Below are positions 1 through 31,801 of a DNA stretch of 31,801 nucleotides, piece after piece. Position numbers and translations under genes: made by a program. The DNA is from a virus: the IMG/VR virus record IMGVR_UViG_3300017963_000580, positions 1 through 31,801 of that record, one strand, 5' to 3'. How positions within the stretch are numbered: the stretch's first letter is position 1; every line of letters starts with the position of its first letter. The notes under the pieces are model-generated. The model made no database searches, had not been told where the DNA came from, and saw nothing but the letters and a program-made list of their open reading frames with translations.

Positions 1-1
1 T

Positions 2-313
2 ATTGATTGGAAAGCAGTCCAAAGCGCTTCGATAGAGGCAGGAACAAGTTTCAGCCTGAAATCCGCAGGTGGAGAAATCGTACTGAACACAGGGGGAGCG
101 CCCGGGATTCAACTCGGAGGCGTAGCAGCAACCGAACCCTACTTAAAAGGAAATCAATGGCAGACTCTCATGACGACTCTGTTGACTCTTATTGCAACGC
201 ATACTCACACCACACTGGTGGGGGAGAGCAACGTCACAACGCAGGCAGCGTCTTTCTCAGCGTTAATAGCTCAACTCTCAAATTCACTCAGCACGTATAT
301 TTTAGGAAAATAG
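2..313 (+). CDS. C-terminal part of a baseplate spike/baseplate V-like protein (5' partial)
   Basis: The gene runs in from the left edge; about 103 residues are visible and it ends with TAG at 311-313. The segment carries glycine-rich beta-strand-like sequence (SAGGEIVLNTGGAPGIQLGG) and then VAATEPYLKGNQWQTLMTT, followed by an alpha-helical end containing THTHTT. The pattern of a beta domain followed by a 'LKG..W..L..TL..HTH' tail is one I associate with gpV/gp5-type baseplate spike or assembly proteins, and the next two genes are gp25-like and J-like baseplate genes. A longer open reading frame in another phase (7-390) overlaps it but reads as low-complexity Arg/Ser sequence and is a shadow. 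The identification rests mostly on context, since the N-terminal OB-fold is outside the window. Confidence 0.6.
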   Translation: MDWKAVQSASIEAGTSFSLKSAGGEIVLNTGGAPGIQLGGVAATEPYLKGNQWQTLMTTLLTLIATHTHTTLVGESNVTTQAASFSALIAQLSNSLSTYILGK

Positions 314-343
314 TTTCGTCAGTGTTGCGTGGTATAGTGGGAT

Positions 344-727
344 ATGTCGCAAGAATACCCCAGAGGAATAAGATATCCTTTTTCTTTTAGTAGTCAGGGC
401 AGTATCAGAACAACCGAGGGTATAGCTAAGATTGAGTCGAATTATCATTCTATTGTCAAGACAGCTGTCAATGAGAGACTTATCAGGAAGCAAGTCGGTA
501 CCGTAGGTTATACTCGGGTTCTGAGAAATAACAATTCTGACGCAACCAGAAGCGCAATCGAGAATCTCGTAAAGGAGGCACTGGCTCGGTATGAGCCCAG
601 GGCGTTTGTGCTCACTGTGAGGGTCTATTCGAAAGAGATAGTATCAGGGAGCGCAACTTTTATTCAGGTAAAATTTCTCTATAAGACTACAGGCCAGGAT
701 AGTGACCTCGAACTAAGGATTCAGTAG
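344..727 (+). CDS. gp25-like baseplate wedge protein
   Basis: This 127-residue protein has the size and layout of the T4 gp25 / P2 gpW baseplate family. The N-terminus contains YPRGIRYPFSFSSQGSIRTTEG, like the 'G..yPf.f...G.i..t.....i...i..il.t..GER' start of that family. A central helix follows (IESNYHSIVKTAVNERLIRK) and then a C-terminal alpha/beta part with VKEALARYEPRAFVLTVRV, where family members carry 'ai..wePRi.v..v.v'. gp25 joins sheath and baseplate and is known from contractile-tailed phages and related injection machines. The gene sits directly upstream of the J-like gene, the usual order. The Shine-Dalgarno site before ATG 344 is weak (GTGG about 6 bases upstream). Confidence 0.8.
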   Translation: MSQEYPRGIRYPFSFSSQGSIRTTEGIAKIESNYHSIVKTAVNERLIRKQVGTVGYTRVLRNNNSDATRSAIENLVKEALARYEPRAFVLTVRVYSKEIVSGSATFIQVKFLYKTTGQDSDLELRIQ

Positions 728-736
728 GAGAAAATT

Positions 737-2509
737 ATGGTTTCAATTACGACGTTGTCGGGAGATACCTTATCGGTGGATCTCGGAACACGAGATTTTG
801 AGGGGTTTCGTTCTGACGCTCTGGAATTAGCAGAGGTTACGGCGCCAGAGTGGACGGACAGGTCAGAGGCAGATCTCGGCGTGGTTCTTACCGAATTGTT
901 TGCATTCATGGCCGGGAATATTTCGTATTACCAGGACAGGTGTGCGAACGAGGCGTTGCCTCCGAGCGCTGTTCAACGTCGGTCAGTGATCGAACATGCT
1001 AAGTGGTTGGGTTATGCGTTGTCTCCCAGGACGAGCGCCCAAGTTGATCTCACTTTCGTTACATCGGGCGCAGGCACGGTGCCGGCTGGCGAAAAGATTC
1101 GGGTTGATACTTCAGACGGGAGCGACCCCGAAACGTTCGAGCTTGTTAGCGACTTTGTGGCGGTTGGTGCGGGAACGTATACGGGGGAGACTGCGTATCA
1201 CGGAACAACGATTGACGAGACGTTGGGGTCAAGTGACGGGAGTGCGGGTCAGGAATTTTCTTTGGAACGATCCCCCATAACAGCGGACCCTACGGGAGCG
1301 TGGAGTCTTGTTGTTTATGTGGCAGAAGGCGGCCCTGCGGTTGCTTGGACGAAGGTGAACAATTTCAATTCGAGCGGGCCGCTCGATAAGCATTATCTCG
1401 CCGAGATCGACGAGTACGATCAGACTAAGGTGATTTTCGGAGATGGTACCAATGGAAAGATACCAGCGTCAGGAACGAATAATGTAACAGCGAGTTACAG
1501 GGTCGGCGGTGGAAGGGATGGAAACAAAGTCGGCGCCAATAAATTGACTCGATTGAATGGGAGTTATCCTTTTGTCACCAGTGTGACCAATCCCGCGCAA
1601 CCTTCAGGAGGGGCCGAGAAAGAATCAATTGCCGAGGCGAAGATAAACGCTCCCGCAACTTATCCCACAAATGACAGAGCAGTAACTCACGCCGATTATG
1701 AGGCAATAGCCAAGAGTGTTTCTGGTATATCAAAGGCCAAGGCGTTGAATGGAGATGGGGCTATTTTTGAGAGAGTCATTCTCGCCAAGGAGGGGACAGA
1801 TCCAGTACCGACAGGGTCGTGGAATCCCTACACTGAAACAGGATCAGGTCTTATTGGCACAGTGGGGGCGTTACTAAATACCAAAAGAACGACCCCGGTT
1901 ATATTGCAGTTAGAGGCTGTAACTATTGTTGAAATTTACTTGGATATAACCGTTTATATGCTCGCTAATTATCGCAGAATTGACGTAACGCGAGCAATTG
2001 AGGACGAAGTTCAGGGGACAATCGATGCCCCAGGAATCCTCCATCCCCAAACGTTATCATTGGGCGCTCAGGTTCCATTGTCTCTTGTGAATAAGACGAT
2101 TGAGGATATCGAGGGAGTGGATTATGTCGACATCAATCGTTTTCAGAGGAGAGCTTATGCGAGACTTCTCACTGAAGGCGCAACGACCGACATAGCACTC
2201 ACGCCCGTTGTAGGTCTGAGCACTCTCACCGATTATTGGACGTTAATTTTTACGTCTGCGACCACCTTCACGGTCGAGGGGTTGAATTATGGAATCCAGG
2301 TTGCGACAGGGACAGTCGGTGTCGACTACACAACAGACGATGGGGGGTTGACCATTCAGTCGGTGGCAGGAGCTATCGCTCCAAGTGCGGGAGATACTTT
2401 TGAGATTCAGACCACGGGATACATCGCAAACATTGACAGTCAATACTTTGAGCTCGGAAAACTCTTAGGCAATACCTATGACCTGACTTTGGTGGGTGGA
2501 TTAGGCTAA
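737..2509 (+). CDS. Baseplate J-like protein (gp47/JayE type)
   Basis: A 590-residue baseplate component. Near the N-terminus, LTELFAFMAGNISYYQDRCANEA and RRSVIEHAKWLGYALSPRTSAQVDLTF match the typical opening of baseplate J-like proteins (helical, with 'lfA.la...syyqdr...Ea', then 'A..lGY....a.A....F'). The middle has the conserved 'VTHADYEAIAKSVSGISKAKAL' type segment (here THADYEAIAKSVSGISKA), and the later part has the helix/strand section that includes LVNKTIEDIEGVDYVDIN. In Mu and P2 this protein links the hub to the sheath attachment ring. AGGAG lies 6-7 bases before ATG 737, a good site. The roughly 80 residues before the C-terminus look like an added beta domain (TDIALTPVVGLSTLTDYW...). 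Its neighbours support the call. Confidence 0.88.
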   Translation: MVSITTLSGDTLSVDLGTRDFEGFRSDALELAEVTAPEWTDRSEADLGVVLTELFAFMAGNISYYQDRCANEALPPSAVQRRSVIEHAKWLGYALSPRTSAQVDLTFVTSGAGTVPAGEKIRVDTSDGSDPETFELVSDFVAVGAGTYTGETAYHGTTIDETLGSSDGSAGQEFSLERSPITADPTGAWSLVVYVAEGGPAVAWTKVNNFNSSGPLDKHYLAEIDEYDQTKVIFGDGTNGKIPASGTNNVTASYRVGGGRDGNKVGANKLTRLNGSYPFVTSVTNPAQPSGGAEKESIAEAKINAPATYPTNDRAVTHADYEAIAKSVSGISKAKALNGDGAIFERVILAKEGTDPVPTGSWNPYTETGSGLIGTVGALLNTKRTTPVILQLEAVTIVEIYLDITVYMLANYRRIDVTRAIEDEVQGTIDAPGILHPQTLSLGAQVPLSLVNKTIEDIEGVDYVDINRFQRRAYARLLTEGATTDIALTPVVGLSTLTDYWTLIFTSATTFTVEGLNYGIQVATGTVGVDYTTDDGGLTIQSVAGAIAPSAGDTFEIQTTGYIANIDSQYFELGKLLGNTYDLTLVGGLG

Positions 2510-2534
2510 GCGCTTCGTCAAGAAGAGGGCCGAA

Positions 2535-2831
2535 ATGGTCGATCGAATTAATGGCAACCAGATGGATAGTGAAGACACAGAGGAGATTGACACACTGGCT
2601 CTTATATTGAGCGAAGTACAGCGACTGAGGGAAGTCACAAATGACTCGATGGACGAGTTACGGCAACAGGTCAAGGGGCTTAATGATAAAGTTCATAGAA
2701 TAGAGACGAATGTCAGGTTGATTCAGCATGCTCAACAATTGACGGGCGTGTGTTTGGCCGAGATGAAATCCCGATTTGTGTCAACTCGCTATCCCTGCGG
2801 CAACGCCGATGGGGTAAAACATGACAGATAG
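2535..2831 (+). CDS. Small coiled-coil protein, unknown function
   Basis: A 98-residue, acidic, mostly helical protein. LSEVQRLREVTNDSMDELRQQVKGLNDKVHRIETNVRLIQ shows heptad spacing of hydrophobic residues, so residues about 28-65 probably form a coiled coil. No family is recognised. It starts 25 bases after the J-like gene with a GAGGG site upstream, and its end overlaps the start of the following coiled-coil membrane protein by 11 bases, so the two are probably translated together. It may be a structural or assembly accessory protein; that is inference from position only. Confidence 0.6.
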   Translation: MVDRINGNQMDSEDTEEIDTLALILSEVQRLREVTNDSMDELRQQVKGLNDKVHRIETNVRLIQHAQQLTGVCLAEMKSRFVSTRYPCGNADGVKHDR

Positions 2832-3480
2832 GCGAAAGGATACATTAACTCCTATTCCTACAGGGGATTGGGGGAGTCTCGTTCGGAACATGACTCGATT
2901 ATCTGACGCTATGATTCGGATAGAAGAAAACACCAGGACGATGAAGGACGAGATGTTACCTCCAGTAACCAAGGCCGCGGCGGAGGCGAGAGATGGTGTT
3001 CTTAGGCTGGGCGTGCGAGTCGAGAATTTAGAGACGAATGGGCATGTGTGTTCTGAACGAGAGAGACAGGCGAGACAGGATACTGACATTGCCGAATTAA
3101 AGCCGCAATACTATCGATTTGCAGGGACAGTGAAGTGGGCTGTGGGTATTTTGACGTCTGTGGTCGTTGTATTTGCGGGTGCGGCGGTAGGGTTCTATGG
3201 TTCGACTTATTCCATCACATCGAAGACGAGCGCCGATGTTAGCCATAACGCGGAAAAAATTCAGGAGAATAGCACAGTGATAAAAGAACTTGGTCGTCAA
3301 CAGGCATCTGATCGTCAATTGTTCATTCGAGAAGTGAAGAGTTTACCTCGGACAATTTCTCAGCAGGAGATGTCGGTAGACGATGTTGAGGTAGTGTTTA
3401 GAGGAACGGAGTTGAATCGTCGAGAGAAAGAAACACTGAGGAGTATACTGAGAAAAGCCAGGTCAAAACAGGAGAAATGA
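2821..3480 (+). CDS. Membrane protein with coiled coils on both sides of one transmembrane segment
   Basis: 219 residues. Residues about 20-72 are amphipathic helix with heptads, similar in style to the preceding protein (LVRNMTRLSDAMIRIEENTR). A single clear transmembrane stretch, about residues 103-126, reads TVKWAVGILTSVVVVFAGAAVG. The C-terminal half is again helical and charged (NAEKIQENSTVIKELGRQQA) and ends in a basic tail. A coiled coil followed by one membrane helix resembles XhlA/haemolysin-type phage proteins, but this protein is longer and has a second cytoplasmic or periplasmic half, so I do not name it. It overlaps the previous gene by 11 bases. Confidence 0.65.
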   Translation: MTDRRKDTLTPIPTGDWGSLVRNMTRLSDAMIRIEENTRTMKDEMLPPVTKAAAEARDGVLRLGVRVENLETNGHVCSERERQARQDTDIAELKPQYYRFAGTVKWAVGILTSVVVVFAGAAVGFYGSTYSITSKTSADVSHNAEKIQENSTVIKELGRQQASDRQLFIREVKSLPRTISQQEMSVDDVEVVFRGTELNRREKETLRSILRKARSKQEK

Positions 3481-3524
3481 AGTAAGATCTTGACGCAGAG
3501 TGGATCTCTAAGTGATGGGTTTCG

Positions 3525-3770
3525 GTGGAACAAATGACATATTCTGATAGGACATATGAGGAGAGACTTTCTGGGTTAGCGGTAGGAAATGGCGTTCTGT
3601 ATCGGATGGCTGTGTGGAGTCATTTGAGTCGACGATATATCATGTGGGAGTCGCGGAATAACCCTGATCCTACGGGAGTGTACTTTCCTGGTCCGGGAGT
3701 TTTTGGTGTAGATACGCAACCATGGGCTCATATTGAGGCCTGTGAAGTGATACAAGGGGAGAAGACATGA
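3525..3770 (+). CDS. Small conserved-looking tail-module protein, unknown
   Basis: 81 residues from GTG 3525; ATG 3534 (three codons later) is an equally reasonable start, as neither has a strong Shine-Dalgarno site. The protein is aromatic-rich (SHLSRRYIMWESRNNPDP, VDTQPWAHIEACEVI) and looks like a compact beta domain without signal peptide or membrane helix. Its stop overlaps the ATG of the tail I-like gene as ATGA, so the two are translationally coupled. Position between baseplate and tail I genes suggests a minor virion or assembly role. I do not recognise a family. Confidence 0.6.
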   Translation: MEQMTYSDRTYEERLSGLAVGNGVLYRMAVWSHLSRRYIMWESRNNPDPTGVYFPGPGVFGVDTQPWAHIEACEVIQGEKT

Positions 3771-4798
3771 GTTTTGGATTATCAGGATATGGGATTGCAA
3801 TCTATGGTTCGATTATATATCCCGCTCCCGATGTTCTCATGGAATTGGGGGAATTTAATTTCTATGTAGAGTCAAAACTTGTGGGGTCAACTGTTCGTGT
3901 TTTTTATAGCGTTCCTTCTGTGGCCGACTCTCCGACCTGGACGAGACGAATAAGAATTCTGAGAAAGTGGGGAGAATGGCCTCAGGCGTATGACGATGGC
4001 GATGCCGAGTTGCTGCTTGATGATACTTTTCCCGCGTTGACTGTAGGTGATTATTTCTTTGACGACTCAAATAAAACACCAGGCGCTATCTACTATTACG
4101 CATTGTTTGCGCTACGAAACGATGGGCAGTGGATAAATGACACCACTCTAAACCGAGATAGCGCTTACCCTTACGATAGATGGGGAGCTGTCGATTATGG
4201 CTATAAGTCCTTGCCTCGCGGGTATCGAACAGACGACACATCGACAAATCACTTGTATCAGTTTCTCGGTGCGGTGCTTGCGAACGTTGACGCACTGAAA
4301 ACTGACTGTGAAAACCTTCTTTCCTTGTTTTCGATAGAATCTATTCATCAGGATTTACTGTGGCTCATCGATTCCTGGATAGGGTGGCCGACGTGGAAAG
4401 CCGCAGGGGGATTGCGGCAACGGGAAGAAACATTGGCGGCGGCGGATTGGTTTAGAACAAAAGGAACCAAGGGCGCCTACGAAGAACTGATTGAGGGTCC
4501 CTCTGATTGGGATCTGCAGATTCAAGAGGGGTGGAAGTTTGTTTGCTGGACGAATGGAAGGTTCAGCACAGGAACAGTAGACACGACTGACGTGACTATT
4601 CCACCATTAATAGGAACGCAGACAGACAAACTGAGATATACTCCCGACTCATTGGGCTGGCATTCTTGTGTGGGTCTGGGATTTTTCCTTGTATCGATCC
4701 CCGCAGTTTCTCAGCCTTTGACTACCGAACAAGAGGATAGGCTTGATTTTCTTATCGAGTGGGGAAAAGCTTCTTTTGTCACAATAGAAATCATCTAG
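3767..4798 (+). CDS. Phage tail protein I-like baseplate protein
   Basis: 343 residues. The N-terminal half (about 25-125) looks like an immunoglobulin/fibronectin-like strand domain (VRVFYSVPSVADSPTWTRRIRILRK ... GAIYYYALFALRNDGQW). The second half holds the tail protein I-type features: LYQFLGAVLANVDALKTDCENLL, then DLLWLIDSWIGWPTWKAAGG, then the helical AAADWFRTKGTKGAYEELI. In P2 and relatives, gpI follows gpJ and helps close the baseplate and attach the fibre. The order here (gp25, J, I, fibre) fits that closely. The start ATG 3767 overlaps the preceding stop and is preceded by GGGGAG. The N-terminal added domain makes it longer than P2 gpI. Confidence 0.75.
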   Translation: MSFGLSGYGIAIYGSIIYPAPDVLMELGEFNFYVESKLVGSTVRVFYSVPSVADSPTWTRRIRILRKWGEWPQAYDDGDAELLLDDTFPALTVGDYFFDDSNKTPGAIYYYALFALRNDGQWINDTTLNRDSAYPYDRWGAVDYGYKSLPRGYRTDDTSTNHLYQFLGAVLANVDALKTDCENLLSLFSIESIHQDLLWLIDSWIGWPTWKAAGGLRQREETLAAADWFRTKGTKGAYEELIEGPSDWDLQIQEGWKFVCWTNGRFSTGTVDTTDVTIPPLIGTQTDKLRYTPDSLGWHSCVGLGFFLVSIPAVSQPLTTEQEDRLDFLIEWGKASFVTIEII

Positions 4799-4810
4799 AG
4801 GAGATAAAGC

Positions 4811-7800
4811 ATGCCAGGGAATACCCCTAATGTCAGTCGAAATACTTTTGATGTCACCAAGGAGTATCAAAGAGTTTCCATTCAGCAGGGTGTTCCCGTT
4901 ATGGATGCCGATTTGAATGAACTCCAGGATAATTTGAGGATATGGATACAACTTCTTTCCGAATATTTCATTGGAACATTTAGGGTAGGCACCGGTTTTG
5001 GATTTGGGTCGGCTGCCGTTCCTACAAATCAGAATTTCAATATCGGCGCGGGATGGGCCATGGTCGAAGGAGCTATGATATCGACCACCAAGGCCGATCC
5101 ACCGGCTGACGTCGAATATATTGACGACGAAAATTATATTGTTGAAGGGACGGTTACCGGAATTGACGGCGCCACCAATAAGATAACAGATGTTCAGCAG
5201 AAATTTCAGGCATTCATGGATTTAGTGGCGACGGCAAACCATGGCGCTTGTTATGTTCTCATGACGTCAGGCGCTGAGAGTGGAAACACTTTTGACATTA
5301 CAGGATATACATCTACGACGTTGACGCTCGGCGCGGGAATCGGTGCCATCGGCGTGGGAGATACATTTATAGTCAAACCGCCCGTGCTTACTGTCCCCGG
5401 TGCTTTTCCCCAAACAGACACCGGTTACATCATGGCGTGGTGGGAGGATATTGCGGAAGAAGAGGATTCTGCGATTACCGACCCGTTTTCGGGGATAGAG
5501 ACGGCGCACCGGAGCAAGCTAAGGTGGACGGTTCGGGTGATAGAAAACACAACAACTATCCCGTCAACTCCGACGTCGTTCGGGTTTGGTGTTCGATACC
5601 TAAAAAGCTTCGAGTTTACTCGAGGGTCAGCGGGTCCGCTCGTTGACGGACTATACGGTCATTCCGTCGCGTACTATAACACCGGAAAGTCACTGATAGA
5701 CCATATCAATGACGCAGGCGATCCTCACTCTATTACGGCGTCACAGGTGGCCTTTACTCCGGTGGGTATTCTCTCGTCAACGAATGTTCAAAGCGCATTT
5801 TCGGAGTTACTCACCGATCTAGGGAACAGGGCCGGTCAGGACATAGGAATCAACACCGACTTCGCGAACGGAACGCTAACCGACACAGGAGCTGGCGGTT
5901 TAGGCGACTTGGACCCCGGAACGTTACAGGATGCGATTGCCCGGATCGACGAAACGGTTGTCCGGCGTCGGGCGTTTACCGCCGTATTGACGCACGGAGC
6001 AACGTCTGTGGGGGGTGACTACGACTCTACGGATTCCGTCGATCACATGAACGACTTCACTAATGGTGTGTTTTTTCTCCGGAGAGGCTCGTATACTTGG
6101 AACGCCATAGCAGCGCTAGCGAAGGACGTGTGGGTTTGTGGCGAGTCTAAGGATTCGTGTTCCGTCTATCTACCGGTAGGAACGTCGTCTGACTTTGAGT
6201 TTGACGGTAAATGGTCAAGGGTTACGCTCAAAAGCTTGCATTCATCTTATAAGTGGAAAGTGGATTACATTTCGGAGGTTATTCTAGAGGATGTAGCTTT
6301 TGACTCCGGTGCATTTCGGATAGTGGGCGGAAACACCACGATGCGAAACGTAACCATGAATTCGACGTCAATATCTACGGAGGATTATGGGTTGGAGATT
6401 ATCGATTACAATCCAACATATCCTCCTAGAGGGTATTTTGAGAACTGTCACTTTTCCGGTCCATCGTCGTCCGCTATAACTCCGGAGGCGTTAATTTATA
6501 TCCAGAACATAAGCGCAACGGCGGAGTATGAAGAGGGGTTGTACTTCAAGGATTGTCGGTTTTCTGCTGTGGGCGATACCTATGCTGTTCAGATTGTTAA
6601 TGTTTTTGATATGCAGGTGACCTTTGATAATTGTTCTTTTGATTCAGACAGCGACAGGGTATTGATATACCTCAGCGCGGCGACTAACGTAAGGTTCGTC
6701 AATTGTCAGTTTAACAACGCTAGCGGAGCGTTGCTCGATGTTCGGAATTCGGGCGTGGTGTTTATGGGGTGCTTCTTCCGGTGCGGTGACGTGACTACGG
6801 GATCGACATTACAGGCCCTAACGTATTACGGGTGTACTCCTTTTGTGATGCGAGACTGTGAGATCAGCATAGGCGACAGTATTGTTAAACAGCCTGGTAC
6901 TAGTCCTTGGATAGAATTCGGCGCAAGGGCCGGTACAGGAACAGGCAATCCCTGTCAATCCATCATTGATGGGTTGTTGGTGGTGTTAGATCCCAGTATT
7001 CCCAATCTTCCGGGAAATACGCCAATAGTGATGTATGGGCCTGCCGTTGAGGAATCGCGCTTATCAGTTAACGATATGGTGTTTGATACCAATAACAATG
7101 AACCGAGTGCTACTAGGCTGCTAAAGGGTAAGGTTAATAACTATGGTTCATGGGTGGATATTGTAGGGGATTCTGGTTTTGCTAGACCGTCGATAAACGG
7201 GTTGGCAATTGTAAACTGTGACGGTGCATCGAGCTCTGTTACCACCTTAGGGAATATTCTAGCGGCAGAGTTTGCGTCATTGAGGAGAGTTTCTATTGAC
7301 TGCGCGGCGGCACCGTTAACGTCCACTCTTTATATTGGCGGTGTGTGGCTCGAGGAGGGAGTTGAGGCATATGAGTTGGAGTTTTCGCCTAATGGGTATG
7401 TTCCGACGGTGGGATCTGATATCCATATTGGTTCAGATTGTCATGTGTATTCCGGACAAATCAGGAGTATATATAACAACGCAGGCAAGTTTTTTATCAT
7501 AGAGATGGCGGATTTTGCGTCGTTACATGACTTTTTAGTTCGAGTTACGCCGAACGCGGCGACGGCGCTGATAACCGTGGTAGGGATGCCGTCGAATCTT
7601 GTAATTGATCGATGTGATTTCAAGATCGATTCCGCGGTAGCGAGAACAGTGACTGAGGTTAGCTTAGGTCTAACCGATCAGTGTCGTTTCACTAATAATC
7701 GATATTGGGCGAATGTCTCCAGTGGTAAGGCTCTAATTATGGCCGGAAGGGGTTGTTTGAGTGACAGCAATGTCTTTATGTCAACGTCCGGGACAACTCC

Positions 7801-7867
7801 CTCTATTACAAATTCAGATATCACTTCTGTTACAGGGGACGACGTATATCTAAGCAGCGCTACTTGA
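4811..7867 (+). CDS. Large tail fibre/spike protein with N-terminal attachment domain and beta-helix
   Basis: 1018 residues, the largest virion gene here. Residues about 5-50 (FDVTKEYQRVSIQQGVPVMDADLNELQD) resemble the N-terminal 'f....y..vl.QQG.v.lDaDwNE' module found in phage tail proteins such as the DUF6519 type, likely the baseplate attachment end. After a strand-rich region and a linker around residues 290-390 with SLIDHINDAGDPHSITASQV and GDLDPGTLQDAIARIDE, the rest consists of short repeated strand/turn segments (VILEDVAFDSGAFRIVGGNTT, YFENCHFSG, LYFKDCRFS, VTFDNCSFDS, VRFVNCQFNN, VVFMGCFFRC). The recurring F.(D/N)C.F rungs are typical of a right-handed parallel beta-helix, as in phage tailspikes. 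No catalytic residues can be assigned. GAGGAG precedes ATG 4811. It probably binds or degrades a host surface glycan. Confidence 0.8.
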   Translation: MPGNTPNVSRNTFDVTKEYQRVSIQQGVPVMDADLNELQDNLRIWIQLLSEYFIGTFRVGTGFGFGSAAVPTNQNFNIGAGWAMVEGAMISTTKADPPADVEYIDDENYIVEGTVTGIDGATNKITDVQQKFQAFMDLVATANHGACYVLMTSGAESGNTFDITGYTSTTLTLGAGIGAIGVGDTFIVKPPVLTVPGAFPQTDTGYIMAWWEDIAEEEDSAITDPFSGIETAHRSKLRWTVRVIENTTTIPSTPTSFGFGVRYLKSFEFTRGSAGPLVDGLYGHSVAYYNTGKSLIDHINDAGDPHSITASQVAFTPVGILSSTNVQSAFSELLTDLGNRAGQDIGINTDFANGTLTDTGAGGLGDLDPGTLQDAIARIDETVVRRRAFTAVLTHGATSVGGDYDSTDSVDHMNDFTNGVFFLRRGSYTWNAIAALAKDVWVCGESKDSCSVYLPVGTSSDFEFDGKWSRVTLKSLHSSYKWKVDYISEVILEDVAFDSGAFRIVGGNTTMRNVTMNSTSISTEDYGLEIIDYNPTYPPRGYFENCHFSGPSSSAITPEALIYIQNISATAEYEEGLYFKDCRFSAVGDTYAVQIVNVFDMQVTFDNCSFDSDSDRVLIYLSAATNVRFVNCQFNNASGALLDVRNSGVVFMGCFFRCGDVTTGSTLQALTYYGCTPFVMRDCEISIGDSIVKQPGTSPWIEFGARAGTGTGNPCQSIIDGLLVVLDPSIPNLPGNTPIVMYGPAVEESRLSVNDMVFDTNNNEPSATRLLKGKVNNYGSWVDIVGDSGFARPSINGLAIVNCDGASSSVTTLGNILAAEFASLRRVSIDCAAAPLTSTLYIGGVWLEEGVEAYELEFSPNGYVPTVGSDIHIGSDCHVYSGQIRSIYNNAGKFFIIEMADFASLHDFLVRVTPNAATALITVVGMPSNLVIDRCDFKIDSAVARTVTEVSLGLTDQCRFTNNRYWANVSSGKALIMAGRGCLSDSNVFMSTSGTTPSITNSDITSVTGDDVYLSSAT

Positions 7868-7924
7868 TGTCAGTTTCTTTTTTTCCAGGCTATCGGTATA
7901 CTTCTTTAGAGGAGGTTCAGGGAG

Positions 7925-9079
7925 ATGTCTGGAATGAGAATAGGATTAGTGATATCAGGGAGATATCCCCGATATGAGAGCGAAGTCATTCCTAACGGCG
8001 TTGTGACGTACGTTAGAGGAGAGGCGAAGGCCTTGAGCGATCGAGGCCATAACGTTACGGTTATCAGTCGAGTTTCTGCCAAGAGTTCAATGGATATTTG
8101 GACGATTGACGGTGTCCGGGTGGTGGGTCTCTCTTATTCGTCTTTTGGTGGATTTGCTGAGGGAGTGCATCGCTATGTTTCTACCTATCGCCAGGATGTG
8201 ATCGAGGCTCATCATATCGATTATCCGTTGTTGCTGGAACAGGTGTTGGGAGATACTCCGACAGTGACGAGGTACGCTTCTGATCTCATCGATGAATTAT
8301 ATGATTCCTATCGTTTTGATTGGTTACCTTCACCCGTAGGCGATTCTTTTCGTCAGTCGGGTCGATCGCATTTATGTGGTGGACTGGAGCAGGCGAGACG
8401 GTCTGCTGTGGTGTTCTGTGCGGGTAGTGTTCAGCAACAACGGTTAGCGCGTCTGGGCATTTCTTCTGAGTCGTTGCCTTTGGGTATTGATTATGTTGTG
8501 GAGTCGGCGGCGGGGGGTGAATCACTTTTATTGATATTCGTGGGGAGACTGAGTGACTCGAGAAAGGGAGGAGATTTTCTTCCTAATCTTATCAATGCTA
8601 TTGATACCGGGATGTGGAAGGAGATCGTTGTCGTTGCCGAGGCGAATCAGGAGGAGATTACTCGATTCCTTTCTCGAGTTACGGCTCGAAATGTCAAGGT
8701 GCAGTCTAGACTCTCAAGGGAGTCACTTTTGTATCTGATTGACTCCGCTCATTGTGTTCTGGTTCCATCAAGGAGCGAAAGTTTCGGTTATGTCTTTTTA
8801 GAGCCATTGGCGCGAGGGAAGCCTGTTGTTGCTTTCCGTCAAAAGGATGTCGTCAAAAACACTAAATGGCCGATTGACTTTTGTGAGTGGGAAGGGGACG
8901 ATTCTTTCTCAGACTTGAGACGAGTGTTTGGACGAGGTTTTTTCTCTTCTTCTGAGAAAACTAGACTTTCCTTTGCTCGAGGGTTGCTGTGGTCAAACCT
9001 TGTCGAGAGATACGAGGAACTGTTCAATCTTGCGATGGTTCGTCACGAGAAACGATGGAATGAGCGATTTGGTGGATAG
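7925..9079 (+). CDS. Glycosyltransferase, GT4 / GT-B fold
   Basis: 384 residues with both halves of a GT-B enzyme. The N-terminal acceptor half begins MRIGLVISGRYPRYESEV, then GVVTYVRGEAKALSDRGHNVTVIS (the usual 'GG...yv..La..L...GHeVtv'). The donor half has LLIFVGRLSDSRKGGD (about 203-217) and VLVPSRSESFGYVFLE (278-293) with the E-x7-E pair at E285 and E293, followed by PLARGKPVVAF. Such enzymes move a sugar from a nucleotide-sugar to an acceptor, with retention. It lies between the tail fibre and the repeat protein genes. AGGAGG and GGGAG lie upstream of ATG 7925. In phages such genes may modify virion proteins, phage DNA or host surface glycans; the sequence does not decide which. Confidence 0.85.
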   Translation: MSGMRIGLVISGRYPRYESEVIPNGVVTYVRGEAKALSDRGHNVTVISRVSAKSSMDIWTIDGVRVVGLSYSSFGGFAEGVHRYVSTYRQDVIEAHHIDYPLLLEQVLGDTPTVTRYASDLIDELYDSYRFDWLPSPVGDSFRQSGRSHLCGGLEQARRSAVVFCAGSVQQQRLARLGISSESLPLGIDYVVESAAGGESLLLIFVGRLSDSRKGGDFLPNLINAIDTGMWKEIVVVAEANQEEITRFLSRVTARNVKVQSRLSRESLLYLIDSAHCVLVPSRSESFGYVFLEPLARGKPVVAFRQKDVVKNTKWPIDFCEWEGDDSFSDLRRVFGRGFFSSSEKTRLSFARGLLWSNLVERYEELFNLAMVRHEKRWNERFGG

Positions 9080-9100
9080 GGAATCCATAGAGGAGAGAAT

Positions 9101-9361
9101 ATGGAGAAAATTGAGTCACCGTTTGACGTGTTGTGGGTTGTAGACGACGCAGTCAAAGGAACGCGTGAAATTCTAGACGCATTGAGAATCCCAAAAAGAG
9201 GGTGTCTTGTGAGGAGTAGACTTTGGTTTCGCTCTAAGGGAGAAGAACTTTCTCTCTCAGAGTCTATGATTTTTGTTCCTGGGGTGAAGATCGAAGACAT
9301 AACAGACTCAGATGGAAACACCTTAAGAAAGAAATTAGTCTCCGATTGTCGAAAGTATTAG
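9101..9361 (+). CDS. Small protein of unknown function
   Basis: 86 residues, starting at ATG 9101 after a GAGGAGAG site. No signal peptide, membrane helix or Cys pair is visible. The sequence looks like a small alpha/beta or beta domain (FDVLWVVDDAVKGTREILDAL, then LVRSRLWFRSKGEEL, MIFVPGVKIEDITDSDGN). It follows the glycosyltransferase by 21 bases and is the last gene before a roughly 100-base gap, so it probably shares that transcript. I do not recognise a family. Confidence 0.6.
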   Translation: MEKIESPFDVLWVVDDAVKGTREILDALRIPKRGCLVRSRLWFRSKGEELSLSESMIFVPGVKIEDITDSDGNTLRKKLVSDCRKY

Positions 9362-9375
9362 GGTATACTTTTCTC

Positions 9376-9403
9376 GACAGGCCTTTCGTCTCTTGTCATT
9401 TTT
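9376..9403 (+). terminator. Weak candidate terminator
   Basis: A 6-bp stem (GACAGG 9376-9381 with CTTGTC 9392-9397, one G-U pair) with a 10-base loop is followed by ATTTTT. It lies in the gap between the 86-residue gene and the repeat-protein gene. The stem is short, so termination would be partial at best. Confidence 0.25.
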
Positions 9404-9426
9404 CCAGTAGTTCAGACGATCGTTAT

Positions 9427-9445
9427 CTCGAGGACGAGACTCGAG
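9427..9445 (+). other. CTCGAG hairpin in the leader of the repeat-protein gene
   Basis: CTCGAG at 9427-9432 and 9440-9445 flank GACGAGA, giving a 6-bp stem with a 7-base loop immediately before the GGAAGGGAGGG ribosome-binding site of the gene starting at 9462. It could affect translation or mRNA stability; no more can be said from sequence. Confidence 0.3.
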
Positions 9446-9461
9446 GAAGGGAGGGACCCTG

Positions 9462-11468
9462 ATGGGTCAAACACTAACGAAACGGGATCTAATTAATCTC
9501 TCTGCAAGCGGCAAGGCTGCAGAGGAATTGCATGCTTTTTTGGTCGGTCTTCGAGAGGATGCGATCAAAGGAGTGGCAGGAGGTGACGCTACTCTTTTTC
9601 ACAAAAAAGTAGGACAAGGAGAGAGCATTGCCAATGCTTCCGACTTAGCCACAGGGATCTCTCTTGCGAATGCACTGAAGGGCAAGCTGAATACACATCT
9701 TGCCTCTACGGGAACCAACGGCGATCACATGGCGGCGTCGGCTGCTAGTGTGGCCTCTGCTGATGCTACCACAAGGGAAACCCTTATCACTCTGGCCAAT
9801 GAGCTAAAGGCCGATTACACGACTCACTTGACCGAGGGTGGTGTCCATCTTAGCAACGACAGCACGAATACCATCGCTGCAGGAAACGCGAACGCCGAAG
9901 CCGAGCTGTATGTTTTGGCGAACGAACTCAAAACAGATTTCAACGCACACAGGACGCAGGCAACAGTCCACAAAACAAACGACACGACAAACATAGTCAC
10001 CGCCGCCAATGCCACCAGTTTAGCGACGGCGTTGACTTTGCTGAACGACATCAAAACACAGTATGAGGCTCATAGAGTCACCGCGGACATTCATGATGTG
10101 GCCGATGCCGTCAACGTAGTTGCTTCGGCTGATGCTACGACTCGAGAGACTCTTATTACTCTTCTCAATGATGAGAAAGCACAATATAACGCACACAGAA
10201 CACAGGCGACAGTTCATGCTGTTGATGACACCACAAACATCGTCACGTCGACCGATGCGAATGGGGAGACTGAGCTTTTCGCCTTAGCCAATGAGCTAAA
10301 GGTGGATTATAACGCGCACCGAATAGAGGGTGGCGTTCACCGAGCGAATGACACTGTAAACGTGGTAACTGCGGCAAACGCGTCAGATTTGGCTACAACC
10401 TACACTCTGTTGAACGACATCAAAACACAGTACGAGGCACATCGAGCGGAAGAGGTCGTTCATGATACAGCGGACACGGCCAATGATGTAACATCCGCAG
10501 ACGCAACCGATCTCGCTTCACTTCAAACGCTAGTCAATGAAATCAAGGCTGATTTCAACGCGCACCGTGTAGAGGCGGGTGTCCACGAAGGAAATGACAC
10601 CACGAATGTTATCGCTTCCGCGAACGCGACAGATCTTCCCTCCGCGCAAACCCTAGTCAATGAGATCAAGGCTGACTATAACGCACACAGAAGTCAGGCC
10701 AACGTTCACAACTTGGACGACGCGGGCAATGCTGTTACATCTCCCGACGCCACCGATCTAGCCTCAGCGGAAACCTTAGCCAATGAAATCAAGGCGGACT
10801 ATAACCTTCACATTGCCGTTACGGGTACACATCTTGAGGCTGACGCCACAAACGCCATTGCTGCAGCCAATGCCAGCGATATCGACACCGCGATCACTCT
10901 GATAACGGAGCTAAAAGCTGACTTCAATCTTCACCGGGTCGAGGCTGGTGTTCATGTCAGCAACGACGCTGCAAATCCCACGACAGCGCCAGATATAACG
11001 ACAACGGCAGGACTTTTCGCCATACTCAACGAGATAAAAACTGATTATGTCGCTCACTTGATCGAGACAGGAGTTCATACAACAAACGACACCTCTAACG
11101 GGATAGCAGCGCCCGACGCAACGGATCTTGCTAGTGCCTATGTTCTCGCGAACGAGATAAAGACCGATTATAATCTTCACCGGGCCACCACGGGAATGCA
11201 CGAAAACCCCGACACTACGAACGCAGTAGCTGCCGCCGCCGCGACCGACATCGACACCGCCATAGCGCTCGCGAACGAAATCAAGGCGGACTATAACGCC
11301 CACAGAACCCAGGCGACAATTCACGCAGTGAATGACGCAACGAACGTCACCGCCGCCGCCGACGTTACAACGAGCGCCCAACTATGGGTCTTGTTGAACG
11401 AAATTAAAACCGACTATAACGCTCACGTAGCGGCGGCAATAAGCACTCCCGCAATTGAAGAGGTATAA
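9462..11468 (+). CDS. Repetitive protein, fourteen 41-residue repeats with paired histidines; probable virion fibre
   Basis: 668 residues. A roughly 74-residue head (helical, TKRDLINLSASGKAAEELHAFLVGLRED) precedes 14 tandem 41-residue units (residues 75-648) and a 20-residue end. The unit consensus is K-A-D-Y-N-A-H-R-x5-V-H-x3-D-T-T-N-x-V-x-x-A-x-A-T-D-L-A-x-A-x-T-L-x-N-E-I. Nearly every unit keeps two His seven residues apart and the NE(I/L)K(A/T)(D/Q)(Y/F) helix. There is no signal peptide, Cys or membrane helix, and the protein is Ala/Thr/Asn/Asp rich. Regular repeats and position among tail genes suggest an elongated trimeric or otherwise oligomeric structural protein, or a head/tail decoration. 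The histidines could bind metal or stabilise a coil. GGGAGGG lies upstream of ATG 9462. No named family is recognised. Confidence 0.75.
   Translation: MGQTLTKRDLINLSASGKAAEELHAFLVGLREDAIKGVAGGDATLFHKKVGQGESIANASDLATGISLANALKGKLNTHLASTGTNGDHMAASAASVASADATTRETLITLANELKADYTTHLTEGGVHLSNDSTNTIAAGNANAEAELYVLANELKTDFNAHRTQATVHKTNDTTNIVTAANATSLATALTLLNDIKTQYEAHRVTADIHDVADAVNVVASADATTRETLITLLNDEKAQYNAHRTQATVHAVDDTTNIVTSTDANGETELFALANELKVDYNAHRIEGGVHRANDTVNVVTAANASDLATTYTLLNDIKTQYEAHRAEEVVHDTADTANDVTSADATDLASLQTLVNEIKADFNAHRVEAGVHEGNDTTNVIASANATDLPSAQTLVNEIKADYNAHRSQANVHNLDDAGNAVTSPDATDLASAETLANEIKADYNLHIAVTGTHLEADATNAIAAANASDIDTAITLITELKADFNLHRVEAGVHVSNDAANPTTAPDITTTAGLFAILNEIKTDYVAHLIETGVHTTNDTSNGIAAPDATDLASAYVLANEIKTDYNLHRATTGMHENPDTTNAVAAAAATDIDTAIALANEIKADYNAHRTQATIHAVNDATNVTAAADVTTSAQLWVLLNEIKTDYNAHVAAAISTPAIEEV
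9684..11405 (+). repeat. 14 tandem 123-bp coding repeats
   Basis: The units are exactly 41 codons each without indels and have diverged in DNA sequence. Protein comparison shows a higher-order period of three units (369 bp): unit 1 resembles unit 4 (both run into SADATTRETLITL), unit 2 resembles unit 5 (LANEL ends), and units 3-4 resemble units 6-7 (both contain LLNDIKTQYEAHR). This indicates growth by duplication of a three-unit block. Later units (8-14) look more like single-unit copies. Confidence 0.85.
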
Positions 11469-11531
11469 CTCGGAGTGAGTTGACATAGTGGTGAAGTACT
11501 GACAGAAGAGAAGGAATAAAGGATAATAACA

Positions 11532-11912
11532 ATGGCAAATTTGAAGATAGGATACGACATTTTCGCAGGCTCTTCCCAGGCAGGAACCGATTCCAGTGTT
11601 CCAGGGAACCTTATTGCAGAGACTTCCCAAAAAGGGAAGCACAAGGTCAAAGTTCAACGACTCAGTGATAACCAATACTGGGACTGGGTTGCTGAGGCAT
11701 GGCAAGCTGGTCTTACGGCTGAGGGTGAGGATGGAGACTTCGAGGGTTCATATCCCGACAGCGGACGAGGCACTTATGCCGCAGTGCGTCGATTAGCGAT
11801 GAAACTCCCGCAGGATATTCTCGACGGATTGACCGCGGCGGGCGTAAAGATTTGGGTTTATAAAACGGGCGACGCTCCCTCCGAATACATTCAAATGGCA
11901 TTTGCTTTGTAG
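11532..11912 (+). CDS. Small protein, unknown; possible virion accessory protein
   Basis: 126 residues, ATG 11532 with AAGGA upstream. The N-terminal part is strand-like (LKIGYDIFAGSSQAGTDSSV) and the C-terminal part has RRLAMKLPQDILDGLTAAGVKIWVYKTGDAPSEYIQMAFAL. No transmembrane helix or catalytic motif is visible. It is the last gene before two strong hairpin terminators, so it ends the virion transcript. Size and position would suit a decoration, capping or fibre-associated protein, which is inference only. Confidence 0.6.
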   Translation: MANLKIGYDIFAGSSQAGTDSSVPGNLIAETSQKGKHKVKVQRLSDNQYWDWVAEAWQAGLTAEGEDGDFEGSYPDSGRGTYAAVRRLAMKLPQDILDGLTAAGVKIWVYKTGDAPSEYIQMAFAL

Positions 11913-11963
11913 TCTTGACTCTGCTATTGCTCCTTTTTAGAATTGTCCTTGCATAGTAGCGGT

Positions 11964-12029
11964 AAAGAGAGGGCGAAAAGGTTGACCATCCCCCCAGATC
12001 CGCCTCTTTTCGCTCTCTCTTTTTTTCTT
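11964..12029 (+). terminator. Rho-independent-type terminator closing the virion module
   Basis: A 17-bp stem pairs 11964-11980 (AAAGAGAGGGCGAAAAG) with 12006-12022; it has a single G-U pair. The loop is 25 bases and a T-rich run follows (TTTTTTCTTGTTTTTT up to about 12036). The long stem plus T tract makes termination likely although the loop is large. No gene is visible in 11913-12191 apart from this and the next hairpin. Confidence 0.7.
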
Positions 12030-12087
12030 GTTTTTTCAGGGTAGCTCATCATAATTAGCGTTGATTTTTCTCTGGATTTTGTGCTCA

Positions 12088-12124
12088 GGGCGATTCGTTT
12101 CCACCTAACGAATCGCCCGTTTTT
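12088..12124 (+). terminator. Second rho-independent terminator
   Basis: A perfect 12-bp stem, GGGCGATTCGTT (12088-12099) with AACGAATCGCCC (12107-12118), has a 7-base loop and is followed by GTTTTTG. It lies about 65 bases after the first terminator, so the virion transcript is stopped by a double terminator. Confidence 0.8.
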
Positions 12125-12191
12125 GTTGGGCTTTACTCCTAGTATTCTTGATTGACGTCAAAAGTTGCCGATACAAGGGAGGGGGTGACCC

Positions 12192-12578
12192 ATGACTGAA
12201 GTGATCTCATTGTTTATTGGTTCAGCCTTTATCGGGATAGGCGTATCAGTAGGCATTTCCATGATTCTCATTATGAGGATTTTCAAGACATTGTGGAGAA
12301 TACCCAGGCTGAGAAAGATTCTCGTTGGAATATACGCGATAACTCCCTGGGTTCCGATTTGTCTCGGTGGTGTATATGGCTCTTTTTCTTTCTGGGAGAA
12401 GCCTGCGCTTTTCTCAGATTCTCAGTATTCCACTGTTTTGATGGTAGGACTCGGAGTTGCTTCTGGGTTGTTTTACGAGAAGATATGGAAGGGCGTAAAA
12501 CAGGGAATGGAATCTCGGGAAATTGATGTATTGGTGGATCTTCCGCCGAAGGATCAAATACGACTAAAACCATACTGA
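12192..12578 (+). CDS. Multi-pass small membrane protein (holin-like layout)
   Basis: 128 residues from ATG 12192, with GGGAGGGGGTGA upstream. Three hydrophobic segments are visible: about 5-29 (LFIGSAFIGIGVSVGISMILIM), 44-64 (ILVGIYAITPWVPICLGGVYG) and 80-96 (STVLMVGLGVASGLFYE), with a short charged C-terminus. Size and three membrane helices fit class I holins, and it is the first gene after the virion terminators. There is no holin-specific motif, so this is a topology-based guess. It starts the small-protein cassette that runs to 14384. Confidence 0.65.
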   Translation: MTEVISLFIGSAFIGIGVSVGISMILIMRIFKTLWRIPRLRKILVGIYAITPWVPICLGGVYGSFSFWEKPALFSDSQYSTVLMVGLGVASGLFYEKIWKGVKQGMESREIDVLVDLPPKDQIRLKPY

Positions 12579-12588
12579 GGAGAGATAA

Positions 12589-12819
12589 ATGTCCGGAGTT
12601 AGTTACTGTATAGGGATGTGTGCGGCTTGCGATGGGCTCGTTATTTTCAATCCCGACACCGTGCCTTCTATCCGAGTGAGAGGGAAGAGAGAGCCGTTGT
12701 GTTTGTTGTGTGCGAGGGAGTGGAATCGAATTCATCGCACAGAAAGGGGATTGCCCCCTGTTGAAATACCTGAAACCGCGTATGTTCCGGGAAGTGATTG
12801 TTTGTGGGAGAATATATGA
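12589..12819 (+). CDS. Small Cys-rich (zinc-ribbon-like) protein
   Basis: 76 residues. Two Cys pairs, C-A-A-C (about 11-14) and C-L-L-C (about 38-41), with a basic linker, form a likely four-Cys zinc site. The rest is short and ends VPGSDCLWENI. AGGAGAG precedes ATG 12589 by 5-6 bases. Its stop overlaps the next start as ATGA. No named family; treble-clef or zinc-ribbon phage proteins of this size usually bind nucleic acid or protein. Confidence 0.65.
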   Translation: MSGVSYCIGMCAACDGLVIFNPDTVPSIRVRGKREPLCLLCAREWNRIHRTERGLPPVEIPETAYVPGSDCLWENI

Positions 12820-13184
12820 AGCAGAAAGTCAAAAGAATAGCCAAGTGGGTGAAGGAAGAGTTTGTTTTTATTGCGTCGGTTATTGCTTCGATGATTTTAG
12901 TTCCCATAGGGCTGTCGTATCTCTTAGATCGGAGAGGGTATAAAGCGAGAGTCAACGATGAGACAAGAAGGGAAACGAACAGAGTCATCGGTGAGATGAC
13001 GGGCAGACAGAACGAGATCGAGGAGGCGCTTCGATACGATTGGTTGCGGGAGAATCAGGCCAAAGAGATAGATGAGAAGTTGAAACAGATCACCAAGGAG
13101 AGGGAAGGAATACGTAGCACGGTAAACATGACCGATGAGGAGGCACTAGAGTTATTTCGTCGGATAAGAAAGGGTAAGCGTTGA
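12816..13184 (+). CDS. Membrane-anchored coiled-coil protein
   Basis: 122 residues from ATG 12816, chosen over an upstream TTG (12798) because GGGAG lies 6 bases before it and ATGA overlaps the previous stop. A basic N-terminus is followed by one membrane helix at about 16-38 (FVFIASVIASMILVPIGLSYLL) and then a long charged helix (ETNRVIGEMTGRQNEIEEAL, NQAKEIDEKLKQITKERE). One N-terminal membrane helix with a coiled-coil tail is the layout of an inner-membrane spanin (Rz-like), but it is equally compatible with other phage membrane proteins. Function unknown. Confidence 0.65.
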   Translation: MKQKVKRIAKWVKEEFVFIASVIASMILVPIGLSYLLDRRGYKARVNDETRRETNRVIGEMTGRQNEIEEALRYDWLRENQAKEIDEKLKQITKEREGIRSTVNMTDEEALELFRRIRKGKR

Positions 13185-13185
13185 G

Positions 13186-13281
13186 ATGAATTCACGACAT
13201 AGTGCGGTAGTGTGGGATGCGGTGGAGGTTATTGTTGTCGTTCTTTTGATACTTCTCGCCTACTATTTAAATCAGTCGTGA
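13186..13281 (+). CDS. 31-residue single-pass membrane peptide
   Basis: ATG 13186 to TGA 13281. A short polar N-terminus (MNSRHSAVVWDAVE) is followed by one hydrophobic helix, VIVVVLLILLAYYL. It starts two bases after the preceding stop, in a run of co-directional genes, so translation by coupling is plausible; the ribosome-binding site itself is weak. Too small for family assignment. Confidence 0.5.
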   Translation: MNSRHSAVVWDAVEVIVVVLLILLAYYLNQS

Positions 13282-13293
13282 AAGGGGAGAAAC

Positions 13294-13497
13294 ATGTGTG
13301 GAGAGAATCGAGGAGATGATACCATTACCCAGGCAATGAACGCTATCGTTAATAAGGCTACGACTCTCGAGAGTACGGGTGAGAGGGTGGCGGTGGAGAT
13401 TCCCTCAAGTTTGTTCTTTTTGCTAGAGGTAGAGGCGGTGGCTAGTGATGTCTCGGTGGAGAAGTTGGTAGTCTCGAAACTAAGAGGGGAATTATGA
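13294..13497 (+). CDS. Small ribbon-helix-helix-like protein
   Basis: 67 residues from ATG 13294 with a strong AAAGGGGAG site. The C-terminal 40 residues, VAVEIPSSLFFLLEVEAVASDVSVEKLVVSKL, have the strand-helix-helix pattern of Arc/MetJ-type DNA-binding proteins ('v.v.iP..l...l...A...g.svee.v...l'). The N-terminal 27 residues are polar and probably flexible. The stop overlaps the next start (ATGA). It may be a small transcriptional regulator, possibly paired with the next gene; this is a pattern match, not a proven family assignment. Confidence 0.55.
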   Translation: MCGENRGDDTITQAMNAIVNKATTLESTGERVAVEIPSSLFFLLEVEAVASDVSVEKLVVSKLRGEL

Positions 13498-13784
13498 TCG
13501 AAACGTTAATGTATAGGGATGGATTTATTGCCTACTCTAAGGCGTACCCTTCGATAAGGTTCTGTGGTGAGACAAGAGCGGAGGCGATGACTGGATTGAA
13601 GGAAATGATTCAAGAGATTCAGGCGCGATGTCTTAACTCAGAGCGGGAGGGTTTGGAGCTATGTTTGTCGGAGGCATTGATTACGTTATTGATGGACGAG
13701 TGCATAATACAGAAGCAACCAATAGGGGTTGTAGTGGAGAAACTATTGTGTTCTTTACTGTCGAATGAAGTGGTGGAGGTTTAA
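13494..13784 (+). CDS. Small HicB-like-fold protein, unknown
   Basis: 96 residues. The start MIETLMYRDGFIAYSKAYPSIRFCGETRAEAMTGLKEMIQ resembles the N-terminal layout of HicB-type proteins (a strand, 'g.w.a.....p.....G.T..EA...l.e.i'). The C-terminal part, LSEALITLLMDECIIQKQPIGVVVEKLL, is helical. There is no obvious HicA toxin partner next to it. It overlaps the RHH-like gene by 4 bases. Probably regulatory or an accessory protein; low certainty on the fold. Confidence 0.5.
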   Translation: MIETLMYRDGFIAYSKAYPSIRFCGETRAEAMTGLKEMIQEIQARCLNSEREGLELCLSEALITLLMDECIIQKQPIGVVVEKLLCSLLSNEVVEV

Positions 13785-13904
13785 GTGAGTGTTTGGCAGA
13801 AATTCAAGGAAGTATTGTCGTCTAGAGCCGTACTGTTTCGACTGGATAACGCGATACTTATTGGGGCGGTGGTGGTGATACTCTACTTCATGTTTTGGGG
13901 TTAG
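13785..13904 (+). CDS. 39-residue single-pass membrane peptide
   Basis: GTG 13785 to TAG 13904, starting right after the previous TAA. GGAGG (13774-13778) lies 6 bases upstream, an excellent ribosome-binding site that supports the GTG start. The N-terminus is basic (VWQKFKEVLSSRAVLFRLDN) and the C-terminus is a hydrophobic helix (AILIGAVVVILYFMFWG). Similar in style to the 31-residue peptide at 13186. Function unknown. Confidence 0.6.
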   Translation: MSVWQKFKEVLSSRAVLFRLDNAILIGAVVVILYFMFWG

Positions 13905-13907
13905 CTT

Positions 13908-14384
13908 ATGCGAAGAAGTTGGTTATTGATTATACTCTTTGTTTTCATGTCAGAGAGCGCAGTCGTAGCAAGAGAGGAAGAGGAATACGACGATCTTGGT
14001 GAGGGAATTTTCGTAGAGGAAAGGGAAGCCGCGATGGAACGAAACGGCATTCCTGGGTTTTGGTTTGAGCGAGAGTGGGGTCTTCAGATACTTAGTGACC
14101 TTCAGGATCTCCCGTTAGCGCGGCAGGAAGTCTCGCTATTGGATCAGCAACTTTCTCTTCGAATGGAGCAACTTGATCGGATGAGGGAGGCGCTAACGAT
14201 AGAAAGAGAGATTCACGGAAGGATGACTCAGGAGTTGGAATCGGCGCTTGTTCAAGCTCAGGAGGCAGAGGCCAAGTCAAACACTTGGTACCGAAGGCCT
14301 GGCTTTCTTATCGCAACAGGGGTGGTGTTGACTCTTGTTCTCGAGATAGGCGCTGTGTTTCTGTTTGTATACCTTGCCAATTGA
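13908..14384 (+). CDS. Signal peptide / coiled coil / C-terminal membrane helix protein (spanin-like layout)
   Basis: 158 residues. The N-terminus, MRRSWLLIILFVFMSESAVVA, reads as a Sec signal peptide with possible cleavage after VVA (about residue 21). An acidic stretch follows (REEEEYDDLGEG), then a coiled coil at about 67-122 (LSLRMEQLDRMREAL, ESALVQAQEAEAK), then one C-terminal membrane helix (GFLIATGVVLTLVLEIGAVFLFVYL). An exported coiled coil held by a C-terminal inner-membrane helix is the general plan of a unimolecular spanin, but the lipobox Cys those proteins need is absent. Function therefore remains open. It is the last gene of the small-protein cassette. Confidence 0.65.
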   Translation: MRRSWLLIILFVFMSESAVVAREEEEYDDLGEGIFVEEREAAMERNGIPGFWFEREWGLQILSDLQDLPLARQEVSLLDQQLSLRMEQLDRMREALTIEREIHGRMTQELESALVQAQEAEAKSNTWYRRPGFLIATGVVLTLVLEIGAVFLFVYLAN

Positions 14385-14461
14385 CCTCTTTTCTTCTTTC
14401 ATTAGACCCACCTCTAACCTTTTGTTTTCGTTCGGCTAACTTTTTTCTTTTTGTTCAGTTC

Positions 14462-14489
14462 TTGACAATGCCAATGTTTCAACTAGCGT
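14462..14489 (+). promoter_or_regulatory. Candidate promoter for the replication/early module
   Basis: A perfect -35 TTGACA (14462-14467) is followed after 16 bases by TAGCGT (14484-14489), which keeps only the T, A and final T of the -10 consensus. It lies in the 195-base gap before the gene at 14580, which otherwise holds only the palindrome at 14502-14526. The -10 is poor, so the call is tentative. Confidence 0.35.
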
Positions 14490-14501
14490 AATGCTCCTTG
14501 T

Positions 14502-14526
14502 GATCATTGTTTGGCGGACAATGATC
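14502..14526. promoter_or_regulatory. Palindromic operator candidate
   Basis: A perfect inverted repeat, GATCATTGT (14502-14510) and ACAATGATC (14518-14526), is separated by TTGGCGG. There is no T tract after it, so it is unlikely to be a terminator. It lies just downstream of the TTGACA element and before the first gene of the replication module, a typical place for a repressor site. Confidence 0.5.
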
Positions 14527-14579
14527 GCTAAAGTCTAATCACATTGTCTAGAAATAGCCCGGAAAACAAAGGGAGAGAA

Positions 14580-15311
14580 ATGGGAGATTGCATTAAAGGC
14601 AAGAAGTATCCGTTAGGACATCCTTGTTATACTCCTTACTATAAAGGAAGACCTATCCATCCTTTTGAACTAGACGGAATACGACGGGCAATAATTGCCA
14701 ATATCCACATACAGCAATTGGAGTATGGCGATGATTATCCTTTTGACCCCCGTGAATTTTGCGGCGTACTTCAACCCGAGAGGGAAGACTATACCCCGGA
14801 GTATATTTCTGGAGAAGGGCGCGTTGTTTTGCGTCATTTAGCCGAGATGAGGGATATGGCAATACTGGACTATGAAATTACCGAGGAAGGAAGGTACATA
14901 TTTGACTTTTCGGACCTAGCTGAGCAATTCGATTTGAATAAAATCGAGGGATATTGCTGGTATGTTCCCATATTCAATGAGGATGGAGAGTTGAAGGATA
15001 TGGACTATGTTTATCTTGAACTAGAGGAGAGGGAGAAGGCAACAGTACGCGATAAGTTCGAGAGAATCATCGAAGGCGTTCGTGTATTACGAGGCTTTCG
15101 TTGGATAGCTACTATTTTGGATATCTGGGGCTCTGTCTTGTCTTTTTGGGCAAGTCCGACAGGGGTTATACGAGAGCATTCTCGATTGACGTTGTCTCAT
15201 CTGTCGGCAGTGTCTAGGGCTAGTTACTTTCTTTGTGCTCTATTTATGGCGGTGCATGTCTCAGCGGAAACTCAAAAGTTTAATCGACAAGGAGAGAAAG
15301 ATGTCGATTAA
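14580..15311 (+). CDS. First gene of the replication module, unknown function
   Basis: 243 residues from ATG 14580, which has GGGAGAG directly upstream; a TTG 12 codons earlier is less likely. The N-terminal part, LGHPCYTPYYKGRPIHPFELDGIRRAI, and the middle section LRHLAEMRDMAILDYEITEEGRYIFDFSD resemble a helix plus beta-wing, so a DNA-binding domain is possible. The C-terminal third is more hydrophobic (FRWIATILDIWGSVLSFWASP, ASYFLCALFMAVHVSAE) and might touch the membrane. It overlaps the initiator gene by 11 bases and is therefore probably co-translated with it. I do not recognise a family. Confidence 0.6.
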   Translation: MGDCIKGKKYPLGHPCYTPYYKGRPIHPFELDGIRRAIIANIHIQQLEYGDDYPFDPREFCGVLQPEREDYTPEYISGEGRVVLRHLAEMRDMAILDYEITEEGRYIFDFSDLAEQFDLNKIEGYCWYVPIFNEDGELKDMDYVYLELEEREKATVRDKFERIIEGVRVLRGFRWIATILDIWGSVLSFWASPTGVIREHSRLTLSHLSAVSRASYFLCALFMAVHVSAETQKFNRQGEKDVD

Positions 15312-16932
15312 ATCCGCGATAAAAAGGTGTCAACTATTGGACAACCGAGACAGAGAAATTCTCTATCTCATTTATGAGCATCAGGAGGCAGGTGCGTTTA
15401 TTCCCCATGCCAGAGTAGCGGAGTTGATCGGTGTATCGAGGGATACTGTATCCTATCGATTGCGGAAACTCAGACAGGCTAATCTTATTTCGTGCCAGCG
15501 ATCCGGACGGAAAGAATGGGTATATCAATTTGAGGGGATTGTTGATCGGGGCCTTCAAGCCGGCACTGGAAGTCAACAACAAAATGACCCTGAAACTCCT
15601 GACCCTGAAACTCCTGACCCTGAAACTCCTGACCCTGAAAAACCCCAAATGGTTATCGACCGAAAAACTGAGAAATTTCAACGGGTTTCTGACACTGAAA
15701 CGCCTATCTATGATAGTTATGATTATATATTAAAATCTTATTTAATATCTGAGGAAACATATAAGAATATATTAGCTTTAACACTAAAAACAATATTAGA
15801 ACTAAAAGAGAGATGTTTCGACAACGTCGAAACCAACATCCAAAGTCCAACAAATAAGAACGATCAAATAAGATCCACGATTGATCAAACATCGTCGTCT
15901 GACGTTAATATAAAAAAGACGCGCGACGTGGAGAGTCTTGATTATTTCTCAGAATACTGTCAGCGAAGTGGGGGTCTGGATCTCATTTTCGACTTATTGA
16001 GTGAGACCTTTGGAGTGTTAGGAGAGGAGGGAATCATGAGAGTTATCGGCCCGAAGGGATTGCAGGAACTTCTTCGGTTGAATCGAGAGAGTGAATCGAC
16101 AAGTGGAGAGTCACAGGAGAGAGTGGTTGTTCCGAGTGAAAAGCCGCAGGTAAGCGGTTCTCCTGAGCAACTACCGTTAATGTTGGAAGAAGTTCGTTCT
16201 GAGCCGTCAATCGGACGGCGACATCTTAGGCCGAAAGCGGAGAAGAAAGCGGAGAAGAAACCCAAGAAAAAAGCAAGGAGTAAATCGAAGACTACGCCAC
16301 CAGAGGCAGCGGATGGATACAAAACAAAGCCTATCTCAGACTATAACGCCAAGGATTGGGTACGTTATCTTCAGGATGAAGCTTCTCAGCGGGGGTATGC
16401 GCCGAAGTCATTCAAAGAATGGGGAAAAGCAGGGACTCAAATGTTGTCATTGATGGCCGATGATACGCCTGAAAACTTAAAGGGGTATCTCGATTATTGC
16501 GTAAAGTATTGGCCACAGCTACAGGCGAAATATGGCGTAACAGGATCGATAACCGTTGGATGTCTATTGGGTTTTTATAATTCATTCGCCTTGGAGTATG
16601 AGAAGGGAGCTGCGCCGAAAATAGCGAAAGAAAAGAAGCCTGCGCATTTACAAGGGGAGTGGACAGGGGACCAACCAGAGAAACTGAGAAAGCAAATTAT
16701 AGATACGAGTCAGGAATCTCTGTGGGTGGTGGCGGCGACAAAAAAGGGGATGAAAGCTCGATTAGAGCTTCGTGCACCGGGGGGTGTGGACGTGATTTCA
16801 TACGAGGAATTCGATTTTTCGGGGGACGCAGTAATCGCGGGATTGCGAAAGATAAAAGAACTAGGTTGGCATAGGGATCGGTTCGTGACTGATGGAAAGT
16901 TACGGGCGGCAGAGTTGACGAAAGACCAGTGA
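15301..16932 (+). CDS. Winged-helix replication initiator candidate (lambda O-like organisation)
   Basis: 543 residues from ATG 15301, chosen over an upstream start because AAGGAGAG lies just before it. Residues about 1-78 form a winged helix-turn-helix (LLDNRDREILYLIYEHQ, ARVAELIGVSRDTVSYRLRKLRQANLI). Residues 96-115 are a proline-rich run of DPETP repeats encoded by 15-bp iterons, and then comes an Asn/Ile/Lys-rich stretch encoded by AT-rich DNA. After about residue 215 the protein is acidic, then strongly basic (AEKKAEKKPKKKARSKSK, about 310-340), and ends in a helical and mixed domain containing KDWVRYLQDEASQRGYAPKS. Lambda-type initiators carry an N-terminal DNA-binding domain, origin repeats inside their own gene and a loader gene downstream. 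All three are seen here. Homology to O itself is not claimed. Confidence 0.65.
   Translation: MSIKSAIKRCQLLDNRDREILYLIYEHQEAGAFIPHARVAELIGVSRDTVSYRLRKLRQANLISCQRSGRKEWVYQFEGIVDRGLQAGTGSQQQNDPETPDPETPDPETPDPEKPQMVIDRKTEKFQRVSDTETPIYDSYDYILKSYLISEETYKNILALTLKTILELKERCFDNVETNIQSPTNKNDQIRSTIDQTSSSDVNIKKTRDVESLDYFSEYCQRSGGLDLIFDLLSETFGVLGEEGIMRVIGPKGLQELLRLNRESESTSGESQERVVVPSEKPQVSGSPEQLPLMLEEVRSEPSIGRRHLRPKAEKKAEKKPKKKARSKSKTTPPEAADGYKTKPISDYNAKDWVRYLQDEASQRGYAPKSFKEWGKAGTQMLSLMADDTPENLKGYLDYCVKYWPQLQAKYGVTGSITVGCLLGFYNSFALEYEKGAAPKIAKEKKPAHLQGEWTGDQPEKLRKQIIDTSQESLWVVAATKKGMKARLELRAPGGVDVISYEEFDFSGDAVIAGLRKIKELGWHRDRFVTDGKLRAAELTKDQ
15585..15704 (+). repeat. 15-bp iterons inside the initiator gene
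   Basis: TGACCCTGAAACTCC occurs perfectly at 15585-15599, 15600-15614 and 15615-15629. A fourth copy, TGACCCTGAAAAACC (15630-15644), has two changes. A fifth, TGACACTGAAACGCC (15690-15704), has two changes and lies 45 bp further on, in phase with the 15-bp spacing. In protein they read as DPETP units. Confidence 0.9.
15585..15810. other. Putative replication origin (iterons plus AT-rich unwinding region)
   Basis: Direct 15-bp repeats (15585-15644 and 15690-15704) are followed by a very AT-rich segment, about 15706-15810, with runs such as GATTATATATTAAAATC and AATATATTAG. The whole lies inside a winged-helix gene that precedes a DnaC-like loader. This is the arrangement of the lambdoid origin: initiator-binding iterons followed by a DNA unwinding element. 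Function is inferred from layout; binding has not been shown. Confidence 0.6.
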
Positions 16933-16963
16933 TCGCGAACGCGATACGGTCATAAGGACAGGG

Positions 16964-17569
16964 ATGGATAAAATGGGAAAGAATATAGAATTAACGGTAG
17001 GTTATCTTCAGGTAATGGGAGTTCCTCCTCGTTATTGGCATGCAAAGTTTGCTGCCTTATATGATGAGCAGATTGAGGCTATGGAGGGAGTTATCGATGA
17101 AATGGAGCAGGATATTACGGATTGTCGAGGGTATTACTTGTACGGCCCTAACGGAGCGGGGAAGTCTTATCTGGCGTCAATGCTTTTGAAGTGTGGATTG
17201 ATGACGTATGATCACAGGGCTCACTGGATAACGCCTGACCGAATCAAGGAGGCGTTTGTCGATAGAACTAATCTGTGGGACGATACGGCTAACATTTCGA
17301 TGTATAAGAGGATTCATGATGTTCCTCATCTGATCATCGATGATATTGGGAAAGAGTATCGAGGGATGTCTGGATATGTTCAGACAGTATTGCGGTTATT
17401 GATTCGATATCGGTATGACTATTTGAGGCCGACAACGATTACCTCGAACATGACGCCGAAGGAATTTTCTGAGATTTACGGTGAGACGTTGGGGTCGTTA
17501 TTCGGTGGATATCTTCGACCTATTGAGGTCAAACTGGCAGACACGAGAAAACTGAAAAAGGGAGCGTGA
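16964..17569 (+). CDS. DnaC/DnaI-type AAA+ helicase loader
   Basis: 201 residues. Walker A is GPNGAGKS (61-68) within YYLYGPNGAGKSYLASMLL, Walker B is HLIIDDIG (122-129) and sensor 1 is TTITSN (157-162). The spacing and the LIIDDIGKE form are typical of the small AAA+ proteins that load DnaB-type helicases. The N-terminal segment (VMGVPPRYWHAKF) replaces the longer helicase-binding domain of E. coli DnaC. It lies 32 bases after the initiator and upstream of a DnaB-like gene, which fits the role of carrying the helicase to initiator-bound DNA. ATG 16964 has GGACAGGG upstream; ATG 16973 is a possible alternative. IstB-type transposition partners share this fold, but no transposase is nearby. 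Confidence 0.82.
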   Translation: MDKMGKNIELTVGYLQVMGVPPRYWHAKFAALYDEQIEAMEGVIDEMEQDITDCRGYYLYGPNGAGKSYLASMLLKCGLMTYDHRAHWITPDRIKEAFVDRTNLWDDTANISMYKRIHDVPHLIIDDIGKEYRGMSGYVQTVLRLLIRYRYDYLRPTTITSNMTPKEFSEIYGETLGSLFGGYLRPIEVKLADTRKLKKGA

Positions 17570-17575
17570 GGAAAA

Positions 17576-17821
17576 ATGGAGCAAATGAGCCCGAGAGCAA
17601 CGGCGCGATGTCGTTCTCTCAGAATCGTGAACAACAACAAGGGACAGAAAACGAAGGCGATTGATTACACGTTTGAGGTATTCGACGCTAGAGCGCCTAG
17701 CACGGCCCAGGCGACGATTAGAGTTCGATCAGTCAATGACTACTTCCGAGTGCTGAGAGCTTGGATGGCGCGGTATAGAGTACCTAGTGTCAACGTTAGC
17801 GGTGACGTTCTCGATCGATGA
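17576..17821 (+). CDS. Small basic protein, unknown
   Basis: 81 residues from ATG 17576, after GTGAGGAAAA and six bases from the loader stop. The protein is basic and Arg-rich (ATARCRSLRIVNNNKGQKTKA, ATIRVRSVNDYFRVLRAWMARYRV) and probably beta-alpha in structure; it may bind nucleic acid. No family is recognised. Its place inside the replication cluster suggests a helper role, without stronger support. Confidence 0.6.
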   Translation: MEQMSPRATARCRSLRIVNNNKGQKTKAIDYTFEVFDARAPSTAQATIRVRSVNDYFRVLRAWMARYRVPSVNVSGDVLDR

Positions 17822-17860
17822 GCAGAGTGGAGATGAAATCGAGAGGAGGGGAGGGAGAGG

Positions 17861-18547
17861 ATGATATGGACGAGACCGGCGTGGAATGATTCGAGGTATG
17901 GTGAAAAGCTCGAGAAGTGTTTGACGTACGAGAAGGACAGGTTGAGCGTTCTTTTGTCGTGTGTTCCTGAAGATTTTCCGTGTGAGCTAGCGCTGCAGTT
18001 ATCAACGAATTATTGGCACATAATCGGGAATTATGATTCATACATTAGATTTGTTTATGAGAAGGCTCGCAATAGAGACAAAAAAGTCCATGGCGTTCAG
18101 CTATACGGCGCGGGGGGGCACTTTCCCGATTATAAGAGTCTGGCTGACTATATTCCCGCAATAAATCGAACGTATCGATATGACTTTGATAGGCGTATTT
18201 TGCCTTCATGGGATAGGTTAGTGGAGGCATGGAGGAGGTATATTCAGAGAGTCGATAAGAAAGTAAAAGAAAGGGAAATATCGGAGTTTCTTACCGAGAA
18301 AACGCACAAGGAGGTTACTCGTGCATTATCTCTCAGAGGATTGAGGGTAAAGGAGACAAAGTCAAAGATCGATGTTTTTGACGATGGGTTTTCTTGGTCG
18401 GTAGTGGTGAAGGACGAGGAAGTAAAAGTGAAAGCACCAGGCCTGACAATGGATTGTCCTGCTGGAATGATAGAGGTGGTTATGAATATAGTTGAATATT
18501 TTGAGCAGGAGAAAAGAGAATATAGTGAGAAATGCGAAAACACATGA
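17861..18547 (+). CDS. Unknown protein in the replication module
   Basis: 228 residues from ATG 17861, with GAGGGAGAGG directly upstream. The N-terminal half is aromatic and helical (LSTNYWHIIGNYDSYIRFVYEKARNRDKK). The C-terminal third has a strand-rich segment (KSKIDVFDDGFSWSVVVKDEEVKVKAPGLTM) and ends in a helix with an acidic/basic tail. No signal peptide, membrane segment or catalytic motif can be seen. It overlaps the following gene by 16 bases, so the two are likely coupled. I do not recognise it. Confidence 0.6.
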   Translation: MIWTRPAWNDSRYGEKLEKCLTYEKDRLSVLLSCVPEDFPCELALQLSTNYWHIIGNYDSYIRFVYEKARNRDKKVHGVQLYGAGGHFPDYKSLADYIPAINRTYRYDFDRRILPSWDRLVEAWRRYIQRVDKKVKEREISEFLTEKTHKEVTRALSLRGLRVKETKSKIDVFDDGFSWSVVVKDEEVKVKAPGLTMDCPAGMIEVVMNIVEYFEQEKREYSEKCENT

Positions 18548-18843
18548 AGAGAAGAAAACAGAAGGAGTATTCGGAGTTGATTTCTAGGTGTTGTCAGTCC
18601 TTAGATTCATATGAGATATGTGAGGGGAGGGATGGCGCATTGATTCTGTTGGTGTGCCTTTTATTGTCGGCGCATATAGGAGCGAAAGTTAATGATCCTA
18701 GTGGTAGATGTTACGACATAACCATAGGGGATAAGGATTACATCGATCTTCTGACGGAAGTAAAGGAGTTAGAGGAGAAAGAAGTGATAGCGCTGGGGAT
18801 AGCGCTATTGAAGCATAAATTGAGAGTGCAGTATGGGGATTGA
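18532..18843 (+). CDS. Small unknown protein
   Basis: 103 residues, basic at the N-terminus (MRKHMKRRKQKEY) and otherwise helical, with a hydrophobic stretch ALILLVCLLLSAHIGAKV that may be a buried helix rather than a true membrane segment. Start ATG 18532 has GTGAG upstream; ATG 18544 is an alternative. It lies between two unknown genes and overlaps the first. No family. Confidence 0.55.
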   Translation: MRKHMKRRKQKEYSELISRCCQSLDSYEICEGRDGALILLVCLLLSAHIGAKVNDPSGRCYDITIGDKDYIDLLTEVKELEEKEVIALGIALLKHKLRVQYGD

Positions 18844-18848
18844 CGAGA

Positions 18849-19835
18849 ATGCGAAAGATACAATTCAGAGGCAACGAGGGATTTCGGATAAAGGGTAAAA
18901 CAAGTATTCTTTCCAAGGAAAATCGAATTCAATACGTAAACGAAAAGCTCCATGTGAGTCGGGCATTTATGTTGACGTTTTTGGTCGAAAGTGGTGGTGT
19001 TTTTGGTAGCGTGATGAATTATGATGGGACAGTGATGACAGCAGGAGCCTGTCAGAACATTCTTGTGTATCCTCGGGAGTTGCGGAAAGAGGATTTCCAG
19101 TCCAGTGATGATCAGGGTTCTCTTCCTTTCCTTCTTGTTGCCATTGAGAGGTCGTGTCCACACCTTCGGCCACTGCGCAGGCTGTTTGAGATGTTTCACG
19201 AGGAGGGGTGGTACTTGTCAGGTGACGGGAAGATACGATGGAGAAAGGACGTTGAAGTCATCGTAGGCCACCGACCTTTGAGGTTGCCAGCGGGGGAAGT
19301 GGTTCATGGTGAGACGTTAAAGAGTCGAATTATTAGCCCGACGGGGAAGTTAGAGCCCGAGGGAAAGCAGAGAGAGCGGGCTGTTGAGTGGATTCAGACT
19401 TTTCATGAGGTATTCTCGGATCCGTCCACGTTTCAAACACAGGTGTTGTTCGAGCTGTCGCACAACATAGCTTTGAGGGCTGCGCGGTATTTCGAGGGTA
19501 AGGTTACATTCGAGAAGTATTTCTACAAAAAAGACATCTTGGAGGTCAGAGATTTGCCGCCAAAGAAGGATTTAGCTATGTGTTTTTTCTGGTGTAATTA
19601 CGTGAATGCTCCAGGAAAGGCAATGGCAGTGATTCGGAAGTGCCGAAAAGTACCTCACACGAGATTCAGTACCGCTCTAATTAATGGGCTGGGAAACACA
19701 AGTTTTGCTCGGTGGGATGACGACATAGAAAACGGGAGATATAGGAGAGTAAGGCGTGCGGCGAAGAAGTTAGGGTATTGGCCTGAGAGCTTTTTCGAGA
19801 AAGACGGAATAATGCCGATGAACCTTCCGGGGTAG
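18849..19835 (+). CDS. Possible lysozyme-fold (muramidase-like) protein
   Basis: 328 residues from ATG 18849. The N-terminal part contains AFMLTFLVESGGVFGSVMNYDGTVMTAGACQN. A Glu in ESGG (E47) followed by 'f..v.nYD....t.G..Q' is the pattern of several lysozyme-superfamily glycan hydrolases, where that Glu is the catalytic acid. Further on come helical segments (LFELSHNIALRAARYF, FFWCNYVNAPGKAMAVIRKC) and a C-terminal ALINGLGNTSFARWDDDIENGRYRRV. There is no signal peptide, so export would need a holin. The upstream TTG (18840) is less likely because GGGGA sits at proper distance only from 18849. The location inside the replication genes is unusual for an endolysin, and the fold call is from motif pattern alone. 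Confidence 0.5.
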   Translation: MRKIQFRGNEGFRIKGKTSILSKENRIQYVNEKLHVSRAFMLTFLVESGGVFGSVMNYDGTVMTAGACQNILVYPRELRKEDFQSSDDQGSLPFLLVAIERSCPHLRPLRRLFEMFHEEGWYLSGDGKIRWRKDVEVIVGHRPLRLPAGEVVHGETLKSRIISPTGKLEPEGKQRERAVEWIQTFHEVFSDPSTFQTQVLFELSHNIALRAARYFEGKVTFEKYFYKKDILEVRDLPPKKDLAMCFFWCNYVNAPGKAMAVIRKCRKVPHTRFSTALINGLGNTSFARWDDDIENGRYRRVRRAAKKLGYWPESFFEKDGIMPMNLPG

Positions 19836-19853
19836 CTACAAAGGAGAAGTAGA

Positions 19854-20093
19854 GTGGAGGAGACATTTAATCCAACGAAGTATCAGGATAGGGCAAGGTA
19901 TTATCTTGCATTGATTGATGGGCCAGTGACCAGTTATGAGATGGGAGCGTTGTTGAAGTTTAGAATGGGAGAGCGAAGTTACAAGGCCCAGAGAATCCTG
20001 GATAGTCTATGGAGAGGAGGAGAAATTTTAAAGAAAAAAGGGAGTATAGGATTAGAAGTCTGGCACACAACCGAGGGGGAAAAGATGGGTTGA
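19854..20093 (+). CDS. Small winged-helix-like protein
   Basis: 79 residues from GTG 19854, with AAGGAG 7 bases upstream. The order helix (YYLALIDGPVTSYEMGALL), second helix (GERSYKAQRILDSLWRGG) and a short basic wing (EILKKKGSIGLEVWHTT) resembles a winged helix-turn-helix, so DNA binding is plausible. Possibly a phage regulator. No specific family is identified. Confidence 0.55.
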   Translation: MEETFNPTKYQDRARYYLALIDGPVTSYEMGALLKFRMGERSYKAQRILDSLWRGGEILKKKGSIGLEVWHTTEGEKMG

Positions 20094-20144
20094 TGAGGAT
20101 GAAAAAGTCACTATTCCGCTAAGTGAGAGTAAAAAGGAGACGCG

Positions 20145-20735
20145 ATGAAGTGGTTCAAGCGATCGATATTGTGGGCTGTGACGTTGCCGTGGGATTTGGT
20201 TTGTTGGTTTTTGGTGGTGAATATCTACACTTTTTGGGGGAATAAACTTTGGTGGAATTATGGGTTGTGGACGGAGCTAACCCCTAACAGCTGGCCTACG
20301 AGGACATGGTACCGATATAAAATAAAAGGGAAGCCAGTACTCAATCGAGGCATAAAACAGGAGAGGAGGGGTAAGTGGATGACCTGGGCAGGAACGTGTT
20401 TGGGGCACGGTGGATTTTACGGTCCAGGGGTCTCGGGTGGTAGGCGGCTGGATACTCCGACAGAGTTTCACGAACATGTTCATGTAGAACAGTATGAGGT
20501 CTCGATGTTGAGCTCATTTGTTCTGGGGCTCATAGTTTTTGGTGTGGTGTATCACTTGTCTCCTTTGGTAGCCGTAGCGTTAGGCTCCGGAATATGGTTA
20601 ACCGGAAAGTTTCACTTTTGGATTCCGGCAGGCATAGTGGGCTATCTGAGAGGAGAAGGGGCATATTCCGGATCGATAAGCGAGGAACACGCGAATGCAA
20701 TTGTAGCGGTGCGAAACTTTCTCGAGAAAAAGTGA
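20145..20735 (+). CDS. Membrane protein with an HExxH metallopeptidase-like motif
   Basis: 196 residues, ATG 20145 with AAAGGAGA upstream. There is one N-terminal hydrophobic segment (about 8-31) and two C-terminal ones (about 120-140 and 141-168). Between them lies EFHEHVHVEQYE: H109-E110-x-x-H113 fits the HExxH zinc signature, with an extra His at 111 and Glu-Gln after it. Similar 'HE..Hv.Q' motifs occur in membrane zinc peptidases and in uncharacterised proteins where catalysis is unproven. SISEEHAN (about 177-184) offers a possible further metal ligand. Aromatic-rich throughout (TFWGNKLWWNYGLW). Its stop overlaps the next start (TGATG). Function open. Confidence 0.6.
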   Translation: MKWFKRSILWAVTLPWDLVCWFLVVNIYTFWGNKLWWNYGLWTELTPNSWPTRTWYRYKIKGKPVLNRGIKQERRGKWMTWAGTCLGHGGFYGPGVSGGRRLDTPTEFHEHVHVEQYEVSMLSSFVLGLIVFGVVYHLSPLVAVALGSGIWLTGKFHFWIPAGIVGYLRGEGAYSGSISEEHANAIVAVRNFLEKK

Positions 20736-21100
20736 TGCAACGAGGGGATATTTCTAACGTAACGGCCCCGGAAATCTGGGTTCAGGCTGAGCTTCTTATC
20801 GAAAAAACCGGAAAGATATTGGGATCGAAATATCGGTGTAATCCGTCGGCGATTGATTGGCTGGTTCGGTTATCCAAGAAATTCCGGTTGTTGGCAGTGA
20901 CGCTTGACATGAAAAAAGAAACTCATATAAGAACTGCACTAATCGAACATATTGACGTTGTAGGGGAGGATAGTGTCATGCTTGCCCGAAAACTGGACCG
21001 GGACGAGAACATCGCAAAGGTGTATGTCCGGAAAGAGGATCGGAGCCTTTTTCCGATGGACACGAGGGTGGTAGTATTCAGCGGATGGGGGGAGGGATAG
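20735..21100 (+). CDS. Small alpha/beta protein, possibly HAD-like
   Basis: 121 residues from ATG 20735, which overlaps the preceding stop; an upstream in-frame start at 20594 would lie inside the previous gene and is rejected. The segment IDWLVRLSKKFRLLAVTLDMKKETHIRTALIEHI looks like the helix-strand part of a small Rossmann/HAD domain, then VGEDSVMLARKLDRDENIAKVYVRKEDRSLF. The full DxDx(T/V) motif is not seen, so catalysis is doubtful. It ends 3 bases before the DnaB-like gene. Low confidence in fold, good confidence that it is a gene. Confidence 0.55.
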   Translation: MQRGDISNVTAPEIWVQAELLIEKTGKILGSKYRCNPSAIDWLVRLSKKFRLLAVTLDMKKETHIRTALIEHIDVVGEDSVMLARKLDRDENIAKVYVRKEDRSLFPMDTRVVVFSGWGEG

Positions 21101-21103
21101 TCG

Positions 21104-22342
21104 GTGGATTATGAGGGAGGGCTGATCTCCGGTGTGGTGCTTGACGGCGACATAGTGGCGGTGTTGGATTTAGGGGTGACTCTAGACTTATTCTCTACGC
21201 ACAAAGAGCAATGGGAGTATATTCAAGGATACTACTTAAAACACGGTGTTTCTCCCCCTGAGAATATCTTTTGTAATCGATTCAAAGGATATGAGTTACG
21301 AAAGCTTTCTCTTCCTTATTCTGTTCTTCTCGAGGAAATGAAGAAGAGATATACGCACAAGTTGATTTCTCAGACAGTTAAGGACTCGGTGGATCATCTG
21401 AAAAAGAAGGAACCAATGAGGGCATTAGATTCTTTCAAGAAGATGATACATAAGGCTGAGCTTAGTGTGGTGGAGTCGAGAGACTTGGAGCTGACTCAGT
21501 CGACAGAGGAGAGAAAGCTTAGATACTTAGAGGCAAAGAAGTGTGGAGGCATCATAGGGTTTACGACTCCATGGTCAGTATTGGATCGAGCAACGTTAGG
21601 TTTGAAGTCTGGGGAGTTTTGGCTCATTGCTGCGCGTTCGAGCGTAGGCAAAAGCTGGTGTATAGTGGTTCTTGCGCGACATTTTTGGTTTCAGGAGTAT
21701 CGCGTTCTTGCCATGACTAAGGAGATGGAGCCGTGGCAGTTGGGTCAAAGATTCGACGCAATTCATGCGGGTATCTCTTACCGAAGATTTAGGGAGGGGA
21801 ATTTAACGCAGACCGAAGAGAGTAGATTATTTTCGGTCTGGGAGGAGATGAGAAGTAGGCCGATGATTCACATCGTCGGCGGAAGTGATGGCGTGGGTGG
21901 TGTTTCTTCGATAGAGGCGAAGATCGATAAGCATAGACCCCAGATAGTTTTGATCGATGGATTGTATATGATTCCCGACGAACGGAAGGGGAAATCAATC
22001 TCAGAAAGAATCAATAATGTATCGGAAGATTTGCAGGCAATGACAAAACGTCGAGAAGTGCTCACGATAGCCAGTCATCAATTTAACCTCGCAGGCGTTG
22101 AAGACAAAGGAAGCGCCGATACATTGGCTTATGGTGACATTCAAAAGTGGTTTGATGGGATCATTGGGATGTATCGAGATGATAATCTGAAAAAGAGCAG
22201 GGAGATGTATATGAAGTTGTTAAAACACCGAGAAGGTGAAACCATTGACTTTGTGACGGGATGGGATTTGGATTCGATGGATTTCAGCGCAAGAGAAGAG
22301 GGGGCAAGTATTGATGTTGAAGAAAGTGCGATTGACTTCTAG
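21104..22342 (+). CDS. DnaB-like replicative helicase
   Basis: 412 residues from GTG 21104. The short N-terminal helical domain (about 1-110) contains STHKEQWEYIQGYYLKHGV, like the DnaB N-domain. The RecA-like core starts with TPWSVLDRATLGLKSGEFWLIAARSSVGKSW. The Walker A reads A-R-S-S-V-G-K-S (177-184), with Ala in place of the usual first Gly. Then come RVLAMTKEMEPWQLGQRFDA (as DnaB 'fSlEM....l..R'), the Walker B HRPQIVLIDGLYMI, and TIASHQFN where DnaB has 'lsQlnR'. A DnaC-like loader is upstream and a primase downstream. The enzyme would unwind the fork as a hexamer. The family call is firm, with the Gly-to-Ala change noted. Confidence 0.85.
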   Translation: MDYEGGLISGVVLDGDIVAVLDLGVTLDLFSTHKEQWEYIQGYYLKHGVSPPENIFCNRFKGYELRKLSLPYSVLLEEMKKRYTHKLISQTVKDSVDHLKKKEPMRALDSFKKMIHKAELSVVESRDLELTQSTEERKLRYLEAKKCGGIIGFTTPWSVLDRATLGLKSGEFWLIAARSSVGKSWCIVVLARHFWFQEYRVLAMTKEMEPWQLGQRFDAIHAGISYRRFREGNLTQTEESRLFSVWEEMRSRPMIHIVGGSDGVGGVSSIEAKIDKHRPQIVLIDGLYMIPDERKGKSISERINNVSEDLQAMTKRREVLTIASHQFNLAGVEDKGSADTLAYGDIQKWFDGIIGMYRDDNLKKSREMYMKLLKHREGETIDFVTGWDLDSMDFSAREEGASIDVEESAIDF

Positions 22343-22360
22343 TGAAATAAGGGGGCCCAG

Positions 22361-22684
22361 GTGGAGCGAGGATATGGCAGTGATATTGAGGGCGGCGGTG
22401 GACCTTCTTCTTCTGGATTTCTGGGCGGAGAGACGAAGAGGTTTGTTGTTCTCGGACCATCCGATTATGTGAAACAGTGGGTATCGGTGTTGTTTTGTAG
22501 GGACAGAAGCCATGTTGTATTATTGCTTGAGGATCTGTTTTGGACGGCTTATGTGATTCCTCTATTGGGTCTATCTCCAGTCATGACGTTAGCCAGTTCT
22601 AAAGGAGTACATCCCTATACCTTACTAGAGCGATGCAAAAAAGAGTATGAAAGACTTAATGAGAAGGAACAGCAGGAGAGCTGA
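22361..22684 (+). CDS. Small unknown protein
   Basis: 107 residues from GTG 22361, with GGGGG upstream. The N-terminus is glycine/serine-rich (IEGGGGPSSSGFLGGETK), then mixed alpha/beta (RFVVLGPSDYVKQWVSVLF) with a hydrophobic stretch (VVLLLEDLFWTAYVIPLLGL). The end is charged helix (ERCKKEYERLNEKEQQES). It sits between helicase and primase. No family recognised, and no clear membrane helix. Confidence 0.5.
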   Translation: MERGYGSDIEGGGGPSSSGFLGGETKRFVVLGPSDYVKQWVSVLFCRDRSHVVLLLEDLFWTAYVIPLLGLSPVMTLASSKGVHPYTLLERCKKEYERLNEKEQQES

Positions 22685-22698
22685 GGAGAGAAACTGCA

Positions 22699-22899
22699 AT
22701 GGATTGGGTTATTCATTTAGAGGAAGGGGATTCCATATGGTTCACCGTAAAAGCTCGGATTTTAGGGTCGACTGAGAAAGTGAACATAGGTGTGGAGTAT
22801 TCCGAGAAAACGAACAACAGACTTCAGATAAAGGTGGAGTCGAGGTATCCGAGAAATCGGACAATATTGATTGACGGAAGGATTTCGAGACAGAAGTAA
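22699..22899 (+). CDS. Small beta-rich protein, unknown
   Basis: 66 residues, ATG 22699 after a GAGGAGAG site. The protein alternates strand-like segments (DSIWFTVKARILGSTEKVNIGVEY, NNRLQIKVESRYPRNRTILIDG), so a small beta barrel or sandwich is likely. It ends basic. No family. Confidence 0.55.
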   Translation: MDWVIHLEEGDSIWFTVKARILGSTEKVNIGVEYSEKTNNRLQIKVESRYPRNRTILIDGRISRQK

Positions 22900-22925
22900 A
22901 GGAGAGGATTGGGGAGAAACTTCAG

Positions 22926-23003
22926 ATGGTAGGGAGTAAGAAGTGGAAGGAAGGGCTGTCTAGCTTGGTTGATACTCTGGTATCCCCAGAGGATCTGGGA
23001 TAA
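22926..23003 (+). CDS. 25-residue peptide, possible leader
   Basis: ATG 22926 to TAA 23003, encoding MVGSKKWKEGLSSLVDTLVS and five more residues. GGGGAG lies about 9 bases upstream. Its stop is four bases before ATG 23008 of the next gene, which itself has only a weak site (AAGGG very close), so the peptide could serve to couple translation. It may also be fortuitous. Confidence 0.35.
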   Translation: MVGSKKWKEGLSSLVDTLVSPEDLG

Positions 23004-23007
23004 GGGA

Positions 23008-23409
23008 ATGACTACTATTTTTGTGGAAGATGACACGACAAGAGAAAGAATAGATGAAATCAGGGCGTATGCTGAGAATCCCCTTCATTGGTATTTGCCA
23101 AGTCTTCCGGCGACGATTCCGGGAGCAAGATCGGAATATATCTTGGAGGTAGGAACAATACGAGCGGTTTTTTCCCTGACTAAGGTGCCGACTCATAGCA
23201 GTGGCGGGTTTGAGCTATTTCGTCATTTGACGGTGTCAAACAGGATAGGGCTTCCGTCGCCTTTGGTGGTATGGAGGTTGTGTGTGTTGTTCGGTTTTGA
23301 TCACGAAGAAGGTTCCGATGTTTATCCCGAATTTCCGGATGAAAGGTGGATTTTCGGTGAGAACCCACAGGAGCAGTGTATTGCTGTGCTTCAGAGACTG
23401 CGTGATTGA
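23008..23409 (+). CDS. Unknown protein upstream of primase
   Basis: 133 residues from ATG 23008, preferred over a TTG at 22969 that lacks a ribosome-binding site. The N-terminus is acidic (FVEDDTTRERIDEIRAYAENP), then mixed (ARSEYILEVGTIRAVFSLTKV) and aromatic/acidic near the end (FGFDHEEGSDVYPEFPDERWIF). No membrane or catalytic motif. It abuts the primase gene with no gap. No family. Confidence 0.55.
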   Translation: MTTIFVEDDTTRERIDEIRAYAENPLHWYLPSLPATIPGARSEYILEVGTIRAVFSLTKVPTHSSGGFELFRHLTVSNRIGLPSPLVVWRLCVLFGFDHEEGSDVYPEFPDERWIFGENPQEQCIAVLQRLRD

Positions 23410-24393
23410 ATGAACAGGGAAGGTATTCTGTGGTTTGCGGAAAGACTTAATTTACAGGTAGTCACTCCGAATGCAGGGAATATCCATGTTTCTTGTCCGC
23501 TAAGTCCTTATTCGACTAGTCATAAATCATTGATTGATAGAAAGCCCTCGATGGGCATTGAAGTCAGAGAGCGCGGTGTGAGCTCGGTTCATTGTTTTGC
23601 CTGCGGGTTTGGTGGCACCCTTTCGCATCTAATGCACAGGATGCTGAAAGAGGATGTGGATAGAAATTTCTATCTCAAATTATTGGACGAGATAGAAAAG
23701 AGGGAAGAGGAGGATATTGAATATCTAGCGGAGCAGATCGGAGAGTATGAGGAGACGGTAGAGGAAGAGGAAGATGTGATGGACGAGAGAGTGATTCGTC
23801 CGTGGATGAAAAGGACGCATAAGTCATTACTGGGAAGAGGTGTAAGTGTAGATACTCTTCGGATATGGGAGTGCGGGTATGATAGGCCCTACAGGAAGCT
23901 TATTTTCCCCGTGCGCAACTACAGGGGAGAGCTGGTCGGGTATGTAAGAGGATCGGTGGACGGTTCTTTTCCCAAATACGCAAACGAAGGGTTCAGAAAA
24001 GGAAAGTATCTTTACGGCGAGAATCTTGTAGAGGAGGGCGCTTCGTTGGTGGTTGTTGAGGGTGTGGTTGATGCATTGCAAGTGTGGGCTGCGCTAAAGG
24101 AAGCGAAGTTGTTGCAACAGTTTTCTGTCGTGGCTCTGCTGGGTGCGCTGGCAACTCGAGATCAGGCGAAGAAGATTCTAGAGTTTACCGATGAGGTTAT
24201 CTACTTTCTTGATAACGATATCGCGGGAAAGGACGGCATGTTTCAGACGTCAAAGAAGTTATATCGTACGGGTATTGTTCAGAAGAGAGTGGATTATCCT
24301 TTGATGTATGCAGAGGGCGATCCCGATATGTTGGTGCGGTCGGGAGTAGATGTGGTTTCGCTCATACAGGGAGCGACACTGCTTATAGGATGA
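23410..24393 (+). CDS. DnaG-type primase with CHC2-like zinc site and TOPRIM domain
   Basis: 327 residues. Potential zinc ligands C29, H38, C62 and C65 lie in VSCPLSPYSTSHKS and HCFACGFGG, the pattern of CHC2 domains. An acidic linker follows (EKREEEDIEYLAEQIGEYEETVEEEEDV, about 96-123). The TOPRIM domain then has the conserved Glu in LVVVEGVVDAL (213-223) and the DxD in FLDNDIAG (266-273), preceded by LIFPVRNYRGELVGYVRG, usual for these primases. It would make RNA primers with the DnaB-like helicase encoded upstream. It is short compared with DnaG and lacks the C-terminal helicase-binding domain. Both metal-binding motifs are intact. Confidence 0.85.
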   Translation: MNREGILWFAERLNLQVVTPNAGNIHVSCPLSPYSTSHKSLIDRKPSMGIEVRERGVSSVHCFACGFGGTLSHLMHRMLKEDVDRNFYLKLLDEIEKREEEDIEYLAEQIGEYEETVEEEEDVMDERVIRPWMKRTHKSLLGRGVSVDTLRIWECGYDRPYRKLIFPVRNYRGELVGYVRGSVDGSFPKYANEGFRKGKYLYGENLVEEGASLVVVEGVVDALQVWAALKEAKLLQQFSVVALLGALATRDQAKKILEFTDEVIYFLDNDIAGKDGMFQTSKKLYRTGIVQKRVDYPLMYAEGDPDMLVRSGVDVVSLIQGATLLIG

Positions 24394-24509
24394 GTGAAAT
24401 GAACGACAGTGGTCAAGTACTAATTGACAAGTTGAGGAGTTTGATTGAGACGCAACGTTACAGCAATCGGAGCAAACCGAGCGGGCATTGCTTCAACGGT
24501 GTGGTGTGA
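24390..24509 (+). CDS. 39-residue peptide overlapping primase end
   Basis: ATG 24390 overlaps the primase stop as ATGA; it ends at TGA 24509. The sequence (MSEMNDSGQVLIDKLRSLIE then TQRYSNRSKPSGHCFNGVV) is polar with an N-terminal helix. Coupling is suggested by the overlap. A second ATG at 24399 is possible. No family. Confidence 0.45.
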   Translation: MSEMNDSGQVLIDKLRSLIETQRYSNRSKPSGHCFNGVV

Positions 24510-24534
24510 TATATTCCGGGGCTCGGAGGGAACA

Positions 24535-25164
24535 ATGAGATTTTTGATTGTTGGCATTATGCTATTGATTCCAATGGTTGCGAGTGCAGGCGAGCGACCG
24601 ATAACCGAGGAGGAGTGGACGGACGAATCCAAGGTATGGCTGGCTCGTTCGTGTGTAGGCGAAGCGGGCTTTCACGCTAGAGGCGAGTGTTTAGCTATCG
24701 CATGGGTGTATGCAGAGAGGTCTTCGTATTCCGATAAGTTTGACTTTTTGGGCATGGTAAAGAGGTATTCGGCTGCAGTTCAAAAGTCGAAGAATCACAG
24801 GACATGGATAAGAGGATTGAACTTGGCGGCGGATAAGCCAGAGGATTGGCCGGAAGGACCGGATTGGGAGGGAGTTTATAAGCCAGCTTGGCAAAAACTA
24901 TTGTCAATGGTCGATGAATGGGCGAACGGGGAGTGGGATAATCCTTGTCCCGGTGCGAACCATTTCGGCGGATATCATGATACGAGTAGGATTCGGAGGC
25001 TGAGGTGGAGACCAGTTAAATGCATGGTAAGAACAAGAAACAGATTTTTTGACAGCAGGAGATTAGTCAGCGCCAATCACGCGAAAAGATGGCGGTGGAC
25101 TATGATGATACCGAGGAGAACAGAGACCCATGAGCAAGGTGGCAATTCTAAAAACAAAGAGTGA
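24535..25164 (+). CDS. Secreted cell-wall hydrolase / lytic transglycosylase-like protein
   Basis: 209 residues from ATG 24535, chosen because GGAGGG lies just upstream and a signal peptide follows: MRFLIVGIMLLIPMVASA, probably cut after residue 18. The mature part has LARSCVGEAGFHARGECLAIAWVYAERS (37-63), a 'E.g....gE..Aia.V...R' pattern with Glu43 as a likely catalytic residue. Further features are KRYSAAVQKSKNHRTWIRGLN, DWPEGPDWEGVYKPAW and NPCPGANHFGG (136-146). The last motif with PCPGA-H-(F/W)-G recurs in a phage/cell-wall hydrolase-like group I recognise by pattern only. C40, C52 and C138 could form a disulphide. It probably acts on peptidoglycan in the periplasm. It overlaps the next gene by 35 bases. 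Confidence 0.6.
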   Translation: MRFLIVGIMLLIPMVASAGERPITEEEWTDESKVWLARSCVGEAGFHARGECLAIAWVYAERSSYSDKFDFLGMVKRYSAAVQKSKNHRTWIRGLNLAADKPEDWPEGPDWEGVYKPAWQKLLSMVDEWANGEWDNPCPGANHFGGYHDTSRIRRLRWRPVKCMVRTRNRFFDSRRLVSANHAKRWRWTMMIPRRTETHEQGGNSKNKE

Positions 25165-25372
25165 GCTTCGTTCGGATGAAATTCTAGACAGTGCAGAGAA
25201 TTTACTTTCTCAGATTGAGGATGAAGTAACGGGAATGGTGATAGTTTACACCCAAAAAGAAGGGCTCTGTTTTGGGATGGCAGAGGGAGACTATGTGGCG
25301 CTGTATACCGCTATGGATGCGATCAAACTGGGAATGTTGTCCGATCTGGTGGAAGAAGCAGGTGATGGTTGA
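25130..25372 (+). CDS. Small acidic protein, unknown
   Basis: 80 residues from ATG 25130, inside the end of the hydrolase gene; GAGGAG lies about 13 bases upstream. The protein is strand-helix in style (EDEVTGMVIVYTQKEGLCFGMAEGDYVALYTAMDAIKLGML) and acidic at the end. Its stop abuts the promoter/operator region of the SSB gene. No family. Similar short phage proteins exist with unknown roles. Confidence 0.55.
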   Translation: MSKVAILKTKSELRSDEILDSAENLLSQIEDEVTGMVIVYTQKEGLCFGMAEGDYVALYTAMDAIKLGMLSDLVEEAGDG

Positions 25373-25400
25373 CAAATAATGTCAGTTTGATAATTTGTCA
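25369..25400 (+). promoter_or_regulatory. Promoter with overlapping inverted repeat upstream of the SSB gene
   Basis: TTGACA (25369-25374) is part of TGACAAAT (25370-25377), which is exactly mirrored by ATTTGTCA at 25393-25400 with a 15-base spacer. GATAAT (25389-25394) matches 5 of 6 -10 bases but is only 14 bases from TTGACA; TAATTT (25391-25396), at 16 bases, is an alternative. A repressor binding the repeat would cover the promoter. The gap 25373-25441 has no gene. Confidence 0.5.
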
Positions 25401-25441
25401 GTGCTCGAAAAGAGTAGCGCTCTAAGGAGATAAAAAAAACT

Positions 25442-25639
25442 ATGGCATGGTATAAAACAGGGCAAGATGCCCTAAAGTATGCTGATCAAAAGGAGCAGGA
25501 ATATGAGGAAAGGGCTTCCAGTGACCGAGAGTGGTGGCAGTCTCCTTTTGCAAGGCTTTGGCTTCCAGTAGGGGCTGAGGTCTCAATCACCTTTGTTGAT
25601 GGCGATGTACATCCTGATAAGTATGCTTTGCCGTGGTAG
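25442..25639 (+). CDS. N-terminal part of ssDNA-binding protein, separated by a frameshift
   Basis: 65 residues from ATG 25442, preceded by AAGGAGATAAAAAAAACT. The start, MAWYKTGQDALKYADQKEQE, then FARLWLPVGAEVSITFVDGD, has the layout of the N-terminal part of phage single-stranded DNA-binding proteins that begin 'MAWYK.G...' and then have 'R.wl..g.....fld'. It stops at TAG 25637-25639 just where the protein should continue. The remaining part is in the -1 frame from about 25621 onwards (next entry). Together they would give about 250 residues, a normal SSB length for this type. It is either a programmed -1 shift, a mutation or an assembly error; nothing in the sequence settles it. Confidence 0.6.
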   Translation: MAWYKTGQDALKYADQKEQEYEERASSDREWWQSPFARLWLPVGAEVSITFVDGDVHPDKYALPW

Positions 25640-26193
25640 TGGAGGAGCATCAAGTACAGGTGAACGGAGATTGGAAACACTGGAAGACATGCATTGATGG
25701 GATGACGCCGAGGGATTTTCTTCCTATTCTGAAGTTATCAGAAGAAGATCCTAACTGGAAGGAAGCATTGAGTCAGCATGGAATTGATCCCGATGCTCCC
25801 CGGGTTGTTTGTCCTTGTTGCAAAGAGGGTGAAAAGAAAACGGTAGTGTCCGCGTACACTGTAATCGACCATTCGGAATTCACCGATAGAAAAGGCAGAA
25901 ACCGCAGTGATGAGTTAAAGCTCCTTGTGGCAAAAACTAAAACATTTAAAATTATACGAAAACAGAAAGAAAAAAGGGGCGTCCTGCGAGGGTTGAAGTA
26001 CGAACTAAGTCGACTGACAAAGGATTCTCCAAATGCTGGTGATTCTCTGGATTTCATCGAGAGAAAGAATCTACCGGATACCATACAGCCCGCGCCTTAT
26101 TCAAAGGTGTTTTGCCCGTCAACGCCAAAGGAAATGATAGAGTACTTTGGCATGGGGGCTCCGTCGTACGACGACGACGATATCCCGTTTTAA
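25633..26193 (+). CDS. C-terminal part of ssDNA-binding protein with acidic tail
   Basis: This part is open from 25621 (TAA at 25618-25620 precedes it), and GTG 25633 is its first start codon but has no ribosome-binding site. The protein begins EEHQVQVNGDWKHWKTC, continuing the fold broken in the previous entry. It has a Cys cluster (C20, and C60-P-C62-C63 in VVCPCCKEG) suitable for zinc, then AYTVIDHSEFTDRKG, VAKTKTFKIIRKQKEKRGVLRG, and ends YDDDDIPF. A DDDIPF-like tip is the standard C-terminal tail by which SSBs contact other replication proteins. Family memory supports an SSB of phage type; I cannot run an alignment. Confidence 0.6.
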   Translation: MVVEEHQVQVNGDWKHWKTCIDGMTPRDFLPILKLSEEDPNWKEALSQHGIDPDAPRVVCPCCKEGEKKTVVSAYTVIDHSEFTDRKGRNRSDELKLLVAKTKTFKIIRKQKEKRGVLRGLKYELSRLTKDSPNAGDSLDFIERKNLPDTIQPAPYSKVFCPSTPKEMIEYFGMGAPSYDDDDIPF

Positions 26194-26212
26194 TCCTTAT
26201 CTCCGATTAGAA

Positions 26213-26256
26213 GGGGCGGTCTAGGTTTGAGGGTGACTAGGCCGTCTCTTTGTTTT
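26213..26256 (+). terminator. Terminator after the SSB gene
   Basis: GGGGCGGTCTAG (26213-26224) pairs with CTAGGCCGTCTC (26237-26248), 12 bp with three G-U pairs and a 12-base loop, followed by TTTGTTTT. Together with the promoter at 25369 it makes the SSB a separate transcription unit. Confidence 0.65.
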
Positions 26257-26270
26257 AAGGGGGCGTAGTT

Positions 26271-29120
26271 ATGGAAGTATTGGCGACGAGGGAGACCCTG
26301 TCATATCTCAAGGATAAGTGCGCAAACGCGGAGGAGATAGGGCTCGACTATGAGACAACGTCATACCATCCGCATCCAAAGGCGCCGTTACATCACGATA
26401 AACTCGAGGTTGTTGGCGTCGGGCTGGGGTTTGCAGACGGTGAAAAGACGTATTTGCCAATTGGTCACGCTGTGGGTGACAACTTGTCGTATGGTGAGGT
26501 GGTTGATTTATTGCGAAGTATTCTCACCGATTCATCGAAGTACATCTATGCGTATAACGCCAAATTTGAGGCAACAGTTACGAATTCGTTGGGAATAGAC
26601 CACCGGTGTCAGTGGAGGGACGGGATGGTGGCGGCGTGGTTGATGGCTAGGAACATAATGGGAGGCGGTGGATATAAACTCAAGGCTCAGGTGAAAAAGT
26701 TTCTCGGGTATAGAATGGAGACGTGGGAGGAAGTTATCGGAGACGTCAGAGGACACCAAATAGCTCCGACGAGGATGGCTCCTTATTGCGCTGACGACGC
26801 ATTGTGGGGGATGAAAATATGTCAACACCACATGGAAGGGCTGAAAGAATTTGGAATGATGAAGGTGTTTGATGTTCTCGAGAATCCCATTGCGGCGGAA
26901 GTATTGCCACACATGGAAGAATGCGGGATGGAGATTGACGCGAAGTTTCTTTCTCAGCTGTACGATGAACATTTAGCCTCAATGAACGAACTGAATAAGG
27001 AGTTCACAAAACTCACTGGTGCCGATATAGGGTCGAACTTAGCTATCAGTAAACGATTGATAGATGAATTGGGGTGGTGGTTACCGCCAGAAGGAGCTGA
27101 GAGGGGAAAAAGCGGTTGTTACTCGATAGCAAAGGCGGCGAGGGAAAAGATATTTGAGGCACTGGAAGATGACACGCCAGGCATGCAGGCTATGGAGTTA
27201 AAGATAAAGTATCAGACGATCCAAAAAATAGTATCGACGTACACCCGGTCACTTGTCGAGAAGGCGAGGCAATACAGGGACGGACGACTGAGAACATCAT
27301 GGAACCAAACGCGGACGGACACCGGAAGGCTATCCTCGTCCGATCCGGCGTTGCAGCAATTACCAATTAGGACTCCGGAAGGGAAAAAAGTACGGCAAGG
27401 TGTTATAGCTCCGGAAGGATGGATATTGTATGATAGGGACTATTCCGGAGCGGATCTTCGCATGATGGCTCATCTATGCCGGGACGAAAGAATGATTAAT
27501 CTCTTTCATTCTGAGGACGATAATCTTCACCGAATGACCTCAAACGAAGTAGGCTGTAATTACGACACCGGAAAAGTGATGAACTTAGGGCTAATTTACG
27601 AGATGAGCTCATGGAAACTTTCCCGGACACTAAAGATCCCGGAAAAGGATGCAGAGGAGATATTCGTAAAATGGCATAGGACATATCCCGGTGTAAGAGC
27701 GTATCATAGGGCTATTCACGACTACGCACGAAAGCACGGATATGTAAAGACGATTACAGGCAGGTTGCGATGGATTGACGGCATAAACTCAAGAGACAAG
27801 AAAAAAAGGAAACAGGCGGAGCGATACGCCTCAAATTGCGTCGATTATGAAACCGAGGCTTTGACGCAGAGAGGATGGGTAAAAGGCCCGGAGTTACGAC
27901 AGAATGATATACTTTTAACGAAGAACATTGACACGGGAAATCTGGAATGGCAGGGCCTTACCGGACTGAGGTTGTACCCCGATTATAACGGAGAATTAGT
28001 GCATTTTACGACAAGAAACTTCACATCGGTATCCACGCCTAATCATAGATGGATGGTATATAACAAGGGCACAAATCGGAACGAGTGTAGGACATCAGAG
28101 GAGATATCGGTATACGGTGATCATCGTATTCACCGCACAGGTAGCTATCTAAACGCAACAGGCGACGGCTCATGGACGGATGACGAGGTACGGTTAATCG
28201 GGTGGTTTCTTACGGATGGAACGATTGTTCACTCAAAAAAAGGATCAGGGAGATCACCTACTTCGATTAGGGTGATGCAGAGTCTTAGGGCGAATAAGGA
28301 GAACTGTCAGGATATAGCAAATTTATTGGATCGAATCTCTGGTCTTACCCATGGGTTTTATGTTCGAGCGGAACATGAGATGGGGGTATGGACGGCATCG
28401 GGACCAGTGGTGCGACGAATTCTTTCGGTGTTTCCGGACAGGGTACTTACCATGGACTTTTTGTTGTCGTTGTCAGGGGGGCAGTGTCAAGTGTTGCAAG
28501 GAACTATGGTTAGAGGTGATGGATGGGAGGGGGCCAAGATAGGGCTGTGTTGTAGTTCAAAACGTAAAGCGGATATGTTTCAAGTGTTAGGGTGCATGAC
28601 TGGAAAGGCGGTGTCGATAAAGTACAGGGATTTATCGATGTATAGCCCGATATCCGAAAAAATGCCAAACATCCCGAAGCCTAACGGGGCTTGGTATGCC
28701 ACGATACTCAAGAGAGATAAGGTTCAAATTCAATCAAATCATAGGTCAATAGTCATCGAGTCCCGGGGGGTTTGGTGTCCGCAGGTTCCAAACACGTATT
28801 TCGTGGCGAGGAGAAAAGATAGTGTATTCATAACCGGAAACACACCGGACCAAGGGAGTGTGGCAGACATCGCAAAGATTGCGATGAGAAATCTCATTAG
28901 GGATTGGAAGTCGAGAGGGGTGTTGTTCAATTATCACACAGGAGAAGGTAAGGCGAAACTTATCGGACAGGTTCACGACGAGCTATTAGTGGAGTTGAGA
29001 GAGGACTTTGCGGAGGAGGGTGCGGATGACACACGGAGACATATGGAGGAGGCAGTGAAGTTGAGGGTGCCTTTGAAGACAGACGGCGATTTTGGAAAGG
29101 ATTGGCTTGAGGCGCACTAG
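26271..29120 (+). CDS. Family A DNA polymerase (3'-5' exonuclease + polymerase) interrupted by an intein
   Basis: 949 residues; without the 335-residue intein the polymerase is 614, normal for a phage family A enzyme lacking the 5' nuclease. The exonuclease domain starts with D26-x-E28 (GLDYETT). Motif A is DYSGADLR with D390; the steric-gate Glu of most family A enzymes is Asp395 here. The O-helix reads KVMNLGLIYE: K435 matches E. coli K758, Leu439 sits at the Phe762 position, Tyr443 matches Tyr766, and Glu444 replaces Gly767. Motif C is VHDE with H902-D903-E904. The intein divides N522 (E. coli N845) from T858-P-D-Q861 (Q849). GGGGGCG precedes ATG 26271 after the SSB terminator. This is the main replicative polymerase of the phage, if it splices. 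Confidence 0.9.
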   Translation: MEVLATRETLSYLKDKCANAEEIGLDYETTSYHPHPKAPLHHDKLEVVGVGLGFADGEKTYLPIGHAVGDNLSYGEVVDLLRSILTDSSKYIYAYNAKFEATVTNSLGIDHRCQWRDGMVAAWLMARNIMGGGGYKLKAQVKKFLGYRMETWEEVIGDVRGHQIAPTRMAPYCADDALWGMKICQHHMEGLKEFGMMKVFDVLENPIAAEVLPHMEECGMEIDAKFLSQLYDEHLASMNELNKEFTKLTGADIGSNLAISKRLIDELGWWLPPEGAERGKSGCYSIAKAAREKIFEALEDDTPGMQAMELKIKYQTIQKIVSTYTRSLVEKARQYRDGRLRTSWNQTRTDTGRLSSSDPALQQLPIRTPEGKKVRQGVIAPEGWILYDRDYSGADLRMMAHLCRDERMINLFHSEDDNLHRMTSNEVGCNYDTGKVMNLGLIYEMSSWKLSRTLKIPEKDAEEIFVKWHRTYPGVRAYHRAIHDYARKHGYVKTITGRLRWIDGINSRDKKKRKQAERYASNCVDYETEALTQRGWVKGPELRQNDILLTKNIDTGNLEWQGLTGLRLYPDYNGELVHFTTRNFTSVSTPNHRWMVYNKGTNRNECRTSEEISVYGDHRIHRTGSYLNATGDGSWTDDEVRLIGWFLTDGTIVHSKKGSGRSPTSIRVMQSLRANKENCQDIANLLDRISGLTHGFYVRAEHEMGVWTASGPVVRRILSVFPDRVLTMDFLLSLSGGQCQVLQGTMVRGDGWEGAKIGLCCSSKRKADMFQVLGCMTGKAVSIKYRDLSMYSPISEKMPNIPKPNGAWYATILKRDKVQIQSNHRSIVIESRGVWCPQVPNTYFVARRKDSVFITGNTPDQGSVADIAKIAMRNLIRDWKSRGVLFNYHTGEGKAKLIGQVHDELLVELREDFAEEGADDTRRHMEEAVKLRVPLKTDGDFGKDWLEAH
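27837..28841 (+). mobile_element. Intein with LAGLIDADG homing endonuclease, in the polymerase active site
   Basis: 335 residues (523-857 of the polymerase). Block A starts with Cys: CVDYETEALTQRGW. Block B is SVSTPNHRWMV with the TxxH. The endonuclease blocks are LIGWFLTDG (642-650, D649) and LQGTMVRGDG (742-751, D750), each ending in an acidic-Gly pair. Block F/G is YFVARRKDSVFITGN, followed by Thr858 as the +1 residue. The penultimate residue is Gly, where most inteins have His. The Cys, Asn and Thr needed for splicing are present, so it is probably active, but the Gly makes this uncertain. The insertion point, directly after the Asn of RYASN and before TPDQG, is a highly conserved site, a typical target for intein homing. 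Confidence 0.9.
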
Positions 29121-29132
29121 AGGGGTGAAGAT

Positions 29133-29321
29133 ATGAACTGCAAGGATTGCAGGTGGAGGCGATATAATCCGGAGAGTCTGAAAGAGCGGATACATGAGTT
29201 GAGGTGTATAGTCGAGATATTAGAGAAGGAGGTGTCGAGGTTAAGATCGAGAATGGAATCATTGTCAGCTTCAGATGGCCAGCGTAGTGCAGCAGTGGAA
29301 GAGGATGATCTTCCGTTTTAG
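29133..29321 (+). CDS. Small coiled-coil protein with CxxC and SSB-like acidic C-terminus
   Basis: 62 residues from ATG 29133, after GGGGTGAAG. The N-terminus has C-K-D-C. A helix follows with heptads (ERIHELRCIVEILEKEVSRLRSRMESL), and the last residues are VEEDDLPF. That end is close to the DDDIPF tip of the SSB encoded upstream and to the general SSB tail consensus. It could therefore bind the same partners (primase, polymerase, helicase). It lies directly after the polymerase. No family recognised. Confidence 0.6.
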   Translation: MNCKDCRWRRYNPESLKERIHELRCIVEILEKEVSRLRSRMESLSASDGQRSAAVEEDDLPF

Positions 29322-29329
29322 GGTTACAG

Positions 29330-29563
29330 ATGGATTCATCAATATTATTTAGGAAGAATAAATATGAAGTATTGTCAAACATGCCGACTATACGGCGAAC
29401 GCTATTTCTAGAGTTGAAGTATGAGGACGAGGATTATGAGCTATGGCTATCTGTTCGCAATCGGGAGGACGGGGCCGAGTTCGACCATGAAGTAGAGGTG
29501 CGGCGGAAGCTGAAGTCAGGCGAGACAGAGGTAGCGTTGCGGTATGAACCGGAGAAGGAATGA
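29330..29563 (+). CDS. Small acidic beta-rich protein
   Basis: 77 residues from ATG 29330, with TAGGG upstream. The body is strand-like and acidic/basic (LFLELKYEDEDYELWLSVRN, GAEFDHEVEVRRKLKSGETEVALRYEP). It ends four bases into the SF2 helicase start (ATGA overlap). No family is recognised; a coupling role with the helicase is possible but unsupported. Confidence 0.55.
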   Translation: MDSSILFRKNKYEVLSNMPTIRRTLFLELKYEDEDYELWLSVRNREDGAEFDHEVEVRRKLKSGETEVALRYEPEKE

Positions 29564-30891
29564 CTCTACTTTTAGAAGGTATGATTGGAATACCGGAAGA
29601 TGAATTGACGGCTCGACAGCATGATATGTTAGAGCGTCGGTTTACTCCTAAAGACAAGGATGGCGTGCCCTGTCCGGTTTGGTCGGAGAGCGATGGGTTT
29701 GTCTGGGTTCCGCGTTCATATTTAGCGGATGTAAGGTCTGAGGGAATTTCATTTGTGGATAATACGTCTGACGGGTATTCAGCTTTTGGGCAGTCGAATG
29801 CTTTCATTCCGAGAGAGGGCCAGTCGGAGGCAGTTGAAGGAATGGCTCGTTATCTAAGGGCGCATTGGCATGGTGTTCTTGTTGCTGAGTGCGGGAGTGG
29901 AAAGTCGATTGTAGGAGCTCAACTGGCTTATACGTTGGGCGTGTCAACGGTGGTGTTGGTGCACCGGCAATTTCTCGAGGAGCAGTGGATAGAGAATTTC
30001 AAAGTGGTGTGTCCTGACGTTCGAATAGGAATAGTGAGAGGGAAACGCTGTGAACATGGGCCAGATTATGACGTGGTAATCGCTTCATGTCAGAGTCTGG
30101 CTGGAAAAAGGGAGTATCCTGCCAGCTTGTATCGAGGCAGTGGTTTACTGATAGCAGATGAGGTTCACATTTATTCGGCAAGACATTGGAGTCGAATCAT
30201 AGGAAAATTTCTGGCTCGATATCGCTTGGGGTTGACCGCAACTTTTCGACGGTCGGATGGTTTGATCGACGTTATTCGTCACCATGTGGGCGATGTGGCT
30301 TATGTGATGAAAAGCACTTCGATGAAGGCCGATGTGTATTTCTTGAGTACATACGTCGAAATGGACCCGAGAGAGTACGTTCAGGTGTGGAACAACGAAA
30401 TAAATCAGGCTTGGCTCAAGACGAAATTGGCTAAAGTAACGAGACGCAACCATCAGTTGATAGGTGTTATTCGAAAAGCAGCGAAAGCGGGAAGAAAGTG
30501 TTTGATTCTCTCAGAAAGGAGACAACAGTTAGAAGATCTTGCTACTGGATTGGTAGGAGCAGGGGTCAATGAGGATGATATCGGATTTCTGCTCGGCGGG
30601 ATGAAGGAAGAAAAAAGAAGAGAGTCGAGCACAAAGCAGGTTATTTTCAGTACGTATCAACTGGCCAGGAATGCGCTAGATATCGAAGACTTGGATGTTT
30701 TAGTGATGGGGACCCCGATAGGTGACATACAACAGACAGTGGGGAGAGTAGTCAGACGGATCGAGGGGAAGAAAACACCGATAGTGGTCGATCTCATAGA
30801 TTCGATTCCTTATTGCGAGGGTTTGGCTCGAAACAGAAAAAAGCAATATGAGGCATTAGGCTATAAAGTTTGCAGGGGTAGGATGGGGTGA
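29560..30891 (+). CDS. Superfamily 2 helicase (DEAD/DEAH-type, UvsW/RadD-like)
   Basis: 443 residues. The first ~85 residues form an added N-domain. Then Q-motif-like GQSEAVEGM, Walker A AECGSGKS (109-116), TVVLVHRQFLEEQW (motif Ia), motif II DEVH (200-203), and motif III GLTATF (224-229). In the second RecA domain are KCLILSERRQQLEDL, VIFSTYQLARNALDI and motif VI IQQTVGRVVRR. These are hallmark SF2 motifs in order and spacing. Phage members such as UvsW act in recombination-dependent replication or fork repair. It overlaps both neighbours by 4 bases (ATGA and GTGA), so it belongs to one translational chain. Confidence 0.85.
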   Translation: MTLLLEGMIGIPEDELTARQHDMLERRFTPKDKDGVPCPVWSESDGFVWVPRSYLADVRSEGISFVDNTSDGYSAFGQSNAFIPREGQSEAVEGMARYLRAHWHGVLVAECGSGKSIVGAQLAYTLGVSTVVLVHRQFLEEQWIENFKVVCPDVRIGIVRGKRCEHGPDYDVVIASCQSLAGKREYPASLYRGSGLLIADEVHIYSARHWSRIIGKFLARYRLGLTATFRRSDGLIDVIRHHVGDVAYVMKSTSMKADVYFLSTYVEMDPREYVQVWNNEINQAWLKTKLAKVTRRNHQLIGVIRKAAKAGRKCLILSERRQQLEDLATGLVGAGVNEDDIGFLLGGMKEEKRRESSTKQVIFSTYQLARNALDIEDLDVLVMGTPIGDIQQTVGRVVRRIEGKKTPIVVDLIDSIPYCEGLARNRKKQYEALGYKVCRGRMG

Positions 30892-31433
30892 GACCAGCTA
30901 AGTTCAGGAAATTGACAGAAGAAGAACGGAAGGAGCGATCTCGGCGAAAGTGGAGGAATTATTATAAGAAACATCGAAAGGAAATTACCGAAAAGAAAAA
31001 CCAGCAATACAAAAAAGATCCAGAATATCGAGCGAGGGCTCGACGAATAGCAGCGGAGCAATACGAGGCACTAAAGAAGACAGGAACGACGGCGAGACCG
31101 AAGAAGAAATCAGATATGACAGTAAAGGTCGAGCTGGAGGATGGAAGAATAATCGAAACAATGGTGTATGGGGCGGCAGAGGTGGCTGCGCATATCGGAA
31201 GGACCGCTGCTACTTTAGCGATGTGGGAGAAGAGAGGGTGGATGCCTCCGGCGATGTATCGAACGACTCAAGGGAGGCGATTGTATACGGCGCTACAAGT
31301 GGATCTAATAATAAAGGCAAGAAGAAAAGTAAAACGAAAGTTAGGGACCTACTTTTCAAGGGAAGCGGTTCAGTGGTTGAGTGAGTTGTTTCACGAGATA
31401 TGGGAGAAGTACCCGAATGGAGTTGAGGAGTAA
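30888..31433 (+). CDS. DNA-binding protein with basic N-terminal helix and MerR-like helix-turn-helix
   Basis: 181 residues from GTG 30888, overlapping the helicase stop (GTGA). Residues 1-62 are a long charged helix (EEERKERSRRKWRNYYKKHRKE, PEYRARARRIAAEQYEAL) similar to the basic repeats found in several phage nuclease- or HTH-linked proteins. Residues about 85-150 hold GAAEVAAHIGRTAATLAMWEKRGWMPPAM followed by RRLYTALQVDLIIKARRKV, which matches the MerR-type 's..eaA..lG.s..tl..WE..G..P.......grR.Yt..qv..i'. The protein probably binds DNA or RNA and may regulate phage genes; no ligand-binding domain is visible. Confidence 0.65.
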   Translation: MRPAKFRKLTEEERKERSRRKWRNYYKKHRKEITEKKNQQYKKDPEYRARARRIAAEQYEALKKTGTTARPKKKSDMTVKVELEDGRIIETMVYGAAEVAAHIGRTAATLAMWEKRGWMPPAMYRTTQGRRLYTALQVDLIIKARRKVKRKLGTYFSREAVQWLSELFHEIWEKYPNGVEE

Positions 31434-31435
31434 TT

Positions 31436-31789
31436 ATGGCAACTAAAAAGAAGGCGTTACCAGTAACTCAGACGATAACAAGAATGTTCAAGAAAGGGAG
31501 ACGGATAACAAAAGATGATGGAGAGAGTGAAACTCTGGACGTGTTAGTTTTCGAGACAGACGAAGTTTCTCATCTCACGGTAAAACTCGGGCTCACACTA
31601 AACAGGGGAAACTTTGAATCAGTGAAGGTGGATGTTTCGACAACTATTCCTCACTATGAGGAGGAGAAGGACGATGCGTTTCTGTATGCACTGAAGGAGA
31701 CAGAGCGCCGTTTGCCGGCAGTGGTGGGAGATGAGAACGCTGTTTCTGATATGTTCGAGACGGCGAAAGAGGCCATGAAGAATGGCTAA
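31436..31789 (+). CDS. Small protein of unknown function at the right end
   Basis: 117 residues from ATG 31436. It starts basic (MATKKKALPVTQTITRMFKKGRR), then strand-rich (VLVFETDEVSHLTVKLGLTLNRGNFESVKVDVSTTIPHY) and a C-terminal helix (DDAFLYALKETERRLPAVV). The 'LG.T.N.G.fe..K....' pattern recurs in phage hypothetical proteins encoded near replication genes. Its ATG lies 2 bases after the preceding stop. It overlaps the next start. Function not known. Confidence 0.6.
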   Translation: MATKKKALPVTQTITRMFKKGRRITKDDGESETLDVLVFETDEVSHLTVKLGLTLNRGNFESVKVDVSTTIPHYEEEKDDAFLYALKETERRLPAVVGDENAVSDMFETAKEAMKNG

Positions 31790-31801
31790 GGCCAGACAGA
31801 A
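31782..31801 (+). CDS. Start of the next gene (3' partial)
   Basis: ATG 31782 overlaps the preceding TAA (31787-31789) and continues open to the window edge (MAKARQ...). GAAG lies directly upstream. Only six codons are visible; it fits the close packing of the cluster but cannot be identified. Confidence 0.35.

Follow-up and report, generated by a model that had tools for sequence, protein, structure and literature searches.

Cyclization of the C-terminal Asn of an intein is usually aided by the penultimate His (PMC5222942), and some His-less inteins improve once this residue is restored (PMC5050341). The Bethlehem RDF (gp51) intein, treated by its authors as class 1, carries penultimate Gly316 and shows complete native splicing, half-completion in the G316H mutant taking more than 5 h (PMC5050341). 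Similarly, the AceL NrdHF split intein (PDB:6zgq), which ends with Thr-Gly-Asn and has neither a block F His nor a penultimate His, has a splicing half-time of 3.8 min; its G145H mutant is inactive, with a predicted clash between the introduced His and Arg69 (position B:11), the R69A mutant is slower, and Arg69 lies 2.5 Å from the C-scissile carbonyl oxygen (PMC7891396). AceL NrdHF is proven to belong to class 3 (PMC7891396), where splicing is started by Cys F:4 and not by residue 1, and where the WCT motif is defined by positions B:12, F:4, and G:5 (PMC3196547, PMC7891396); the class 3 definition in PMC7891396 also demands that there be no Cys1.

Here, we analyze a stretch of viral DNA of 31,801 nucleotides (IMG/VR record IMGVR_UViG_3300017963_000580, hereafter the window), where the ORF at positions 26271–29120 of the plus strand, with 949 codons and open throughout, encodes a family A DNA polymerase interrupted by an intein (Table 1). 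The N-extein matches the Pfam domains DNA_pol_A (E = 5.8e-84) and DNA_pol_A_exo1, the 3'-5' exonuclease (E = 1.6e-12). The original prediction, made from the sequence alone, had described an intein with Cys1, the TxxH block B, two LAGLIDADG blocks, terminal Asn, and Thr+1, and with Gly in place of the penultimate His. Each of these elements was located in the sequence, the penultimate residue being Gly334 (codon GGA), as in the relatives, and the intein itself is confirmed by the open frame of 335 aa, empty-site homologues, and the predicted splicing and LAGLIDADG fold. The WCT motif formed by W72, C314, and T333, the adjacent Arg71, and the family-wide nature of the Gly ending had been overlooked.

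Table 1. Features of the intein-containing polymerase gene (positions in the window; clusters are those of the family alignment).
Feature	Position	Strand	Basis or conservation
N-extein: 3'-5' exonuclease and the larger part of the family A polymerase domain	26271..27836	+	Pfam, sequence
Intein, 335 aa: splicing domain and LAGLIDADG endonuclease	27837..28841	+	sequence, model, structure matches
Cys1 (block A), TGC	27837..27839	+	invariant in 61/61 family clusters
Block B TxxH, T67-P-N-H70: Thr67 (B:7), His70 (B:10)	28035..28046	+	sequence, family alignment
Arg71 (B:11), proposed stand-in for the penultimate His	28047..28049	+	Arg/Lys in 59/61 clusters; equivalent to AceL NrdHF Arg69
Trp72 (B:12), W of the class 3 WCT motif	28050..28052	+	W in 44/61 clusters, else V/M/C/F/T/L
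LAGLIDADG block C (RLIGWFLTDGTI), acidic Asp127	28188..28229	+	sequence; homing endonuclease folds matched
LAGLIDADG block E (QCQVLQGTMVRGDGW), acidic Asp228	28482..28529	+	D228 invariant in A1
Block F Trp313-Cys314 in VWCPQV; Cys314 = F:4, C of WCT	28773..28778	+	Cys in 61/61 clusters (partly selected in the IMG/VR subset)
Arg325-Arg326, conserved pair between blocks F and G	28809..28814	+	R325 in 57/61, R326 in 53/61 clusters
Block G end Thr333-Gly334-Asn335, ACC-GGA-AAC: T of WCT, penultimate Gly, cyclizing Asn	28833..28841	+	Gly 60/61, Asn 59/61 (Gln 2), Thr/Ser 59/61
C-extein, starting with Thr+1 and including the HDE motif (28974-28982)	28842..29120	+	sequence
Thr+1, ACA	28842-28844	+	first C-extein codon

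Joined across the intein, the flanks read QAERYASN followed by TPDQGSVADIAKIAM, and the joined exteins are collinear with intein-free family A polymerases, such as that of MT839648 (...YAERNAINAPIQGSAADIIKIAM); other intein-free matches are the Rosemountvirus polymerase (...KAINRVLQGSSAD) and MW202657 (...KAFNSLVQGCAMD). With empty-site polymerases at loci L010, L011, and L167, the element is an in-frame insertion into a conserved motif that relatives retain without the insert. L010 and L011 had been suspected, from the tblastn range, to carry an intein at the same site, and both are intein-free. The intein follows the Asn equivalent to E. coli N845 in an uninterrupted frame, in agreement with the original prediction; what had been called there the catalytic motif is more exactly the conserved N845/Q849 helix of the Pol I structure, the HDE motif being located downstream. 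The polymerase very probably needs removal of the intein in order to function. Single-protein scans of viral contigs, with the window intein and with the N-extein, found no relative.

Repeats occur in two other ORFs of the window. The 668-aa ORF at positions 9462–11468 contains many degenerate repeats of about 38 residues (...ANELKTDFNAHRTQATVHKTNDTTN...) and, close to its C-terminus, weakly matches a head fibre protein in PHROG, and the ORF at positions 15235–16932 has an in-frame PETPDPETPDPETPDPEKP tandem repeat following a DNA-binding-like N-terminus.

The AlphaFold2 model of the intein (43 sequences; mean pLDDT 92.9, pTM 0.91) consists of a splicing domain and a LAGLIDADG endonuclease. 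The structures that match it best over the full length are 7qsu (Z 25.9) and 1dq3 (Z 23.3), both of them inteins with an endonuclease, and the endonuclease-type folds matched by the model are those of I-DmoI, PI-PfuI, and PI-SceI. Among stand-alone splicing domains, the top match is AceL NrdHF (6zgq; Z 19.9, 2.0 Å over 146 residues), which outscores Hedgehog (17.8) and all other listed mini-inteins and is also the solved intein that ranks first in the profile comparison (E = 7.9e-7). The splicing-domain fold, blocks A, B, F, and G, the Asn followed by a +1 residue of the Cys/Ser/Thr set, and two LAGLIDADG blocks with acidic residues together identify the element as a LAGLIDADG intein.

The isolated intein matches no NCBIfam model at E <= 10, and its sole Pfam match is a sub-threshold one to LAGLIDADG_3. 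The model TIGR01445 missed family inteins in W02, W03, and W04, as well as the family member L007 in W01. It likewise misses the window intein and those of L004, L014, and L015; the host genes are labelled as DNA methyltransferase, phosphoesterase, and HNH endonuclease, with no intein mentioned. Inteins of this family are probably under-annotated in phage records.

A tblastn search against phage records with the window intein as the query yielded 313 records, and scans with the family alignment identified 60 loci in IMG/VR and 39 loci in GTDB genomes. The alignment comprises 111 inteins from IMG/VR, GTDB, and phage and plasmid records; 105 of them are intact and form 61 clusters at <70% identity, with the median pairwise identity of 27%. 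Cys1, Gly13, His70, and Cys314 do not vary among the 61 clusters, the conservation of Cys F:4 being partly selected in the IMG/VR subset, where the scan pattern included WCP; the GTDB scan, which provided 36 intact members, used patterns outside all diagnostic positions and gave the same conservation picture. Residue 2, next to the invariant Cys1, varies freely in the 61 clusters. Thr67 is retained in 58 out of 61 clusters, the only replacement of Gly334 is Ser (one cluster), and Asn335 gives way to Gln in two clusters. Relatives from tblastn and from degenerate scans share Cys1, His B:10, Arg or Lys B:11, Cys F:4, and the [T/S]-G-N ending, and the window intein belongs to the family by full-length homology, Cys1, Cys F:4, and its Ile-Thr-Gly-Asn C-terminus. 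The Gly-Asn ending is a family-wide trait, not an oddity of one phage. Inteins of this family in two viral contigs (L060, L061) end with Thr-Gly-Gln followed by Thr, and hence are Gln-terminal.

Five decayed relatives from Streptomyces, three on plasmids (L079, L080, L081) and two on chromosomes (L111, L119), have no terminal Asn and still end with Thr-Gly. Cys1 and Thr B:7 are missing from all five, and Arg or Lys at B:11 from four of them; the disappearance of these residues alongside the terminal Asn indicates that intact members maintain them for splicing. In the plasmid loci L079–L081, the annotated gene begins within or at the intein; the Streptomyces remnants are possibly retained for the endonuclease. 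A decaying or impaired state of the window intein was discarded as an explanation, since its frame is open, all residues for splicing and the two acidic residues of the endonuclease are in place, and the truly decayed relatives look different.

The penultimate Gly could reflect a sequencing or assembly error, as the window is a single viral contig whose second copy was not found, and the original prediction had allowed for a His codon in corrected reads. However, an exchange between GGA and CAC or CAT would involve all three bases of the codon, and the relatives have Gly as well, which makes a read error very unlikely, its probability being practically negligible. A loss of the penultimate His might also impair the intein, the polymerase piling up as a slow or inactive precursor, possibly with a regulatory role. 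The assistance of Asn cyclization by His and the improvement of some His-less inteins upon its restoration would agree with this (PMC5222942, PMC5050341), but Gly is fixed throughout the family, and the Gly relatives that were tested are fast, whereas introducing His costs them their activity; we consider such impairment decidedly improbable. The literature comparison of Gly-to-His variants, suggested in the original prediction, points the same way, as G316H nearly stops splicing of the Bethlehem intein (PMC5050341) and the AceL NrdHF mutant is inactive (PMC7891396).

With R71 and G334, the window intein fits the pattern of His-less inteins with Arg B:11. Arg or Lys occupies B:11 in 59 out of 61 family clusters, in 58 of them together with Gly334, compared to nine out of 34 ordinary His-Asn inteins, nearly all actinobacterial, where this position is mostly Pro (Fisher p ~3e-13, inflated by common descent). 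Arg B:11 is not absolutely required, since L013 and L067 retain the penultimate Gly although their B:11 residue is Met or Asn. Given the strong precedent of AceL NrdHF, Arg71 likely substitutes for the missing His, and Gly334 would be needed to admit Arg71; the window intein is predicted to splice normally despite its penultimate Gly. In our analysis, the Gly-Asn ending turns out to be the rule in this family, and experiments on relatives have already accounted for it. Thus, of the earlier reasoning, the implied alternative to His-assisted cyclization stands, but it is not peculiar to one phage.

The window intein combines the complete class 3 signature (Trp B:12, Cys F:4, Thr G:5) with the class 1 features, Cys1 and the TxxH block B, so that a position-1 nucleophile is present. 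Plain assignment to class 3 based on the WCT motif was set aside because Cys1 is present and invariant. We lean toward Cys1 as the residue that initiates splicing. If the class 3 mechanism operated instead, Cys314 would attack the N-scissile bond directly and give rise to the branched intermediate at block F, with Cys1 being a dispensable relic. The full WCT motif accompanied by Thr+1 and the class 3 nature of the nearest solved splicing domain, AceL NrdHF, are consistent with this mechanism, as is MP-Catera Gp206, placed in class 3 by a published study of inteins bearing both signatures (cited in PMC3196547). On the other hand, Cys1 is invariant beside the freely varying residue 2, TxxH is class 1-like, as class 3 inteins have no conserved B:7 residue (PMC7891396), and Trp B:12 is replaced in 17 out of 61 clusters; overall, we see the class 3 mechanism as possible but unlikely.

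Since both Cys1 and Cys F:4 are found in all clusters, and Cys F:4 sits between both splice junctions in class 3 structures (PMC7891396), both cysteines might be obligatory, with a linear thioester at Cys1 relayed via Cys314 to Thr+1, making the intein a class 1/class 3 hybrid. However, an assisting Cys F:4 also occurs in ordinary class 1 inteins (PMC4031507, PMC3196547), and hence this residue could be conserved without any relay, which we find rather unlikely here. That the family constitutes a separate two-Cys mechanistic class, with the Cys1 thioester, Cys F:4 relay to Ser/Thr+1, and Arg B:11 plus an obligatory Gly cyclizing Asn, seems to us quite doubtful; if true, the adjacent thiols could make splicing redox-sensitive.

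The reading that we prefer, with initiation at Cys1, is that of an active, mobile, phage-borne LAGLIDADG intein from a "Cys1 + Cys F:4 + Thr-Gly-Asn" family, splicing efficiently partly because of Gly334, and we consider this explanation quite probable. Thr67 together with His70, which is held by Thr333, would put the N-scissile bond under strain and activate it, and the acyl group would pass onto Cys1 as a thioester, with Cys314 being a rival nucleophile or a relay, and further to Thr+1. Asn335 would then cyclize, Arg71 polarizing the C-scissile carbonyl instead of His and Gly334 leaving room for it, as the mutational and structural precedent of AceL NrdHF suggests. Ligation of the exteins would restore the uninterrupted helix and an intact polymerase of 614 residues, and the endonuclease, having both acidic residues, would carry the intein into polymerase genes that lack it.

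What remains of interest is that class 1 and class 3 nucleophiles occur together throughout the family: many inteins from phages and actinobacteria possess both, along with a near-invariant penultimate Gly; they straddle the current class definitions, and standard intein models miss them. The origin of class 3 chemistry could be studied with this ready-made collection, and protein engineering can make use of inteins that splice efficiently in the absence of the His.

Comparison with other inteins at this polymerase site, proposed in the original prediction, led to the PolA intein of Phage DP SC_2_H4_2017 from human faeces (MT121960), the sister of the window intein in the intein tree (support 100/88) with 32% identity. 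Both reside in the same polymerase and share Cys1, HRW, IWC, and TGN; the MT121960 intein is inserted three residues upstream (LRQ/STNMPCQS vs. ASN/TPDQG in the window) and is followed by Ser+1. The two inteins are related, and their insertion sites lie close together in a single conserved helix without coinciding. Upstream, the MT121960 polymerase seems to contain another intein-like insert, unrelated to the first (L001, 202-4467; FLIHG/CVSGNTKLIG...FINSN/TTSGRLSS), which includes an HNH-like region and has Ser as the penultimate residue; this gut-phage polymerase may hold two inteins.

The Thermobifida fusca member L107 resembles the window intein in Cys1, TxxH, HRW, VWC, and FTGN, and differs in its host protein; it carries Ser+1. 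Inteins bearing both signatures, one of them from Thermobifida fusca, were reportedly studied by Tori and Perler in 2011, and L107 is presumably their Tfu2914 intein. Class definitions in the literature are at variance on this point, since the one in PMC7891396 leaves no place for Cys1.

The Bethlehem RDF intein, as read on its equivalent L014 (an A1-type phage; 317 aa, LTGN), which was found with the window intein as the query, shares Cys1, the VWC block F, and the LTGN end with the penultimate Gly; it has Val B:12, hence no full WCT motif, resides in another host protein, and is about 24% identical to the window intein. In the tree, L014 falls into the same family as a long-branch relative. 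AceL NrdHF is similar in Thr-Gly-Asn, the lack of both the block F His and the penultimate His, HR at B:10–B:11, and Cys F:4, and differs in Ala1, Met B:12, its naturally split state, and the absence of a LAGLIDADG domain (PMC7891396). Finally, the canonical class 3 DnaB inteins, MchDnaB1 and MsmDnaBi1, have the WCT motif and Ser/Thr+1 in common with the window intein, but have no position-1 nucleophile and end with Thr-His-Asn (PMC7664689, PMC12245125).
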